From Akkermansiaceae bacterium (GTDB taxonomy: Bacteria > Verrucomicrobiota > Verrucomicrobiia > Verrucomicrobiales > Akkermansiaceae), in the NCBI GenBank assembly GCA_028822695.1, contig JAPKDA010000002.1, positions 1 to 64,000 of the forward strand: a stretch of DNA of 64,000 bases, in the 5' to 3' direction. Numbering within the stretch: the stretch's first letter is position 1; each line of letters begins with the position of its first letter. The translations under genes and the position numbers were made by a program. Below the pieces are notes generated by a model. The model ran no database searches. It was given only the letters and a program-made list of their open reading frames with translations, and was not told the DNA's origin. Positions 1-64,000 of this stretch are shown piece by piece.

Positions 1-93
1 CCGGTCGACATTGCGGTGGATGAGTTGCTGATGACGGATTGCGCCGGGGACCGTGGAGCGATTGACAGCATGCTATCCCCGGGAGGAAGATGA
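1..93 (+). CDS. 3' end of an unidentified upstream protein (partial)
   Basis: An open frame enters from the left edge and ends at a TGA at 91-93. The 31 visible residues (containing VDELLMTD and ending SPGGR) match no family that I recognise. The next gene can start 3 bases after this stop, and a purine-rich GGGAGGAAG sits inside this tail, so the two are probably co-transcribed and possibly translationally coupled. Coding status rests only on the open frame and the tight junction. Confidence 0.45.
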   Translation, partial: PVDIAVDELLMTDCAGDRGAIDSMLSPGGR

Positions 94-96
94 TCT

Positions 97-3000
97 TTGT
101 GCGAGGGTGGAGGAGGTCGTGAAACGCATCGCACGGGAAGCATGTCCGGAGCAGGAAATCATGGTGTCTTAGGTGACGCGGCCGGCGTTCCGGACAGGGA
201 CGGGTGGTTGGTGCGGGTGGATACCGGGGGGACGTTTACGGACGGATGGGCCCTGGATTCGGCGGGTCGGGAGAGACGTTGCAAGGTTCTGTCGTCGGGG
301 GTTTTGCGTGGCACGATTGAGGAGTGTCCGGATGGGCGATCGCTGCGCCTGTCGGGAGATTTTGGGGCGAGGGATGGTTTGCTCAAGGGCTTCCGATTGA
401 GCGGTGGTGCCGAGGTGGTTGCTTGGCTGCAGGAGGAGCGTTTGTTGCAATGTGATCGGGAGCATGGCCTCGCAGTGGGTGATGTGGTGGAGCTGTCGAC
501 CGGGGAGGAGGCCCCGGTATTGGCGGCACGGATGTTGACCGGAACGGCAGTTGCCGAGGACTTCCCGCGATTGCAGTTCAGGCTTGCGACGACACGGGGG
601 ACGAATGCATTGTTGGAGAGGACGGGAGCGGAAGGAGTCCTGTTGGTGACGGAGGGTTTTGAAGACTTGCTGAGAGTTCGGGACCAGCGGCGTTCGGAGT
701 TGTTTGCACTGCGGCAGGAGAACCCCGAACCGGTATTCCGCAAGGTTTACGGTGTGAAGGGGCGGATCGGGGCGGACGGGCTGGTGGTGGAGGATTTGGA
801 TGAGGAAGGGTTGGCGATGGTTGCTGCGGAATTGGCGGAAGAGGGGGTTTCGGTTGTGGCAGTGGCATTGTTGAATGCCTATGCGAACCCCGATCATGAG
901 GATCGGGTGCGGGAGGTGTTGGTGGAGGCGGGGGTGCGTTACCTGTCCTTGTCTCATGAATTGAGTGACAGTGTTCGACTGTTGCCGAGAGTGGAGACGG
1001 CGGTGGCGAATGCGTATTTGGAGCCGGTGATGGAGCGGTTCATCTCGAGGGTTACGGGAGCTTTAGCGGACGTGGAGTTGGAGTTGATGACGAGCGCGGG
1101 ATTTTTGAAGCCTGCCGGAACGTATCGACCGATTGACAGTCTTTTGAGCGGGCCGGCAGCAGGGGTGCGTGGTGCGTTGGCAGCGGCGAGTGCGGTGGGG
1201 AGGCACCGGGTGCTTGCGTTTGATATGGGAGGGACGAGCACGGATGTGGCCCGGGTGGATGGTGCTCCCGGATTTCGCTATGAGCAGGTGATCGGAAATG
1301 TTCGGGTGTTGGCTCCCGCGGTGCGAATTGAAACCGTCGCGGCGGGAGGAGGATCGATTTGCCAGTGGAGGAACGGAGGCCTGACCGTGGGGCCGGAAAG
1401 TGCGGGAGCGGAACCAGGGCCGGCTTGCTACGGGCGAGGCGGGCCACTGACGATCACGGATGTGAACCTGTTGTTGGGCTGCATGGATCCCGACAAGGCG
1501 GGGATTCCGTTGGATCGAGGGTCCGCGGAGAAGGCTTTTGATCGATTAAAAAAAGAGATGGAGGGTGAGGGACATGAGGCTCCGGAGGATGGCGTTCTGT
1601 TAGAGGGGTTGCGGGAGATTGCGGTCGAGCGAATGGCAGATGCGATTCGGCGAGTGTCGGTGCGGGAGGGCTATGATCCTTCGGAGTATATGCTGGTAGC
1701 ATTTGGTGGTGCGGGTCCGCAGCATGCCTGTGCGGTGGCGGAGAAACTCGGGGTGAGGGAGATTCTGGTGCCGGGGGATGCGGGGTTGTTGAGTGCATGG
1801 GGACTGCATCGTTCGGCGAAGGAGTCCATGGCGACGCGGCAAATGCTGTGCGGGCTGGAGGAATGTAGCACGAGCTTTGGGGCGGGCTTTGAGGAGTTGG
1901 AGGCCGAGGCCCGGGAGTCGCTGGGGGAAGAGGGGGAGGTTTCCAGGTGGTTTGTGGAGCTGCGCCTTGTTGGGCAGGATGCGGGAATTGAGATCGAGTA
2001 TGATTGTCGACCTGGATTGCGGAGAGTGTGCCTGGCGTTCGGGGAGCGGTATGAGAAGCTCTACGGCTATCCGATTCCGGAGAGTCGGGCGATTGAGTTG
2101 GTGGCCTTGCGGGTGTTGGCATCCGAGTCGCTCAGTGGGCTCGAGAGTGAAGAGTTTCGGGTGAGCAGCACGGCTTGTGCCGAGCGGGAAGTGCTGCAGG
2201 ATGATTATCGAACTTGTGTCATCGACTCGGGTTGGTCGCGGGCTGAGGGGAGTCGGGGAAGTTTGCTGTTGGTGAAGGATGCGGCTGGAACGGCCGTTTC
2301 TGTTCCGCTTGCCCCCGAGGTCGGGGCGGAGTTGTTCCGGGCGCGATTTGAGAGTGTGGTTGAGGAAATGGGCGCCTTGTTGCAGCGGATGGCGTTGTCG
2401 ACGAATATCAAGGAGCGCTTGGATTTTTCGTGTGCTTTGTTGGATGCCGACGGGCGTCTGGTGGTGAATGCGCCACACATTCCGGTGCATTTGGGGGCCT
2501 TGGGCGTGTGTGTGCGGATGGTTTCGGAGGGGCGGGAATGGGCAGAGGGAGACATGGTGGTGGTGAATCATCCGGGATTCGGCGGATCGCATTTGCCGGA
2601 CGTGACGGTGATCAGTCCGGTGTTTTCGGAGTCGCAGGTCATCGGCTATGTGGCGAACCGGGCGCATCACGCGGAGATCGGGGGTTTGGCCCCGGGATCG
2701 ATGCCTGCGTCGGCGGGGTGTTTGGAGGAAGAGGGGGTCGTGATTCCGCCGATGCTTTTGTTCGAGGGAGGGCAGAGCAGGTTTGAGGACTTGGAGTCTC
2801 ATTTTTACGCGGCGGCGCATCCGAGTCGGTGCGTGGAAGACAACATGGCGGATTTGGCGGCACAGGTTGCGGCCAATCGACATGGAGTAGAAGCGGTGGG
2901 GCGATTGGTGGGGAAGTCCGGAGCGGAAGAGGTGCGGAAGCAGATGGCGACCTTGTATCGACGGGCGGCGGAGATCATGCGGGAGAGATTGGGGCGGGTT

Positions 3001-3843
3001 GGTGAGGCGGTGTGTGCGGCCGCGGATGCGTTGGATGATGGAACGGCGGTGCAGGTGGAGGTGCGCTGCGATGGGAGGAAGTTGGTAGTTGATTTCGCGG
3101 GGAGTGGGCCGGTGCATCCGGGGAATTTGAATGCGGTGCCCGCCATCGTTCGGAGCGCGGTACTCTACGTGTTGCGGGCCTGGGTGGATGAACCGATTCC
3201 GCTCAATGAGGGGTTGTTGGAGGACGTGGAGATTGTCGTGCCTCGTGGGGTATTGAACCCAGAGTTTTCGGAGGCACTTGCGGAGTGTCCGGCGGTGGTG
3301 GGCGGGAACGTGGAGACGAGTCAGCGGGTGGTGGATGTCTTGTTGTTAGCGTTGGGCTTGCAAGCGAACGGGCAGGGGACGATGAACAACATTCTCTTTG
3401 GGACAGAGGAGTTCGGCTACTACGAGACGATTGGAGGCGGATCGGGGGCGGGGGCAGGTTGGGACGGGATGAGTGGCACGCATGTCCACATGAGCAACAC
3501 GGCGATTACTGATGCCGAGATCTTGGAACGACGCTATCCGGTGCGAGTGCGGAGATTCGGACTGCGGGAGGGATCTGGAGGGGCAGGTCGCTGGAAGGGT
3601 GGCGAGGGGCTTGTGCGCGAATTTGAATTTTTGGAGAAGATGACTGTTTCTCTTCTGACTCAGCGGAGAGCGCTGTCGCCGCGTGGAGGGGAAGGCGGTG
3701 GCGACGGTGGGACTGGTCGGCAGACCTTGGTGAAGGCTGGGGGCGGTGAAGTGGTGCTGCCGGGGACGACGAGTTTCGAGGTGCAGCCTGGCGATCGGAT
3801 CGTGATGGAGACGCCCGGCGGAGGTGGCTGGGGAAAGGCCTAG
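97..3843 (+). CDS. 5-oxoprolinase / hydantoinase A-B fusion protein
   Basis: A large cytosolic ATP-dependent amidohydrolase of the 5-oxoprolinase/N-methylhydantoinase family, expected to open 5-oxo-L-proline to glutamate or to act on a related hydantoin. The HyuA half begins with the nucleotide-binding motif DTGGTFTD (residues 42-49) and has a second phosphate loop, DMGGTSTD, near residue 376. The HyuB half starts near residue 735 and contains [12 protein letters not shown] and ends with PGGGGWG. At 1248 aa it matches the fused eukaryote-like form rather than split HyuA and HyuB. The TTG at 97 is preceded by GGGAGGAAG at a good distance; ATG 142 is the alternative and would be 15 residues shorter. 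The exact substrate cannot be told from sequence. Confidence 0.9.
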
Positions 3844-3994
3844 GGGGACGTGTCGTTACTTGGATGATTGTTGGTAGTCAGGGACGGAGGTTCAAGCGGG
3901 TTCGCCAGATCCGTCGTTTTGCCTCTGACAAGAGCGCGGCTGGAGATGTTGGTTTCTCTGGTGTAATGGGGTGGAGATGGAGTAGAGGTGGGGT

Positions 3995-4483
3995 ATGAAG
4001 AACTTACGATTGGTGGTGATGCTGTGGATCGCTGGATTGGCGGTTGGGCTTGCGGAAGAGGTTCGTCTGGATCCAAAGTTGGTGGATCGGGATTTCAAAG
4101 TGACCGTTGACGTGGCTTCGAAGAAGGGAACCGGAAGTTTCGTCGTTGTGGGGAGCTTGTCTGACGGAGCGATCCGGGTGCCGATCGTTTTGGGAGAGGG
4201 AGTTGATTATGTCGTCGAGGTGCTTGCGCCGACCTACAAGCGGAACAGCGCAACGGTTCTAAAACCAGCGGTGGAGGTTCGGGTGTTGAATCCTGAGAAA
4301 CTGGTGACGAAAGGAGAAGAGGGAACTGAGCCGCTGGCACTGCTGACTTGTCAGCGCTCGGTCGACTGGGAGAGTCCGGGGGTGTTGACCATTTTGGAGA
4401 GTGAGAATCTGACGATTTCTCTCACTTTGGAGCCTGTGGCTGTGCCGGATGTGGAGTCGGATGCGGCAGGGGAGGACGAATAG
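3995..4483 (+). CDS. Secreted hypothetical protein
   Basis: A 162-residue protein with a clear Sec signal peptide: MKNLR, a hydrophobic stretch over residues 6-19, then a probable cleavage after GLA before EEVRLD. The mature part is acidic and rich in alternating hydrophobic residues (GTGSFVVVGSL, GVDYVVEVL), suggesting a small beta-rich periplasmic or outer-membrane-associated domain. Two cysteine-poor halves end in a disordered acidic tail. No family is recognised. It lies 151 bases after the oxoprolinase and converges on lipB with only 8 bases between stops, so it probably has its own promoter in the preceding gap. Confidence 0.65.
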   Translation: MKNLRLVVMLWIAGLAVGLAEEVRLDPKLVDRDFKVTVDVASKKGTGSFVVVGSLSDGAIRVPIVLGEGVDYVVEVLAPTYKRNSATVLKPAVEVRVLNPEKLVTKGEEGTEPLALLTCQRSVDWESPGVLTILESENLTISLTLEPVAVPDVESDAAGEDE

Positions 4484-4491
4484 CGGGGAGG

Positions 4492-5124
4492 CTATGCGAG
4501 TTCGTAGCCGAGGAGATTTGCGAGGTGGCGTGAGCTAGCGATGCCGACTTTGGCAACGGTTGGAGATTGGTCCCCTTCCTGGTGGAGGCAGGTCATGGAG
4601 ACTCCATCGATGCCGCAGGGGGTGATGGCCTGAAAGCCCGGGAGTGACTCGGGGGTGATGTTGAGGGCGAATCCGTGCATGGAGATCCATTTGCGGACGC
4701 CGACGCCGAGGGAGGCAATTTTGCGGTCTCCGACCCAGACGCCGGTCAGGCCTTCTTTACGGGAGGCGGTGACGTTGTAGTCGGCTAGGGTGAGGATAAG
4801 AGCCTCTTCGAGGAGGCGGAGGTAGGCGTGGAGGTCCTTGCCGTGATTTCGCAGATTGAGGATGGGATAGCCGACGAGTTGGCCGGGGCCGTGGTAGGAG
4901 CCCTGGCCGCCGCGGTTGATTTCGATGACGGGGTGCGGAAGGAGGGAGGCCTCGCGGAGACTGGTTTGGTCCCGGGTGCGGCCGATGGTGTAGACCGGAT
5001 GGTGTTCGAGGAGGAAGAGGGTGGGGTTGGAAGATCCGTCGAGGAGGCGGTCGACCTGCGCCTGTTGTTTGGCGAAGGCCTCTTCGTAGGTGAGGGTTCC
5101 GAGATGTTGGACGTTGAGGAGCAT
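4492..5124 (-). CDS. lipB: Octanoyltransferase LipB
   Basis: Transfers octanoyl groups from acyl-carrier protein to lipoyl domains, the first step of de novo lipoate attachment in the cytosol. The family core RGGQGSYHGPGQLVGYPI, the lysine in GDRKIASLG and the catalytic cysteine in ITPCGI are all visible. The start at ATG 5124 (MLLNVQHLGTL) aligns with the usual LipB N-terminus; a GTG at 5172 would add 16 residues without family support. It follows ruvC in the same direction with under 100 bases between, so the two are likely one transcript. LipA is not in the window. Confidence 0.93.
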   Translation of the reverse strand: MLLNVQHLGTLTYEEAFAKQQAQVDRLLDGSSNPTLFLLEHHPVYTIGRTRDQTSLREASLLPHPVIEINRGGQGSYHGPGQLVGYPILNLRNHGKDLHAYLRLLEEALILTLADYNVTASRKEGLTGVWVGDRKIASLGVGVRKWISMHGFALNITPESLPGFQAITPCGIDGVSMTCLHQEGDQSPTVAKVGIASSRHLANLLGYELA

Positions 5125-5220
5125 TGTTTTCGCGGTGGACTGTTGTCCGTGAATGGTTGCCTGAGGGGGCACCGGCGGGACGCCGCTGGAACGGCCTGCC
5201 GCAGGATGCAGCAGCTACGG

Positions 5221-5724
5221 TCAGATCTCTTTGCGGGGAATGGCTTTCTGGTTGTTGGGGTCACTGGAGAAGAGGTGGGCGAGGCCGATGGCGAGGGCGT
5301 CGGCGGCGTCGTGGGGCGGTGTTTCGGCGAGACCGAAGAGGGCGCGGACCATGAAGGCGACTTGCTTTTTATCAGCGGTGCCTTTGCCGACCACAGCTTG
5401 CTTTACCTTGGTGGGAGCATATTCGAAGACGCGGAGTCCGTGGGAGGCGGCAGCGATGAGGGCGGCGCCCCGGGCGGCACCCATGGAGATGGCAGTGCGA
5501 TGGGATTGGACGTAGATGATGCCTTCCACGGCGACTTCATCGGGTTCCCATTTCTTGATGAGGTTTCCGAGGGTGGAGGAGATGGCGGCGAGTGCCTTGG
5601 ATTGCGTGAGTTTTTGCGGGATGGAGATCACGCCGAAGTCGAGTGACTTCTGGCTCCGGGCATCGCCTTCCACGATGGCGTATCCGGTATTCCGGACAGC
5701 TGGGTCGATGGAGAGGATGCGCAC
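5221..5724 (-). CDS. ruvC: Crossover junction endodeoxyribonuclease RuvC
   Basis: Holliday-junction resolvase that nicks paired strands after RuvAB branch migration. The 167 residues cover the RNase-H-like fold: the first acidic residue in LSIDPAVRNTGYA (Asp7), the glutamate in VAVEGIIY, and the C-terminal pair in PPHDAADALAIG supply the four metal-binding carboxylates. Length is normal for the family. It is first of a leftward pair with lipB. RuvA and RuvB are absent from the window, so the usual ruvCAB order is broken. Confidence 0.95.
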   Translation of the reverse strand: MRILSIDPAVRNTGYAIVEGDARSQKSLDFGVISIPQKLTQSKALAAISSTLGNLIKKWEPDEVAVEGIIYVQSHRTAISMGAARGAALIAAASHGLRVFEYAPTKVKQAVVGKGTADKKQVAFMVRALFGLAETPPHDAADALAIGLAHLFSSDPNNQKAIPRKEI

Positions 5725-6055
5725 TGCGGGAAACTAGCGTCGGATGGCGGAGGGGGGAATACGGAAATTCGAGCAGCGAGCCATATCCAATCTCCTACCG
5801 ATTTATCTGCATTTCGGGATCGAATTCGAAATGTCGGCTGCCACTGCAACTCCGGCTTCTCTGCATGATCGTAAGATCAGGAATATAGAAATCGATGCGA
5901 GCAACAGAATCGCGAACGCCGCCTTCATTTGAGAGACGAAATCGAGGAGGTAAGGCCTATGAGCCAGCCCCTCCTTCGTCAGGGGGAATTTTGATCATGA
6001 CCCGGGACCCGTCCTTCGCGAAACGCTACGGAGGGCAGGCTGGTCACGCCACGGG
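5725..6055. other. 331-bp gap between the ruvC start and the helicase stop
   Basis: Contains a possible 41-codon leftward ORF (5803-5928), a GC-rich imperfect hairpin (CCCCT...AGGGG, about 5969-5986) that may end the helicase transcript, and copy A of the dispersed repeat next to the helicase stop. The ruvC promoter should lie in the left part, but no convincing -35/-10 pair was found. Confidence 0.5.
5803..5928 (-). CDS. Possible 41-aa single-pass membrane peptide
   Basis: The minus strand reads ATG at 5926-5928 to TAA at 5803-5805. The predicted peptide starts MKAAFAILLLASISIFLIL, an uninterrupted hydrophobic helix after one lysine, then a short polar tail with two cysteines. Such a pattern is typical of small membrane proteins or signal peptides and is unlikely in random GC-rich DNA. 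There is no clear Shine-Dalgarno site, and it stands alone between ruvC and a helicase. Treated as a candidate only. Confidence 0.3.
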   Translation of the reverse strand: MKAAFAILLLASISIFLILRSCREAGVAVAADISNSIPKCR

Positions 6056-6056
6056 T
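5999..6056. repeat. Dispersed intergenic repeat, copy A
   Basis: Starts GACCCGGGACCC, continues GTCCTTCGC, CGGAGGGC and GGCTGGTC, and abuts the stop codon of the DEAD-box helicase. The same ordered blocks recur at 56816-56879. The GTCCTTCGC and GCTACGGAGG halves are imperfectly complementary, so the unit could fold as a short hairpin with loop GAAAC. Confidence 0.55.
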
Positions 6057-7258
6057 TACTTTCTCCGGCGGCGCTTGGGGGCGGGGCGGCGCTTTTTGAT
6101 GACGGACCGTGCAGGGCTGTCGTCGAGGAGGGCTGTGTAGGTGTAGTTGAATTCTTCGAGCTTCTTGCGTTTGATCTTTTGGCTGATGAAGCGTTCGACG
6201 GACTCGGCGAACTCGAGTTCGTCGGCAGTGAGGAGGGTGAAGGCGTCGCCTTCGGCTTCGGCTCGGCCGGTTCGTCCGATGCGGTGGACGTAGTCCTCGG
6301 CGTTTTCGGGGACGCGGTAGTTGATGACGTGGGAGACTCCGGAGATGTCGATGCCCCGGGCGGCGACGTCGGTGGCGACGAGGATATTGCAGGTTCCTTC
6401 CTTGAAGTCCTTGAGGGCCTTCATGCGGTCGGCCTGGCGGATGTCGGAGTGCATGACGGCGACCTTGGAGTGGCCTGCCTTCTCGAAGAGAAGGGCGAGG
6501 TTGTTGGCTTCCTTCCTGGTCCGGGTGAAAATCATGACGCTGTGAAAATCGGTTTCTTTAAGGATGGCGAGGAGGAGCTCGTCACGTTGGTCCATGGAGA
6601 CCGGGTAGAAGGCGTGGGTGACGGTGGCGGCGACGGCGCGGCGCGCGATTTCGACTTCGACGGGGTCCTTGAGGCACCACTTGGCGAAGGTTTCGATGGC
6701 CGGGGGCATGGTGGCCGAGAAGAAGAGGGTCTGGCGGTTGGCAGGGGGAACGAAGTTGACGATCTTGCGGACGTCGGGGAGGAATCCCATGTCGAGCATG
6801 CGGTCGACTTCGTCGAGGATGAGGGTGTGCACGTTGTCGAGTTTGAGAGTGCCGCGGGCGTGGAGGTCGAGAAGGCGTCCAGGAGTAGCGACGACGATGT
6901 CGGCACCGTTCTCCAGGTCTTCCACTTGCTTGCCGTATCCCACGCCTCCGTAGAGGAGGGCAACCTTGTGGCCGCTGTGCTTACCGTAGTGCTCGAAGGC
7001 TTCGGCAACCTGGTGGGCGAGTTCGCGGGTTGGCTCGAGGACGAGACAAACCGGCCGGCCGCAGGGCTTGTGTTTGGTGAGAGTGGGAAGCGCGAAAGCG
7101 GCGGTCTTTCCGGTGCCGGTTTGGGAGGCTCCAATGACATCGCGGCCTTCCAAGATCAGGGGAATGGAGCGGGCCTGGATGGGGGTCGGAGTGGTGTAGC
7201 CGGACTCGGTGACGGCTTCGAGGACCGGGTCTGAGAGGCCCAATTCAGAAAATAGCAT
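6056..7258 (-). CDS. DEAD-box ATP-dependent RNA helicase (RhlE-like)
   Basis: Unwinds RNA duplexes in ribosome assembly or RNA decay. All core motifs are present in order: Q motif (TPTPIQARSIP), motif I ASQTGTGKT near residue 49, PTRELAHQ, TPGRLLD, motif II as DEVD rather than DEAD, motif III SAT, ARGIDISGV and HRIGRTGRA. The C-terminus is a short basic tail (KKRRPAPKRRRRK), as in RhlE-type enzymes, giving 400 residues. Monocistronic by context: the next leftward gene upstream ends 149 bases before its ATG. Substrate is not predictable. Confidence 0.93.
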   Translation of the reverse strand: MLFSELGLSDPVLEAVTESGYTTPTPIQARSIPLILEGRDVIGASQTGTGKTAAFALPTLTKHKPCGRPVCLVLEPTRELAHQVAEAFEHYGKHSGHKVALLYGGVGYGKQVEDLENGADIVVATPGRLLDLHARGTLKLDNVHTLILDEVDRMLDMGFLPDVRKIVNFVPPANRQTLFFSATMPPAIETFAKWCLKDPVEVEIARRAVAATVTHAFYPVSMDQRDELLLAILKETDFHSVMIFTRTRKEANNLALLFEKAGHSKVAVMHSDIRQADRMKALKDFKEGTCNILVATDVAARGIDISGVSHVINYRVPENAEDYVHRIGRTGRAEAEGDAFTLLTADELEFAESVERFISQKIKRKKLEEFNYTYTALLDDSPARSVIKKRRPAPKRRRRK

Positions 7259-7407
7259 AGCGCTAGGTAGAGCGAACGTGCTGTACGGTCAAGGGGAACA
7301 GGAGGGGGAGGCGAGGGTGGATGGCCTCTTGGGCGAGAACGGGGAGGAAAGGATGCGGGCGGTGGAGCCGCCGGACCGCTCGGAGACCGGTCCCTGCCTT
7401 TGCGGGC

Positions 7408-8475
7408 CTACCTTGGTGGGGCCGGAGACTGGATGAGGAGGCAGCCTTCCAGAATGGGTTGGAGAATCTGGAGAAATGCTTCGCTGCTGCGGTTGAGGCG
7501 GTCGCCAAAACGTTCCTCGGCTTGGCGGAGGACGTAGTCCAGATCGGCCCGGACAAGGGCGTTGTCAGCGCCACGGAGAATGGCGAGGAGGAGGCAGTAT
7601 TTGCCAGCGCGAACGAGGACGGTACGTTTTTCGGGAAGATCGAAGGTGGAGCGCATTTCGTCCTTCTGGCTCTGGAGTCGGCGGATGAGCATTCGGAGGG
7701 TGGACTGAACGCGGCGGGTTGAGGAGTGACGGGCGGGGTCGTGGCTGGCGTAAGAGACGAGGCTCTTGTCGCGCTTGCGGACGAGGTAGACCTCCTCGAC
7801 CTGAAATCTTCGGGTGCGATCGAAGACGATCTCATCGTAGCTTTGGCTGGTAAAGAGTGCGCTGAGTCTCCAGGCGAGGCGGTCGACGGGTCCGACTTCG
7901 CCGAACTGTCGGGCTGAATCCATTTGTTCGGCGAGGGCACGTCGGACGGTGCTGCGGAGCATGGGTTCGAGGTAGGTATGGATTCCGGTCTCGGGTGCGT
8001 AGAGCGCTTTGGCGAGAGTTGTTTCCAAGATGGGAAGGAGGGCGTCCTTCAGGTCGTCGTCGGTGTTCTTGTTGTTGGGCGGTTCCACCGGAAGCGGGTT
8101 GCGCAATGTGGATCGCCGTGCGGGGGGATCCTGCTGTGGAGGAACAGGTATTGCGAGCTCTTCGATATCCTCGTCGGCCATGGCGGCGGCGACCTGTTCC
8201 CGCATGGCGGGGGCCTTGTCGACGGGCATGTCGATCAGGGATTGGGTGGCGCGGAACTTGATGGAGGGCTTCTCGGCAAGTTTTTCCTGTGGGAGTCTGG
8301 GAATGCTAGAGAGCTCGGTTTTGCCGGGGAGTGGGATGGAAGTGTCCGCCGGGCCGACCGGCAAGGAAGCGTCGCCAAGGAGTTCGGAGAGTGATGGCAC
8401 CTTGCGCTTTTTGTCGAGCGCGTGAAGCTCGGGAAAGGGGCTGGTGGGAAGAGTGGTCACGGGAGGAGATGACAT
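7408..8475 (-). CDS. Conserved hypothetical protein with disordered N-terminal half
   Basis: About 355 residues from ATG 8475. The first roughly 145 residues are Pro/Ser-rich with short acidic patches (DEDIEELAIP) and likely unstructured. The C-terminal 200 residues are compact and charged, containing ALFTSQSYDEIVFDR, VEEVYLVRKRDKSLVSYAS and GKYCLLLAILRGA. No signal peptide or transmembrane segment is seen. It begins 4 bases after the stop of the coiled-coil gene at 8480-9070, so both are one operon and may work together. I do not recognise a named family; a regulatory or scaffold role is only a guess. Confidence 0.7.
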   Translation of the reverse strand: MSSPPVTTLPTSPFPELHALDKKRKVPSLSELLGDASLPVGPADTSIPLPGKTELSSIPRLPQEKLAEKPSIKFRATQSLIDMPVDKAPAMREQVAAAMADEDIEELAIPVPPQQDPPARRSTLRNPLPVEPPNNKNTDDDLKDALLPILETTLAKALYAPETGIHTYLEPMLRSTVRRALAEQMDSARQFGEVGPVDRLAWRLSALFTSQSYDEIVFDRTRRFQVEEVYLVRKRDKSLVSYASHDPARHSSTRRVQSTLRMLIRRLQSQKDEMRSTFDLPEKRTVLVRAGKYCLLLAILRGADNALVRADLDYVLRQAEERFGDRLNRSSEAFLQILQPILEGCLLIQSPAPPR

Positions 8476-8479
8476 CTGG

Positions 8480-9070
8480 TTAGAGGAGGAATCCGTTTTC
8501 TTCGGTTTCGGGATTCGGTTCGTCTGCCATTGCGGCACTGGCGAGTCGAGCAAGGCGGTTCTTCAACTCCTGGCGATCGACCATTGTTGTTCGCACGGAA
8601 TTCATGTCGCGATCGATCTGGTGCTTCCACTGGCCGATCTCGTGTTGGAGATGGCTGAGAATCTCGCGGACACGGGCATCGATTCGTGCGGCCATGGCGG
8701 CGCTGATGTCCTCGAGGTGTTTGGTTAGGTGGCTGCCCAGATGCTGGTCTTGACGGGCTAGTCCGGCGGAGGCGGCGTCCAGTTTTTCGGAAGCGGCGTT
8801 GAGGCTTTGGGCGAGGTTTTCGATCTGCTGGGAATGCAACTGGCTCTCTTCCTGGACTTGTTTGCGCAGTTCCTGGGTTTCGTGGAGCTCGTTGGACTGG
8901 GCCGTCTGGAGGCGCTGGAAGCTCTCGGAGCCCGCGGAGCTGGGGCCAGCTTGGGCAAGGTGGCTTTCCATTTTCGCAAGGCGCTCCTCAACTTGCTGCA
9001 TTTGGCGGCCGACAAGGATCTCGCGGATCCTCTCGACTTGCTGCGAGGGATTCAAACTGGGGTCTGGCAT
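8480..9070 (-). CDS. Coiled-coil hypothetical protein
   Basis: A 196-residue, almost wholly helical protein with heptad-rich stretches over residues 10-110 (QQVERIREILVGRQMQQVEE, then TQELRKQVQEES and later ASEKLDAASAGL). A second helical part, SAAMAARIDARVREILSHL, precedes a short acidic tail. There is no membrane segment. It is first gene of a leftward pair with the 355-aa hypothetical. Its leader contains a terminator-shaped hairpin 19 bases before the ATG, hinting at transcriptional attenuation. Function unknown; oligomerisation is likely. Confidence 0.7.
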   Translation of the reverse strand: MPDPSLNPSQQVERIREILVGRQMQQVEERLAKMESHLAQAGPSSAGSESFQRLQTAQSNELHETQELRKQVQEESQLHSQQIENLAQSLNAASEKLDAASAGLARQDQHLGSHLTKHLEDISAAMAARIDARVREILSHLQHEIGQWKHQIDRDMNSVRTTMVDRQELKNRLARLASAAMADEPNPETEENGFLL

Positions 9071-9080
9071 GGTGTGAACA

Positions 9081-9105
9081 GGGAAAAAGGCCCGAAGATC
9101 GGGCC
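9081..9105 (-). terminator. Terminator-like hairpin in the leader of the 8480-9070 gene
   Basis: On the minus strand a perfect 7-bp stem GGCCCGA / TCGGGCC with a 3-base TCT loop is followed directly by TTTTTCCC. This is the shape of an intrinsic terminator, but it lies just upstream of a start codon with no leftward gene ending before it, so it may act as an attenuator. Its position in the leader is seen; any regulation is inferred. Confidence 0.55.
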
Positions 9106-9149
9106 CTGTAGAGGGTGTGAAGACTCGCCCAGAAGGCTAGGGAGGGGGG

Positions 9150-9167
9150 CTAGGCGAGGCAACGCAT
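9150..9167 (-). CDS. Possible 5-codon leader peptide
   Basis: On the minus strand ATG-CGT-TGC-CTC-GCC-TAG (MRCLA) lies about 80 bases before the 8480-9070 gene and about 45 bases before the terminator-shaped hairpin. A short leader ORF ahead of such a hairpin is the layout of attenuation, but the peptide is short enough to arise by chance, and no start signal is seen. Confidence 0.15.
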   Translation of the reverse strand: MRCLA

Positions 9168-9256
9168 TTTCACAATGTTGAGATTTCCAGAATATTAAGA
9201 AAAATTATCCAAGGTAGCGAAAGACTTGGGTGGCGCTCTGTGTTAATGAACACCTG

Positions 9257-9949
9257 ATGCCGGGAGACGAACAAGAGGGGGAGGTCAAGGCAAAGAAGTC
9301 TCGCACGAAGAACGGCTTCGAGCAGGCCTATGAGAAGACGCGCAAGAGTTTGATTGCGCGGTTGGAAAATTGGGAGGACCAGCGGACCTGGGATGAGTTC
9401 TACCAAACCTACTGGCGCTTGATCTACTCGGTCGGCTTGAAGGCTGGTCTGCGATCGGATGAGGCCTTCGATACGGTGCAGGAGACGATTCTCTCCATCG
9501 CGAAGCAGAGTAAGAAGAATCTCTACGATCCGAATCAGGGATCGTTCAAGACGTGGCTGATGAACATGACCCGGTGGCGGATCAATGATCAGTTCCGAAA
9601 GCGGAAGAAAGACACGGCGATGGCCGGCGCGGATTGGGAGGGAGACCGGAAGACGGCGGTGATTGATCGCTTCGAGGACCCCAAGGGGGATTTACTGGAG
9701 CGGATGTGGGACGTTGAGTGGAAAAAGAATCTCGCCGATGCGGCATTGGACCGTGTGAAGTCCCAGGTTTCCCCAAAGCAGTACCAAATTTTTGATTACT
9801 ACGTGATCAAGCAGTGGGAGCCGAAAAAGGTGCAAGAGCATCTGGGCGTGAGCATGGCGCAGGTGTATTTGGCAAAACACCGGGTCGGTTCGGTTCTCAA
9901 GCGCGAATTGACCAAGTTGGAGAAGATCGAAAAGGATGCCGAAGAGTAA
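9257..9949 (+). CDS. ECF-type RNA polymerase sigma factor
   Basis: A sigma-70 family factor of about 230 residues. Region 2 is visible as WDEFYQTYWRLIYSVGLKAG, DEAFDTVQETILSI and FKTWLMNMTRWRINDQFR; region 4 as SPKQYQIFDYYVIKQWEPKK and VQEHLGVSMAQVYLAKHRV, a helix-turn-helix. The start is uncertain: ATG 9257 is used, GTG 9230 is in frame, and neither has a good ribosome site. Its last 14 bases overlap the start of a Ser/Thr kinase gene, an arrangement known for ECF groups controlled by kinases in Planctomycetes and Verrucomicrobia. No anti-sigma gene is adjacent, so the kinase is the likely controller. Confidence 0.88.
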   Translation: MPGDEQEGEVKAKKSRTKNGFEQAYEKTRKSLIARLENWEDQRTWDEFYQTYWRLIYSVGLKAGLRSDEAFDTVQETILSIAKQSKKNLYDPNQGSFKTWLMNMTRWRINDQFRKRKKDTAMAGADWEGDRKTAVIDRFEDPKGDLLERMWDVEWKKNLADAALDRVKSQVSPKQYQIFDYYVIKQWEPKKVQEHLGVSMAQVYLAKHRVGSVLKRELTKLEKIEKDAEE

Positions 9950-12554
9950 GATTCGCGACGAGCCGAGGATACCTGATCATGAGGTGCTGAGGAAGATCGG
10001 CGGAGGCGCCTACGGGTCAGTGTGGTTGGCGCGGGGGGTGACGGGGGCGATGCGGGCCGCGAAGGTGGTCGATCGCGATGATTTTGAGGATGAGCGGGAG
10101 TTTGAGCGGGAGTTCCAGGGAATCCTGAAATACGAGCCGATTTCTCGGGAGCACCCGGGGCTGGTTCACATCCTGCACGTGGGGAGATCGGAAGGAGAGA
10201 ATGCCTTCTACTACTACGTGATGGAGTTGGGGGATGATGTCGAAACGGGAAACGAGATCAATCCGGTGGAGTATGAGGCGCGGACGCTGCGCAGTGACAT
10301 GAAGGCGGCGGAGGGGGAGCCGCTCGACACGGATTTTTGTATTACGACGGGTCGGATTTTGTCACAGGGCCTGCAGCATTTGCACGGTCACGGGCTGGCG
10401 CACCGCGACGTGAAGCCGGCCAACGTCATTTTCATCGATGGAAAAGCGAAGTTGGCGGATATTGGATTGGTCGCTCTTCGTGGTCAGCGGACCTTCGTGG
10501 GGACGGAGGGATTCGTGCCGCCGGAGGGTCCCGGTTCTGCGCAGGCGGACGTCTACAGTCTCGGCAAGGTTCTTTACGAAATGGCCACGGGGAAGGACCG
10601 GATGGAGTTTCCGGAGCTGCCTGATGAGTTGCCGGGGGGGGATGAGCTGAAACGCTGGCGGTCGCTCAATTCGGTGATTTGTGATATTTGTGAGCCCAGA
10701 ATTTCGCAGCGGAAGCTCAAGACTGCGGAGGCTCTCGCAGAGGAGCTTGGATTTTTGGAGGCAGGAGAGACCCGGCCGATGCAGGTGCAACCGGTCTGGA
10801 CGCTTCTTGTGCTTTGCTTGACCCTTGTGTTGGCGGGAGGCTGGAATTTCTTGATGGTGGGGCCGTGGGATGTTCGGTCTGGAGAGGACGTGATTTCGCC
10901 CTTCGCGCCGGTGCCGACCGAGTTGGCATTGGTGACGATTCAAAGTGAGCCCTCGGGAGCGGATGTGTTCTCCGAGGAAGGGGAGTTGTTGGGGCAGACT
11001 CCCTTGATTCCCCGGAAAATGCCGGTCGATACCTGGGTGAGCTTCGAATTCCGGCTGCGTGGATTTCAAACGACGACAGCTGGTGGCGTGGTGAGTGATG
11101 GGGGGCTGGTGATTGAGCCGACCTTGAAGATCGATGCTCCTCCACAGATCGGGGAGAACTGGGAGGATGTCTTGGGGATGTCCTATCGATGGGAAAACGA
11201 CGCCCATGTGAGTCACTATTACGTTGGTGAGCATGAGTGGCGGCAGTATTTGTCGGAGACAGCCGGAAAGAAGGGGATCTATGCGCAAATCTCGGAGAAC
11301 GGGCGGCAGCGGAGCGTGGTGTTTGCCAATGAAGAGGAAGCCAAGACCTACGTGAAGTGGCTGACGGAGCGATGCCGGGATGGCTACTTGAACGAAGACC
11401 AGATCCTCAAGCCGCGGATGGATCGCCAGCGGGCTCTCGCGGCGGTCTTTCCGAAGGGCGTGCCGAAAGGGAAATTTCCGTTCCGCTGTGTGGCGTTGCA
11501 GGGAGCGCGGATTCAGCTGACCAGTGAGCCGGAGGGAGCGGATGTTTATATCAATGGGGTGCTGCGGGGGCCGACGCCTCTACGTGGTAGAGTGCTGGAG
11601 GAGGAAGTGGCGCAGTATGAGGGAATCAGGGTGCTATCGGGCAAGGTGGTGATCTCGCTGGAGGCGGATGGGTTCAAGACTTTGGAGAAGGCATTCACGT
11701 TGCAGCCGAACGATTACTGGGAGGAGCCGGAGCACTTTGTGTTGGAGAAAAACACGGGGGTGGTCTTTGGGCGGACTTGGGAAAAGAACAGCCTGGGGAT
11801 GAGGTTTGAACCGGATGGCGAGGATCTGATGGTTGCGGTCTGGGAAACCCGGGTGGCGGACTATGCGGAGTATGTGAAGTTGGCACGTCCGGCGGTGTTT
11901 GCGCCTCAGGCTCCTGACTTTGCACAGGACGGGTCACATCCTGTTGTCAACGTCTCCCGAGAGGATGCTAATGCCTTTTGCCAGTGGTTGACCAAGGTTG
12001 AGCAGGAGCGGGACTTAATCTCCAAGACCCACGAATACCGACTGCCGACTGATTTGGAGTGGAGTCGGATGGCGGGGTTGGCGGACGAGTTATTTGACTG
12101 GCCACAGGAGCGGGACCGGATCGCGACAGGCTTTCCCTGGGGGGGCGCCTGGCCGCCACTTGCGGAGGCGGGAAATTTCGCGGATGAAGCGGCGGATAAT
12201 CTTGCGATCGGTCTGACCATTCCGGGTTACGTGGATAGGTTTGCGGAAACTGCGCCAGTGGGTTCCTACGTGTCGAATAGTCTCGGGCTCCAGGATTTGA
12301 GTGGCAATGTCTATGAGTGGGTGGGTGACGATTACTACAAGCCGCGGGGGATGAGCCTCGCGGACGTCTACGGGGTGTTGCGAGGGGGGTGTTGGAATAG
12401 TTTTCGGAAAGAGGATCTGATGACCTCGGCGCGTTTTGCGAAGCGGCCCACCGCGCGGTACGATTGGGTGGGGTTTCGGGTGGTGCTTGCCAAAGTCCCT
12501 GTAAAGGCCGAGAACCCTGCGTTGGAGCCTCTGGCACCTGTTGAAGAACCATGA
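9936..12554 (+). CDS. Membrane Ser/Thr protein kinase with PEGA and FGE-sulfatase-like domains
   Basis: An 872-residue signalling protein. Kinase domain residues about 14-275: glycine loop GGGAYGSVWLA, lysine in MRAAKVV, catalytic HRDVKPANVIF, and DIG in place of DFG. One transmembrane helix follows near 290-312 (WTLLVLCLTLVLAGGW). Outside come a PEGA repeat (QSEPSGADVFS), a shortened FGE-like module, a second PEGA repeat (TSEPEGADVYING) and a full FGE-sulfatase fold (DLSGNVYEWVGDDYY, VLRGGCWNSF, VGFRVV). The cysteine pair used by true formylglycine-generating enzymes is missing after RGG, so the outer domain probably binds ligand rather than oxidises sulfatases. It overlaps the sigma factor by 14 bases and OsmC by 4; likely it senses the envelope and phosphorylates the sigma factor. 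Confidence 0.9.
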   Translation: MPKSKIRDEPRIPDHEVLRKIGGGAYGSVWLARGVTGAMRAAKVVDRDDFEDEREFEREFQGILKYEPISREHPGLVHILHVGRSEGENAFYYYVMELGDDVETGNEINPVEYEARTLRSDMKAAEGEPLDTDFCITTGRILSQGLQHLHGHGLAHRDVKPANVIFIDGKAKLADIGLVALRGQRTFVGTEGFVPPEGPGSAQADVYSLGKVLYEMATGKDRMEFPELPDELPGGDELKRWRSLNSVICDICEPRISQRKLKTAEALAEELGFLEAGETRPMQVQPVWTLLVLCLTLVLAGGWNFLMVGPWDVRSGEDVISPFAPVPTELALVTIQSEPSGADVFSEEGELLGQTPLIPRKMPVDTWVSFEFRLRGFQTTTAGGVVSDGGLVIEPTLKIDAPPQIGENWEDVLGMSYRWENDAHVSHYYVGEHEWRQYLSETAGKKGIYAQISENGRQRSVVFANEEEAKTYVKWLTERCRDGYLNEDQILKPRMDRQRALAAVFPKGVPKGKFPFRCVALQGARIQLTSEPEGADVYINGVLRGPTPLRGRVLEEEVAQYEGIRVLSGKVVISLEADGFKTLEKAFTLQPNDYWEEPEHFVLEKNTGVVFGRTWEKNSLGMRFEPDGEDLMVAVWETRVADYAEYVKLARPAVFAPQAPDFAQDGSHPVVNVSREDANAFCQWLTKVEQERDLISKTHEYRLPTDLEWSRMAGLADELFDWPQERDRIATGFPWGGAWPPLAEAGNFADEAADNLAIGLTIPGYVDRFAETAPVGSYVSNSLGLQDLSGNVYEWVGDDYYKPRGMSLADVYGVLRGGCWNSFRKEDLMTSARFAKRPTARYDWVGFRVVLAKVPVKAENPALEPLAPVEEP

Positions 12555-12967
12555 TTGAGATTCAAATCGACTACCGGGGCGAATTGCACTGCGAAGCAAT
12601 GCACGGCCCATCGACAGCTCTCATCTGTACTGATGCTCCTGTGGACAATCATGGAAAAGGTGAGTCCTTCTCCCCGACAGATTTGTTAGCGGCGGCCCTG
12701 GGGAGTTGTATGGCCACGGTGATGGGGATTGCCGCCCGGAGGAAGGACGTGGATTTGAAGGGGATGCGGATTCGCGTTGAGAAGTATATGTCCGATGAGC
12801 AACCGCGGCGGGTTTCCAAGCTAGCGGTGAAGATTCAGATGCCGATTGAGGAGGACCACCCGGAGCGGAAGTTGCTCCAAGCGACGGGGCATGGTTGTCC
12901 GGTTCGTCATAGTATTCACCCCGATATCGAGGTCCCCGTGACCTGGGTCTGGGCGAATCAGGGTTAG
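12551..12967 (+). CDS. OsmC-family protein
   Basis: A 138-residue OsmC/Ohr-fold protein. The two redox cysteines sit in AAALGSCMATV (about residue 55) and HGCPVRHS (about 117), as in the peroxide-reducing OsmC group. Its ATG overlaps the kinase stop in an ATGA, so it is translationally coupled to the sigma-kinase pair and is the third gene of that operon. It also precedes the cysteine genes by 103 bases. A role in organic peroxide or thiol stress is expected from the family; coupling to the kinase suggests it may be an output of that pathway. Confidence 0.88.
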   Translation: MIEIQIDYRGELHCEAMHGPSTALICTDAPVDNHGKGESFSPTDLLAAALGSCMATVMGIAARRKDVDLKGMRIRVEKYMSDEQPRRVSKLAVKIQMPIEEDHPERKLLQATGHGCPVRHSIHPDIEVPVTWVWANQG

Positions 12968-13008
12968 GGCGGTCCGGGGGAGGGGCGCCAATTTCGACAT
13001 GATTTGGG

Positions 13009-13037
13009 TTGATATTCGGAACAAATCGGCGACTATT
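13009..13037 (+). promoter_or_regulatory. Possible cysJ promoter
   Basis: TTGATA at 13009-13014, a 17-base spacer and ACTATT at 13032-13037 give a plausible -35 and a weak -10 for the cysteine genes. The palindrome at 13052-13067 would lie at or just past the start of transcription, a common place for a repressor. Confidence 0.28.
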
Positions 13038-13051
13038 TCCCTAATCAATAC

Positions 13052-13067
13052 TTACTTGAGCAAGTAA
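13052..13067. promoter_or_regulatory. Palindromic operator candidate before cysJ
   Basis: TTACTTG-AG-CAAGTAA is a perfect inverted repeat with 7-base arms, ending 3 bases before the cysJ ATG. It lies outside any gene. The nearby Rrf2-type regulator is an obvious candidate ligand, but no second matching site was found before cysK or cysE. Confidence 0.4.
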
Positions 13068-13070
13068 CTC

Positions 13071-14831
13071 ATGATTCAAATTCCAGAGAATGCACCTTTC
13101 GCTCCCGGAGAACGGGAGAATGTGGAGAAATTGTTGTCGGGCCTGAGCCCTGAGCAGCGGGTGTGGTTGAGTGGCCATTTGGCTCCTAGCGGCCCTGTTG
13201 CCACTCCTGTGGCCTCGTCCCGACCGTTGACGATCCTCTACGGCACTGAGTCGGGCAACTGCGAGGAGTTGGCCGCGAAGAGCGCGTCAGTGGCCAAGAA
13301 GCGGGGGTTCAAGGCGAAGATCCGGAACATGGCGGAGGTCTCGGTGGGTGATCTCGCCGGGATTGAGAACCTGTTGGTGATCGTGAGTACTTGGGGAGAG
13401 GGCGATCCGCCGGAGACCGCGGAAACGTTCCACAAGGAGTTCATGGCTGCCGACTTCCGTCTGGAGAAGACGAAGTTCTCAGTGTGTGCCCTTGGCGATA
13501 CGAGCTACGAGGATTTCTGCGAGATCGGCAAGCAGGTCGACCGGAAGCTCGACGAGCTTGGTGCGACGCGTTTGGTGGACCGTCAGGATTGTGACGTCGA
13601 TTTTGATGATGATCACGGGGCCTGGCTTGAGAAGGTGTTGGTGTCGCTCGGCGAGGCATCCTCGAATGGTGCGGCGGCGCCTGCCCCGGTGGCGCAACCA
13701 ACGGTGGAGTATGGAAAGAAGAATCCTTTTCCTTCTGAGATCCTCGAGAAAGTCCTCCTGAATGGTGAAGGCACCAAGAAGGAGACCTGGCATCTTGAGA
13801 TGAATCTAGAGGGGTCGGGCTTGGTTTATGAGGCCGGCGATTCGCTTGGTCTGATTGCTTACAATGCTCCCGACATGGTGGAGAGTGTTCTCGTGGCGAC
13901 CGGATTTGATGGAGCGACTGAAGTGACTTTGAAGAGCGGGGCGACAGTGTCGCTGGGTGAGGCACTTAAGAGTTCCTTGGACATCACCGCGTTGTCGCGG
14001 GCTGTAGCAAAGAAGTATGCGGCCTTGAACGGTTCAGAGAAGCTTGCGGAGTTGCTCGGCGACGACAACAAGGAGGCGTTTCGCGATTATGTTGAGGGTC
14101 GGCAAATCGTGGATTTGTTCGAGGATTTTCCAGTCGGGAAGGCGACTGCAGAGGAGGTGGCGAAAATCTTGCGTCCTCTTCCGGCGCGTCTGTATTCGAT
14201 TGCTTCCAGTCCGAATGCCAATCCGGGTGAGGTTCATCTGACGATTGCGGCGGTGCGTTACGACAGCCAAGGCAAATCCCGGAAGGGGGTAGCCTCGACC
14301 TGTGTTGCTGATTTGGTTTCGGAGGGGGATGCCATATCGGTGTTCATTCAGCCCAATAAGCGCTTCCGTTTGCCGGCGAGCGCGGAAACGCCAGTGATCA
14401 TGGTGGGGCCGGGAACGGGAATTGCGCCGTTCCGCGCCTTTATCGAAGAGCGAGGTGAGCAGGAAAGCGCCGGGAAGAGTTGGTTGTTCTTTGGCGATCA
14501 GCACTACATGTATGATTTCCTCTACCAACTCGAGTTGCAGGAGCACATGAAGAGTGGCGCTTTGACCAGATTGGACGTGGCGTTCTCACGGGATCAGCCG
14601 GAGAAAGTGTATGTGCAGGACCGCATGCGGGAGAAGGCTGCTGATCTCTACACGTGGTTGGAGTCTGGAGCGCACTTCTACGTGTGTGGCGACGCGAACA
14701 GGATGGCGGGAGATGTTCATGAGGCCTTGCTCGACATTGTTTCGGAGCATGGTGGGAAGAGCCGCGAGGATGCAGAAGCATTTGTGGAGCAATTAAAAAA
14801 GGACGGACGCTATCAACGCGACGTTTACTAA
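13071..14831 (+). CDS. cysJ: Sulfite reductase (NADPH) flavoprotein alpha subunit
   Basis: Passes electrons from NADPH through FAD and FMN to the siroheme subunit. Residues about 50-195 are a flavodoxin domain (LYGTESGNCEELA, VSTWGEGDPPETA); an FAD-binding reductase domain follows with PARLYSIASSPNANPGEVHL, then NADP contacts GPGTGIAPFRAFIEER and YVCGDANRMAGDV, ending GRYQRDVY as in CysJ. The 586-residue length is normal. It is the first gene of the cysJ-cysI-cysH-cysK run, with 20 bases to cysI. Confidence 0.94.
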   Translation: MIQIPENAPFAPGERENVEKLLSGLSPEQRVWLSGHLAPSGPVATPVASSRPLTILYGTESGNCEELAAKSASVAKKRGFKAKIRNMAEVSVGDLAGIENLLVIVSTWGEGDPPETAETFHKEFMAADFRLEKTKFSVCALGDTSYEDFCEIGKQVDRKLDELGATRLVDRQDCDVDFDDDHGAWLEKVLVSLGEASSNGAAAPAPVAQPTVEYGKKNPFPSEILEKVLLNGEGTKKETWHLEMNLEGSGLVYEAGDSLGLIAYNAPDMVESVLVATGFDGATEVTLKSGATVSLGEALKSSLDITALSRAVAKKYAALNGSEKLAELLGDDNKEAFRDYVEGRQIVDLFEDFPVGKATAEEVAKILRPLPARLYSIASSPNANPGEVHLTIAAVRYDSQGKSRKGVASTCVADLVSEGDAISVFIQPNKRFRLPASAETPVIMVGPGTGIAPFRAFIEERGEQESAGKSWLFFGDQHYMYDFLYQLELQEHMKSGALTRLDVAFSRDQPEKVYVQDRMREKAADLYTWLESGAHFYVCGDANRMAGDVHEALLDIVSEHGGKSREDAEAFVEQLKKDGRYQRDVY

Positions 14832-14851
14832 AGCGATAACGATTCAAGACG

Positions 14852-16579
14852 ATGAGTGACGAAAAAAAGTTGGCTGCCAACGAGGGGATCAAGACCCGGA
14901 GTAACTTCTTGCGGGGAACGATCGCGGAAGGCCTGGGGGATTTGTCGACCGGCGGGTTGTGCGCTGACGATCAGCAGTTGATCAAGTTTCACGGGAGCTA
15001 TCAGCAGGACGACCGGGATATCCGTGCGGCCCGTCGGAAGCACAAGCTGGAGAAGGCGTATTCCTTCATGATTCGGATCCGGGTGCCTGCAGGTGTTTCG
15101 ACTGCCCAGCAGTGGCTGGAGATGGACCGGATGTGCGAGCAGTTCGGGAACGGCGACTTCAAGTTGACCACTCGTCAGGCCTATCAGTTGCACGGGATCA
15201 TCAAGACGAATTTGAAGCGGACGATCAAGGAGATCAACGACACCGCGATGGACACGATTGCTGCCTGTGGCGACGTGAACCGGAATGTGATGTGCAACGT
15301 GAATCCCGAGAAGTCGGAGCTTCATGCGGATGTCCTGAAGGTGTCCGAGGATCTGAGTGCTCATCTCACGCCGGCGACTGGTGCTTATCACGAGATCTGG
15401 CTCGACGGAGAGAAGGTTGAATCGAGTGAAGGAGTGGAGGAGCCGATCTATGGAAAGACCTACTTGCCGCGGAAGTTCAAAATTACGGTGGCGGTGCCGC
15501 CTAGTAATGATGTGGATATTTTCGCCCATGATTTGTCGTTCATTGCGATTTCCGGTCCAAAGGGCCTGGAAGGATTCAATGTGGCGGTTGGTGGTGGCAT
15601 GGGGATGACTCATGGTGACGAGAAGACCTTTCCGCGATTGGCTGATGTGATCGGCTTTGTCCCGACCGACAAGGTGGTGGAACTGGCGGAGAAGGTCGTG
15701 ACGGTGCAGCGGGACTTCGGTGATCGCGTTGAGCGGAAGCATGCCCGGATGAAGTACACGATCGATGATCGTGGCGTGGAATGGTTCGTGGGCGAATTGG
15801 AGTCTCGACTTGGCTACAAGCTCGAGCCGACCCGAGACTTCAAGTTTACCCACAATGGCGACGATTTTGGCTGGCACGAGAATGCGGACGGGACCTGGAA
15901 CTATGTGATGTATATTCCGGGCGGACGCGTGCAGGACCGACCGGGCGCCAATATCCGGACTGGATTGCGGAAGATTGCGGAGCTGATGGATGGAGAGTTT
16001 CGTCTGACTCCGAATCAGAACGTCGCGCTGGCGTTGATCAAACCGGAGCAGAAGGCGGCGATTGAAGAGTTGGTTGAGGAATATGCTCTCAGTGATCCGT
16101 TGCGGCTCAGTGGGCTGCGTCTCAATTCGATTTCTTGCGTAGCGTTACCGACCTGCGCCTTGGCCTTGGCAGAGGCTGAGCGCTATTTGCCGGATGTGAT
16201 CGGGCAGCTGGAGGAGGTTTTGGACGAAGCGGGATTGCGCAGCGATGCGATTACCATCCGGATGACCGGTTGCCCGAACGGGTGTGCCCGGCCGTATATT
16301 GCGGAGATCGGTTTCGTGGGACGTGGGCCGGATCGCTATAACGTCTACCTCGGGGCCGGCTTCGTTGGTGACCGGTTGAGCAAGCTTTGGCGCAAGGACG
16401 TCAAGGGAACGGAGATCAAGGAACTGCTAACGCCGGTGATTCAGGATTACGCGAAGAGCCGTGAGGACGGCGAGCGCTTTGGAGATTTTGTGATTCGAGC
16501 CGGCTACGTGAAGGCGACCAGGGAAGGTCGGGATTTTCATGCGGACATCGAGGATTCCTCGGCGTCTGCCAACGCATAG
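14852..16579 (+). CDS. cysI: Sulfite reductase hemoprotein beta subunit
   Basis: Reduces sulfite to sulfide by six electrons at a siroheme coupled to a 4Fe-4S cluster. The cluster cysteines are in CVALPTCALALAEAERY and TGCPNGCARPY near the C-terminus, and the N-terminal half carries the siroheme-contacting TRQAYQLHGI. At 575 residues it has the normal double sulfite-reductase repeat. Pairing with cysJ favours the NADPH enzyme over the ferredoxin type. It ends 4 bases before the cysH ATG. Confidence 0.95.
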   Translation: MSDEKKLAANEGIKTRSNFLRGTIAEGLGDLSTGGLCADDQQLIKFHGSYQQDDRDIRAARRKHKLEKAYSFMIRIRVPAGVSTAQQWLEMDRMCEQFGNGDFKLTTRQAYQLHGIIKTNLKRTIKEINDTAMDTIAACGDVNRNVMCNVNPEKSELHADVLKVSEDLSAHLTPATGAYHEIWLDGEKVESSEGVEEPIYGKTYLPRKFKITVAVPPSNDVDIFAHDLSFIAISGPKGLEGFNVAVGGGMGMTHGDEKTFPRLADVIGFVPTDKVVELAEKVVTVQRDFGDRVERKHARMKYTIDDRGVEWFVGELESRLGYKLEPTRDFKFTHNGDDFGWHENADGTWNYVMYIPGGRVQDRPGANIRTGLRKIAELMDGEFRLTPNQNVALALIKPEQKAAIEELVEEYALSDPLRLSGLRLNSISCVALPTCALALAEAERYLPDVIGQLEEVLDEAGLRSDAITIRMTGCPNGCARPYIAEIGFVGRGPDRYNVYLGAGFVGDRLSKLWRKDVKGTEIKELLTPVIQDYAKSREDGERFGDFVIRAGYVKATREGRDFHADIEDSSASANA

Positions 16580-16583
16580 AACG

Positions 16584-17318
16584 ATGGAAGCAAGTAAACA
16601 GGTGAGCCAAGAGATTGATGCCGAGGCATTGTCCGAGGTGTTGAGTCCTCTTCCGGTGGAAGAGCGGATCAGGTATTTGGGTGAGAACTTTACCGGCCGG
16701 GTTGTCGCGACGACGAGTTTCGGTCTGCAGGCTTCGGTGATGTTGCATTTGATGAAGACCCACGCTCCGGATGTGCCGGTGGTGTTTGTGGATACCGGCT
16801 ATCTTTTTCCGGAGACTTATCGATACGCGGAGGCGTTGGAGAATCAGCTTGGGATGAAGGCGACGGTCTATTCAGCGCAAATGACGCCAGCCAGACAGGA
16901 GGCGCTACTCGGACGTCTTTGGGAGAAAGGCGCGGAGGGGGCGGAGCAATATGGTCGGATCAACAAGGTTGAGCCCATGAGCCGTGCCTTGCAGGAGTTG
17001 GGCAGTGATATCTGGATCAGTGGTTTGCGACGTTCCCATTCCAAGACGAGAGCGCAACGCGGTGTGGTCGAGCAACAGTCGCGCACCACGAAAATTTATC
17101 CTATTCTCGAGTGGAGTGACGAGCAGGTGGAGGAATACATGACGCGTCACAATCTGCCGCCGCATCCGCTGGCGGACCAAGGTTACGTGTCCATGGGAGA
17201 TTGGCATTCCACCAAGCCCTTGGGAGAGGGTGAGACGGCGGAAGAGACGCGATTTAACGGTGAGAAATACGAGTGTGGATTGCACCTCGACTCCGGCGTG
17301 CAGGATTTCCAGATTTAA
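16584..17318 (+). CDS. cysH: Phosphoadenylyl-sulfate (PAPS) reductase
   Basis: Thioredoxin-dependent reduction of PAPS to sulfite, supplying CysJI. Recognised by VATTSFGLQASVMLHL (PP-loop), VFVDTGYLFPETYRYAEAL, ISGLRRSHSKTRA and the C-terminal catalytic cysteine in YECGLHLDSGV. The CC...CxxC cysteines that bind an iron-sulfur cluster in APS reductases are absent, so PAPS rather than APS is the predicted substrate. The chosen ATG (MEASKQV) is 4 bases after cysI; an earlier in-frame ATG at 16539 lies inside cysI. ATP sulfurylase and APS kinase are not in the window. Confidence 0.92.
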   Translation: MEASKQVSQEIDAEALSEVLSPLPVEERIRYLGENFTGRVVATTSFGLQASVMLHLMKTHAPDVPVVFVDTGYLFPETYRYAEALENQLGMKATVYSAQMTPARQEALLGRLWEKGAEGAEQYGRINKVEPMSRALQELGSDIWISGLRRSHSKTRAQRGVVEQQSRTTKIYPILEWSDEQVEEYMTRHNLPPHPLADQGYVSMGDWHSTKPLGEGETAEETRFNGEKYECGLHLDSGVQDFQI

Positions 17319-17375
17319 TGGATTGCGGCGAGTCAGAGGCCAGCCTAGAACATAGCGAATCACCGATTAGTAACA

Positions 17376-18344
17376 ATGAGTCAAAAAATTGCAGCAAACG
17401 TGGCCGATACAGTGGGGAACACCCCCTTGATCCGATTGAACGCGATCGCCGAAGGGTGTGTCGGTGAGGTGGATGTGAAGGCTGAATTTTTCAATCCGCT
17501 CTTCAGTGTGAAGGATCGGATTGGCAAGGCCATGATTGAGACTGCTGAGAAGGACGGCAGCCTGAAGCCTGGCGGAACGATTGTGGAGCCGACATCGGGG
17601 AATACGGGGATCGCTCTGGCTTTCGTGGCGCGGGCGAAGGGGTATCGTTGCATTTTGGTCATGCCGGAGACGATGTCGGTGGAGCGGAGGGTGCTTTTGC
17701 GGATGCTCGGAGCGGAGCTTGTTCTCACACCGGGACCGAAAGGAATGGGTGGGGCGATCGCCAAGGCGAATCAGCTCATCGAAGAGATTGGTGATGAAGC
17801 ATTTGGACCGAGCCAGTTTGACAATCCTGCAAACCCGGAGATTCACCGTCAGACGACTGCCGAGGAAATTTGGCGGGATACGGGTGGCGAGATTGATGTC
17901 TTTGTTGCCGGTGTTGGAACTGGCGGGACGATCACGGGAGTTGCCGAAGTGCTGAAATCGCGGAAGGACGTGCATTGCGTTGCGGTCGAGCCGACCGCCA
18001 GCCCGGTGATTTCGGGTGGAAACCCGGGGCCGCACAAGATTCAGGGAATCGGAGCGGGATTCATTCCGGGTAACCTGAACATGGATATCGTCGATGAGGT
18101 CGTGCAGATTTCGAACGAAGATGCGTTTGAGACGGCGCAACTGCTGAATAGCGTTGAGGGAATGCCTGCGGGGATTTCCAGCGGAGCGACCATTGCTGCT
18201 GCGTTGCAGATCGCGAAGCGGCCGGAGATGGCAGGTAAGCGAATCGTTGTCATCGCGGCGAGCAGCACGGAGCGTTATCTGAGCACGCCGTTGGCGGAGT
18301 CAGTACGTGAAGAGTGTGCAAATCTGCCGGTGAGTGAGATTTAA
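17376..18344 (+). CDS. cysK: Cysteine synthase A (O-acetylserine sulfhydrylase)
   Basis: PLP enzyme joining sulfide to O-acetylserine. The PLP lysine is in [11 protein letters not shown], the substrate loop in [12 protein letters not shown] and the phosphate loop in [14 protein letters not shown]; the 322-residue length is typical. It follows cysH by 57 bases. It ends 12 bases from the stop of the convergent Rrf2 regulator. In Firmicutes CysK binds the Rrf2 protein CymR to sense O-acetylserine; the same could hold here but is not shown. Confidence 0.95.
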
Positions 18345-18356
18345 AGCCCAGCGGGT

Positions 18357-18770
18357 TCAGATGAAATACATCGGTTCGGAGGCCTCGGAGGCGATGGCGT
18401 CGATGCTAATGGACTGGAGACGCTCGATGAGGCCGGTGGAAACCCCTTGCCAGACCTTGCTGACTGCAGGCCCTGATGGGCCGGGGGAGTCGGGAGGGAT
18501 TTCAACGAGGGCCGGTTCGATGGCCTTGACGATATCGAGGACGGTGATAGAGGCTGGGGCTCGAGAGAGGAGGTAGCCGCCTGCTTTGCCGCGTTTACTG
18601 GTCACCAGACCGGCGCGCTTCATTTCATTGAGGATCTGAACAAGGAAGCTGGGCGAAATTTCCTCACGTCGGGAAATATCTTCCAATTTCATTACGAATT
18701 TTTCATCGTATTGTCTGGTCAGACAGACTGCGGCGCGGCAGGCATAGTCCAATTTTTGAGAAACCCTCAC
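18357..18770 (-). CDS. Rrf2-family transcriptional regulator, possibly CymR-like
   Basis: About 137 residues from GTG 18770 ([14 protein letters not shown] after initiation). The winged helix is clear: [59 protein letters not shown]. The three-cysteine cluster of IscR is missing; the only cysteines are near the N-terminus, so an iron-sulfur cofactor is unlikely and the protein resembles the cysteine regulator CymR. It lies head-on between cysK and cysE on the opposite strand, with only 16 bases to the cysE start, which supports control of the neighbouring cys genes. Confidence 0.87.
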
Positions 18771-18786
18771 GCAAAGAACAAAGCAT

Positions 18787-19629
18787 ATGAGTGAACAAAG
18801 TGCGAGCCCTGAGATCAATCGCCTCTGCGTGGATCATAAGATCGATTATCACGGTCTGTGGACCGATCTTCGATCGGAGGCAGAGGAGGTTGCGGCCAAG
18901 GAGCCGGAACTGCGTAGTCTGATGCAAGAAGTCATTCTTGATCAGGATTGCCTCGGTGGCGCCTTGGGCATGCGCTTGGCGCGGAAACTGGCGAGGGAGG
19001 ACATGCCCCGGGGTGAGTTGGCGCCGTTGTTAGCGGGCCTGTTGCGGGAGCATCCTGCGCTGACGATGAGTGCGGCGGCGGATTTAAGTGCGATCGTGGA
19101 ACGTGATCCAGCGGCGAGTTCTGCTCTGGAGCCGTTGATGTTCTACAAGGGATTTCTGGCGATCACGACTTATCGGATTTCGCATTACCTCTGGAGTCAT
19201 GAGCGTCGGCTATTGGCGCTCTACTTCCAAAGTCTGGCCAGCGAAGTGTTTGGAGTGGATATTCATCCGGCGGCGCAGATCGGATGTGGGATCTTGTTGG
19301 ATCACGCGACTAGTTTTGTGGTTGGTGAGACGGCCATCATCGAGGATGACGTTTCGATTTTGCACGAAGTGACGCTCGGAGGAACCGGCAAGGAAGCCGG
19401 GGCCCGACATCCGATTGTGCGCTCCGGTGTGTTGATCGGTGCGGGAGCGAAGATTCTCGGGCGCGTTGAGATCGGGCGGGGAGCGAAGATTGGCGCGGGG
19501 AGTGTGGTGTTGAAGGATGTTCCGCCGCACAAGACCGTGGCGGGAGTTCCAGCAGAAGTTGTTGGGGACAGTGCGGAGGAGAATCCGGCCCAAGCGATGG
19601 ATCAGAGCTTACATTGTTCCGGGTTGTAA
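18787..19629 (+). CDS. cysE: Serine O-acetyltransferase
   Basis: Acetylates serine with acetyl-CoA to make O-acetylserine, the substrate of CysK. The N-terminal helical domain ([22 protein letters not shown]-like [10 protein letters not shown]) is followed by left-handed beta-helix hexapeptides with the catalytic region [15 protein letters not shown] and [20 protein letters not shown], then [11 protein letters not shown] and the C-terminal GVPAEVVG. At 280 residues it is of the E. coli length class. Its start is 16 bases from the divergent regulator, so its promoter must lie inside the regulator's coding sequence. Confidence 0.94.
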
Positions 19630-19635
19630 AGGCGC

Positions 19636-20181
19636 ATGCACCGGAACGAATTCATCCAGCAGCTTGAAGCCTATCGACAGCGTTGGGGTGAAGAGAAGGA
19701 GGTTTGCGATCAGTTCATCGAGTTTATCTCTGGGAATGCGGATTGCTTTGAGCGCAGCTTCAAGGAGGGGCATGTCACGGCATCGGCATGGGTGGTGAAT
19801 GGAGAGGGGAGTCATGTCTTATTGACTCATCACCGGAAGCTGAATCGTTGGTTACAGCTGGGTGGACACGTGGATGGGGAGTCCGATGTTCTCGAGGGAG
19901 CGCTACGGGAAGTGGAGGAGGAATCGGGTTTGACCGAAGTCAGGGTGTTGGGTGAGGGGATTTTTGATCTCGATATCCACCCGATTCCGGCGCGGGACGA
20001 TGAGCCGGAGCATATGCACTACGATGTGCGGTATCTCTGTCAGGCGACTGGTAACGAGGAGTTTGTCGTGAGTGACGAGTCCCATGACCTTGCCTGGGTC
20101 AAGATGGGGAAGGTCGTGAAGCTTGCGAACGAGGAGTCGATGTTGCGGATGGTGAGGAAGTGCGCTGGGAATTTCGGGTAG
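19636..20181 (+). CDS. Nudix hydrolase
   Basis: A 181-residue Nudix-fold pyrophosphohydrolase. The Nudix region reads LGGHVDGESDVLEGALREVE followed by EESGL, keeping the metal-binding REVEEE core; the upstream glutamate of the signature is shifted by one position. ASAWVVNGEGSHVLLTHHRK precedes it. It starts 7 bases after cysE and probably shares its transcript. Substrate unknown; a housekeeping role on a nucleoside diphosphate derivative is the family expectation. Confidence 0.85.
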   Translation: MHRNEFIQQLEAYRQRWGEEKEVCDQFIEFISGNADCFERSFKEGHVTASAWVVNGEGSHVLLTHHRKLNRWLQLGGHVDGESDVLEGALREVEEESGLTEVRVLGEGIFDLDIHPIPARDDEPEHMHYDVRYLCQATGNEEFVVSDESHDLAWVKMGKVVKLANEESMLRMVRKCAGNFG

Positions 20182-20211
20182 CTTCCAGTTGAAGTGGTCG
20201 CACCCTTGGGG

Positions 20212-20574
20212 TTACGCTTGGGTGAAGACGGCGAGCCAGACGGTGGGCTTTTCCAGGGTGGTCCAGTCGATGCGGTGGCGGCAGTGGGCGGGAAGGAGGA
20301 CGGAGTCGCCGGGGATGAGGTTGACGGGTTCTACGACATCTTCGATGCGGAGTCGGGCAGCTCCGGAGAGGATGAGGATCCATTCGTCTTCGTCCTGGTC
20401 GTACCAGAAGCCTTCGGGAGAGGCTTGTCCATGGGAGACGATGCGCTCGATGCGAACGCTGCCGTCGCCGAGTTGGCAAACTTCGGCGAACTGCTCCTCG
20501 GAGAGGTCTTCGGGAAGGTCGTCGAGGAGATTGCCGAGGGCGCGTGGAGCGCTGTCTGGAGAATTTGGAGGCAT
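20212..20574 (-). CDS. Cupin-domain protein
   Basis: A 120-residue single cupin barrel. Cupin motif 1 is degenerate (SPEGFWYDQDEDEWILILSG) and motif 2 is PGDSVLLPAHCRHRI, so metal binding by the usual His/Glu set is partly preserved. It starts one base before the stop of the large VWA protein, so it is the last gene of the leftward membrane block. No substrate is apparent. Confidence 0.8.
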   Translation of the reverse strand: MPPNSPDSAPRALGNLLDDLPEDLSEEQFAEVCQLGDGSVRIERIVSHGQASPEGFWYDQDEDEWILILSGAARLRIEDVVEPVNLIPGDSVLLPAHCRHRIDWTTLEKPTVWLAVFTQA

Positions 20575-23328
20575 TTAGCGGCGGCGTTTGGCTCGTTCGA
20601 AACGGGATTTCCGTTTTACTTCGGTCTCTCCCGGGTCGGGTGGGGGGAGTTGCTCGGGAGGAGAGGCTGTCGATGGTTTTTCGGGCTCCGCGGTGGAGGA
20701 TGATTTGGTGATCGATGGTCTCTCGACGGGGATGTCGAATTCGTCCGGGGCGGCGGAGGCAGTTCGCAGTTTCCGCTGAGGCAGGGAGAACTTCGGGAGG
20801 CTCCAGCCCATGCGGGAGATGAGGGCATCGAAGAGGATGAGGGAGAGGATGGCGATGAAGAGGGGGAGGCGCAGGTCGGTGGAGTGGATGGCGGGGGGGC
20901 GGAGCCAGGCCGTTTCGAGATTTAGGAGTTCGCGCCCGCCGCTGATGCGGGAGACCGAGCGGAGTTCGGCGAGGCGATCGGGATCGAAGGTCCATTCGGC
21001 CGAGGCCCCGACGACGATGGGGCCGAAGGGGATGCCGTGGGGGCCGGCTTGGACGGCACCGCGAACGACGACGCCCTCATCGAGTTCGCGGCTCACGGAG
21101 AAGTGGCCGGGGGCGACGCGCTTCCAGGCGACCTCATAGGGGCCGGCTCCACTGGATTCTTCGAGGAGTTTGATGCGTGGTGGGTCGTTGGCGAAGCGCT
21201 GGGACCACTCGTCGGTGTCGTAGAGGAGGTCGATGGTGAGTCGGGTGCCTTCGATACGGTGGCGGAGGCCCAGGCCCGGAGGTAAGTCCTCTCCCATCAG
21301 CCATCTGCCGAGGGTTTGCACGAAATTACCGTAACCGGGCCAAGCGCGGATTTGTTCGGAGTATTCGCCTCCCAGGGGGAAGGAAACCGCTGCGGTACGA
21401 CCGATGCCGCGGCGGGTGTGGGCGACGAGGGGGGCGAGGTATTCATCTTGGGAGACGAGGGAGGCAGTGGCATCCTCGCGGGTGTAAGAGAGGTTGTATC
21501 CGTCGACTGTAGGAAGCCAGTCGAAGGCTTTGGAAGAGATCTCCGACCACTGGCCGGTGGGTTTGGCGGCGATGGGGTCCTTGATGAAGGCGGAGCGGGC
21601 GACGGTGACGGTTTCCTGGGCGAAGAGCTTGGGGATGTCGAGGGGCTTGTCGGTGAAGAACATCCGGCCATTGCCGAGCTTGGCGATGTCCTCGAGGAGT
21701 TTGGCGTCTGGATCAGCCTTGGTGCCGAGGCCGATGACTGAGACGGTGCCGCCGTTTGCGGTGATGTCGGCGAGGAGTTTTTTATAGGCGCCGGGTTCCT
21801 CGGAGTCGGCTGCGTCGGAAAAGAGGATGATGTGGCGGGTGCCGATGTCGGACTTCTTGAGCCCGTCCCAGGCTTCTTTGAGTCCGCGATAGACGTAGAT
21901 CCCGCCGCCGCCGGAGCGAACCTTGCGGACTTTGGACATGAGTTGCTTCTTCTTGTTTCCGATGGGGGCGAGTTTGATGATGGTGTGTGGTTCGCTGTCG
22001 ACGGCGTAGACACTGACCTGATCCATGGCGCCGAGAAGTTCGATAGCTTTGGCTGCTCCAGCGTTGGCGAGGTCCATTTTGGTCATCCCTTTTCCTCCCG
22101 CGGCACCGGGGACGCCCATGCCCATCGATCCGGAGCGGTCCATGACGATGGACATGGCCACGGAGAGCTTCCGGTGTTCGGATTTGAGTTCCATGGAGAT
22201 GGGGAGGAGGGCGTCGACGCTGCTTTGGAAGTAGCCGCCCGAGCCGAAGGATTGTTTGCCGCCCGCCATCATAAAGCCGCCGCCTTGTTCACGGACGTAG
22301 AAGCTGATCGCGTCGAGGAAGTCTCCGGGCATTTCGAAAGCAGGGACGTTGTTGATGATCACGGCGCGGGTTCCCCCGAGTTGTCCGACGCGGAGGGTGG
22401 TGGAGTCGGTGACGGTCTCTACGGTGAAACCTTGATTGGCCAAGGCGGTGGCGACCGGGTCGTCGGTGTATTTGGTGACGAGGAGGATGCGTGGGCCACC
22501 GGTGACTTCGATCCATCGTTCGGCGCGATTGTTTCCGGGATGGGCGTCTTCTTCGGGGATGATCTCGGCGGTGTAATGGTAGGAGCCGACGTTGCTGATG
22601 CGGTCGGTGAATTCAACTTTGGCGACGCCATCGACGATCTCGACGGTGGTGCCATCGGGAGTGAGTGGTTGACCATCGCGGTAGATGCGCAGGGGGACGG
22701 AGGTGTCCTTGAAGCCGCGGACGGCGACCCCGATGACGAAGGGTTCGCTGATCTGGGTGCGGACGGGGAGTTCGAGGCGGGCGAGGTTGAAGTCGTCGGT
22801 GGTGTCCTCGCGGATGAGGCGGTAGTCGAGGGGGATTCCGCGGGCTTTGAGTTTGGATGCCGCCTCGGTGAGTGGTTCGGTGGAGAATCCGTCGCTGAAG
22901 ACGAGAACGCGTGCGGGGCGTTTCGAGTCGGCGAGGGCGAGGATGTTCTGGATGGCGAGGTTGGTGCGGGTGAGTTTGCGGTTTCCGGTGAAGAGGGCGT
23001 TCTCCGATTGTTCCTGCTCGAGAACTTCCGCAGCGTAGTCGACGAAGTAGAGGTTGTCCTTCCGGCTTGGTTTGGCGCTTTGGAGCAGGCGTTGCCACTC
23101 CGGGAGGCCTCTGTCGACGAGGTCCTCGGTGGATTCAGAACGATCGAGGAGGACCCAGAGGTCGAGGCTGTTCTCGTTGCGCGTGAGGTGGGGGTCGGCG
23201 AGGAGGATGGTGATGGTCGCGAGGAGGAGAATGCGGAGTGGACGCCAGAGACGCAGGCGGGGGATGAACCAGCCGAAGAAGAGGAAGACGGCGAGGAGGA
23301 AGAACCATTCTGGAGCTTGGAAGGACAA
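20575..23328 (-). CDS. Large VWA-domain membrane protein
   Basis: A 917-residue protein with two N-terminal membrane helices (FFLLAVFLFFGWFIPRL, LRILLLATITILLADP), a first von Willebrand-like domain beginning WVLLDRSESTEDL, a glutamine-amidotransferase-like segment (RAVIINNVPAFEMPG) and a second VWA domain with an intact MIDAS motif, DRSGSMGMG. A C-terminal helix (LPLFIAILSLILFDALI) and a disordered, basic tail follow. This resembles the big VWA proteins found beside MoxR and BatA in Verrucomicrobia and Planctomycetes. The central domains should face the periplasm and bind partners through Mg2+. Third-last to be translated in the block, ending at the cupin. Confidence 0.85.
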   Translation of the reverse strand: MSFQAPEWFFLLAVFLFFGWFIPRLRLWRPLRILLLATITILLADPHLTRNENSLDLWVLLDRSESTEDLVDRGLPEWQRLLQSAKPSRKDNLYFVDYAAEVLEQEQSENALFTGNRKLTRTNLAIQNILALADSKRPARVLVFSDGFSTEPLTEAASKLKARGIPLDYRLIREDTTDDFNLARLELPVRTQISEPFVIGVAVRGFKDTSVPLRIYRDGQPLTPDGTTVEIVDGVAKVEFTDRISNVGSYHYTAEIIPEEDAHPGNNRAERWIEVTGGPRILLVTKYTDDPVATALANQGFTVETVTDSTTLRVGQLGGTRAVIINNVPAFEMPGDFLDAISFYVREQGGGFMMAGGKQSFGSGGYFQSSVDALLPISMELKSEHRKLSVAMSIVMDRSGSMGMGVPGAAGGKGMTKMDLANAGAAKAIELLGAMDQVSVYAVDSEPHTIIKLAPIGNKKKQLMSKVRKVRSGGGGIYVYRGLKEAWDGLKKSDIGTRHIILFSDAADSEEPGAYKKLLADITANGGTVSVIGLGTKADPDAKLLEDIAKLGNGRMFFTDKPLDIPKLFAQETVTVARSAFIKDPIAAKPTGQWSEISSKAFDWLPTVDGYNLSYTREDATASLVSQDEYLAPLVAHTRRGIGRTAAVSFPLGGEYSEQIRAWPGYGNFVQTLGRWLMGEDLPPGLGLRHRIEGTRLTIDLLYDTDEWSQRFANDPPRIKLLEESSGAGPYEVAWKRVAPGHFSVSRELDEGVVVRGAVQAGPHGIPFGPIVVGASAEWTFDPDRLAELRSVSRISGGRELLNLETAWLRPPAIHSTDLRLPLFIAILSLILFDALISRMGWSLPKFSLPQRKLRTASAAPDEFDIPVERPSITKSSSTAEPEKPSTASPPEQLPPPDPGETEVKRKSRFERAKRRR

Positions 23329-23330
23329 AT

Positions 23331-23363
23331 CAGTGTTCAGAGGTCAGTGTTCAGAGGTCAGTG
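23331..23363. repeat. 14-bp tandem repeat between the two VWA genes
   Basis: CAGTGTTCAGAGGT occurs twice head to tail, followed by a partial third unit CAGTG, within the 95-base spacer that separates two otherwise tightly packed genes. No terminator shape or start signal is evident. Confidence 0.8.
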
Positions 23364-23423
23364 GGAGGAAGACGGAGAGTGGAGTGTGGCTATCGCCGGG
23401 GGTTTTGATGGCGACGGAGACAG

Positions 23424-25289
23424 TCACCTTACTGGGGTTGGGGTTGCTTGGTCTTCGTCTTTGGGGCGTTCTTTGGTGAAATACCAGGCGAGGACGAGGG
23501 CGATGAGGACGAGGAAGACCCAGATGCGCCAGAGGTGGTCTTGGCGGGTGTGGAGGTCGACTGCTTCACCGGTGATGGCGGAGACGTTGTCTTGGGAGGT
23601 GCAGGAGCGTAGGTCGGCTTCGCGGGTATCGGCGAAGTGTGCGGCGGAACGGAGGAGGAGTTGTTCGCCTTGGCGGATGGTGAAGAAGCCCGGGGTGGCT
23701 GGTGCCCGGAGATCTTTGGCGCGGTCGATGTTGATGACTTTTTGATCACTCTCTTTGCCGTCTGGTCCGAAGGAAGTGAAGACAAGGGGGTCGGCTTCGG
23801 GTCCTTGATGGGCGGAGACGGAGATCGCTTGCCCGGTCTCGGTGTTGCGTGACTCCGGCGCAATTTTTTGATCGCGGAGGTTTTCGCAGAAGCGATGAAG
23901 AAGGACGACGGTGGCGGGGAGCTTGAAGGCGTTGGAGAGGGTTGGATCGAAGTTGAGGATGAGCTGGGAGATTCGTCGGGCGGCGCTGGAGATGATGGCG
24001 CCATCAGGTCCCTTTTCTTCATCGAAGACGGTGGTGTCGCGCAGGGCAATGAGGGGTCGATTGCCTTGCCAGAGGAGGACCTCGTCCGCTTCGGTGAGCC
24101 CGAGTTCGATGGACTCGCGGACGAGGAGGGACTGCCAGTTGAGGCCATCCATGAGAGGGTGTTTTTCCGCGACGATTCCTCCGCGGAGGTAGCGGCGGCT
24201 CTGGGTGGTTTCGTCGACCACGACGATGCTATCGGCGGAAGGGAGTTCCGGTGAGAGGGGGTCGTAGGAGACGAGAGAGATGTCGGCTTCGGAGGAATCG
24301 TTGACGAAGGCGACGTTGGGGAAGCTGTTGGAGAGGCGGGCGTTGAAATTTGCAAATTTCGGTGCGGTGTTGGACCAGATGTTGAGGTCTTTGGGGGCGG
24401 GGCGGACGAGGGGGAGTTGGTCGTCGAGGGGGAAGCTGTCTTCGTTGAGGAGGACGCGGAGTCGGTCGGTGCCGTTCGGGAAGCTGGAGGCGATGGTGCT
24501 CATGCCTCCCGATGAAATGGTAAGCTGGGTTGGCTTGCTGAGGCTGCCGTCGGCGAATTCGACTTGCCAGGTGCGGGTGAGTTCCTTGTCGGAGTAGTTT
24601 CGGATGACGGCCTTCCAGACGAGTTTCTCGTCGCTGGTGTCAAAGGAGACGCCGGTGAAGCCGCAGTTGGGGAGGGTTTCGCCGATGGCGAGGACTTGGG
24701 CATCGAAGGGGAGGCTCTCGACGGGGCTGTCGGTGATGTAGACGAGGATGCCCTCGCGATTGACCCGGCTTCGGGCGAGGCGGAGGGCGCTGGTAGGATC
24801 GATGGCGCCGGCGGCTGGAGCCCAGTTCTCGACTGCGGCGACGGCTTCCTCGACACTGTCGCCGGCATAGATGGTCGGTTTGTCGGGGTCGCTTTCGAAG
24901 ATGTAGAGCTGAAGATTTGACGCGGTGCCGCGGAGGTCGGGGAGTTTGTTGTTGAGGCCCTCCTTGAGCGATTCCTTGAAGACGGTCATCGAGGCGGAGC
25001 TGTCGAGGATGACGGCGACTTGCTGGGTGGAAGCTGGTTTGACGTAGCGAGGTTCAACCAGCAGCCAGGTGAGGAGGGTGACCATCAGGAGTTGCAGCCA
25101 GAGAGGGATGGAATTTGTGATTCGATCGAAGCGACGGCCGCTGACCGATTCGCGTTGAGTTTGCGACAGCAGGAAGAGTGTGCTAAGGGGGATGATACGG
25201 GCTTGGCGTTGGAGGAAGTGGATGAGGATCACCGCGGGGATCCCGAAGAGGGCCCAGAATCCGAGGGGGTTGGTGATGACGAGGTTCAT
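23424..25289 (-). CDS. BatA-like VWA membrane protein
   Basis: A 621-residue protein whose N-terminus matches the BatA type: LGFWALFGIPAVILIHFLQR, then a second helix (WLQLLMVTLLTWLLVEP) and a VWA domain with a MIDAS-like DSSASMTVF. A long extracytoplasmic region follows and a final helix (IWVFLVLIALVLAWYF) ends near the C-terminus. Its start overlaps the end of the DUF58 gene by 4 bases. It probably presents the VWA domain at the membrane as an adaptor for the MoxR ATPase; client proteins are unknown. Confidence 0.86.
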   Translation of the reverse strand: MNLVITNPLGFWALFGIPAVILIHFLQRQARIIPLSTLFLLSQTQRESVSGRRFDRITNSIPLWLQLLMVTLLTWLLVEPRYVKPASTQQVAVILDSSASMTVFKESLKEGLNNKLPDLRGTASNLQLYIFESDPDKPTIYAGDSVEEAVAAVENWAPAAGAIDPTSALRLARSRVNREGILVYITDSPVESLPFDAQVLAIGETLPNCGFTGVSFDTSDEKLVWKAVIRNYSDKELTRTWQVEFADGSLSKPTQLTISSGGMSTIASSFPNGTDRLRVLLNEDSFPLDDQLPLVRPAPKDLNIWSNTAPKFANFNARLSNSFPNVAFVNDSSEADISLVSYDPLSPELPSADSIVVVDETTQSRRYLRGGIVAEKHPLMDGLNWQSLLVRESIELGLTEADEVLLWQGNRPLIALRDTTVFDEEKGPDGAIISSAARRISQLILNFDPTLSNAFKLPATVVLLHRFCENLRDQKIAPESRNTETGQAISVSAHQGPEADPLVFTSFGPDGKESDQKVINIDRAKDLRAPATPGFFTIRQGEQLLLRSAAHFADTREADLRSCTSQDNVSAITGEAVDLHTRQDHLWRIWVFLVLIALVLAWYFTKERPKDEDQATPTPVR

Positions 25290-26182
25290 CCGTTGGTTAT
25301 TTCGAGAGCTCCGGCTCTCACGGCTTCGGCGTGCAGGGCGGTCTCCAGATCGAGATCGGCCCCGACACGGGCGAGGGCGGCATTATAGCGTTGGGTGGAG
25401 GTTTTCCAGATGGAGAAATGGTTCGAGTAGGCCTTTTTATATCGGGCGAGGACGGCGGGCTCGATCCGGTGCGGGTGGCGGGAGCCAAGTTCGGGATCGA
25501 TGAATTCGTAGTTGCCGTGCCAATCGGGGTTGGATTCGGCGAGAGTGAATGGCGCAAAGATAACCGGACTGCCTTGGCGCTGTCCGAGAAAGCGGATGAT
25601 GTGGTTGGGGTCGGCGGTGAAGAGAAGGTCGGAGAGGAGGACGCGAAAGGCGTTGGGGCGGAAGGGGATTTTTTCCAGAGAGGGAGGGGAGGCGGAGTCC
25701 TCGCCCTGCAGGCGCTGGGCGTCTTCCCACCAGCGGTGGGTGTGGACTGCTTCGTAGGGGATGGGGCGCATGTTTCCGGCGACGATGAGATAGATGCGGA
25801 GTGCGGCGCCAGCGCGGGAGGCGCTCTCGGCGAGGAAGTAGAACAGCTCGCAGGAGCGCTGAGCTTTCTTGCGCTCAAAGAACATGGAGGCCGAGGTATC
25901 GAAGACGAGGTCGATGACCGGGCGGACTTCCTCTCGGTAGAGTTTCATCGTGTAGTTACCAGTCCGGGCGTAGGCCTGCCAGTTGATGTGTCGAGGATCG
26001 TCGCCGGGGACGTAGGTCCGTTGGTCCTGGAAATCGAGGGAGGAGCCGACGCCAGCACCGAGGAATTCGCCGGCTTGTCCTTTCCAGACTCGGGAGCGTA
26101 GGGGCAGGCGCAGCTTCTCGGCGCAGATCGAGGCCGAGGTGAATGCTTTTTTCAGATTATCAGGCGACATCATCGATTCCAT
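25286..26182 (-). CDS. DUF58 protein (MoxR partner)
   Basis: A 298-residue cytosolic member of DUF58, typified by RTYVPGDDPRHINWQAYART and the VWA-like FDTSASMFFER. DUF58 proteins nearly always accompany MoxR ATPases and are thought to link them to substrates. Two other starts, ATG 26173 and ATG 26170 (MSPDNLKK), are equally possible. The gene overlaps the ABC permease upstream and the BatA-like gene downstream, so translation is probably coupled across all three. Confidence 0.9.
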   Translation of the reverse strand: MESMMSPDNLKKAFTSASICAEKLRLPLRSRVWKGQAGEFLGAGVGSSLDFQDQRTYVPGDDPRHINWQAYARTGNYTMKLYREEVRPVIDLVFDTSASMFFERKKAQRSCELFYFLAESASRAGAALRIYLIVAGNMRPIPYEAVHTHRWWEDAQRLQGEDSASPPSLEKIPFRPNAFRVLLSDLLFTADPNHIIRFLGQRQGSPVIFAPFTLAESNPDWHGNYEFIDPELGSRHPHRIEPAVLARYKKAYSNHFSIWKTSTQRYNAALARVGADLDLETALHAEAVRAGALEITNG

Positions 26183-27665
26183 CCTCCCGGTTGAGTTGAT
26201 TCGTCTCGAGGCGTTGTATGCGCTTCATGAAAGGCAGGGCGCCGGCGAGGACGATGAGGTAGTAGAGCCCCGCGATGGTCCAGGAGACGAAGGTGATGCC
26301 GACCTTGTTGTTTTCATTCCAAAGAGCATCGGTGACCGGCAGGAGAACAGCGGGCACCGGAGTGAAGATCCAGAGGAGGGTTTGGTCGGAGATGTAGCCG
26401 AAGAATGCGGAGAGAATGACGGCGAGAAGAAAGGCGATGATTTGCAGAGAAATATACAGTGCGAATCGTTGGCGGGTTTTTCGTGCAAAGAGTTGAATCA
26501 TCGCGGCCGGAAAGACCATGATGCCGACGGCTGTGCCGAATAGGGTCCAGGTGCGGAGATCAGGTCCTTGAAAACGGCTCTGGAGGACGAGGAAGAAGGC
26601 GAGAAGGGCGGAGAGGAAGGCGAAGAAGAAGGTGCCCGAGGCGTGTCCGGGGTAGAGGAAGCGACCGATCAGGCGACCCATCACGCCGAAGCGCAGGAAG
26701 GGGCGGCAGACGATGCGCGGGAAGTCGGAACTTTCGGTGAAGATGTCGAGGGAGATGAGGCCCATGACGACAAGTGCGGCGAGGAGGGCGATTTCGGGAT
26801 CCATGGCTTGGAGGATCCAGTAGGAGAGCATCAGCACGGCAAGACCGATGAGGCGTTTGCGGGTGGCACGGTTCTCTGCGGCGGGAGCGATCATGCTGGC
26901 TCCCATATCGAGGAAGTAATATCCCATGTAGAGGGTGAGAGCGAGAAAGCCGATGGCTCCGAGGAATTCGTGAGAGGATGGGGAGAGGTAAGCGACGAAT
27001 CTGTAGAGTTCGGGGGTGAGTCCCCAGAGGACGAACCCGGCCATGATGATGGATCCGAGAATGGGGAGCATGCCTCGAATGATGACGCTGGGGACGGCGG
27101 AGAGGCCGACTGTGAATGCGGTGAGCGCTCCGGAGATGAAGAAGATATAGAGCATCAGGAAAAGCTCCGAGAAGAGCTGCATGCCGCCGAAGAAGTACCG
27201 CAGGATGAGGTAGGGAAGGATGGCGAGGAGGATGAGGATCGATTGGCTGACGATGGCGAGCCATTTGCCCCAGACGATGCGCCAGGCGCTGAGGCGGGTG
27301 AGGACCATGAGGTCGATGGTGTTCTGTTTGATCTCCATGGAGATCGCCGAAATGCCCCGGAGCGGTTGGATGACGAGCAAGGCGAGAGAGAAGAAGCAGA
27401 AGACGATTTGAGAGACCATGTCGCCGGCACCATCGGAGGATGAGGAGCTTGTGGCGGCCCCTGCGGTCATCAGGACGAGGGCGAGGAGCCCCTGCAGGAC
27501 CAGGAAGAGGATGACGAAGGTGTAGGTGCGGAGTCCCTGGCGGAGCTCCTTGACGAGCATGGGGCTGATGCCGTCGGGAAAATCGTTGATGCGCTCCATC
27601 GGCGGAGGCGGGAGCTCGGGAGGGAGGGCCGGGTCCGGCATGAGAGCTGGGCTGGCGTCATCCAT
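26160..27665 (-). CDS. ABC-2-type transporter permease
   Basis: A 501-residue integral membrane protein with about ten predicted helices, for example TFVILFLVLQGLLALVLM, SILILLAILPYLILRYFF and AILALLAALV-type stretches. The proline-rich N-terminus is cytosolic, followed by PMLVKELRQGLRTYTF, a typical coupling segment of ABC-2 exporters, and a second, ISMEIKQNTIDLMVLTRLSA. It overlaps the ATPase gene by 8 bases and forms the exporter pair of the block. Substrate unknown; gliding/GldFG-like and Na+ exporters share this fold. Confidence 0.85.
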   Translation of the reverse strand: MDDASPALMPDPALPPELPPPPMERINDFPDGISPMLVKELRQGLRTYTFVILFLVLQGLLALVLMTAGAATSSSSSDGAGDMVSQIVFCFFSLALLVIQPLRGISAISMEIKQNTIDLMVLTRLSAWRIVWGKWLAIVSQSILILLAILPYLILRYFFGGMQLFSELFLMLYIFFISGALTAFTVGLSAVPSVIIRGMLPILGSIIMAGFVLWGLTPELYRFVAYLSPSSHEFLGAIGFLALTLYMGYYFLDMGASMIAPAAENRATRKRLIGLAVLMLSYWILQAMDPEIALLAALVVMGLISLDIFTESSDFPRIVCRPFLRFGVMGRLIGRFLYPGHASGTFFFAFLSALLAFFLVLQSRFQGPDLRTWTLFGTAVGIMVFPAAMIQLFARKTRQRFALYISLQIIAFLLAVILSAFFGYISDQTLLWIFTPVPAVLLPVTDALWNENNKVGITFVSWTIAGLYYLIVLAGALPFMKRIQRLETNQLNREDGIDDVA

Positions 27666-28647
27666 GTTGGCTGGCGGATGCGGCGGTCTCCGCAGTTTGG
27701 CCTTCTTCGATCTTGCCGAGGATGTCGATGAAGGCGTCTTCGAGGTTACGTTCTTCGCGATGGAATTCGATGACGGGCAATCCGTCGCGGACCATGCGTC
27801 TCAGGATCTCGGCGGATTTTTCAGGGTCGTTGACGGTGATGCGGATTCGGGCGCCTTTCTTTCGGGCTTCGGCGACCTCGACCTCGGGATTGAGGACGAT
27901 CCAGTCGGAAACTGCCTGGGGGTCTCCGAGAACTTTCACGTCGTAGAAGGCTCCGCCCCCGGCATCGGAGCCATGCTTGAGGGAATCAGCATCGCCGTGG
28001 TGGACGATTCGTCCGGCGTTGATGAAGAGGAGTGAATCACACATTTCGCCGAGTTCGGAGAGGATGTGGGAGGAGATGAAAATTGTTTTTCCTTCTTCGG
28101 CGAGGATGCGGATGAGGTGTTTGAGTTCGACGCGGGCGCGTGGGTCGAGGCCCGCAGCGGGTTCGTCCATGATGAGGATCTGAGGATCATGGATGAGGGC
28201 GCGGCCGAGGCAGAGCCGTTGGGTCATGCCCTTGGAAAGCTTGTTGGAGAGGCGGTCGGCGAGCGGGACAAGGTCGGCGAACTCCATGACCTCCTCGATT
28301 CGGGCGCGGCGTTCTGCTCCGCGGTAGCCGAGAGCCCGGGCGTAGAAGTCCAGATACTCGAGCACGGTCATGTGCTCGTAGTTTCCAAAGTGGTCGGGCA
28401 TCCAGCCGATCAGGGAGCGGACTTTGTCGGGGTGGTTGACGACGTTGATTCCGCAGATCTCCGCGCCGCCCATGGTGGGGTAGTCGAGGGTGGCGAGGAT
28501 GCGCATGGCGGTGGTCTTGCCAGCGCCATTCGCTCCGACAAATCCGCAGACGGAACCGTGGGGCACGTCGAAGGACACTCCGTCGACGGCCTTGAGGGTG
28601 CCGAAATAGCGGAAGAGGTTGCGGACAGAAATGGCGTTGTCACTCAT
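27658..28647 (-). CDS. ABC transporter ATP-binding protein
   Basis: A 329-residue ATPase from ATG 28647 (MSDNAISVRNLFRYFG). Walker A GANGAGKTTAMRIL, signature LSKGMTQRL, Walker B ILIMDEPAAGLDPRAR and the switch histidine in FISSHILSEL are complete. The C-terminal domain of about 90 residues is of the type found in ABC-2 exporters (GldA/CcmA-like). It begins 4 bases after the stop of the 606-aa membrane protein and overlaps its permease partner. Confidence 0.93.
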   Translation of the reverse strand: MSDNAISVRNLFRYFGTLKAVDGVSFDVPHGSVCGFVGANGAGKTTAMRILATLDYPTMGGAEICGINVVNHPDKVRSLIGWMPDHFGNYEHMTVLEYLDFYARALGYRGAERRARIEEVMEFADLVPLADRLSNKLSKGMTQRLCLGRALIHDPQILIMDEPAAGLDPRARVELKHLIRILAEEGKTIFISSHILSELGEMCDSLLFINAGRIVHHGDADSLKHGSDAGGGAFYDVKVLGDPQAVSDWIVLNPEVEVAEARKKGARIRITVNDPEKSAEILRRMVRDGLPVIEFHREERNLEDAFIDILGKIEEGQTAETAASASQHG

Positions 28648-28651
28648 GCGT

Positions 28652-30472
28652 TCAGGGGGCGAAGACAGGGCCGGTGATGACGGCGTGGGTTTCCTTCCAT
28701 GAAATGGAGTCGAGGGTGCCGATGCCATCGACTTCATCGCTGGTGGCAACGAAGTGGCCGGTGCGATTAGTGGTCATGGTGAGGCGGCGTTGATTGCGCG
28801 GGCTGAAGAGGTCGAGCTCTTCGGTGGCCCACGCGTTGAATTGTGTCTCCGGGACCGGGCTGAGTTCGGTCTTGCGACCCTGGGCGACGTCTGTGGCCAT
28901 CCAGTGGTCGCCGTCGGGGTCGATGAAGTAGAGTTTCTCCAAGGGGAACTCGAAGGTTGAAATGATCACGGGATTGGGAGGGGTGGAGACAATTTCGATC
29001 CGTCCCCGGGTGGGTCGAATCGTTTCGAGGAGGTGGCCGTGTTCGCTGCGGCTCTGGAACCAGTCGCCGGCGACCTTCAGGCCGTTCTCGAGAACATCCG
29101 CTTGGTAGCGACTGTTGCCTCCGTCGTTGGATTGGGTGACGCGGGCCCAACGGGATTCGGAAATGAGGACGGGGGAAATGTATGCGGGATCGCTGGTGGT
29201 GAAGCCGGTGGAGAAGAGGACTCCGGTCCGCGCGATTTGCTCCTGGCTGAGAAAGGCGGAGTTTTCGGAGTTGTCCGAGCGCACCTCCATGAGGATGAGT
29301 CGTTGTCCGCGACCGCCGAATCCGTCCTGGAAGACGATGAGGAGAATCAGAAGGAGGCTTGCGCCGATGGAAATGATTGGAGTGGTGATGAAGAGACGGT
29401 GACGTTGTCCGGCCTTGGCGAAGACGAAGAGGTTGATGGGGCCGACGAGGACGCCGAAAGCGATGAGGACGAGGATGAAGAAGATGATGTGGGCGGTTTT
29501 GGATCCGAAAGAGAGGTGCAGGGGCCAGTTGGAGGAATAGTCGGAGCGGAGGGAGTTGAGGCGGTTCTGGCCTTTGACTTTGGGGATGTCGGTGGTGATG
29601 AGCTGGACGGCTTTCTTTGGCTCCAGATTGCCGGAGGAGGGGATCGAGAGGAGCTTGATAGTTCCCCAACTGCGGTTTGACTCACGAACTCCGGCTGGGG
29701 GACCAGGAACGCCGAGGGCTTTCAGGTCAAGTGATGCATCGCTGCCGCAGATGAGAAGGGATCCGCCCATTCGGTTCCATTGCAGGAGGGCGCCGCGGGC
29801 TCCCGGGCTGAGAGTGCGCCATTCGTCATCGGTGATGAAGCAGTAGTCATAGCCGCTGTAAGCGAGCCATTGATCGGACATTTGCTTGGGGTCGAAATCC
29901 CCAGCGAATCGAAGTGATCCGCCGCTGCTGGAACCGCCGGTGGTGCTGGAGACGTGGGCTTGAGCCTCTGCGTCGAGCGGGCCGGCGTTCTTTTTGTAAA
30001 GTGAAGAGCTCATCATCACCGACGGCCAACTGGCCTCATAGTCGGTGCTCATGTTTTGGTTGATCGAGGGGTAGGCGGTCGCGGAGACCTGGATGTCGAG
30101 TTCCGTGGTCGGTGAGTAGTCCTGTTGGAAGGTCGAAACGAGAGGGACGAGAAACTCGTAGGAGGCCGCTTGGCCTTTGGCGCAGCGCCCGGTGAAATCG
30201 GAGCGCATTTCGTTGGGTTCCGCGGCGTATCCCGAGTCGTAGGACGTGAAGCGGAAAGACCAGGTGCGATCGATTTTTCCGCCATTGCGCAGGGAGACGC
30301 GAATGGGGAGGTAGCCGGAGGTAGGGAGCTCCGAGATCAGGGCGGTGACAACGGCCTTGGTGCCGGTCTTGGGGTTGTAAGTGTTGTTAATGATCGTCTC
30401 CTGCGCCGTCACGGGAGCTGCTCCGAGGAGGAGGAGAAGGAACGCAGAAAGCAGCCGGCTCATGAATCGCAC
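28652..30472 (-). CDS. Hypothetical secreted/membrane protein of the MoxR block
   Basis: A 606-residue protein with a signal peptide (MRFMSRLLSAFLLLLLGAAP, cleavage after VTA before QETII), a long periplasmic region resembling a glutamine-amidotransferase fold (YDYCFITDDEWRTLSP, GGSLLICGSDA), then two helices at about 335-385 (IIFFILVLIAFGVLVGPINL, ISIGASLLLILLIVF) and a beta-rich C-terminal part. The organisation resembles auxiliary proteins beside GldFG-type exporters, but I do not recognise a named family. Nine bases separate it from the MoxR stop. Confidence 0.72.
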   Translation of the reverse strand: MRFMSRLLSAFLLLLLGAAPVTAQETIINNTYNPKTGTKAVVTALISELPTSGYLPIRVSLRNGGKIDRTWSFRFTSYDSGYAAEPNEMRSDFTGRCAKGQAASYEFLVPLVSTFQQDYSPTTELDIQVSATAYPSINQNMSTDYEASWPSVMMSSSLYKKNAGPLDAEAQAHVSSTTGGSSSGGSLRFAGDFDPKQMSDQWLAYSGYDYCFITDDEWRTLSPGARGALLQWNRMGGSLLICGSDASLDLKALGVPGPPAGVRESNRSWGTIKLLSIPSSGNLEPKKAVQLITTDIPKVKGQNRLNSLRSDYSSNWPLHLSFGSKTAHIIFFILVLIAFGVLVGPINLFVFAKAGQRHRLFITTPIISIGASLLLILLIVFQDGFGGRGQRLILMEVRSDNSENSAFLSQEQIARTGVLFSTGFTTSDPAYISPVLISESRWARVTQSNDGGNSRYQADVLENGLKVAGDWFQSRSEHGHLLETIRPTRGRIEIVSTPPNPVIISTFEFPLEKLYFIDPDGDHWMATDVAQGRKTELSPVPETQFNAWATEELDLFSPRNQRRLTMTTNRTGHFVATSDEVDGIGTLDSISWKETHAVITGPVFAP

Positions 30473-30480
30473 GATGATGA

Positions 30481-31503
30481 TCAGGTCGTTGCCGGGGTCT
30501 GGGTTTGGAGGGTGCGGGGGGTGGCATTGGCCTGGAAGGGGATTTCCTCGAGAAGGTCATGCACGACGTTGTTGGTGGTGAGGCCTTCCACGCGGGCGTT
30601 GTAATCGAGAACCAGTCGATGGCGCATGACGGCGGGAGCGACAAACTTCACATCTTCGAAGCTGGCGTGGGTGCGTTCGTTCATCAGAGCCCGGGCCTTG
30701 GCGGCGGAGGCGAGGGAGAGGGCCGCTCGGGGGCTGGCACCATATTTGATACTCTTCGCGGCATTGGATTGGCCGGAATGGCTGCCATCGACGAGGCGGG
30801 CGATGTAGTTGGCGACGACCCCGGGGAGGAAGATCCGCCGGACGAGGGCGAGGACCTCTCCGAGGGTTTCACCGTCCATGATCGTCTGCACATCGGGCTC
30901 GGTTCCCAGTTCGCGCATGTTGACGATGCGCTCGAGGGTCTCGACGTCGTTCTTGGTGACTTCGAGTTTGAAGAGGAAGCGGTCGAGTTGTGCTTCGGGG
31001 AGTGGATAGGTGCCTTCCAGTTCGATGGGGTTTTGGGTGGCGAGAACGAAGAAGGGATTTGGGAGTTCGTGGGTGTGGCCGAGAACGGTGACGCGGCGCT
31101 CCTGCATCGCCTCGAGGAGTGCGGACTGGGTTTTGGGTGATGCGCGGTTGATTTCGTCGGCGAGGACGAGGTTGGTGAAGATCGGTCCGGGTTGGAACAC
31201 GAACTGGCGGCGGCCATCGACTTCCTGCAGGACGGGGTTTCCGGTGATGTCTCCGGGAAGAAGGTCGGGAGTGAACTGAACGCGCTTCGTGTCGAGTTGG
31301 AGGGACTTGGAGAGGCCCTTCACCAGTTCGGTCTTCCCCAAGCCGGGGAGGCCTTCGAGGAGGATGTGGCCACGAGCGAGGATGCCGGTGAGGACCAGAT
31401 CGATGAGTTCTTCCTGGCCGAAGAGGACCTGGTTGAGCGCTGTGTTGAGAGAGCGGACGTGCTTACCCGCGTTGTTGACTTCCGATTCCGAGGCGTGCTC
31501 CAT
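30481..31503 (-). CDS. MoxR-family AAA+ ATPase
   Basis: A 340-residue chaperone-like ATPase: Walker A EGLPGLGKTELVKGL, Walker B LVLADEINRASPKTQ, sensor 1 VLATQNPIELEGTYPLPEAQ and the arginine finger region AQLDRFLFKLEV. ATG 31503 is preceded on its strand by AGGAG at 8 bases, one of the best ribosome sites in the window; an in-frame start at 31569 lacks this. MoxR ATPases work with DUF58 and VWA proteins, all present downstream, to mature or load metal cofactors or protein complexes. Confidence 0.94.
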   Translation of the reverse strand: MEHASESEVNNAGKHVRSLNTALNQVLFGQEELIDLVLTGILARGHILLEGLPGLGKTELVKGLSKSLQLDTKRVQFTPDLLPGDITGNPVLQEVDGRRQFVFQPGPIFTNLVLADEINRASPKTQSALLEAMQERRVTVLGHTHELPNPFFVLATQNPIELEGTYPLPEAQLDRFLFKLEVTKNDVETLERIVNMRELGTEPDVQTIMDGETLGEVLALVRRIFLPGVVANYIARLVDGSHSGQSNAAKSIKYGASPRAALSLASAAKARALMNERTHASFEDVKFVAPAVMRHRLVLDYNARVEGLTTNNVVHDLLEEIPFQANATPRTLQTQTPATT

Positions 31504-31603
31504 GTGATTGCTCCTAGTTATCAACGATTGGTAAGGACATGCCAGTGTAAAGAGCGCCCTGGATTCCACGAAGTGCCGGTTCGGCAGGCAGGGAAACCGC
31601 GGA

Positions 31604-32974
31604 TTATTTGAAGAATTTCTTCAAGGCCTTCTTTTCCTCGGGCAGGAGTGAATCGCGCCAGATGCGATCGCCTCCTTTGCCGGCGTCGTCGATGTTGCCG
31701 CCTTCGCGGATGCCAACCTTTTCGCGTTCCACATCATGCTCACCGTCGATGATCTCGAGGAGGTCTCCGGGGAGCGTGTTGCTGAGATCCTTGGACTCCA
31801 GTCCTTCCATTTTGCCGGTTTCCAGGTCGCTGCCTTCGCGTCCGAGGACGCCGGGGGCGGTGCCTGGTCCGCGATTGATTCCACCATTTCCGGCGCCTTC
31901 ACCCTCTTGCCCGTTGCCGGGTTGGCCCTGACCTTCACCAGGGTTGGGGTTTTCTTCAAGCATTTCGTCGAGCCAGTCCTTTTCTCCGGCTCCACCGCCC
32001 TGGCCTTGTCCGTCGCCTTGGCAGTCTTCGCATTTTCCGGCTGCCTTGCGCATGTTCTCACGGAGTTGATCGAGCTGTTCCTTATTGAGATTTCCGAGGT
32101 TCCCGGGGTCGATGTCGCCGAGTTGGTCGAGCAGTTCCTTGTTCGGCTTCATGGCGCCGTTGCCCATTTGGTTGAGGGCGTTCTGGAATTCGTCGAGCAG
32201 TTGCTTCTTCTTACCTTCGGAGAGTTTTCCGGCGCCTTTTTGGAGTGAGTTCAGGGAACGCTCGGCTTGACGGAGGTTACGCTCGAGGTTTTCCACTTCC
32301 GAGCGGTGGGCTTTCTTGAGTGCGTCAGTGGCTTCCAGACTGGAGTGGCTGAACCAATCATCCTCGTCCTGCTTCTTGAGTTCCTCGATGCGCTTTTCGA
32401 GTTCCTCCAAGTATTCTTCCTGCACGGTGTCGTCCTCGGCGAGCGCTTCGATGTCGGCTTGAAGATCTTTCCATGCCTGGGGTTCGTCGGTGCCTTGCTG
32501 GTCTGCGGCGGTGCGGGCTGAAACTGGGAGGAGAACACTGCCGGCGATGAAGATGGTGGAAGCGATGAGTGGAGTGAGGAGGCGGGGCCAATGCCAGTTG
32601 GTGCCGTCGTCGACCTTCTTCGGGGCGTCGGGCCATGGGGTGACGCCGGCACTTGCGGCAGTGAGGGAGTTGCGGAGCTTCATGGAGGCCTCGATGCGGA
32701 CCATGGCTTGCTCGGGCGTTTCAAAATGACGTTTGGCGAGCCACCAGGCGATCAGGCCGACCACGATGAGGATGGTCGCGGCGGCGATAGAGACGTTGAG
32801 CCAAGGGATGGCGGGGAGTTCGCGACGGGCGATGAGGATGCTGATGGAAATGGTGAGCGCCGCGACGACGAGGGGAATGCCGAGCTTCTCCAGCCACCAA
32901 GCGGTGTTGATCTTGCTGGCGACGCCTTGGGCCAGTTGGCGCCAAGCGGGTTTCTGAGATTCCTTCTCACTCAT
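31604..32974 (-). CDS. Hypothetical protein: membrane helices plus long coiled coil
   Basis: A 456-residue protein. Two N-terminal helices (IPLVVAALTISISILIA, VSIAAATILIVVGLIAWWLA) and a third at about 140 (LIASTIFIAGSVLLPVS) anchor it. A charged coiled coil covers about 170-310 (YLEELEKRIEELKKQ, LERNLRQAERSLNSLQ), then a CEDC cysteine pair, and a Gly-rich stretch with repeats of GEGQGQPGNG. It is the first gene of the leftward block; AAAGGA lies 7 bases before its ATG. No named family; it may scaffold the MoxR machinery. Confidence 0.72.
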   Translation of the reverse strand: MSEKESQKPAWRQLAQGVASKINTAWWLEKLGIPLVVAALTISISILIARRELPAIPWLNVSIAAATILIVVGLIAWWLAKRHFETPEQAMVRIEASMKLRNSLTAASAGVTPWPDAPKKVDDGTNWHWPRLLTPLIASTIFIAGSVLLPVSARTAADQQGTDEPQAWKDLQADIEALAEDDTVQEEYLEELEKRIEELKKQDEDDWFSHSSLEATDALKKAHRSEVENLERNLRQAERSLNSLQKGAGKLSEGKKKQLLDEFQNALNQMGNGAMKPNKELLDQLGDIDPGNLGNLNKEQLDQLRENMRKAAGKCEDCQGDGQGQGGGAGEKDWLDEMLEENPNPGEGQGQPGNGQEGEGAGNGGINRGPGTAPGVLGREGSDLETGKMEGLESKDLSNTLPGDLLEIIDGEHDVEREKVGIREGGNIDDAGKGGDRIWRDSLLPEEKKALKKFFK

Positions 32975-33037
32975 TGAACATTCCTTTACTACTCCAGAGA
33001 GTGTCGCGGCGCGAGGAAGCTTTTTAAGGGAATTGGA

Positions 33038-34051
33038 CTAATCGTTCTCGCTGCGGGGTTCCCGGGTGAGGAGATCGTCGAGAACTTCCGAGGCGGGCTT
33101 ATCCTCGTAGAGAATTGCGTATACCGCGTCGATGAGGGGAGAGCGGACGCCGATTTTGTGGGCGGCTTGGTGGATGGAAAGGGTGTTGGGGACGCCTTCT
33201 GCGACCATGCCGAGGGCATCCTGGGCTTCCCGGAGGGTTTTTCCCCGACCGAGGGCCAGTCCGACGCGGTGGTTGCGGGAGTGCTCGGAGTAGCAGGTGG
33301 TGACGAGGTCGCCGATGCCGGAGAGTCCCATGAAGGTTTCGGGGCGACCGCCGAGTTGACTGCCGAGCCGGGTCATTTCGGCGAGGCCACGGGTGACGAG
33401 CGCGGAGATGGCGTTGTCGCCGAGTCCGAGTCCTTTTGCGCATCCGGCGGCGATGGCGAAGACATTTTTCAATGCTCCGCCGAGTTCGATGCCGGCGACA
33501 TCGTCGCTGCGGTAGCTGCGGAAGTGTGGCGTGGTGAAGAGGTTTTGCAGAGCAGTGGCCAATTCGTCGTCGGTGGATCCGACCACGGCGCAGGTGGCGA
33601 GGTTGCGGGAGACTTCCTCGGCGTGGGTGGGGCCGGAGAATACCGCAACGCGAAGATCGGGGTGATGTGCGGCGATGATTTCAGACATGCGTCGGCCGGT
33701 GTCTTTTTCGATGCCTTTTGCGCAGGAGAGGAGAACGACGTCGTCTTTCAACGGGAGTGCGGCGAGTTGTTCTGCCACGATCGCGGTGGCGGCGCTGGGG
33801 ACGACAAACAGGATGAGGTCGGCATCGGTAGCCTCGTTGATATCCTTGGTTGCCCGAAGCTCGGGTGGAAGGGTCACGCCGGGGAGGTAGTGCGGATTGG
33901 TGTGGCTCGTATTGATCGCGTCCAGCGATTTGTCATCCTTGCCATAGACGGAAACCTTGCCGGCATTGTTGGTGAGGAGGGCGCCGAGGGCGGTGCCCCA
34001 GGAGCCGGAGCCGAGAACGAGAACGTTAGGTTTGTCGGGGAAGGTGGACAT
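33038..34051 (-). CDS. gpsA: Glycerol-3-phosphate dehydrogenase [NAD(P)+]
   Basis: Reduces dihydroxyacetone phosphate to sn-glycerol 3-phosphate for phospholipid synthesis. Seen: NAD(P) motif LVLGSGSWGTALGALL, LSCAKGIE, catalytic lysine in GGALKNVFAIAAG, TRGLAEMTRLG and GLSGIGDLVTTC. ATG 34051 gives a normal 337-residue protein; the open frame upstream of it is the antisense of plsY. It begins 1 base after the plsY stop, so the two consecutive steps are made from one message. Confidence 0.95.
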   Translation of the reverse strand: MSTFPDKPNVLVLGSGSWGTALGALLTNNAGKVSVYGKDDKSLDAINTSHTNPHYLPGVTLPPELRATKDINEATDADLILFVVPSAATAIVAEQLAALPLKDDVVLLSCAKGIEKDTGRRMSEIIAAHHPDLRVAVFSGPTHAEEVSRNLATCAVVGSTDDELATALQNLFTTPHFRSYRSDDVAGIELGGALKNVFAIAAGCAKGLGLGDNAISALVTRGLAEMTRLGSQLGGRPETFMGLSGIGDLVTTCYSEHSRNHRVGLALGRGKTLREAQDALGMVAEGVPNTLSIHQAAHKIGVRSPLIDAVYAILYEDKPASEVLDDLLTREPRSEND

Positions 34052-34052
34052 G

Positions 34053-34760
34053 TCAGGTTGATTTTTCACCGGTGAGGACACGGTCTTCGGTGCCGTTCTT
34101 AATGCGGATGATGTTTGAACGGTGTCGCCAGACTGCCATGACGCTGGCGAAGATGGCGAACGCGAGGAGGGGTTTGTTCCAGGTGCCGTCGGCAAACTTA
34201 CCGTGATGGTAAGAGCCCCATGCTGTGAGGAGGGGAAGGGCGATGGCTGCGACAATGCTGGCTCCGGAAACATAGTGGATCAGGCGTAGCGTGATGATCC
34301 AGATGAGGATTAGAATCGGGATGGCTATGGGCATCAGGGGGATGAGGACTCCGGCGCTGGTGGCGATTCCCTTCCCGCCTTTGAAGCCGATCCAAGGAGA
34401 GTAGTTGTGTCCCAGGATGGACGCGATGCCGGTGAGGATATGAATGGTCTGCACGAAGAGTTGCTTCTCCGCGGGAAGGGCCTCGGTGAGTCCGCTGATT
34501 ACGGCGAGGGGGATGCCGGCTTCATCGGTTCCAAATCGAAGGAGGTTTGTCGCGATGAAGACCGGGATGAAGCCCTTCAGCAGATCCAGGATGAGGCAGA
34601 AGATCCCGGGACCCTTTCCGATGACCCGGAGCACGTTGGTGGCGCCGATGTTACCCGATCCGTGTTGGCGGATGTCGACTCCCTTGGCCTTCGCAATGAG
34701 AAGTCCGAATGGGATGGATCCGATGAGGAATCCAAGAATGGGAAGGAGCCAGGGCAGCAT
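34053..34760 (-). CDS. plsY: Glycerol-3-phosphate acyltransferase PlsY
   Basis: Membrane enzyme moving an acyl group from acyl phosphate to glycerol 3-phosphate. The three conserved loops are present: GSIPFGLLIAKAKGVDIRQH with GSGNIGATNVLR, then ILGHNYSPWIGFKGGKGIAT, and WRHRSNIIRIKNGTE. About six or seven helices over 235 residues fit the family. It is immediately upstream of gpsA, which makes its substrate. Confidence 0.95.
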   Translation of the reverse strand: MLPWLLPILGFLIGSIPFGLLIAKAKGVDIRQHGSGNIGATNVLRVIGKGPGIFCLILDLLKGFIPVFIATNLLRFGTDEAGIPLAVISGLTEALPAEKQLFVQTIHILTGIASILGHNYSPWIGFKGGKGIATSAGVLIPLMPIAIPILILIWIITLRLIHYVSGASIVAAIALPLLTAWGSYHHGKFADGTWNKPLLAFAIFASVMAVWRHRSNIIRIKNGTEDRVLTGEKST

Positions 34761-34790
34761 GCGGACAGATTACTTCTCTTCTTCTGCTTC

Positions 34791-35396
34791 CTACTTCTTC
34801 TGTGGGTAGGTCTTGTCGAGTGTGGCGTTCCACTTCTTCAAGTTCTCGGCCTGCGCGGCGAAGAGAGCATCGGTGGAGCCGAGGATCTCGATCTTCGTGA
34901 TGGTGTCACCACCCGCGATCTTGTTGACGACATCCTGTCCTTTGGTCACCTCGCCGAAGACGGTGTGTTTTCCGTTGAGGTGGGGAGTGGGAACGTGGGT
35001 GATGAAGAACTGCGAGCCGTTGGTTCCGGGGCCGCGGTTGGCCATGGAGAAGATGCCCGGCTTGGAGTGCTTGAGGCTGTCGTCGAACTCGTCACCGAAC
35101 TTGTAGCCAGGGCCGCCGGAGCCCCGACCATCGGGATCTCCACCCTGGATCATGAAGTTGGGGATGACGCGGTGGAATTTGAGGCCGTTGTAGTAGCCGC
35201 GTTTGGCGAGGTTGAGGTAGTTCGCGGCAGTCATCGGCGCCTTGCTGGCGAAGATGGTGCCTTCGATGACTCCTTTGCTGGTGGTGAGCTTGATCTTGAT
35301 GTCGGTGACCTTGGCTGCGACAGCGGTTTGCTGGCAGGGGCTGAATCCGGCGAGGGAGAGACTGAGGAGGCAAATGGAGAGGAATGAAGTTCTCAT
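34791..35396 (-). CDS. Periplasmic peptidyl-prolyl cis-trans isomerase (cyclophilin)
   Basis: A 201-residue cyclophilin with a signal peptide ([18 protein letters not shown]) that would export it. Catalytic-core motifs [38 protein letters not shown] and [11 protein letters not shown] are intact, including the active arginine in FHRV. A short C-terminal extension follows. It is 30 bases upstream of plsY in the same direction, though functionally unrelated. Confidence 0.92.
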
Positions 35397-35525
35397 AGCA
35401 AGGTTGCTCTAGCGCCGATCAGTGCTTCTGGCAAGGGGAAGGAGAGGGGATCCACGCCAGAAACGATGGAGAGTGGTGGGATGAGTTTGTGTGGGCTCGA
35501 GAGTTGGTGGACTCTGCTCCTCCCC

Positions 35526-35568
35526 GTGGGTCAAGCCCCACCTCTCCCGGGCGGAGTCGAGCCTCCGC
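35526..35568. repeat. Two tandem hairpins with near-identical loops
   Basis: GTGGG-TCAAGC-CCCAC (35526-35541) and GCGGAG-TCGAGC-CTCCGC (35551-35568) lie 9 bases apart in the spacer after the Na/Pi cotransporter stop. The stems differ but both loops are TCRAGC. There is no T-run, so they are not classic terminators. Confidence 0.6.
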
Positions 35569-35595
35569 TGTCCGGGGGCTACCTCTGAAGGAGTT

Positions 35596-37326
35596 CTACG
35601 CGTCGGATTGCGAAATCCCCGAGCTTTCCTGAATGACGTTCAAGGCGTGGTTTGCGATCGCCTCGAGGTGGTTGTTGATGTCGGTGTAGAGCATCTCCAC
35701 GCGGATATCTCCGGTGGCCATGCGTTTGATGGCTTCCTTGTTGAAGTTCTTCCGCATCGTGTCGGATTGTTCCTCAAGTTGGTGGACGGATCCCATCACC
35801 TCGGCGGGGACGGGACGGAGGAGGTAGTTGTCGAAGACGCTGATCGACTGGCCGACCACATCGGTCATCTCCTTGACCCGGCCGATTTGTTCCTCGGAGA
35901 AAGCGCGGTTCTTCTTATATTTCCGCTCCACGAGTTTCACCAATCGATAGATCCGGTCGGTGCACTCCTCGAGTTCCGCGACGATGCGGATCATGCGGGC
36001 GATGTTGCCGGCTTGCTTGACTCCGATATCGTGGGTGGCGCACTGGACGAGGTACTCGGTGATGTCCTGCATCATCATGTCGGCTTCCTCTTCCATGGCC
36101 TTGAGGGCCACGACCTGCTCGGACATGTCATCGGTGGGGTGCTCGAAGACATCCACGAAGCCCTTGAACATCCTGTCCGTATTGTTGGACATGAGGCGGA
36201 TGGCATTTTCCGCTTCGACGAGATTGAGTTCGCCGAGGTCGACGAGATTCTGGGAGATGTAGCGCAGGCGAGGATGATCCTCTTCGTCTTCCTGATCAGG
36301 CAGCCATTTCTGAACAACTCTGGCGATCTGGGGGACGAACCAGATCAGGAAGAAGACGTTGAGCAGGTTGAAGGAGGTGTGGAAGATGGCGGTCGCAAAG
36401 GCGACCTCGCTGGATTTGAAAGCGTCCTTGGCGCTCTTCAGTCCGTCAGGGAGTAGCCCGGTGACATACCATACGGCTTTGGTGAAGAGAAGGAAGGTCG
36501 CTAACATCCAGAGGACGCCGATGATATTGAACAGGAAGTGTGCCCGGGCAGCTTGTTTCGCATGTCGATTGGCTCCAAGGGCAGCAAGCCATGCTGTAAT
36601 AGTGGTTCCGATGTTCTCGCCGAGGACGACTGCGGCGGAAATTTTGAAGACCTCGAAAGGATCTTCGCCGAACCAGCCGTTGACGGCGCAGGTGATGGTG
36701 ATGGCCATGGCGGCCGATGAAGACTGCACCGCGAGGGTGAGGATGATGCCCCCGATGAGGAAGAGGACATAGGAGAGGTATCCTTTGCCGCTGAAGAAAT
36801 CGATCCACGCCCGGATGCTTTCGACGGTGCTGGGGTCGGTTTTGACGAGTTCTTTCAGATCGGGGACAGCGTCTTTGAGGAGGCTGAGGCCGAGGAAGAG
36901 GAGGCCGAAGCCGATGAGGAATTCACCGATGGCCTTCCAATGGTTCTTGCAGACAAAGAAGAGAGGGAACCCTACGCCGACGATGGGAATGGCGATTGCG
37001 GAGAGGCTGAATTTGCCAACAGTCGCGACGATCCAGGCGGTGAGGGTGGTGCCGAGGTTGGCACCCATGATGACGCCGATGGATTCTACCAAGGTGAGAA
37101 GTCCGGCGTTGACGAGGGAGACGACAAGAACAGTTGTGGCAGAGGAGGACTGCACGAGACTGGTTGTGAACAGTCCGGTGAGGACACCGAAGACTCGGTT
37201 CCTGGTCACCGAGGCGAGTGCTTTTCGCATTTTTGCGCCGGCGAGCCGTTGCATGGCCTCCGACATGACTTTCATTCCAAAAAGGAAGACTCCGAGAGAA
37301 CCGAGGATTTCAAGTGCGGTGATCAT
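35596..37326 (-). CDS. Na+/phosphate cotransporter with PhoU-like domain
   Basis: A 576-residue Na/Pi symporter-family protein. The two inverted transport repeats carry the signature serines: SLVQSSSATTVLVVSLV near residue 55 and AVQSSSAAMAITITCAV near 205. About eight to nine helices end near residue 320 and are followed by a soluble helical PhoU-like domain (about 345-570). Phosphate uptake driven by Na+ is expected, with the PhoU part as a regulatory arm. Stand-alone gene. Confidence 0.92.
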   Translation of the reverse strand: MITALEILGSLGVFLFGMKVMSEAMQRLAGAKMRKALASVTRNRVFGVLTGLFTTSLVQSSSATTVLVVSLVNAGLLTLVESIGVIMGANLGTTLTAWIVATVGKFSLSAIAIPIVGVGFPLFFVCKNHWKAIGEFLIGFGLLFLGLSLLKDAVPDLKELVKTDPSTVESIRAWIDFFSGKGYLSYVLFLIGGIILTLAVQSSSAAMAITITCAVNGWFGEDPFEVFKISAAVVLGENIGTTITAWLAALGANRHAKQAARAHFLFNIIGVLWMLATFLLFTKAVWYVTGLLPDGLKSAKDAFKSSEVAFATAIFHTSFNLLNVFFLIWFVPQIARVVQKWLPDQEDEEDHPRLRYISQNLVDLGELNLVEAENAIRLMSNNTDRMFKGFVDVFEHPTDDMSEQVVALKAMEEEADMMMQDITEYLVQCATHDIGVKQAGNIARMIRIVAELEECTDRIYRLVKLVERKYKKNRAFSEEQIGRVKEMTDVVGQSISVFDNYLLRPVPAEVMGSVHQLEEQSDTMRKNFNKEAIKRMATGDIRVEMLYTDINNHLEAIANHALNVIQESSGISQSDA

Positions 37327-37654
37327 GTAGTGCGGAGAAAGAGGAGCTGTTGCTCGGAGACGATTTCGTCATAGTGAAGCGATCTGGCCAGCGAAAACTA
37401 CGAACGAATGAAGAATAAAATCAGTCCGGCAGATGCACCTACGCGACCTGCAAAGATTGTTCGAAGAGGTGCTATCGTGCTTAGACGAATAGGGTGACTA
37501 CATGTTCATGGCAAGGGGTATCGTTGGGAGGCAGCAGCAGGATTACCTCAAGTAAAAAACGAGACCTCATGGAAGAGGTCTCGTTTCAGGTGGCCAGAAG
37601 CCAAAAGAGAGTTGTTGCGATCGAAGAAGTGCAGCGACGCGGGAAGCGGATGCT
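37327..37654. other. 328-bp gap between the Na/Pi cotransporter and rpsP
   Basis: Holds the rpsP terminator (37553-37586) at its right end. The rest must contain the cotransporter promoter; no tRNA, open frame with coding character or clear promoter was found in 37327-37550. Confidence 0.5.
37553..37586 (-). terminator. Intrinsic terminator of rpsP
   Basis: On the minus strand a perfect 12-bp stem, AAACGAGACCTC / GAGGTCTCGTTT with a 6-base loop, runs into TTTTTTAC. It lies 69 bases past the rpsP stop. Confidence 0.88.
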
Positions 37655-37897
37655 TCAGGCGGCGTTGCGGGCCTTCTTGATGATGCTGGCGACGGTCTCC
37701 GAAGGGCGGGCACCGTTTTTGATCCAGCGATCGGTCGCCTCGAGGTCAACCTTGTAGTTCACGCCCTCTTGCATGGGGTCGTAACTGCCAAGTAGTTCAA
37801 TGTAGCGGCCATCCCGGCGTTTGCGGCTATCGATAGCGACAATCTTGTAGAAGGGGCGGTCTTTGGTGCCTTTGCGTGTAAGTCGTAGTGAAACCAT
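37655..37897 (-). CDS. rpsP: 30S ribosomal protein bS16
   Basis: An 80-residue ribosomal protein of the small-subunit body. The N-terminal [20 protein letters not shown] and IELLGSYDP are diagnostic. In many bacteria rpsP is followed by rimM, trmD and rplS; here it stands alone and ends at a strong terminator. Confidence 0.96.
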
Positions 37898-37933
37898 GTA
37901 AATTTTCCGGTACGGGGCCGGGAAACTGGGGGA

Positions 37934-37942
37934 ATTATCTCA
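37934..37942 (-). promoter_or_regulatory. Possible extended -10 element for rpsP
   Basis: The minus strand reads TGA-GATAAT, an extended -10 that would start transcription about 30 bases before the rpsP ATG. No good -35 is seen. A leader hairpin (TTTCCcGG/CCGGAAA, 37905-37926) would follow. Confidence 0.3.
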
Positions 37943-37954
37943 CTTTGCCAAGAT

Positions 37955-38455
37955 TTATTTACCGGAACGACGCATGAAGATCGCCTGGGTCAAAATCCAG
38001 CCTTCGGGAGAGCGCTCAAAATGGAGCTCGGCCTTGAATCTATCGACGTTGTGGCGGCGCCCTCCGTCCCAAGAGATGTCGGACTCAATGAGGGCCTCGA
38101 CCCAGGCTTTATCGGGACCTGGAAAGGTGACTGTGGTCTCCAATCGGCGGATTTTGCTGCCTCCGACGGACTCCCGGAAGTTTTTGAGGAGGGTTACGGC
38201 CTCATCCTCGGAGAGGGTTTTGTTGGGAATGGGGTCCGCGCCGGCGAACGTGATGGAGTCCCCGACTACCGAACGGAAGAGTTCGAGAGCTTTGTCGGCA
38301 TCGGCGAAGGAGATCCGCTGGACAGTGGCCGACTCGAAGAGGGCATCTGTCTGGCGGAGGACGGATTGCGAATCCGAGAATCGCCACCAGAGATAGATCG
38401 CTGCGCCGAGTCCGAGAAGGAGGAAGGCGGAGAGCTTGACCCAGGGGAGTTTCAT
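37955..38455 (-). CDS. Hypothetical membrane-anchored protein
   Basis: A 166-residue protein with one N-terminal helix (LSAFLLLGLGAAIYLWW) and a periplasmic domain that resembles a NTF2/SnoaL-type cone (ALFESATVQRISFADADKAL, then HFERSPEGWILTQAIFMRR). Its start overlaps the stop of the methyltransferase gene by 4 bases, so they are co-translated. Family unknown. Confidence 0.72.
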   Translation of the reverse strand: MKLPWVKLSAFLLLGLGAAIYLWWRFSDSQSVLRQTDALFESATVQRISFADADKALELFRSVVGDSITFAGADPIPNKTLSEDEAVTLLKNFRESVGGSKIRRLETTVTFPGPDKAWVEALIESDISWDGGRRHNVDRFKAELHFERSPEGWILTQAIFMRRSGK

Positions 38456-39612
38456 CGAGGCGGAAGGAGCTGGAAGGTGAAGCCCTTCAAGTATTCGGTT
38501 TCGGGAATGCTGAGGAGGATGGGGTGGTCACAGCGTTGGCTGTGTGACTTGACGAGTCGCAGGGAACGTTTTGCGTCAACGGAGGCGTCGTTGATGCTGT
38601 TGAAGAAGTGACTCCGGGTGACGTGGTGGGAACAAGAGTAGGTGGAGAGGTAGCCGTCGCGGTCGAGAAGCTTCAAGGCGCGGAGGTTGATCTCCTTGTA
38701 TCCACGCATGGCGTCGGTGAGGGCTTTTTTGCTGCGGGTGAAGGACGGGGGGTCGAGAATGATGAGGTCGTATTGGTTTTCGCAGGCCTTGAGGAAATCA
38801 AAGACGTTGGCTTCCACTGCTTCGACTTCGAGATTGTTGAGGGTGGCATTCTTACGGACGGCAGAGATGGCTTCGCCGGAGATGTCGACGCAGGTGACCG
38901 AGGCAGCGCCGGCTTTGGCGCAGGCAAGACCAAAGCCACCGTGGTTGGAGAAGCAGTCGAGGACGCGTTTACCTTCCGCGAGGGCGGCGACTTCGGCGTA
39001 GGCGTCGAGTTGGTCGAGGTAGAGGCCGGTCTTCTGGCCGCTGAGGAGTTCGACGTGGAATTCGAGATTGCCGTTCTCAACAAGGAAGGCGCCGGGGTCT
39101 TTGCCGTAAAGAATGCCGACCTCGGGCTCAAGGCCTTCGGCTTTCCGCATCGGTGAATCGTTGCGAAGGATGATGGATTCGGGTTTCAGGAGCTCGACGA
39201 GGGCCTCGGCGATGAGATCTTTGCGCTTGTCCATGGCCAGGGTGAGGGTCTGGACGACGAGATTGGGACCATATCGGTCGACGATCAGGCCGGGGAGACC
39301 GTCGGATTCGCTCCAAACGAGGCGAGCGAGGCAGGGATCGACGGGGAGGGCGTCGCGGAGTTTGAGGGCATGGGAGATTCGGCGCTCGAAGAATTCTTTG
39401 TCGAGGACCTGCTTTCGGCGTGAAAATCGTCGGGCAACGATTTGGCTCTCCGGGTTGTAGATGGCGGAGCCCAGGGGGCGGTCCTTGTAGTCTTTGAGGG
39501 AGATCACCTCTCCAGCTTGGGGGTCTCCAAAGACCTTTTTGATCTCACTGGCATAGATCCAATCGTGGCCGTGAAAAATGCGAGAGCGGGGACTGACGAT
39601 GATACCGGGCAT
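38452..39612 (-). CDS. Class I SAM-dependent rRNA methyltransferase (RlmI-like)
   Basis: A 386-residue enzyme with an N-terminal PUA-like domain (MPGIIVSPRSRIFHGHDWIY) and a Rossmann methyltransferase domain: SAM motif VLDCFSNHGGFGLACAKAGA, acidic residue in CVDISGEA, and catalytic LIILDPPSFTRSKKA. It resembles RlmI, which makes m5C at 23S rRNA 1962, but a related rRNA target is possible. It diverges from the Lys-rich protein gene. Confidence 0.9.
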   Translation of the reverse strand: MPGIIVSPRSRIFHGHDWIYASEIKKVFGDPQAGEVISLKDYKDRPLGSAIYNPESQIVARRFSRRKQVLDKEFFERRISHALKLRDALPVDPCLARLVWSESDGLPGLIVDRYGPNLVVQTLTLAMDKRKDLIAEALVELLKPESIILRNDSPMRKAEGLEPEVGILYGKDPGAFLVENGNLEFHVELLSGQKTGLYLDQLDAYAEVAALAEGKRVLDCFSNHGGFGLACAKAGAASVTCVDISGEAISAVRKNATLNNLEVEAVEANVFDFLKACENQYDLIILDPPSFTRSKKALTDAMRGYKEINLRALKLLDRDGYLSTYSCSHHVTRSHFFNSINDASVDAKRSLRLVKSHSQRCDHPILLSIPETEYLKGFTFQLLPPR

Positions 39613-39653
39613 GTTGTTTGGGAGTCCGAAAAGAATTCGGTTAATGATTTCGC

Positions 39654-39682
39654 TTGATTGCTTGGGTCGGGAAGCCTAAAGC
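39654..39682 (+). promoter_or_regulatory. Possible promoter of the Lys-rich protein gene
   Basis: TTGATT (39654-39659), a 17-base spacer and TAAAGC (39677-39682). If used, the leader is only about 6 bases long and nearly leaderless; no ribosome site precedes the ATG at 39695. Confidence 0.25.
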
Positions 39683-39694
39683 CTCGCCCACCCT

Positions 39695-40060
39695 ATGGGA
39701 AAGCAGCTCAACAAGGTTATTAAGCGGCGCCGCCGGAAGCAGTATTTGAAACGCAAGAAGGAGCAATCGAAATCGCAAGCAGCGCATGCGAAATCGTCTC
39801 CGAAAGCGTCAAAGCCTGCTGCCAAGAAGGTAGCGAAAAAAGCAGCCAAGAAGGCGGCGAAAAAGGCGCCCGCCAAGAAGGCTGCCAAGAAAGTAGCAGC
39901 CAAAAAGGCGGCTCCTGCGGCTAAAAAGCCCGCTAAGGAGACGAAGCCTGCGGTAGTTGCTGCTGAGGAAAGCGCTCCAGCTAAGGCTGAAGAGGCTCCC
40001 CCAGCGGAGGCTCCGAAGGAAGAGGCTCCAGCTAAGGAATCCTCTGAGGAGAAAGCCTAA
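39695..40060 (+). CDS. Lys/Ala-rich histone H1-like protein
   Basis: A 121-residue protein of three parts: a conserved basic N-terminus (MGKQLNKVIKRRRRKQYLK), a long H1-like stretch of AAKKAAKK and PAKK repeats (about residues 35-90), and an acidic Ala/Glu/Pro tail (AEEAPPAEAPKEEAP). The N-terminus resembles a small basic protein family common in Verrucomicrobia; the tail is like bacterial histone H1 mimics that bind DNA or RNA without sequence preference. Length of the repeat part probably varies between strains. It diverges from the methyltransferase gene. Confidence 0.75.
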   Translation: MGKQLNKVIKRRRRKQYLKRKKEQSKSQAAHAKSSPKASKPAAKKVAKKAAKKAAKKAPAKKAAKKVAAKKAAPAAKKPAKETKPAVVAAEESAPAKAEEAPPAEAPKEEAPAKESSEEKA

Positions 40061-40163
40061 GGCATCGTTTCGGCAGTTTTTTCCTCGCGAGGGGCAATTG
40101 TGTACAGGGTTTCACGCCCGGGTTTGACCTCTGTGGAAGCTGGGACAACACTTTCCTCAAGAT

Positions 40164-40442
40164 ATGGGAAGGAAAGGAGCATCTTGGACGTCGGTCATCT
40201 TTGGCCTCTCGCGGTCGATCCTGCGGGAGCGGACAGCACGGCGTAGTTTCATCAACTACGTCATTGTGGCGCTTTTGGTGATATTTGCGCTGGGGGCTTG
40301 GCCGCTCGCGTCGTGGCTGGATGAGTCGGTGATCCGATCGGGCTTTTGGTGGGGAGGATGTGCGTTTCTCGCGATTTTTTTGTTTCTGCTGGGAGTTTAT
40401 GACTTTTTGCGGGTCCTCCGAGAGAACGACCCGAATGAGTAA
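40164..40442 (+). CDS. Small two-helix membrane protein
   Basis: A 92-residue protein with a basic N-terminus (SRSILRERTARRSF) and two helices (INYVIVALLVIFALGAWPLA, WWGGCAFLAIFLFLLGVYDF). It ends in a charged tail. It precedes the dipeptidase by 51 bases on the same strand. No family recognised. Confidence 0.65.
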   Translation: MGRKGASWTSVIFGLSRSILRERTARRSFINYVIVALLVIFALGAWPLASWLDESVIRSGFWWGGCAFLAIFLFLLGVYDFLRVLRENDPNE

Positions 40443-40493
40443 ACAGGCTAGTTCGTTCTTGCCGCTGGGCGCTGCTCCCGGCATCCATGCGCC

Positions 40494-41831
40494 GTGAATC
40501 GTTGGCAGGAACAGCTTTATTCTCTTCTCCGTTTTCCGAGTATTTCCACTGACTCGTCCCACGCTGGTGACGTCGCGGCCTGCGCGGAGTGGTTGAAGAG
40601 CATGATTCAGGAGTCTGGATTGAGTGCGGAGATCCGTCCCACGCCGGGCCATCCGGTGGTGATTGGAAAGAACGAACACAAGGAGGGGCGGCTGAATGTG
40701 CTGCTCTACGGTCACTACGACGTGCAGCCGGTGGATCCGCTGGAGCTTTGGGAGAGCCCTCCCTTCGAGCCTGAGGAGCGGGGTGGAAAGATTTGGGGGC
40801 GTGGTTCGACTGACAACAAAGGACAGCATTTCGCGCATTTATGTGGCGTGGCGGAGACGATGGAGGAGAAGGGGGAGTTGCCGGTGAATCTGACGATCCT
40901 GCTGGAAGGGGAGGAAGAGATCGGATCTCCCAACTTACGGCCGTTTCTTGAAGCCAACCGCGAGGAGTTTGCCTGCGATGTCATCGTGGTCTCGGACACC
41001 GGGATGGTGGCTGCGGGAGTGCCGACATTGGGCTATGGACTGCGAGGGATCGCGTGTTGCGAGTTTGTGGTAAAGGGGCCGGCGCGGGATTTGCACTCTG
41101 GATGTTACGGCGGAGTGGTGTGCAACCCGGCGACGGTAGCGGCACAGTTGGTGGCCAGCCTGCACGATGAGGGCGGACGGGTGGCGATCGAGGGGTTTTA
41201 CGATGATGTGGCGGATCTTGAGGATTGGGAGCGGGAGATGTGGGCGAAAGTGCCCGGGGTCAGTGGGGAAGGTATACTGGCGGTGACCGGTTCGCCGGCG
41301 CTGTTCGGTGAGGAGGGATTCAGTTCGGCCGAGCGTCTGTGGGCACGGCCGACTGCTGAGGTGAACGGGATTGGCGGGGGGTATCAGGGAGAAGGTTCGA
41401 AAACGGTGATCGCGGCGGAGACGATGGTGAAGCTGTCGTTCCGCTTGGTGCCGAATCAGAAACCCGCCGACATTCTCGCGAAGGTGCGGAAGCATCTGGA
41501 GTCGCATTGCCCGAGCGGAGTGATTCTGGAAATCGAGGATGGGCACTACGGGAGCGCCTATCACACCGATCCACACTCCAAGTATGGGAAGGCGGCACAG
41601 GAGGCGCTGAAGAAGAGTTTTGGAGCGGAGCCGGTCTTGATTCGCGAGGGCGGGAGCATTCCGATCGTGCAGGACTTCAAGGAAGTGCTCGGCGCGGACA
41701 CGCTGCTACTCGGTCTCGCCTTGCCGGATTGCCAGATTCATTCGCCGAATGAGAATTTTCCGGTGGCTAATTTTGAGGCGGGGATTCGGATGAATAAAGT
41801 TCTCCTCGAAGAACTTGGAGCGACGGTTTGA
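40494..41831 (+). CDS. M20-family dipeptidase
   Basis: A 445-residue metallopeptidase. The di-zinc site is clear: LLYGHYDVQPVDP with the first His and Asp, GRGSTDNKG with the bridging Asp, EGEEEIGSPN with the catalytic Glu, VVSDTG and the final His in CQIHSPNENF. A dimerisation domain of normal length sits between. GTG is the start. It ends 7 bases before glnS and may be co-transcribed, though the jobs are unrelated. Peptide specificity is not predictable. Confidence 0.93.
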   Translation: MNRWQEQLYSLLRFPSISTDSSHAGDVAACAEWLKSMIQESGLSAEIRPTPGHPVVIGKNEHKEGRLNVLLYGHYDVQPVDPLELWESPPFEPEERGGKIWGRGSTDNKGQHFAHLCGVAETMEEKGELPVNLTILLEGEEEIGSPNLRPFLEANREEFACDVIVVSDTGMVAAGVPTLGYGLRGIACCEFVVKGPARDLHSGCYGGVVCNPATVAAQLVASLHDEGGRVAIEGFYDDVADLEDWEREMWAKVPGVSGEGILAVTGSPALFGEEGFSSAERLWARPTAEVNGIGGGYQGEGSKTVIAAETMVKLSFRLVPNQKPADILAKVRKHLESHCPSGVILEIEDGHYGSAYHTDPHSKYGKAAQEALKKSFGAEPVLIREGGSIPIVQDFKEVLGADTLLLGLALPDCQIHSPNENFPVANFEAGIRMNKVLLEELGATV

Positions 41832-41838
41832 TCAGGTC

Positions 41839-43524
41839 ATGAGCAAGGAACAGCAGAAGCGGGACTTTATCCGGGAGATCATTGCGGAGGATCTGGGGAG
41901 TGGTAAGCATGAAACGACGGTGACCCGGTTCCCTCCGGAGCCAAATGGCTACCTGCACATCGGGCACGCCAAGGCGATTTACTTGAGCTTTAGTATCGCC
42001 TTGGAGAATGCGGGGACCGGTGCGCGGTGTCATCTGCGGTTTGATGACACCAACCCTGCGAAGGAGGATCAGGAGTATGTTGACAGCATCATCGAGGACA
42101 TTCGTTGGTTGGGATTTGATTGGGGAGAGAACCTGTTTTTCGCCAGCAACTACTTCGATTACTTCTACGATTGTGCGGTGAAGTTGATCGAGGACGGGAA
42201 GGCCTATGTGGATGAGCAGACGCCAGAGGAAATCAAAAAGGGGCGGGGGAATTTGACCGAGCCGGGAACGGATTCACCCTATCGGGATAGGGCTCCGGCA
42301 GAGAACTTGGAGTTGTTTTCGAAGATGAAGGCCGGGGGGGCGGCGGGCGGAAGTGCTGTCCTTCGTGCGAAAATCGACATGGCCTCGGCGAACCTGAACA
42401 TGCGCGACCCGGTGATTTACCGCATCGTGCATGAGAGTCATCACAACACCGGTGATGCCTGGTGCATTTACCCGATGTACGATTTTGCGCATCCCTTGGA
42501 GGATGCGAAGGAGTGCATCACACACTCGCTATGTACGCTTGAGTTTGAAGACCACCGGCCGCTCTACGACTGGGTGGTGGAGAACTGCCCCGTGCCGGCG
42601 GCGCCACGACAAATTGAGTTTTCGCGTCTGACTGTTGGCTACACGATCACCAGCAAGCGGAAGCTGCTGCAACTCGTCGAGGACAAGCATGTGAGTAGCT
42701 GGGATGATCCACGAATGCCGACGCTTTCCGGGATGCGCCGCCGGGGGTTTCCGCCGGTCGCGATTCGATCCTTCGTATCCAAGGTGGGGATCACGAAATT
42801 CAAGGGCATCACCGATGTCGCCAATCTGGAGTTCGAAGTGCGCGACGTGCTCAACAAGACTGCGCAGCGAAGAATGGCGGTGTTGGATCCGTTAAAGGTG
42901 ATTCTGACGAACTATCCAGCAGGGGAGAGCGAGGAGGTTGAGGTGCAGAACCATCCTGGAGATGAAGCGGCCGGGACCAGAAAGCTTTCCTTAGGACGAG
43001 AGCTTTGGATTGAGAGGGGGGACTTCGAACTCGATCCGCCGAAGAAATATTTTCGATTGAAACCGGATGGTGCGGTGCGTCTGAAAGGTGGCTACATCAT
43101 CCGTTACGTCGGGCATGAGGTGGAGCCACAGAGCGGTGAAGTCACGGAGGTGCATTGCGAATTTCTCCCTGGGACGATTGGCCAATCCGCGCCGGAAGGT
43201 GTGATATGCAAGGCTGCGATTCATTGGGTCAATGCCGACTCTGCTCAGGACGCGGAGGTTCGGGTCTATGATCGTCTTTTCACCGAGGAGATTCCTGAAA
43301 ATGCGGAGGGAGGTTTCTTGGGCTGCTTGAATTCCGAGTCTCTGGAATTGATCCAGGGCGTCAAGTTGGAGCCGGGCTTGGAGATGGTGGAGCCCGGATT
43401 CGTGTGTCAGTTCGAGCGGATCGGCTATTTTTGCGCGGACTCTGGAGACCATCATCCCGGTGAGACTCCCGTTTTCAACCGGATCATCGGCCTGCGGGAT
43501 TCCTGGGCGAAGAAGAAGGGCTAA
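41839..43524 (+). CDS. glnS: Glutaminyl-tRNA synthetase
   Basis: Class I synthetase of about 561 residues charging tRNA-Gln. The HIGH motif is in PEPNGYLHIGHAKAIYLSF, the KMSKS equivalent is TITSKRKLLQLV, followed by WDDPRMPTLSGMRRRGF, which separates GlnRS from GluRS. The two C-terminal beta-barrels for anticodon binding are present (residues about 340-555). ATG 41839 (MSKEQQKRDF) matches the family; an ATG at 41815 lies in the dipeptidase. A glnS gene means this organism need not use the GatCAB route for Gln-tRNA-Gln. Confidence 0.95.
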   Translation: MSKEQQKRDFIREIIAEDLGSGKHETTVTRFPPEPNGYLHIGHAKAIYLSFSIALENAGTGARCHLRFDDTNPAKEDQEYVDSIIEDIRWLGFDWGENLFFASNYFDYFYDCAVKLIEDGKAYVDEQTPEEIKKGRGNLTEPGTDSPYRDRAPAENLELFSKMKAGGAAGGSAVLRAKIDMASANLNMRDPVIYRIVHESHHNTGDAWCIYPMYDFAHPLEDAKECITHSLCTLEFEDHRPLYDWVVENCPVPAAPRQIEFSRLTVGYTITSKRKLLQLVEDKHVSSWDDPRMPTLSGMRRRGFPPVAIRSFVSKVGITKFKGITDVANLEFEVRDVLNKTAQRRMAVLDPLKVILTNYPAGESEEVEVQNHPGDEAAGTRKLSLGRELWIERGDFELDPPKKYFRLKPDGAVRLKGGYIIRYVGHEVEPQSGEVTEVHCEFLPGTIGQSAPEGVICKAAIHWVNADSAQDAEVRVYDRLFTEEIPENAEGGFLGCLNSESLELIQGVKLEPGLEMVEPGFVCQFERIGYFCADSGDHHPGETPVFNRIIGLRDSWAKKKG

Positions 43525-43591
43525 GGGCGATTTAACATCCCGAACGCTTAAGGTCTGGCCAAGAGAGCTGGCTGAGGGTAGGCTGTTGGGA

Positions 43592-44290
43592 ATGGATGAG
43601 CTTTTGAAGCATGGCGGCCCGGTTCTCTGGTTGCAGGCGGCGCTGGCCTTTTTTGCGGTCGTCTTTGTGGTTGAGCGGCTCCTCTATTTTCACGGAGTTC
43701 GCATCAATGCGGCGGACTTTCTGCGCGGAATCGCCAATCATGTTCGGCGGAAGGCGTTTGCGGAGGCAATGCACGAGGCCTCGAGATCGCCTGGGCCGGT
43801 CGCGCGGGTCGCGCACAGTGTGTTGATTCGGCATCAGATGGATCGTTCCGATTTGCGTGATGTGGCGGAGGAAGCAGTTTGTCTGGAGGTTCCTCGCATT
43901 GAGAAAAATCTCCGCGCTTTGTTGGGAATCGCTCTCCTCGCACCACTCGCGGGAATGCTGGGAACCGTTTTGGGATTGATTGATGTCTTCATGGAGGTTC
44001 AGGAACACGGTGGTTTGATGACCCAGGCCGGGATGGCTGGTGGAATCTTTGAGAGTCTGGTGACGACCGCGGCCGGTCTGACGATCGCGACGGGTGCCTA
44101 TGTCTTTTATCTCTCGATGATCGGAAAAGGGAAACGCCTGTTGTATCGCTTGGAGCGGACCGGAATTGAAGTCGTGAATCTGATTGCCGATGCCCGGTCT
44201 CAAACCGAGATCGTCTCGTTTCGTGATGAGGTGGAGGCTCGGGAGAAAGCGACCATTCTTGAGAAGCGGGCTGATTCGAACAAGTCATGA
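43592..44290 (+). CDS. MotA/TolQ/ExbB proton-channel protein
   Basis: A 232-residue inner-membrane protein from ATG 43592 (MDELLKHGGPVLWLQAALAF). Three helices are seen: near the N-terminus (AALAFFAVVFVVERLLYF), around 110 (ALLGIALLAPLAGMLGTVLG) and around 155 (LVTTAAGLTIATGAYVFYL), with the family loop TVLGLIDVF and AGGIFESLVTTAAG. It powers an outer-membrane or envelope process with the next gene, whose start overlaps its stop by 4 bases. Confidence 0.92.
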   Translation: MDELLKHGGPVLWLQAALAFFAVVFVVERLLYFHGVRINAADFLRGIANHVRRKAFAEAMHEASRSPGPVARVAHSVLIRHQMDRSDLRDVAEEAVCLEVPRIEKNLRALLGIALLAPLAGMLGTVLGLIDVFMEVQEHGGLMTQAGMAGGIFESLVTTAAGLTIATGAYVFYLSMIGKGKRLLYRLERTGIEVVNLIADARSQTEIVSFRDEVEAREKATILEKRADSNKS

Positions 44291-44769
44291 AGGCGGAACT
44301 GACCTTGCCCGAGCGGCCGGCGATCGTCCATCTGTTGGCGGTTCTCGATGTGCTCGTGCTTTTGTTGGTCTTCTTTGTGTTGATCACAAACGTTGCGCGG
44401 GAATCGGGCGTGTCGGCAGTGAGACCTGCGCCCAGCGAGTTCCGCTTGCAACAGTACGGTCCCAAAATCGTGGTGACGGCACAAGGCGGTGCGATTCCAA
44501 TTCTCCACGTTGGGCTTGAGCGGGTGCAGATGAAGGATTTGGAAGCGGTCTTGACGCGGTCAACGGAACAGGCGGGAGTGGAGACAGTTCTTCTCGTTTC
44601 CGACCAGATGCTTTCCGTCGGAGTGGAGAGGGAAATCAGCGAAGTGGCCCTGAAATTAGGCCTCAATGTGATGTTGGTCGGAAGCCGAAGCAATGGAGAT
44701 GTGGTCGAGGAGCCCCCCCCGGATCCACTGGCTCCGCCACCCATTCCGGATGAAAAAGGAGAGTCGTAA
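44287..44769 (+). CDS. ExbD/TolR-type biopolymer transport protein
   Basis: A 160-residue partner of the ExbB protein: a short cytosolic N-terminus, one helix with the family aspartate (AVLDVLVLLLVFFVLITN), and a periplasmic domain (VVTAQGGAIPI, LEAVLTRSTEQAG). The C-terminus is Pro/Asp-rich (EEPPPDPLAPPPIPDE) and encoded over a run of eight C (44713-44720). The next gene overlaps its end by 20 bases. TonB is not obvious nearby. Confidence 0.9.
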   Translation: MKAELTLPERPAIVHLLAVLDVLVLLLVFFVLITNVARESGVSAVRPAPSEFRLQQYGPKIVVTAQGGAIPILHVGLERVQMKDLEAVLTRSTEQAGVETVLLVSDQMLSVGVEREISEVALKLGLNVMLVGSRSNGDVVEEPPPDPLAPPPIPDEKGES

Positions 44770-45562
44770 ATTTCGTCGTCGTCAGGATGACATTGAATCG
44801 GGGCTCCTGTTTGCATGGAGGACTCCGGGTGGTTCGTTTGGACGAACGCTGGTCGGAGTGTTTGTGGCAACCGTCCTGTTTGCTGGGGCGGCCTCGGTGC
44901 TGCGTGTGCGAATTCCGATGGCTGTGTTGCCCTCGCCGGAAGCGGTTCAGCTCATTGTGTTGGATCCGGACGATGAACTTTCGCGGGAGTTGATAGATTG
45001 GGCGCGTTTCCACTCTCCGTATCCGGACCGATGGGATCCTTCGGGAACAGGAATCCTTGAGGGTGAGATGGACGCAATTGAGGCCGCCTTGGCAGCGAGT
45101 TGTATCTACGAGTCCAAATTGCTTCCTCGGATCGAGTCGGTGCTCACTGATGCGTTGCCGGGGCTTGTGGACCTGGAGCCGTATCCGCTCCCTGCGAGCA
45201 CAGCGCAGGTCACAGTTCCGCTGAAGGCGAACATTGTGAAGAGTTTGCAGGCGGTTTTCCGTGCCAATGGTGTGTTGAAGGATCGCTGGGGGGTGATGCG
45301 GCTGCCGTGGGGAGGGAAGGACAGTTCCGGGATGGTGGGGCTTGAGTCGAGTTTTCTGCTTGGTGTGAAACCTGACGGGAGAATTGATTTTTGCCTTCCG
45401 CTGGAAGGAGCCGGCGGCGACGTGGATGAGAAGCTCCAAGGGTGGCTGCGAGGTCAACGGCTTGAAGAGGATGCCGAGGCCACCGAAGTGATTTTTGATG
45501 TGGTTGTCGTTCGTTTCGAGGAAACGCCTCCTGAGCCCAATCTTGGAGAGGAGGCACCCTGA
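44750..45562 (+). CDS. Hypothetical membrane-anchored partner of ExbBD
   Basis: About 270 residues from ATG 44750 (MKKESRKFRRRQDDIES). A basic N-terminus, one helix (LVGVFVATVLFAGAASVL), and a periplasmic region with a beta-sheet domain near the C-terminus (FLLGVKPDGRIDFCLPLEG). The topology (short cytosolic end, single helix, long periplasmic arm) is that of TonB or TolA, and the position after ExbB and ExbD fits, but no TonB-box or Pro-rich spacer is visible. It overlaps the zinc-ribbon gene by 1 base (TGATG). Confidence 0.7.
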   Translation: MKKESRKFRRRQDDIESGLLFAWRTPGGSFGRTLVGVFVATVLFAGAASVLRVRIPMAVLPSPEAVQLIVLDPDDELSRELIDWARFHSPYPDRWDPSGTGILEGEMDAIEAALAASCIYESKLLPRIESVLTDALPGLVDLEPYPLPASTAQVTVPLKANIVKSLQAVFRANGVLKDRWGVMRLPWGGKDSSGMVGLESSFLLGVKPDGRIDFCLPLEGAGGDVDEKLQGWLRGQRLEEDAEATEVIFDVVVVRFEETPPEPNLGEEAP

Positions 45563-45801
45563 TGGAGATCAGTCTGGCTGAATTTTTTGTGATGATCCTG
45601 GTATTTGCGTTCGCAGGAGCAGGGGTCAGCGCATTCTTGGACCGTCGCCGGGACCGGGTGAGTGCCCGGGCCATCAAGCGCTCGACCATCTGTTGCCGGG
45701 TTTGTGGATGTGTGTATTCGGAACCTCTCGAGAACCGCTCCGGAGTCTGCCCGGAATGTGGGCGGGAGAACCTCCGTGGGCGGGACCGCCGCTTGGGTTG
45801 A
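45562..45801 (+). CDS. Small membrane protein with zinc ribbon
   Basis: A 79-residue protein: one N-terminal helix ([19 protein letters not shown]), a basic linker and a four-cysteine ribbon with CRVCG and CPECG. Its ATG overlaps the previous stop (TGATG), so it belongs to the ExbBD operon. Zinc binding is expected. Function unknown. Confidence 0.72.
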
Positions 45802-45865
45802 GGCTTGCTTCCGACGGGGGCGCAGCTTATTCAAACAGGGCGCCACGGAGGCGTGTCTAATTCTC

Positions 45866-47113
45866 ATGTACGACCGTAAAGTTGTGATCACTGGAATCGG
45901 GACGATCAGTCCTCTCGGAAACGATTTGGCATCCACTTGGGACGGGCTGAAGAATGGGAAAAGTGGAATCGGGCGGATTACCTTGTTGGATCCGGAGCCG
46001 TATCCCTGCCAGATCGCTGGTGAGGTGAAGGGCTTCGATCCAAAGGCGTATTTTTCCAATGCGAAGGATGCCCGCCGAGCAGATCGCTACACACAGTTTG
46101 GGATCGCGGCGGCGAAGATGGCTCTTGAGGACAGTGGTTTGGATCCAGAGACGGTGAACGGCGATCGGGTCGGGGTGATGGTGGGTAGTGGAATCGGCGG
46201 CTTGTCCACCCTAGAGCAGCAGCACACCGTGCTCATGAATCGTGGGCCAGCCAAAGTGAGTCCCTTTGTGATCCCGATGATGATTTCCAACATCGCGAGT
46301 GGGATGATTTCCATGGAGTACGGATTCGGTGGGCCGAACATGGCGATCGTGACTGCCTGCGCGACGTCCAACCACAGCATTGGGGAGGCCTGGCGGATGA
46401 TTAAATTTGGCGATGCCGACGCATTTCTTTGTGGTGGTGCGGAGGCGACGATTCTGCCGATGGGATTGGCAGGCTTCAGTAACATGCGAGCCCTGAGCAC
46501 ACGCAACGACGAGCCGGAGCGGGCTTCACGTCCATTCGACAAGGGGCGGGACGGATTCGTGATGGGGGAAGGGGCTGGCGTGCTGGTGATCGAGGAGCTA
46601 GAGCATGCGAAGGCGCGGGGCGCAGAGATTTACGCGGAGTTGGTTGGATATGGGTCGAGCGGTGATGCCTATCACTTGACCTCACCGCATCCGGACGGCT
46701 CTGGAGCGCGACGCTGCATGGAGATGGCGCTCCGGCATGCTGGGATGAATCCTGAAGACGTCGAGTATGTGAACGCGCATGGCACATCGACCCCGGTGGG
46801 CGATGTGGCCGAGACGAAGGCGATCAAGAAGACTTTCGGAGCCCATGCAAACAAGGGGCTTTTGGTGAGCTCCACGAAATCGATGACTGGCCACCTCCTT
46901 GGTGCTGCTGGTGGGATTGAGATTGCGGCGTGTCTGATGGCGATGAAGGAAGGTGTTGTGCCGCCCACCATCAATCTGGAGGACCCTGAGGACGGCTGTG
47001 ACCTCGACTACGTGGCGAATGAGGCGCGGGAGGTTAAGATTAGCAGCGCCTTGAGCAATTCGTTCGGCTTCGGTGGGCACAATGCCTCCTTGTTGGTCCG
47101 GGCGTTTGAGTAG
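45866..47113 (+). CDS. fabF: 3-oxoacyl-[acyl-carrier-protein] synthase II
   Basis: Elongates fatty acids on acyl-carrier protein. The catalytic triad is visible: Cys in [12 protein letters not shown], His in [11 protein letters not shown] and His in [16 protein letters not shown] 45866 ([13 protein letters not shown]) gives a 415-residue protein of normal length. It comes 64 bases after the zinc-ribbon gene and ends near a bidirectional terminator. The fab genes it usually accompanies (acpP, fabG, fabD) are not adjacent. Confidence 0.94.
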
Positions 47114-47141
47114 GGGGATTTGGAGTGCCAGGGCAGACCAT

Positions 47142-47172
47142 AAAAAGGGCGACCCAATCGGATCGCCCTCTT
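47142..47172. terminator. Bidirectional terminator between fabF and rpsU
   Basis: A stem AGGGCGA / TCGCCCT (47146-47152 with 47163-47169) has a T-rich tail on both strands: CTTTG on plus, TTTTTA on minus. It lies between the convergent stops of fabF and rpsU and could serve both. Confidence 0.7.
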
Positions 47173-47195
47173 TGAAAGTTGATGTGTCGCGGACC

Positions 47196-47462
47196 TTAGG
47201 AGGCCTCGGCTTCCCGGGCGGCTTTGCGCTCGGCGTTCTTGGCGTCGGTTCCTTCGGAAACGTAGCGCCAGCGGATGCGGTGCCGTTTGATGGAGGTGCG
47301 GGCCTTGCGGATTTTGCGCTCAGTGGGGGTCTCGAAAGCGCGACGGCGGCGCATTTCCTCGAGGATGCCCTCGGTATCTAGTTTCGTCTTGAGACGCTTG
47401 AGGGCGCGGTCGACAGACTCGCCCTTCTTTACGGTAATGCCGCGGATGGTGTTTTTCGCCAT
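47196..47462 (-). CDS. rpsU: 30S ribosomal protein bS21
   Basis: An 88-residue bS21 (the usual length is 58-71). VKKGESVDRALKRLKTKL, ILEEMRRRRAFETPTERK and IKRHRIRW are characteristic. The extra length is a charged C-terminal tail (DAKNAERKAAREAEAS). No Shine-Dalgarno sequence precedes ATG 47462, which is notable because bS21 sits beside the anti-Shine-Dalgarno end of 16S rRNA. Confidence 0.9.
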   Translation of the reverse strand: MAKNTIRGITVKKGESVDRALKRLKTKLDTEGILEEMRRRRAFETPTERKIRKARTSIKRHRIRWRYVSEGTDAKNAERKAAREAEAS

Positions 47463-47529
47463 GTTAAATAACCCCAATGGAGGTAAGGGCGCGGAGACTA
47501 GGAGCGGGCTCCGGCTTCGTCAAGCCAAG

Positions 47530-47552
47530 TTTTGGCCCGAAACGGGTCAAAA
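47530..47552 (-). terminator. Hairpin after secA
   Basis: TTTTGGCCCG-AAA-CGGGTCAAAA forms a nearly perfect 10-bp stem with one mismatch, with A/T ends on both sides, 32 bases past the secA stop and before rpsU. Likely the secA terminator; it may also work in the other direction. Confidence 0.5.
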
Positions 47553-47583
47553 TCCCCTATATTTCCGGGGCTCGGGGCCTGAC

Positions 47584-50500
47584 TTAGGCTTGGCGGCCGC
47601 AGCAGGACTTGAACTTCTTTCCTGAGCCGCAGGGGCAAGGCTCGTTTCGGCCTGTTTTTAGGGTCGGGCGGCGTCTGGGGAGGTTGACCTTCAGGCCCCC
47701 GTCGTTCGTGCCGGCGGCTGCGGTATTTCCTGAGATGGCAACGTTGTCCCGATTGAGGGCGGCGGGCGGTTCATTTCCACTGAGCTGGAAGGGAAGGTTG
47801 TGCATGAACTGCTCGAACTTCTCCAGATTGGTGGTGGAGCGGAAAAGATTGTTGAGGACCTCGCTGTCGATGCTGTCCATGAGCGCGACGAAGAGGGTGT
47901 ATGCCTCGTTCTTGTATTCGACGAGTGGGTCCTTCTGTCCTTGGCCGCGAAGGTGGATGCCGTCGCGGAGGGAGTCCATGTTGTAAAGGTGCTCCTGCCA
48001 GAGGCGATCGATGGCGACGAGCATGATGTGGCGTTCCAGCTTGTCGAGGAGGAGGGGCTCCTCATGAGTGACCTTCAGTTCGTAGGCTTTCTTGACTTGC
48101 TCGATGAGGAACGTGGAGATCTCCTCGGGTGATTTTCCGGCGAAGGTCTCTGCATCGCGGTCGAGGCGAAGAGGGAAGGTGGTGTTCACCCAGCCGATGA
48201 GCTCGTTGTAGTCGGGCGATCCTTCGTCGCGGTCGAGGAGATACCCCTCGACTTTTTCGGGGATGGCCTTGTCGATGAGTTCGAAGATCAGTTCACGGGG
48301 GTCTTCGGAGGTCAGGACTTCGTTGCGGAAACCATAGACGACCTCCCGCTGTTTGTTCATGACGTCATCGAAATCGAGAACGTACTTACGCTGGCGGTAG
48401 CGGTTCTGCTCGACGCGCTTTTGAGCGGTCTCCACCGAGCGGTTGAGCCAGCGATGTTCGAGGGCTTCGCCGTCCTCCATACCGAAGCGCTCCATCATGG
48501 AGGTCATGCGGTCTGCTGCTGCGAAGTTGCGCATGAGGTCATCCTCGAAGGAGATGAAAAACTGAGACATGCCGGGATCACCCTGACGGGCACAACGTCC
48601 GCGGAGCTGGCGGTCGATTCGGCGTGATTCGTGGCGTTCGGTGCCGACGACGAAGAGTCCACCAAGGTCGGCGACGCCTTCGGAGAGTTTGATGTCCGTG
48701 CCCCGTCCGGCCATGTTGGTGGCGACGGTGACCGAACCTTTGTGCCCGGCGCGGGTGATGATCTCGGCTTCCTGCCGGTGAAGTTTGGCGTTGAGGACCG
48801 CGTGGGGGATCTTGGCCCGCTTGAGCATTCTGGCGAGTGTCTCGGAGGAATCCACTGAAGCGGTTCCCACGAGGACCGGCTGGCCCTTGGTGTGGGCTTC
48901 CTGGATAACATTGATCACCGCGTTGTACTTCTCGCGGCGGGTCTTGAAGACCTGGTCGTTGCGATCGGTCCGCTCGTTCGGTTGGTTGGTCGGAACCGGC
49001 AGGACGTCGAGGCCGTAAATGTCGGAAAATTCCGCGGCTTCGGTTTCTGCAGTTCCGGTCATCCCGGCGAGTTTTTCGTAAAGGCGGAAGTAGTTCTGAA
49101 TCGTAATCGTGGCGTAGGTTTGCGTTTCCGCTTCCACCGCGACGCCTTCCTTTGCTTCGACGGCCTGGTGGAGTCCATCGGACCAACGGCGACCGGGCAT
49201 TTCGCGGCCGGTGTTGCTGTCAACGATGATGACTTTGCCGCCCTGCACGACGTACTCGACGTCTTTCTCGTAGAGGCAATAGCCCTTGAGAAGCTGGGAG
49301 ATGGCATGCATCCGGTCGCCCTGGGCATCTAGTCGGATCTGGACTTCGTCCTTCTGCTTGTTGCGGTCCTCATCGGACACTTCCAAGTCGGCATCGATTT
49401 CCGCGAAGGCGGAGGTCAGGTCGGGGAGGACGAAGGCATCCGGATCGTCCGGAGAGAGGAAGTTGCGCCCCATCTCCATGAGGTCGGCGTCGTGACTTTT
49501 CTCATCGATGGTGAAGTAGATTTCCTCCTTGGCGGCAAAGAGAGCGCGCTTCTGTGCATCCTGATACATCGACAGCTCCGTCTTCTGCATCTGACGGCGA
49601 AGGTCGGGCTCTTCCATCAAGCGGAGCAACTGGCGGTTGCGGGGTTGGCCAAGCTTGATCTTGAACATGCAGTGGCCGGCGTGGTCTACGTCGCCTTCCT
49701 TGAGAGCCTTCTTGGCCTCTTCCGCCAGTTCGTTGCAGAGGTGGTTCTGCTTCTTGACGAGCTGCTCGATGAGTGGCTTGTGGCGGTCGTAGATTTCGGT
49801 GGAACTCGCTACGGATGAAGGACCGGAGATGATGAGAGGGGTCCGGGCTTCATCGATCAGAATGGAGTCAACCTCATCAATGATCGCAAAATAGTGGCCG
49901 CGCTGGACCTGTTCGTCGCGGGTGGAGGCCATCCCATTGTCGCGGAGGTAGTCGAAGCCGAACTCGGCGTTGGTGCCGTAGGTGATGTCGCATTCGTATT
50001 GTGCGCGACGTTCGTGGGGAGGCTGTTGGTTCTGGATGACGCCGATGGTCAGTCCGAGGAATTTGAAGACAGCACCCATCCACTCGGAGTCACGTCGGGC
50101 GAGGTAGTCGTTCACCGTAACGACGTGCACGCCGAGGCCGGTGAGGGCATTGAGAAAGACGGGGAGGGTGGCGACGAGGGTCTTACCTTCTCCGGTTTGC
50201 ATCTCTGCAATCATGTTGCGGTGCAAGGTTGCTCCGCCAACGAGCTGCACATCGAAGTGGACCATGTCCCAACCAAGTGGCTGGTCGCAAACGGTGATCG
50301 TTGAACCGACGAGGCGACGGGCGGCGTTCTTCACGACCGCGTAGGCTTCGGGGAGAATCTCGTCGAGATACTTGGCGCGAAGTTTGTGGAACTCGTCTTC
50401 GATTTCGCGGAAGGCGTTCTTTCCTGCTTCGATTGACTCGGGGGACGCATCGACCTTGGCCAGAAGACTTGGGAACTCTTCTCGTAGGGGAGCGATGCGT

Positions 50501-50757
50501 CCTTCGATGATGGCGGCCGTTTCGACTCGACGATCGGCATCCATCGTTTCGACTTCCCGTTTGGTGGGAAGGATCTCCAGAGGGAGGTAGCGATGGAGGT
50601 GGGTTTGCCATCCGGCGACCTTCTCCAAGAGGGTGTCTACAGAGCCCTGCTGGAGGGCCTCTTCAAATTCATTAATTTTGGTGACGACCGGTCGCAAGCG
50701 CTTGATTTCGCGCTGATTCTTAGATCCGACGATTTTTTGGAGAGTCCACTTGAGCAT
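47584..50757 (-). CDS. secA: Preprotein translocase ATPase SecA
   Basis: Motor of the Sec export channel, about 1057 residues from ATG 50757 (MLKWTLQKIVGSKN). Motifs: Walker A AEMQTGEGKTLVATLPVF, DEVDSILIDEARTPLIISGP, TNMAGRGTDIKL, RQLRGRCARQGDPG, and the C-terminal zinc tail CPCGSGKKFKSCC. It is longer than the E. coli protein mainly through an insertion in the first nucleotide domain (about residues 310-480, including NLMEEPDLRRQM-like and DPDAFVLPDLTSAFAEIDAD), a feature shared with some Bacteroidota, Chlamydiae and Verrucomicrobia. Stand-alone gene. Confidence 0.95.
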   Translation of the reverse strand: MLKWTLQKIVGSKNQREIKRLRPVVTKINEFEEALQQGSVDTLLEKVAGWQTHLHRYLPLEILPTKREVETMDADRRVETAAIIEGRIAPLREEFPSLLAKVDASPESIEAGKNAFREIEDEFHKLRAKYLDEILPEAYAVVKNAARRLVGSTITVCDQPLGWDMVHFDVQLVGGATLHRNMIAEMQTGEGKTLVATLPVFLNALTGLGVHVVTVNDYLARRDSEWMGAVFKFLGLTIGVIQNQQPPHERRAQYECDITYGTNAEFGFDYLRDNGMASTRDEQVQRGHYFAIIDEVDSILIDEARTPLIISGPSSVASSTEIYDRHKPLIEQLVKKQNHLCNELAEEAKKALKEGDVDHAGHCMFKIKLGQPRNRQLLRLMEEPDLRRQMQKTELSMYQDAQKRALFAAKEEIYFTIDEKSHDADLMEMGRNFLSPDDPDAFVLPDLTSAFAEIDADLEVSDEDRNKQKDEVQIRLDAQGDRMHAISQLLKGYCLYEKDVEYVVQGGKVIIVDSNTGREMPGRRWSDGLHQAVEAKEGVAVEAETQTYATITIQNYFRLYEKLAGMTGTAETEAAEFSDIYGLDVLPVPTNQPNERTDRNDQVFKTRREKYNAVINVIQEAHTKGQPVLVGTASVDSSETLARMLKRAKIPHAVLNAKLHRQEAEIITRAGHKGSVTVATNMAGRGTDIKLSEGVADLGGLFVVGTERHESRRIDRQLRGRCARQGDPGMSQFFISFEDDLMRNFAAADRMTSMMERFGMEDGEALEHRWLNRSVETAQKRVEQNRYRQRKYVLDFDDVMNKQREVVYGFRNEVLTSEDPRELIFELIDKAIPEKVEGYLLDRDEGSPDYNELIGWVNTTFPLRLDRDAETFAGKSPEEISTFLIEQVKKAYELKVTHEEPLLLDKLERHIMLVAIDRLWQEHLYNMDSLRDGIHLRGQGQKDPLVEYKNEAYTLFVALMDSIDSEVLNNLFRSTTNLEKFEQFMHNLPFQLSGNEPPAALNRDNVAISGNTAAAGTNDGGLKVNLPRRRPTLKTGRNEPCPCGSGKKFKSCCGRQA

Positions 50758-50903
50758 AAACGCGTTGGGGAAAGTCTGCTGGGCCCGCTGCGGGCGGGCG
50801 ATCCATACACCCGCCAAGCCTGCCGGGCAAGACACTCCGGGTCAGAATCCCGTTATTTCAAGGGATTGGAACTATCTGGCCTCGGAGGTGGCTGGAGCGG
50901 GGG

Positions 50904-51692
50904 TCAGATGCTCATCGCATTGAACCCACCATCGACGACCATCTCGGTGCCGGTGATAAATGCGCCGGCGGAATTGGAGGCCAAAAGGAGGGTTGCGCCG
51001 ATCAATTCCTCGGAATTTCCGAAGCGGGAAGCCGGGGTGTGCCGGAGGATTTCGGCCACGCGGCTCTCGTCGAGGACGGCCCGGTTCTGCTCGGCGGGGA
51101 AGAAGCCCGGGACGAGAGTATTGACCCGGATATCCCGATCCGCCCATTCGCGGGCCATGTTGCGGGTGAGGTTGTGGACCGCAGCCTTGGAGCAGGAGTA
51201 GGAAAAGACGCGGGAGAGGGGGTTGAGGCCTGAAATCGAACCCACGTTGATGATGGAGCCCTGCACGTCGCGGCTCAGGAAGTAGTTTCCAAAAATCTGG
51301 CAGGCACGGAAGACGCCGATGAGGTTCGTGTCGATGATCCGGGAGATTTCATCGTCGGTGATTTCGAGGAAAGGAGTGGGGGAGTTGATCCCGGCGCCGT
51401 TGACGAGGATGTCGGCACGGCCGGACTGGGCGATGACGCTGTCGAGGAGGTCGTTGAGGGATTCCCGGTCGGAAACTTCGCCTCGTGCAAAATAGGCCCG
51501 CCCGCCTGCGGCCTTGATCGTTTCAAGGCGTGCATTGGCCTTTTCCTCGTTGCGACCCACCAAAACGACCTGGGCTCCTGCTTTGGCGAGACCTTCGGCC
51601 ATCGTTCCGCAGAGTTCGCCAGTGCCGCCGATGACGACAGCAACTTTGCCTTCGAGGCCGAATAGATTGTGGAGATAGTCTTGGGCGGGCAT
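50904..51692 (-). CDS. SDR-family oxidoreductase
   Basis: A 262-residue classical short-chain dehydrogenase. Coenzyme motif [26 protein letters not shown], the catalytic Ser and Tyr in VGSISGLN and [10 protein letters not shown], and a C-terminal [13 protein letters not shown]. It diverges from the PfkB sugar kinase with 218 bases between. That pairing points to sugar acid use, for example a mannonate/fructuronate or 2-keto-3-deoxygluconate path, but the exact substrate is inferred only. Confidence 0.85.
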
Positions 51693-51910
51693 GTGGGGTC
51701 TTGGTGTGTGGCTTTAGTGGAGTTTGATCCCCTTCGGGTGGGGGGAATCTGGCAGATTGGGCACGACGTAACAAGTGGTCATTGGCGCTCCGAGCCGTTT
51801 ATTTTCGGGGTTTGTCGGTAGTCTGAGTCCGAGAATTGTGCTGCTGTTGTGCTTGCTCATCCCCAAAGTTCCTGATAGTTGCCATACAGATTTTCAGCGA
51901 AGAAATCACC

Positions 51911-52987
51911 ATGATCGAACTCAAGCAGAACTGCAAATATGCCCTCGTGATCCCCACGAGTATGGGAACCCGTCTCACGCCGGTGAATGGACAGCCTTTC
52001 CATTGTTCGGATACCTTTAAGATGACGGCGAGCAGCGCGGAATCGAACGTGGGGAGCGTTTCTTCCTATTTGGGACTGCCAGTGAAGATTTTGACCTCGT
52101 TCGTGAAAGGGAGCCCGGTGTCGCGGTTCATTAAAGACAATCTCGCGAGTCGCCATATGGACTATGAGGGGCCGGAGATCGAGCAAGGCGGGCCTTGGGG
52201 CTATCGGCACCAGATCAACATGGCGGAGAGTGGGATCGGATCACGTGCGCCGCGGGTTTGGAATGACCGGGCCGGTGAGGTTGGGCGGGAATTGAAGGTG
52301 AAGGACTTTGATTTGGAGAGGATCTTTGGAGAAGAGGGCGCGCAGATTGTGCACTTGTCCGGTTTGATTGCGGCGCTTTCGCCGGAGTCGACGAAGTTTT
52401 GTTTGGATGTGGCACGTGCCGCGAAGAAGCACGGGACGAAGATCTCCTTCGACCTGAACCACCGCGCTACGTTCTGGGAAGGTCGGGAGGAGGAATTGAG
52501 TGCGGTGTTTCACGAGATTGGGACACTGGCTGACATTCTCGTCGGCAATGAAGAGGACTTCCAACTTTGTCTCGGGGTGGAAGGTCCGGAGGCTGGCGGC
52601 GCGGATATTGCCGGCAAGATCGACGGCTTCAAGGAGATGATCAACCGGGTGAAGGAGCAGTTTCCAAACGGTTCAGTCTATGGAACGACGCTTCGGGAGG
52701 TGATCAGCGTGAATCTTCACGAATGGGGTGGCATCGTTGCTGATGGCGACGATTGGCACGTCATCGAGCCGCGGGAGATCGGGGTGTTGGACCGTATTGG
52801 TGGTGGAGACGGATTCGTGGGTGGATTGCTCTACGGAATTCTTCGCGGTTGGGAAGGCGAGAAGTGTGCGCAGTTTGGTTGGGCAAGCGGTGCGCTTGCA
52901 GCAACGCTGTTGACTGACTACGGCCAGCCTGCGGATGAGTCGCAGATCTGGAGTATCTGGGAAGGGAATGCCCGGGTGCAGCGGTAG
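51911..52987 (+). CDS. PfkB-family carbohydrate kinase (KDG kinase-like)
   Basis: About 358 residues. The ribokinase-fold signature near the C-terminus is LDRIGGGDGFVGGLLYGIL, where the catalytic Asp sits. FDLNHRATFWEG and ILVGNEEDFQLCLG are typical of 2-keto-3-deoxygluconate kinases. ATG 51911 (MIELKQNCKY) follows a plausible leader; an earlier ATG at 51836 gives a Cys-rich unlikely start. The divergent SDR gene supports sugar-acid catabolism. No KDPG aldolase is in the window. Confidence 0.85.
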   Translation: MIELKQNCKYALVIPTSMGTRLTPVNGQPFHCSDTFKMTASSAESNVGSVSSYLGLPVKILTSFVKGSPVSRFIKDNLASRHMDYEGPEIEQGGPWGYRHQINMAESGIGSRAPRVWNDRAGEVGRELKVKDFDLERIFGEEGAQIVHLSGLIAALSPESTKFCLDVARAAKKHGTKISFDLNHRATFWEGREEELSAVFHEIGTLADILVGNEEDFQLCLGVEGPEAGGADIAGKIDGFKEMINRVKEQFPNGSVYGTTLREVISVNLHEWGGIVADGDDWHVIEPREIGVLDRIGGGDGFVGGLLYGILRGWEGEKCAQFGWASGALAATLLTDYGQPADESQIWSIWEGNARVQR

Positions 52988-53134
52988 GGTAGCGACGGTG
53001 CGGGGGCGGGGGGAGCAAGGAGGGGCGGGAGGTTTGTGGGAGGGGCTTTGTGTAGCGGAACTACTGCGTTGTTTCGGTTCAGGCTTGAATCCGGCTTGCG
53101 GGCTTCGTCGGAATCATCGCTCACTCTTCACTCT

Positions 53135-53568
53135 CTACGCCCACCCCAACTGACGGGGACTAACTGTATCATTCCAAATCTTGGTCATGTGTTGGATCCG
53201 GTCGCCGTCAAATGGCATTCCGTAGACGTAGTCGGCCGCCACGGTATTTCCAGTCGGTTCTCTGGACCGCCTGGACCGGTCTGAGATCCATGAAACACTG
53301 CGAAGGCGGATACGCAGTTTCGCTCCGTATCCGCCGCAAAAAACTTCAGCTCGTCATGTCCATCCGGAACCGGAGTGAGAAAGGTTTTCACCCACTCAGT
53401 GTACCCTTCGAGCGTCTTGATGTCGGCGAGGGCATCGGCCTGTAGCGAAGGTCCGGTGGGAGTAATAACGGGGTTTCGTGGCCGATAGAGACGAACTTCG
53501 CGGCCATGACTACAAACTAGCAGATCACGATCGGCCAAACAGAGGGGCTGGTCCGTAGAGAGGCCCAA
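53135..53568 (-). pseudogene. Frameshifted SnoaL/NTF2-like protein
   Basis: Read leftward, one frame gives a SnoaL-type middle section (LEGYTEWVKTFLTPVPDG, FHGSQTGPGGP). Just past GGP the homology leaves this frame and continues in another as ADYVYGMPFDGDRIQHMTK and IWNDTVSPRQLGWA up to TAG at 53135-53137, the usual end of this family. The break lies at about 53258-53264 and fits loss of one base. No clear start codon remains at the left end. Small SnoaL-like proteins have varied roles, so function of the intact ancestor is unknown. Confidence 0.8.
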
Positions 53569-53672
53569 AATTCATGGGGGTAGATTTTTTTCTTCTGAGG
53601 GCGCCCCCGCCGCCTGATTTTCACTCAGTCGGAGCCAAGGTCTTGCTCCTTTGATTTTGGTGGGCTATTCTG

Positions 53673-53689
53673 CAGGTCGTATCGACCTG
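53673..53689. repeat. Perfect 7-bp inverted repeat before the U32 gene
   Basis: CAGGTCG-TAT-CGACCTG, about 130 bases before the ATG of the U32-family gene and inside the AT-rising boundary zone. It has no T-run, so it is more like an operator or a transfer-junction remnant than a terminator. Confidence 0.55.
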
Positions 53690-53820
53690 ATTCTCATGAC
53701 TCTTGAGTTAAGACCCGTTCAGGTGTGTGAAGTGAAATCGAGAGCTGAAAAGGCACTTTGCTAACTGTGATAAAAACGGGGTGAGTTCCATCGTTTAAGA
53801 GAGAAAATAGGTGATCAGAA

Positions 53821-56064
53821 ATGAGTAAAAAGTTAGAATTATTAGCGCCTGGTGGTGATGTTGAAGCCATTAAGGCTGCCGTTGTCGCTGGAGCCAACGC
53901 GGTCTATTGCGGGCTGGATGTATTCAATGCTCGAAACCGTGCGTCCAACCTCTCCATGGATGAGCTCTATGGCGTCATTAGGCTTGCGCATGAATATGAC
54001 TGCGAGGTCTTCCTGACTCTCAATGTTGTGATTTTAGAACACGAAGTTCCAGTTCTCGCAAAGTTGTTAAACCAACTTGTGAATAGTGGGATTGACGGGA
54101 TTATCGTCCAAGACATGGGTGTTTTTAATATCGTGAAGAAGTATTTCCCGACTCTTGACATACATGCATCGACTCAGATGACGACGCACAATGAAGGGCA
54201 GATACTCTTTCTCAATGAACTCGGAGCAAGTCGGGTCAACCTTTCTAGAGAGTTGAACCTTCCGGAAATCACTCAATTGACTGCTCTGGCCCATGAACAT
54301 AATATTCTGACAGAGGTCTTTGTCCATGGGGCCCTTTGTATCGCGTTTTCTGGACAATGCTATTCTAGCTCAGTGAGCGTCGGGAACTCTGGCAATCGGG
54401 GGCGCTGCAGCCAGGCTTGCCGTGATAAATACGAACCGACTGCTGCCGGAAATGAGTATCCACTCAATCTAAAAGATAATTCAGCCTATTTTGAGCTGCC
54501 GCAGTTGATCGAGGCCAAGGTCGATTCTCTCAAGATTGAGGGTCGGATCAAAGGGGCTCACTACGTTTATACCGTCACTGATACTTGGCGAAAGAAGATC
54601 AATCGCTTGACCGAGTCGGGAGACCATGCCGGTGATGATTCAAACCTTCACAAAGTATTCAATCGAAGTTTCACCAGTTCATTCCTCACGGGAAAACTCT
54701 CTAAGGACATGTTCATTGATAGTCCAAAAGACTACAGTGCCAAATATGCCCAAGAGAAAAGTGGGGCGGTTACGGAGCAAGAGAGTCGAGGTGTTCAACA
54801 AAAGCTCCATGATGATAAGCAGGCTCTCGGCCTCACTCTTGCTGATAAAATAAAGGGCCTCAATATCGATAAGGCCGACTTAGTGGTCTCGGTAACAGCC
54901 ACGCTCGGTGAGAAGCTTGCCTTCGTTGCCCAGACCGGGGGGAGAGAGTTTGTTGTTACTTCAACGTCTCTACTGCGCGTATCCAAAGATTCCGCGATTA
55001 CGGCGGATCTACTGACGAAGCGCTTGAAGAGTTTTAATAACGAAAGTTATCACCTGACGGCTCTCGAGTTCTCCGAGCTCAATGAAGGCTTAAGTGTTCC
55101 TTTTAAAGAGCTCACCACGATGAGGAATGAGCTGGCTTTCGTTCTTAACGGATCGATCAAACTTGTGCCCCATGCCGAAGTTCCCAAGCTGCCACAAAAC
55201 CCCAAAGTGGAAGTGTCTCCAACACTCTCCCTTCTCATTAGTGATGAAAAAGATGCCCATCTGTGTGATGTGACTGATGCTGACATCTATTTTAAGATTC
55301 CAGAAAGCTTGAAAAAGGGATGTGATAAACACAGCGATATTCTGCTCAGGAATCCAAGGTTCATTCCATGGTTTCCCGCCGTGCTGATCGGGAAGGATTA
55401 TATTGAGGCCGTCAGAATTTTGGAATCGACCAAGCCGAAAAGAATCGTCACGAATAATTCAGGCGTGGCATACAAGGCCCATGAGATGGGGATCGAGTGG
55501 GTTGCTGGTCCATTTCTAAATACGACAAATTCTCATGCTCTGATGGAGATGCAGGAGGTCTTTGATTGCAAAGGCGCATTCATTTCAAATGAAATTAATC
55601 GTCTTCAAATAAAAAACATTCGGCGTCCAAAGAACTTCAAGCTTCTCTATAGTATCTATCATCCAATCTTGATGATGACCTCTCGCCAATGTTTCTTCCA
55701 AAGAACGGTGGGCTGTAAAAAGGCGGCAATTGAAGATAATTGCATGCTGAGTTGTACAAAGGCCACCACGATTACGAATGTGAAAGGAATCTCTTTTGCG
55801 GTAGACAAGCAAAAGGGTGGCTACCCGAGTATCTATAATCACGAACAATTCTTAAACCTTGAAGCGGTGAGAGACTTCTCTGATCTCTTTGATGAATTCT
55901 TTATTGATCTGACTGATATTGGCTCGGGATCAAAAGAGAAGCTGGATAAAGTGAGCCTTGTCCGAGAATTTGAGAAGTTCCTTGTTGATGAGAATCAAAC
56001 AAAAGAAGCCCTCCATGACATGGTAGAGGTGAAAACAAATGCTCAATACGTACAGGGGCTTTAA
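53821..56064 (+). CDS. Peptidase U32 family protein (RlhA-like), probably acquired
   Basis: A 747-residue U32-family protein. Begins KLELLAPGGDVEAIKAAVVA and has the iron-sulfur cysteine set CIAFSGQCYSSS and GNRGRCSQACRDKY as in RlhA, which hydroxylates 23S rRNA, and related YhbU/TrhP proteins. A second cysteine group lies near the C-terminus (SRQCFFQRTVGCKKA, DNCMLSCTKA), and the chain is longer than E. coli RlhA. Codon use is strikingly AT-richer than any neighbour (AAA, GAT, ATT common), and the protein has many Lys and Asn. This points to recent transfer, perhaps from a marine gammaproteobacterium. Proteolytic activity is doubtful for this family. Confidence 0.88.
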   Translation: MSKKLELLAPGGDVEAIKAAVVAGANAVYCGLDVFNARNRASNLSMDELYGVIRLAHEYDCEVFLTLNVVILEHEVPVLAKLLNQLVNSGIDGIIVQDMGVFNIVKKYFPTLDIHASTQMTTHNEGQILFLNELGASRVNLSRELNLPEITQLTALAHEHNILTEVFVHGALCIAFSGQCYSSSVSVGNSGNRGRCSQACRDKYEPTAAGNEYPLNLKDNSAYFELPQLIEAKVDSLKIEGRIKGAHYVYTVTDTWRKKINRLTESGDHAGDDSNLHKVFNRSFTSSFLTGKLSKDMFIDSPKDYSAKYAQEKSGAVTEQESRGVQQKLHDDKQALGLTLADKIKGLNIDKADLVVSVTATLGEKLAFVAQTGGREFVVTSTSLLRVSKDSAITADLLTKRLKSFNNESYHLTALEFSELNEGLSVPFKELTTMRNELAFVLNGSIKLVPHAEVPKLPQNPKVEVSPTLSLLISDEKDAHLCDVTDADIYFKIPESLKKGCDKHSDILLRNPRFIPWFPAVLIGKDYIEAVRILESTKPKRIVTNNSGVAYKAHEMGIEWVAGPFLNTTNSHALMEMQEVFDCKGAFISNEINRLQIKNIRRPKNFKLLYSIYHPILMMTSRQCFFQRTVGCKKAAIEDNCMLSCTKATTITNVKGISFAVDKQKGGYPSIYNHEQFLNLEAVRDFSDLFDEFFIDLTDIGSGSKEKLDKVSLVREFEKFLVDENQTKEALHDMVEVKTNAQYVQGL

Positions 56065-56162
56065 TTCAAAACGATCAAACAGGGGGGGGAGGTCAGTCGA
56101 GAGGCATCACCCTTTCCCGCCGGCAATTCTTTCCACTGGCGCCGAACGGGTTAAAGGAAGTG

Positions 56163-56423
56163 ATGAGTGAGTCCCGTTGGTCGGTCTATATCATCCGCTG
56201 TGGCGACGGTTCGCTCTACACGGGGATCGCAACCGATGTGGAGAGGCGCTTCAGGGAGCACGGGTCGCAAGGGCCGAAGGCTGCGAAATATCTGCGCGGG
56301 CGGCTGCCGCTGGAGATTGTCTATCGGAGGGAAATCGGCAACCGCTCCGAGGCGAGCAAGGAAGAGTTGAGGATCAAGCGGATGGGGGTGAAGGGGAAGA
56401 TGGGCCTTGTGGGTGGCGATTGA
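56163..56423 (+). CDS. GIY-YIG nuclease-domain protein (UPF0213-like)
   Basis: An 86-residue single GIY-YIG domain: WSVYIIRCGDGSLYTGIATD carries the two tyrosines, followed by VERRFREHGSQGPKAAKYLR and IVYRREIGNRSEASKEEL with the catalytic Arg and Glu. GTG 56160 is an alternative start. AGGA lies 4 bases before the ATG. Codon use returns to that of the host, so it is outside the foreign segment. Role of these small proteins in the cell is not settled. Confidence 0.87.
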   Translation: MSESRWSVYIIRCGDGSLYTGIATDVERRFREHGSQGPKAAKYLRGRLPLEIVYRREIGNRSEASKEELRIKRMGVKGKMGLVGGD

Positions 56424-56732
56424 TTGCGGCGAGCCCGCTGACCCACTTTTCCGGGATGCCGCACCAGATGGGCAGGGCAGAATGGCGCGTAGTTAAGCGC
56501 CACTTCGTTGTTTCTTGGATGATTGAAGGCAGGGAATGGTCAGGGCTGCAATTGTGGTAAGCCAATATATATGGTGGCACTTGGGGGTTCCGTTGAGGCC
56601 GCTACTTCATAGGTGCTCGCCATGAAACTCCGCATTACATATATTGGGGGAAGTTATTAAGGGGTGGTTTTGAGGGGTCTTTTTGGCGGAAATAGTCCTG
56701 TTTTTAGGGGTTTTGAGGGAGATTTGTTGTGT

Positions 56733-56753
56733 GTGTTGTGCTGCGCACAACAC
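56733..56753. repeat. 9-bp perfect inverted repeat upstream of parA
   Basis: GTGTTGTGC-TGC-GCACAACAC. A good operator or protein-binding site shape. It does not match the widespread chromosomal parS sequence TGTTTCACGTGAAACA. Confidence 0.75.
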
Positions 56754-56815
56754 TGGTAAAGTGTGTGGTATGCAGTGTTTTTGCCCAGATCCCCAGGAAC
56801 GCGACTAAGGCCCGT

Positions 56816-56879
56816 GACCGGGCCCTCGTCCTTGGCTCAAAGCTTCGGAGGGCTGGCTGGTCCACGGCCAGGGCAATGG
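56816..56879. repeat. Dispersed intergenic repeat, copy B
   Basis: Ordered blocks GACCGGG, CGTCCTT, GCTTCGGAGGGC, GGCTGGTC and CCAGGG match copy A at 5999-6056 with small indels and substitutions. It is non-coding. Upstream, GGCCCG-TGAC-CGGGCC overlaps its left end. Confidence 0.55.
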
Positions 56880-57068
56880 ATCTCTTTTGAATATTCCTGA
56901 GTCAGCCTGCAGCGCCTGCAATCGACTCACGCTCATGCCGCTCTCACTGGTTCAAGGCAGATCCTCAGGACCTTTCCATTTTCTGCTTTCTCAGACCCCG
57001 TATTTTATCCACGCTGCGCATGCTACCGGATTTCGCCAATGAACGGCCGCCGGAAGCACTGGGATCTG

Positions 57069-57878
57069 ATGAAAATAATCGCGATTGCGAATCAAAAAGG
57101 CGGTGTCGGCAAGACGACCACGGCAGTAAATCTGTCGGCTGCGCTAGCCATGCGGGGTCAGCGGACCCTGTTGATTGATCTGGACCCTCAGGCCAACGCC
57201 AGCAGCGGAATTGGGCTGGAGCCTGAGGAGGATTGCAGCCTTTACGGGCCCTTGCTGGGGCAAAGTCAGCTTGTAGATAAGATTCAGACCACCCGTATCG
57301 AAAACCTCTCAGCGGTGCCTGCAGAGATGGATTTGGCCGGTGTGGAGATCGAATTGGCCCGCATGGATAACCATTTGTCCCGTTTGCAGGGCGTTTTGGC
57401 CCAAGTAAGGAGCAAGGATGTCTATGATTTCTGCATCTTGGACACGCCGCCGTCTCTCGGAGTCCTGATGACCTCAGCCTTGGCGGCTGCGGACGAGATT
57501 CTGATCCCGCTGCAGTGCGAATGGTTCGGTTTGGAGGGTTTGGCGAAGATTGCGCACGTCATCGAGCAGATCAAGGACTCTGGCGTGAATGCTGGCGTCA
57601 CTCTGGAAGGCATCCTCATGACCATGTATGATGGCCGGACAAATCTGTCGCGTAGCGTGGTCGAGGAGGTTGGAAGCTTCTTCCCAGAGCAACTCTACAA
57701 GACGGTGATCCCACGCACGGTGCGTTTGGGTGAAGCGCCCAGTCACGGACGCACCATTTTCGAGCACGATCCGAACGGTGTCGGCGCTTCGTCCTACTCA
57801 AAGGCCGCTGACGAATTCCTTTCGCGGCACGGGGTCAATCAAGGTGAAGCCGCTGGCTGTGCAAGTGATTGTGAATAA
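57069..57878 (+). CDS. parA: ParA-family chromosome partitioning ATPase
   Basis: A 269-residue MinD/ParA ATPase from ATG 57069 (MKIIAIANQKGGVGKTTTAV) with the deviant Walker A KGGVGKTT, Walker B CILDTPPSLGVL and LVIPRTVRLGEAPSHG-type motif near 220 (VIPRTVRLGEAPSHGRTI). It lacks the N-terminal helix-turn-helix of plasmid ParA, so it is the Soj type. No parB follows, which is unusual for the chromosomal pair; the C-terminus (GEAAGCASDCE) is also atypical. ATG 57039 is an in-frame alternative. It precedes mreB by 218 bases. Confidence 0.93.
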   Translation: MKIIAIANQKGGVGKTTTAVNLSAALAMRGQRTLLIDLDPQANASSGIGLEPEEDCSLYGPLLGQSQLVDKIQTTRIENLSAVPAEMDLAGVEIELARMDNHLSRLQGVLAQVRSKDVYDFCILDTPPSLGVLMTSALAAADEILIPLQCEWFGLEGLAKIAHVIEQIKDSGVNAGVTLEGILMTMYDGRTNLSRSVVEEVGSFFPEQLYKTVIPRTVRLGEAPSHGRTIFEHDPNGVGASSYSKAADEFLSRHGVNQGEAAGCASDCE

Positions 57879-57926
57879 AGTTACGGCGAAATCGTAATAA
57901 ACCCCCTTCTCTCCCGGCTTTACGTC

Positions 57927-59124
<1,198 letters not shown>

Positions 59125-59145
59125 GAGCAGGACGGCGGGACCATC

Positions 59146-59985
59146 ATGAAGCCGCTCAATTTACTGATCCTCCTCGGATTTCTGGTCGGCGTGGTTTGGG
59201 CGGTTACGCTCAGCGAGTCGTCGGTGCGCTCCATTCAGTCGACATATTACGAGACGGTTTCTCCTTTTGTCCGGGCTGGTTCCAAGCTTGAAGCCAAGGC
59301 TGGCGCCTTTCTCAAGGAGGTGGAGTATTCCAAGGACCTCGAAGCGCGCCTGCACCAAACTGAACTGCAGTTCGGGCGCCTTGCGGCGATTGAGGGGCAG
59401 TTGCGTGAGCTTGAGCGCGAAAACAACGAATTGAATGCGGCGTTGGATTTCAAGCGCCGCACGAACTTTGAGGTGACCGCGGCAAGGGTGATCAAGCGCC
59501 AGCCATCCACCTGGTGGAAATCGGTCATCATTGATCGCGGTGCAAAGTCCGGCATTGCCGCCCAGGTGCCGGTGCTGGCCAGCGGTGGTTTGGCCGGCAA
59601 GGTTGATCGGGTCACCGCAGGTGAAGATGAAGCGTCCGTCATTCTGCTTACCGACGAATCGTGCCAGGTATCAGTGCAGGTGGAAGGCACTCCGGAGGCG
59701 GGAATCGTGAGCGGACAACGTGGTCAGATTGGTGGATCTCCCCTGCTCCGCCTTCGCTATCTCAGCAAGGATGCTCCGATTCGTCCGGGCATGCGGGTGG
59801 TCACGACCGGACGTGGCGGCTTGTTCCATGCGAAGATTCTCGTCGGCACGATCGAGTCGTTTGAGCCTGGCGCATTTGACGGCGAGGCCTGGGTGAAGCC
59901 ATCGGTGGATTTTCAAAACTTGAACATCGTGTTTGTCACATCCCAGCCGGACAGCATGGGAAAAACCGAGGAAGAGGGAGAATGA
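59146..59985 (+). CDS. mreC: Rod-shape-determining protein MreC
   Basis: A 279-residue bitopic protein linking MreB to PBP2. One N-terminal helix (LLILLGFLVGVVWAVTL), a coiled coil (LRELERENNELNAALDFKRR), and the periplasmic beta-barrel domain with VIKRQPSTWWKSVIIDRG and SGGLAGKVDRV. It starts 21 bases after mreB and its stop overlaps the mreD start by 4 bases. Confidence 0.94.
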   Translation: MKPLNLLILLGFLVGVVWAVTLSESSVRSIQSTYYETVSPFVRAGSKLEAKAGAFLKEVEYSKDLEARLHQTELQFGRLAAIEGQLRELERENNELNAALDFKRRTNFEVTAARVIKRQPSTWWKSVIIDRGAKSGIAAQVPVLASGGLAGKVDRVTAGEDEASVILLTDESCQVSVQVEGTPEAGIVSGQRGQIGGSPLLRLRYLSKDAPIRPGMRVVTTGRGGLFHAKILVGTIESFEPGAFDGEAWVKPSVDFQNLNIVFVTSQPDSMGKTEEEGE

Positions 59986-60563
59986 TTGGATACCTGTTCA
60001 GCGTGGTGTCCTTGCTCTGCACGGTCTTCATCATGCAGCAGTTCATGCCGGCATTTACAGGACTCTACGATGCGCGGATTCTAATTGTGCCTTTGGTCTT
60101 CTGCTGCAGCTCGGTAACCGTGAGCATGGGAGCGATGCTCATCATGGCTTTTCTCTGTGGCTTCCTGTGGGATGCACAGCACCTTCCGGGTGTGGCGGAA
60201 GGCTTGGAGAGCGTTTACACGCATCCGGTTGAGCAGCTGAAGTTCGGCTACTCAATATTGCTCTACGCGAGCATGGGGTTTCTGATGCAGGGAATCCGAC
60301 CTTTATTCCGCGAGGGAAAGTGGCATGTCTCCGCGCTTTTGACCGGGGTGGTCATCTTTCTCTATCTCTTCGCGGAGTTCATGCTGATTACCTTTGTGCG
60401 GGGAGAATTCATTCTGACCCGGGGAGTCATGCTAAAAATCACCTTTTGTTCCCTTCTGACCATGCTCCTCTCCCCTCTCGTCTTTTGGATCCTGTTTAAA
60501 CTGGCATCCATGTTTCGTCATACGATTCGCTATGACAGCTTAAAAACTCAGCGTCGTGCCTGA
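59982..60563 (+). CDS. mreD: Rod-shape-determining protein MreD
   Basis: A 193-residue integral membrane protein with about five helices (LFSVVSLLCTVFIMQQF, LIVPLVFCCSSVTVSMGAML, LLTGVVIFLYLFAEFMLITF). Sequence is divergent, as usual for MreD; identity rests on size, topology and position between mreC and PBP2. It overlaps both neighbours by 4 and 8 bases, so all are coupled. Confidence 0.88.
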   Translation: MIGYLFSVVSLLCTVFIMQQFMPAFTGLYDARILIVPLVFCCSSVTVSMGAMLIMAFLCGFLWDAQHLPGVAEGLESVYTHPVEQLKFGYSILLYASMGFLMQGIRPLFREGKWHVSALLTGVVIFLYLFAEFMLITFVRGEFILTRGVMLKITFCSLLTMLLSPLVFWILFKLASMFRHTIRYDSLKTQRRA

Positions 60564-62760
60564 CGTTACAAGAATTGTGCAACCGCGCTTCCGATTCCGG
60601 CTCTATTTGCTGACTGCCTTGGTCCTCCTGGGCAGCGGGACTTTGTTGTCACAGCTTTACAAATTTCAGATCGAGCAGCGGGACTACCACCGCCGGCGCG
60701 TTCCCGGCACACGCGAAGTGACCGTTCGGGAACCAGGCGTGCGTGGCGAAATCACCGACCGCAACGGGATCGTGCTCGCCAAGAACATCCGGAACTACGA
60801 ACTCGTCTTCAATCTCGCTGAAATTGAGCGCGCTTGGAATCAGGAGCGAAAGGAGGAGTTCGATGAAGCCAAGATCGCCCATCGCCGTGGGGATGGGCCC
60901 AAGCCTGACCCGCGTGAGAAGCTCCGAATTTCAGAGATCGTCGATCTGACCATCATCCCCCGCCTTCTGGAGCACGGTATTGAGTGTCGCTACAGCCGCT
61001 CGGCTCTGGAAACCCACCACATCACGCACGGTGGATTGATTCCCTTCACGTTTCCGATTGATTTGGATTTCGACAAGTTCTCGCGTCTCGCGGAGTACAA
61101 CGTCGAGATGCCCGGCGTCTACGTGACGGTGCGCCCACGGCGGGAGTATCCTTATGGTTCAGTGGCCGGCCATGTCCTCGGGTATTTGAAGCAGTGGGAA
61201 AAAGGCGACATCCCCGAGGGCGACGAGGAGAGATACAATCACTACCTCGGCGAGGACGAAGGCATCATGGGTATCGAGGCCTCCATGGATAAGGATCTGA
61301 AGGGGCCACCAGGAAAACGCACCTTACTCAAGGATGAGAAAGGACACATTCTCGGTTTAGTGGACTACATTCGCCCCGGCGAAGGTGCGCGGGTTGAGTT
61401 GACGATCGATGCCCGGGCACAGTATTTGGTGGAGAATGTTCTGCGCCGCGCGGGACGTGCTGCGGCTGTGGTCATGAATCCACGAAATGGCGAGATTATC
61501 GCCATGGCCTCGGTGCCCAACTACGACCCGAACCATTTCATTCCAAGCATCAGTCAGGCCGACTACGCGAATTACCGGGCGAATCTCGCCGCTCCATTTA
61601 CGAACCGGGCGATCTCGAGTTTCACACCGGGCTCGACGTTCAAGCTGCCCACCGCGATCACTGGCTGTTTGCACGGATACCACAACCACCGGCACAACTG
61701 CACGGGGTCGATTTCTTATGGTCGGCGTGGCGACGTGCGGATCCGTTGTTGGTTGAGGACTGGTCATGGTACCCTGAGCATGCCCCCGGCTATCCAACGC
61801 TCCTGCAATCCCTATTTCATGGATCTCGCGACGACCTTGGGAACAAAAGCGATGGTTGATGGGTTCGAGCTCTTGGGATTTGGTCATCGCACGGGCGTGA
61901 AGCTCCCTGCTGAGTCACCGGGGATCGTTCCCGGAAGCATGTGGTGGAAGACCGATTACCGGGAGGGGCTCTCGATGACCCCCTCTCTCGTGGCCCAACT
62001 TGCGATTGGACAGGGAGACTCAGCAGCGACCCCGCTCCAGATGTGCGGTGCGGTTTCCTGCATTGCGAATGGTGGGCAGTATTACCAGCCCCGGATCGTG
62101 CGGCGGGTCATCCATCCGGATCCGAAGATCGGCCTTGTTCTCGACGAGATACCGATCTTGAAGCGAAACATGCTTCGGGAAGGCTTGAGCTCCGAACATT
62201 TGGATCAAATTCGCCATGGAATGTGGATGGCCGCCAACGTTCCTGGTGGCACGGCGAAGCGGGCCGGGATGAGGGAAGTTGCCGTGGCGGCCAAAACCGG
62301 GACCGCTCAGACCGTCGATCACGGAAAAAAATCGCACAATGCTTGGACGGTGGCATTTGCCCCGTTTGAGGAGCCCCGCTACGCGGTGGTGGTCGTTGTT
62401 CAGAGCGGAAAATCCGGAGGCGCAGTGGCTGGGCCGCTGGTAAACATGATCTTAAGGGGGTTATTTGCGCAAGATGCGGGACTGAAGCTTCCTCTTGATA
62501 AAATGGGGCTCTTTGCCGGACATTTCGATCCGATCCAGCGAATCGACGCCCTGGAAGGCGATCTTATTCCCCTCGCTATTGACGAAGAGGGCGAAACAGG
62601 CGAGGAAGCGTCAGGTGCAGAAGTGTCCAGGCCGGCCGTCAGGGTCCGTCCACGGGCAATTCCGTTGCCAAGTATCACGCCGGAAGCAGATTCAGATCCC
62701 GCTCCTCCCCGGAGCAGTTCTGAGGAAAGAAGGCGCCCTGCACCGCGAAGGCGGCGCTAG
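60556..62760 (+). CDS. mrdA: Penicillin-binding protein 2 (elongation transpeptidase)
   Basis: A 734-residue class B PBP cross-linking peptidoglycan in the elongasome. One helix (LYLLTALVLLGSGTLLSQLY), a dimerisation domain beginning RGEITDRNGIVLAKN, and the transpeptidase domain with active serine STFK in FTPGSTFKLPTAI, the SxN box in RSCNPYF and KTG in AAKTGTAQT. The C-terminus has an extra disordered tail of about 60 residues (RVRPRAIPLPS, ending PAPRRRR). GTG is the start. rodA does not follow. Confidence 0.95.
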   Translation: MPDVTRIVQPRFRFRLYLLTALVLLGSGTLLSQLYKFQIEQRDYHRRRVPGTREVTVREPGVRGEITDRNGIVLAKNIRNYELVFNLAEIERAWNQERKEEFDEAKIAHRRGDGPKPDPREKLRISEIVDLTIIPRLLEHGIECRYSRSALETHHITHGGLIPFTFPIDLDFDKFSRLAEYNVEMPGVYVTVRPRREYPYGSVAGHVLGYLKQWEKGDIPEGDEERYNHYLGEDEGIMGIEASMDKDLKGPPGKRTLLKDEKGHILGLVDYIRPGEGARVELTIDARAQYLVENVLRRAGRAAAVVMNPRNGEIIAMASVPNYDPNHFIPSISQADYANYRANLAAPFTNRAISSFTPGSTFKLPTAITGCLHGYHNHRHNCTGSISYGRRGDVRIRCWLRTGHGTLSMPPAIQRSCNPYFMDLATTLGTKAMVDGFELLGFGHRTGVKLPAESPGIVPGSMWWKTDYREGLSMTPSLVAQLAIGQGDSAATPLQMCGAVSCIANGGQYYQPRIVRRVIHPDPKIGLVLDEIPILKRNMLREGLSSEHLDQIRHGMWMAANVPGGTAKRAGMREVAVAAKTGTAQTVDHGKKSHNAWTVAFAPFEEPRYAVVVVVQSGKSGGAVAGPLVNMILRGLFAQDAGLKLPLDKMGLFAGHFDPIQRIDALEGDLIPLAIDEEGETGEEASGAEVSRPAVRVRPRAIPLPSITPEADSDPAPPRSSSEERRRPAPRRRR

Positions 62761-62808
62761 GGGGCGACGCTTCCATAGACAATCATTTCCAATGTTTTTT
62801 TTCAGACC

Positions 62809-64000
62809 ATGCTCAAAAAGATCAAGCGCGCCCTGCGCATCGGCGGTATTGAACCGCTTCAGGGTAATACGATAGTCATTAACGCCGAGAAACTCGAACG
62901 GCGTGTTGCCCTACTGGAAGACGGAATCCTCGAAGAATACGATGTTGAGCGCGAAGGCGACAACAACATCGTGGGGTGTGTTTTCAAGGGGCGGGTGAAG
63001 AACATCGAACAGGGCCTTAAGGCAATGTTCGTGAATATCGGGATGGAGAAGAATGCCTTCCTCCACTTCTGGGATGCTATTCCCGCCGCTCTCGACAGCA
63101 GTGTTGAGGAGATCAATCGCGGTGGTAAGCCGAAGAAGCGGCAGAAGCAGATCAACTCGAAGGACATTCCCAGCATCTATCCGGTTGGCTCGGAAATCGT
63201 CATTCAGGTCTCCAAGGGGCCGATCGGCAATAAAGGGCCCCGGGTCACCACCAACATTTCTCTCCCTGGTCGTTATCTCGTCCTGACTCCTTATTCGGAG
63301 CAGTTCGGTATTTCCCGGAAGATCGATGATCCCAAGGAGCGACAACGCCTCCGCAAGATCATGCAGAAGCTCAGCATTCCGGAAGGCATGGGCATCATCA
63401 TGCGGACTGTCGCGCAGGGTCAGCGGGCCCGTCACTTTGTGCGTGATCTGGCCATGTTGCTGGACGAGTGGAATGAAGTGGAGCATGTCCGCGACAACAA
63501 CCCTGCCCCGCTTTGCATCTTCCGTGAGCCAGGTCTCATCGAGCAAACCGCACGGGATTTCCTCACTGAGGAGATCGATCAGGTGATTTGTGATGACCTG
63601 GAGACCGTGGAATTCATGCGCTCGATCGCCGAGCGGATCTCTCGTCGGGCGAAACGTCGCATCGTCCACATGCCCACACAGCTGCCGATTTTTGAGAACA
63701 TCGGGATCCAAAAGCAAATCGATGAAGCCTTCATGCGTCAAGTCTGGTTGCCTTGCGGCGGATATATCGTGATCGATGAGACGGAAGCCTTGATTTCCGT
63801 CGACGTGAACACCGGTCGAAACCGTGGAGCGAAGGATGTTGAGAAGATGATCTTGGAGACGAACCTCGAGTCAGCTCAGGAAGTAGCTCGTCAGTTGCGC
63901 CTTCGGAATATCGGTGGCTTGGTGGTGGTCGACTTCATCGACATGCGCCATCGCCGCGATCAACAAGCAGTCTACCGCGTGATGACGGACCGTTTGCGCC
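62809..64000 (+). CDS. rng: Ribonuclease E/G family endoribonuclease (partial, runs off window)
   Basis: The frame stays open from ATG 62809 to the window end, about 397 codons. S1-like RNA-binding part: GCVFKGRVKNIEQGLKAMFV and NIGMEKNAFLHF. The RNase-H-like catalytic region is reached at the end: ISVDVNTGRNRGAKDVEKM, followed by GGLVVVDFIDMRHRRDQQAV, with the metal-binding aspartates. RNase G (rng) beside mre genes is a known arrangement and supports the call over RNase E, but the C-terminus is needed to tell. It follows PBP2 by 48 bases across a run of eight T. Confidence 0.92.
   Translation, partial: MLKKIKRALRIGGIEPLQGNTIVINAEKLERRVALLEDGILEEYDVEREGDNNIVGCVFKGRVKNIEQGLKAMFVNIGMEKNAFLHFWDAIPAALDSSVEEINRGGKPKKRQKQINSKDIPSIYPVGSEIVIQVSKGPIGNKGPRVTTNISLPGRYLVLTPYSEQFGISRKIDDPKERQRLRKIMQKLSIPEGMGIIMRTVAQGQRARHFVRDLAMLLDEWNEVEHVRDNNPAPLCIFREPGLIEQTARDFLTEEIDQVICDDLETVEFMRSIAERISRRAKRRIVHMPTQLPIFENIGIQKQIDEAFMRQVWLPCGGYIVIDETEALISVDVNTGRNRGAKDVEKMILETNLESAQEVARQLRLRNIGGLVVVDFIDMRHRRDQQAVYRVMTDRLR

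Follow-up and report, generated by a model that had tools for sequence, protein, structure and literature searches.

The window, the whole stretch of 64,000 nucleotides that was analysed, contains an ECF sigma factor gene and a gene for a transmembrane Hanks-type Ser/Thr kinase, a pair found side by side in most of the members examined from one bacterial family. On balance, we favor the view that the pair forms a kinase-gated ECF sigma factor with feedback through a GAAAGAC promoter, which would drive mainly its own operon. Sigma factor and kinase make up the core of the system and the OsmC-family gene that commonly follows them is accessory, because the two are linked in 78/80 loci as against 65/71 for OsmC, and because 20 genomes of genus g3 keep both genes in separate places. 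The module is a strongly conserved, small and testable case of a kinase-linked ECF sigma factor with an acidic motif, comprised of one kinase, one sigma factor and one strong predicted promoter. A literature search by title and abstract, with subscription papers mostly outside its range, found no paper treating the sigma–kinase–OsmC module.

Organization of the locus

The trio is arranged in the order ECF sigma factor, transmembrane Ser/Thr kinase and OsmC protein, and an earlier, sequence-only reading of this DNA was right in its coordinates and in that all three genes overlap; the consecutive overlaps are 14 and 4 bases. The sigma factor gene (9257–9949, + strand; 230 aa) begins with the ATG at 9257 and ends with the stop codon at 9947–9949. 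The kinase gene (9936–12554, + strand; 872 aa), which shares 14 nt with it, extends from the ATG at 9936 to the stop codon at 12552–12554, and the OsmC-family gene (12551–12967, + strand) begins with the ATG at 12551 on the kinase stop codon (ATGA) and ends with its own at 12965–12967. A second open start for the sigma factor, the GTG at 9230, falls inside the promoter-like element at 9217–9246 described below, and the ATG at 9257 is therefore favored.

Conservation and linkage

A search for the same trio elsewhere, proposed as a check in the earlier reading, found that the kinase adjoins the sigma factor in 78 of 80 named loci, an order that is not due to chance. In the two exceptions, the contig stops after the first residues of the kinase (L091) or 16 nt beyond the sigma match (L117). 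The two genes overlap in 72 of the 78 loci when the nearest start codon is used. In 65 of the 71 loci whose remaining sequence is 500 nt or longer, OsmC lies directly after the kinase; in the other 6 it was not found there. Sigma factor and kinase are both absent from 4 of the 117 family genomes (G001, G003, G005 and G104), and neither was matched in G217 and G236 at the thresholds used. Three alignment rows that repeat genomes already included (L225, L226 and L228) were excluded from the sigma, kinase and box counts. Related sigma–kinase neighbors occur elsewhere in the class, in loci that were partly picked since the kinase had already been seen.

Genus g3, which is probably Akkermansia, shows a different arrangement. 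Sigma factor and kinase are unlinked in all 20 g3 genomes that have both. OsmC and the kinase likewise occupy separate places in the 12 g3 genomes that were compared, and G099, another genome of the genus, contains the kinase, with no sigma match better than 3.6e-5. Kinases without a linked sigma factor, which the earlier reading had named as evidence against itself, thus exist in this one genus. The linkage has been lost in g3, but the partnership probably has not, because sigma factor and kinase are still retained in the same genomes. Should g3 be Akkermansia, the dispersed version of the module would belong to a gut bacterium that attracts wide interest.

These exceptions would also agree with the view that sigma factor, kinase and OsmC are mere neighbors without a joint function and that the kinase has other substrates; the unlinked genes of g3, the six loci without OsmC after the kinase and the kinase of G099 all point in that direction. 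However, such a view is hard to reconcile with the overlapping genes of 72/78 loci, with the joint absence of sigma factor and kinase from the same genomes and with the neighbors in the class (subject to how those loci were picked), and we regard it as very improbable. What stands of the compact sense-and-respond module proposed earlier is a real, conserved unit in which sigma factor and kinase belong together; its linkage is absent in g3, and the part assigned to OsmC is weak.

The promoter-like element

An ECF-type promoter-like element, GCGAAAGACTT-N11-TGTGTTAA (9217–9246, + strand), with a −35-like GAAAGAC and a −10-like GTTAA, ends 10 nt before the sigma ATG. Allowing up to three mismatches, it has one match in the window against 0.00 expected (100 shuffles) and four in six genomes, all of them at sigma operons (G000, G007, G048 and G114), the reversed control giving three. 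Counting only boxes upstream of the sigma start and excluding copies within the reading frame, GAAAGAC occurs in 44/77 regions (dinucleotide shuffles 1.7, largest 5) and [GT][AG]AAGAC in 60/77 (shuffles 5.5, largest 11). When only the −35 box is used to align the regions, [GT]TA is located exactly 24 nt past the box in 44 of these 60, and no other offset from 12 to 39 exceeds 8. The box is absent in 17/77 regions, including nine mostly Roseibacillus-type loci. A search with GTGAAAGACA-N15-GGTA at one mismatch in 12 genomes, chosen since an operon site had previously been found in them, gave 12 operon sites and 2 others (reversed control 8). In most loci the element is conserved before the sigma operon, and it seldom occurs at other places in the genomes searched; a conserved ECF-type promoter-like element before this sigma gene is new here.

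No wider sigma regulon was found at the pattern stringencies used, which weaker targets could escape. In the genome of the window, GAAAGACN{14,18}KKTWA gave 4 sites, one of which is the operon (reversed control 4). Across 117 genomes, GTGAAAGACAN{15,18}GKTA gave 24 sites in 22 genomes (reversed control 17); of these, 17 precede the sigma operon and are each 29 nt in length, and the other 7, one of which has 29 nt, lie elsewhere. In 21 g3 genomes, TGAAAGAN{15,17}CGTAG gave 24 sites and the reversed control 32; three of the 24 precede the sigma gene (G027, G062 and G112), and in G062 and G112 this is the sole site. Close to one promoter per genome would be an unusual number for a sigma factor.

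Looser elements, from patterns written after inspecting the same sequences, precede 12/15 g3 sigma genes (shuffles 0.095) and 11/31 sigma genes of class relatives (shuffles 0.175). In g3, the element was not found before the kinase genes of 17 genomes or before the two OsmC genes examined; therefore, feedback there could reach the sigma factor only.

Whether the element serves the sigma factor itself has to be weighed against its departure from the ECF hallmarks, given as −10 CGT and −35 AAC in the accessible part of PMC8103513: the family has GAAAGAC instead of AAC, and G[GT]TA instead of CGT. AAGACA-N17-TA could be read from the sequence as a housekeeping promoter, with a spacing like that of such promoters. 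Among the class regions, 7/31 also have the element on the opposite strand, which fits an operator or a divergent promoter as well, and some family members carry a near-palindrome, GAAAGACTTTC. It is accordingly conceivable, although we consider it doubtful, that the element is a housekeeping promoter or the operator of another regulator and that the sigma factor has a separate, wider regulon; the rarity of the element before other genes, odd for a sigma regulon, and its absence from the nine mostly Roseibacillus-type loci would suit such an arrangement. On the other hand, such uniformity and such rarity elsewhere are not what one would expect of a housekeeping promoter, and related sigma genes in the class (11/31 regions) have a comparable −35 core with CGT or CGA behind it. 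We favor reading the element as a putative target of the sigma factor encoded behind it.

The kinase and its outer part

Residues 16–221 of the kinase match Pkinase (Pfam, 1.9e-22). The P-loop, lysine, HRD, DFG-like and APE-like elements of a Hanks-type kinase are all present, DIG standing for DFG and PPE for APE in the window, and G22–G24, K43, E59, H156, R157, D158, K160, N163, D175, G177, T186, T190, P195, P196 and E197 are invariant in 73/73 kinases. Judged by this alignment, the catalytic residues are intact. Mean modal identity is 0.82 in the kinase domain, as compared with 0.46–0.61 in the outer domains. A likely membrane-spanning stretch (10791–10859, + strand; residues about 286–308), a hydrophobic run read from the sequence, separates the kinase from the outer part.

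The outer part has a tandem PEGA–FGE–PEGA–FGE architecture in which the first FGE copy is shortened. The first PEGA (10941–11141, + strand; residues about 336–402) and the shortened FGE-like module (11127–11498, + strand; residues about 398–521) were not reported in the Pfam scan of the window protein; they were identified by profile comparison with PEGA2 (98.6%, E 9e-16) and with the FGE domain (98.0%, E 2e-13), respectively, for which six unrelated domain pairs used as controls reached at most 1.2%. The second PEGA (11511–11714, + strand; residues 526–593) matches PF08308 at 7.5e-09, and the FGE-fold domain without the FGE cysteine pair (11766–12494, + strand; residues 611–853) matches PF03781 at 3.9e-28 (residues 656–850). 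PEGA was matched in 50/50 outer regions scanned.

Structure prediction of the outer domains, a check that the earlier reading had recommended, gave an FGE fold (AF2 mean pLDDT 88.3 over the complete outer part and 91.4 for the shortened FGE-like module) that aligned with 2y3c, PvdO and human FGE at Z 20–23 in VIA-align, human FGE (1y1e) giving Z 20.5 over 202 residues at 3.5 A. The shortened module alone had no Foldseek match under E 0.001, and its best VIA-align row, FGE at Z 3.8, was weak. The same fold is found in 2y3c (the T. denticola variable protein), PvdO (5hha) and PorK (9myj, 9p6h and 9mzu) at Z 21.7–23.2; unlike in these proteins, it occurs here in tandem with PEGA domains outside a kinase.

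The catalytic cysteines of human FGE are C336 and C341, as given in the entry titles of 2aft and 2afy. Over the alignment columns that correspond to window residues 812–853, placed by sequence pattern and aligned range rather than by residue-level superposition, 56/73 kinases have no cysteine, 17/73 have one and 0/73 have two. An active formylglycine-generating enzyme was therefore rejected, the pair being found in none of the 73 aligned kinases. The earlier description of a PEGA/FGE outer part without the FGE cysteines was borne out, the pair being absent from 73/73 kinases, with no intact FGE site to contradict it, and a sensor-like stack built from a catalytic fold is what the outer part resembles.

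Activation of the sigma factor

The protein is an ECF sigma factor with regions 2 and 4 only: it matches Sigma70_r2 (PF04542, 4.5e-08, Pfam) and, across residues 45–216, the ECF profile TIGR02937 (58.5 bits, cut-off 42.9), while region 4 has no Pfam match of its own. The acidic ExxDxxQE motif (E69, D72, Q75 and E76) is intact in 81/81 family and 15/15 distinct g3 sequences; class sequences have E or D at 69 in 32/33 and at 72 and 76 in 33/33, and Q at 75 in 33/33. Right behind the motif, T77 is found in 81/81 family, 14/15 g3 and 29/33 class sequences. Further upstream, position 28 is T and position 31 is S or T in 129/129 distinct sequences; these candidate phosphosites were judged by conservation alone, and residues of the T28/S31 type may be widespread among related sigma factors.

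The nearest characterised systems are EcfK–PknS of Xanthomonas citri and EcfP–PknT of Vibrio parahaemolyticus, members of ECF43 for which direct sigma phosphorylation is reported in the accessible parts of PMC13147305 and PMC8103513. As there, an ECF sigma gene lies here beside a gene for a transmembrane Hanks-type kinase (78/80 loci, g3 being the exception). ECF43 sigma factors typically have an uncharged motif in region 2.2 (QTTA/STTA) with a phosphothreonine (PMC13147305, PMC8103513, PMC8999054, as far as accessible), in contrast to the intact ExxDxxQE of the present family (81/81) and g3 (15/15), which do not share this ECF43 feature. An ECF43 mechanism, in which phosphorylation in region 2.2 supplies the negative charge for RNA polymerase binding, would be in keeping with the adjacent kinase, with T77 and with the one acidic motif residue that EcfK itself is described as retaining. 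Nevertheless, E69, D72 and E76 are present throughout the family and g3, and kinase-linked groups outside ECF43 that keep the acidic motif may work differently, according to the part of PMC8999054 consulted; we consider the ECF43 mechanism improbable and have set it aside as such. The accessible portions of the ECF43 accounts mention no PEGA/FGE outer domains, GAAAGAC promoter or OsmC partner, all of which are present here. ECF59, ECF61, ECF62, ECF217 and ECF283 are described in the review PMC8999054 as kinase-linked groups with an activation mechanism that is not known, since they keep the acidic motif missing from ECF43. The window sigma factor is likened to them by its kinase neighbor and acidic motif rather than by a group profile; their example members in the table of that paper are four planctomycetes and one actinobacterium.

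For the kinase-gated sigma factor that we favor, the following model may be feasible. Outside the membrane, the stacked PEGA and non-catalytic FGE-fold domains probably serve to bind a ligand or some structure of the envelope. This would in turn switch the kinase domain on the inner side, which would phosphorylate the sigma factor or a sigma partner, a step suggested by the conserved overlapping genes and by the characterised kinase–ECF pairs. Phosphorylation of the sigma factor is plausible. Because the acidic RNA-polymerase-binding motif is kept, the phosphate need not replace a missing charge as in ECF43, and it would more likely be placed at another site, the N-terminal T28/S31 or, within the family, T120 in the linker; alternatively, the kinase may relieve or impose another block on the sigma factor. 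No example of a kinase that activates an ECF sigma factor via a position outside region 2.2 is given in the literature searched. Once active, the sigma factor would initiate transcription from the GAAAGAC promoter before its own gene, a role suggested for an element that is itself conserved, and the result would be positive feedback on sigma factor, kinase and, where present, OsmC. The model is supported by the adjacency in 78/80 loci, the joint absence, the 20 g3 genomes that keep both genes and the kinase residues conserved in 73/73; it is weakened by the unlinked genes of g3, the G099 kinase without a sigma ortholog, the box missing from 17/77 regions and the non-hallmark −35 and −10. It is tempting to combine all of this into a single picture, in which a private, near-unique promoter lets the module switch on essentially itself, the sigma factor is activated outside region 2.2, the outer sensor is a PEGA–FGE unit duplicated into a pseudoenzyme receptor, and a core system of the family persists in dispersed form in the probable Akkermansia; that every part of this picture holds together is, however, unlikely.

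The OsmC protein

OsmC is a frequent passenger of the pair and not a required part of it. Its proposed role as the response is weakened by the 6/71 loci in which it does not follow the kinase, by its separate location in 12 g3 genomes and by the two g3 OsmC loci without the element. The protein matches the OsmC domain (PF02566, 2.7e-14), and C53 and C116 are present in 66/66 sequences; the domain and these two active-site cysteines are features that it has in common with the OsmC/Ohr peroxidases. It scores under the curated NCBIfam cut-off for all five families listed and was therefore not assigned to a named subgroup, and it is likely a thiol peroxidase.

Organization and Conservation of the Operon

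The window is part of contig C127, in a 94.66% complete genome assembly of 2.69 Mb and 226 contigs. Pfam and NCBIfam identify an ECF sigma factor (9257-9949), a Hanks-type kinase (9936-12554) that carries PEGA and FGE-sulfatase domains and an OsmC protein (12551-12967), and the coordinates, order and overlaps that the sequence-only reading had given for this proposed operon were borne out. The gene order is also directly observed in relatives: sigma and kinase genes adjoin in 78 of the 80 named loci, and the module is real. These loci are the best 80 of 175 relatives, with a highly conserved sigma factor (identity 76-95%); its named relatives include Akkermansiaceae, Roseibacillus, Haloferula, Luteolibacter and Rubritalea records, which very probably place the window in the Akkermansiaceae family. 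The distance from sigma stop to kinase start is -26 to +3 nt, and 72 of the 78 adjoining pairs overlap by the nearest start codon. OsmC, which is an accessory of the module, lies 3′ of the kinase in 65/71 loci (spacing -20 to +86 nt, projected start) and has matches at 1e-10 in 101/117 family genomes. Further 3′, on the same strand, positions 13071-18344 hold sulfate-assimilation-like genes, namely a flavodoxin-type reductase (Pfam) and, by reading of the open frames, sulfite reductase, CysH-like and cysteine synthase-like genes; relatives of each of the first two occur in 19/80 named loci, a set with many short members.

Among the 117 family genomes, 110 match the sigma factor better than 1e-50 and 112 match the kinase better than 1e-40, and at these thresholds both are absent from G001, G003, G005 and G104. 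Four genomes are discordant: in G028 a sigma gene at a contig edge comes without a kinase, while G079 and G090 have kinase fragments and G099 a kinase, and these three lack sigma. In g3, one genus of the family that is probably Akkermansia, sigma and kinase lie apart in the 20 genomes having both (nine on one contig, 7 kb to 2 Mb from each other; 11 on different contigs). In the 12 of these searched for OsmC, its gene is separated from the kinase by at least 314 kb or is on a different contig. In one g3 genome (G083, locus L231, 2954-9274), about 6.3 kb containing several open frames separates the two genes, an arrangement that may be a stage in the break-up of the pair. Linked pairs typical of other Akkermansiaceae genera were seen on contigs labeled Porticoccaceae and Akkermansia muciniphila (L083, L120), labels that may be wrong.

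In the class beyond the family, sigma relatives have about 29-59% identity, with a kinase nearby in many of the loci fetched. Some class genomes (G166, G204, G325) have 4 to 8 such sigma factors at 1e-20, and the nearby kinase reading frames differ in length. In a phylum sample, 57/240 genomes match at 1e-20; 22 of these fall beyond the class, G452 with 50% identity and the remaining 21 with 27-34%.

Outer Domains of the Kinase

The catalytic residues checked are directly seen to be intact in all 73 aligned kinases, and mean modal identity is 0.82 in the kinase domain versus 0.46-0.61 in the outer domains. Residues 307-872 were modeled confidently (AlphaFold2, 50 sequences; mean pLDDT 88.3, pTM 0.72). 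By VIA-align, the C-terminal domain has the FGE fold, which it shares with the Treponema denticola variable protein 2y3c (Z 23.2, 202 residues, 3.3 Å), PvdO 5hha (Z 23.2, 203 residues, 2.6 Å) and human FGE 1y1e (Z 20.5, 202 residues, 3.5 Å). Cysteines in the matching columns are directly seen to be missing from 56/73 kinases; 17 have one and none has two. A working FGE was therefore set aside, and the domain should not have FGE activity, because the pair is found in no sequence; the earlier interpretation as a sensor built from a catalytic fold is thus supported by fold and residues alike.

The two PEGA domains match each other at 98.6% in profile comparison, and the stretch before the second matches the FGE domain at 98.0% (E 2e-13); six unrelated domain pairings gave at most 1.2%. 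This stretch is apparently a second, shortened FGE copy, an identity that its predicted fold, taken alone, backs weakly. Given both duplicates, the outer part reads as a tandem PEGA-FGE unit in which the first FGE unit would be reduced.

A Promoter-like Element before the Sigma Gene

The element, directly observed at 9217-9246 before the sigma ATG, comprises GAAAGAC (-35-like) and GTTAA (-10-like). GAAAGAC occurs 5′ of the sigma start in 44/77 regions (dinucleotide shuffles 1.7, largest 5) and [GT][AG]AAGAC in 60/77 (shuffles 5.5, largest 11). In 44 of these 60, [GT]TA follows exactly 24 nt after the first base of the box, as against at most eight at any other offset from 12 to 39, a count anchored on the -35-like box alone, with the second box not used, and drawn from related loci that are not independent. 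No [GT][AG]AAGAC box was found 5′ of sigma in 17/77 regions, nine being mostly Roseibacillus-type loci, which are near the window by sigma sequence. These nine (L065, L067, L068, L070-L072 and L074-L076) retain sigma, kinase and OsmC although the upstream GAAAGAC box is absent.

Related patterns, written after viewing the same sequences that they count, are GAAAGA-N13..18-[CG][GT]TA before 12/15 g3 sigma genes (shuffles 0.095) and TG[AT]AAGA-N13..18-CG[TA] in 11/31 class relatives (shuffles 0.175, reversed 0). The g3 pattern occurs in 5/31 class regions and 33/80 family regions (versus 1.3 in shuffles and 8 reversed), and the class pattern in 1/80 family regions.

The element is rare elsewhere in the genomes searched. 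In 12 genomes selected because they carry it, GTGAAAGACA-N15-GGTA with one mismatch gave 12 sites before the operon and 2 at other places (reversed control 8). With up to three mismatches, the window element matched in G000, G007, G048 and G114, each time at the operon and nowhere else, and had no match in G026 or G036 (reversed control 3).

Three observations count against a simple promoter. Inverted copies occur in 7/31 class regions; the element is absent before the g3 kinase genes (17 genomes) and the two g3 OsmC genes examined; and its -35-like box differs from AAC, the sequence that a passage of PMC8103513 gives for ECF promoters. The inverted box suggests an operator or a divergent promoter in the class loci. 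Its form there is TCTTTCA, the inverse of TGAAAGA, 5′ of sigma in L194, L195, L214, L219, L220, L223 and L224.

Sigma Factor Motif and Proposed Mechanism

The analysis chiefly adds two things: the promoter-like element just described, which is conserved and seldom recurs, and the finding that the acidic motif of the sigma factor is intact, in contrast to ECF43. In ECF43, according to passages of PMC13147305 and PMC8103513, threonine phosphorylation gives the charge that is missing from the region 2.2 motif, and linker threonines also matter in its member EcfK. By contrast, ExxDxxQE is directly observed to be complete in 81/81 family and 15/15 g3 sigma factors and almost complete in 33 class sequences, which sets the present sigma factor apart from ECF43 at the level of motif sequence. 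Hydroxyl residues conserved elsewhere are T28 (129/129), S31 (S or T, 129/129), T105 (126/129) and, in the linker after region 2, T120 (96/96 in family and g3). Since, in addition, a passage of PMC8999054 states that the acidic motif is retained by kinase-linked groups apart from ECF43 and that these may work differently, the putative phosphosite may well lie outside region 2.2.

On balance, we lean slightly toward a receptor kinase that would gate a dedicated ECF sigma factor, which in turn would feed back on its own operon, in the order signal, kinase, sigma, operon. A bolder version, in which the kinase-gated sigma factor switches on essentially itself via a private promoter, with its phosphosite outside region 2.2, seems improbable to us. 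That part of the family is without the element weakens both.

In 21/80 sigma factors (L103-L105, L108 and 17 others of L064-L143), the N-terminal tail is rich in lysine and contains KK at least twice; the longest such tail among L103-L108 resembles a histone H1-type AKKA repeat.
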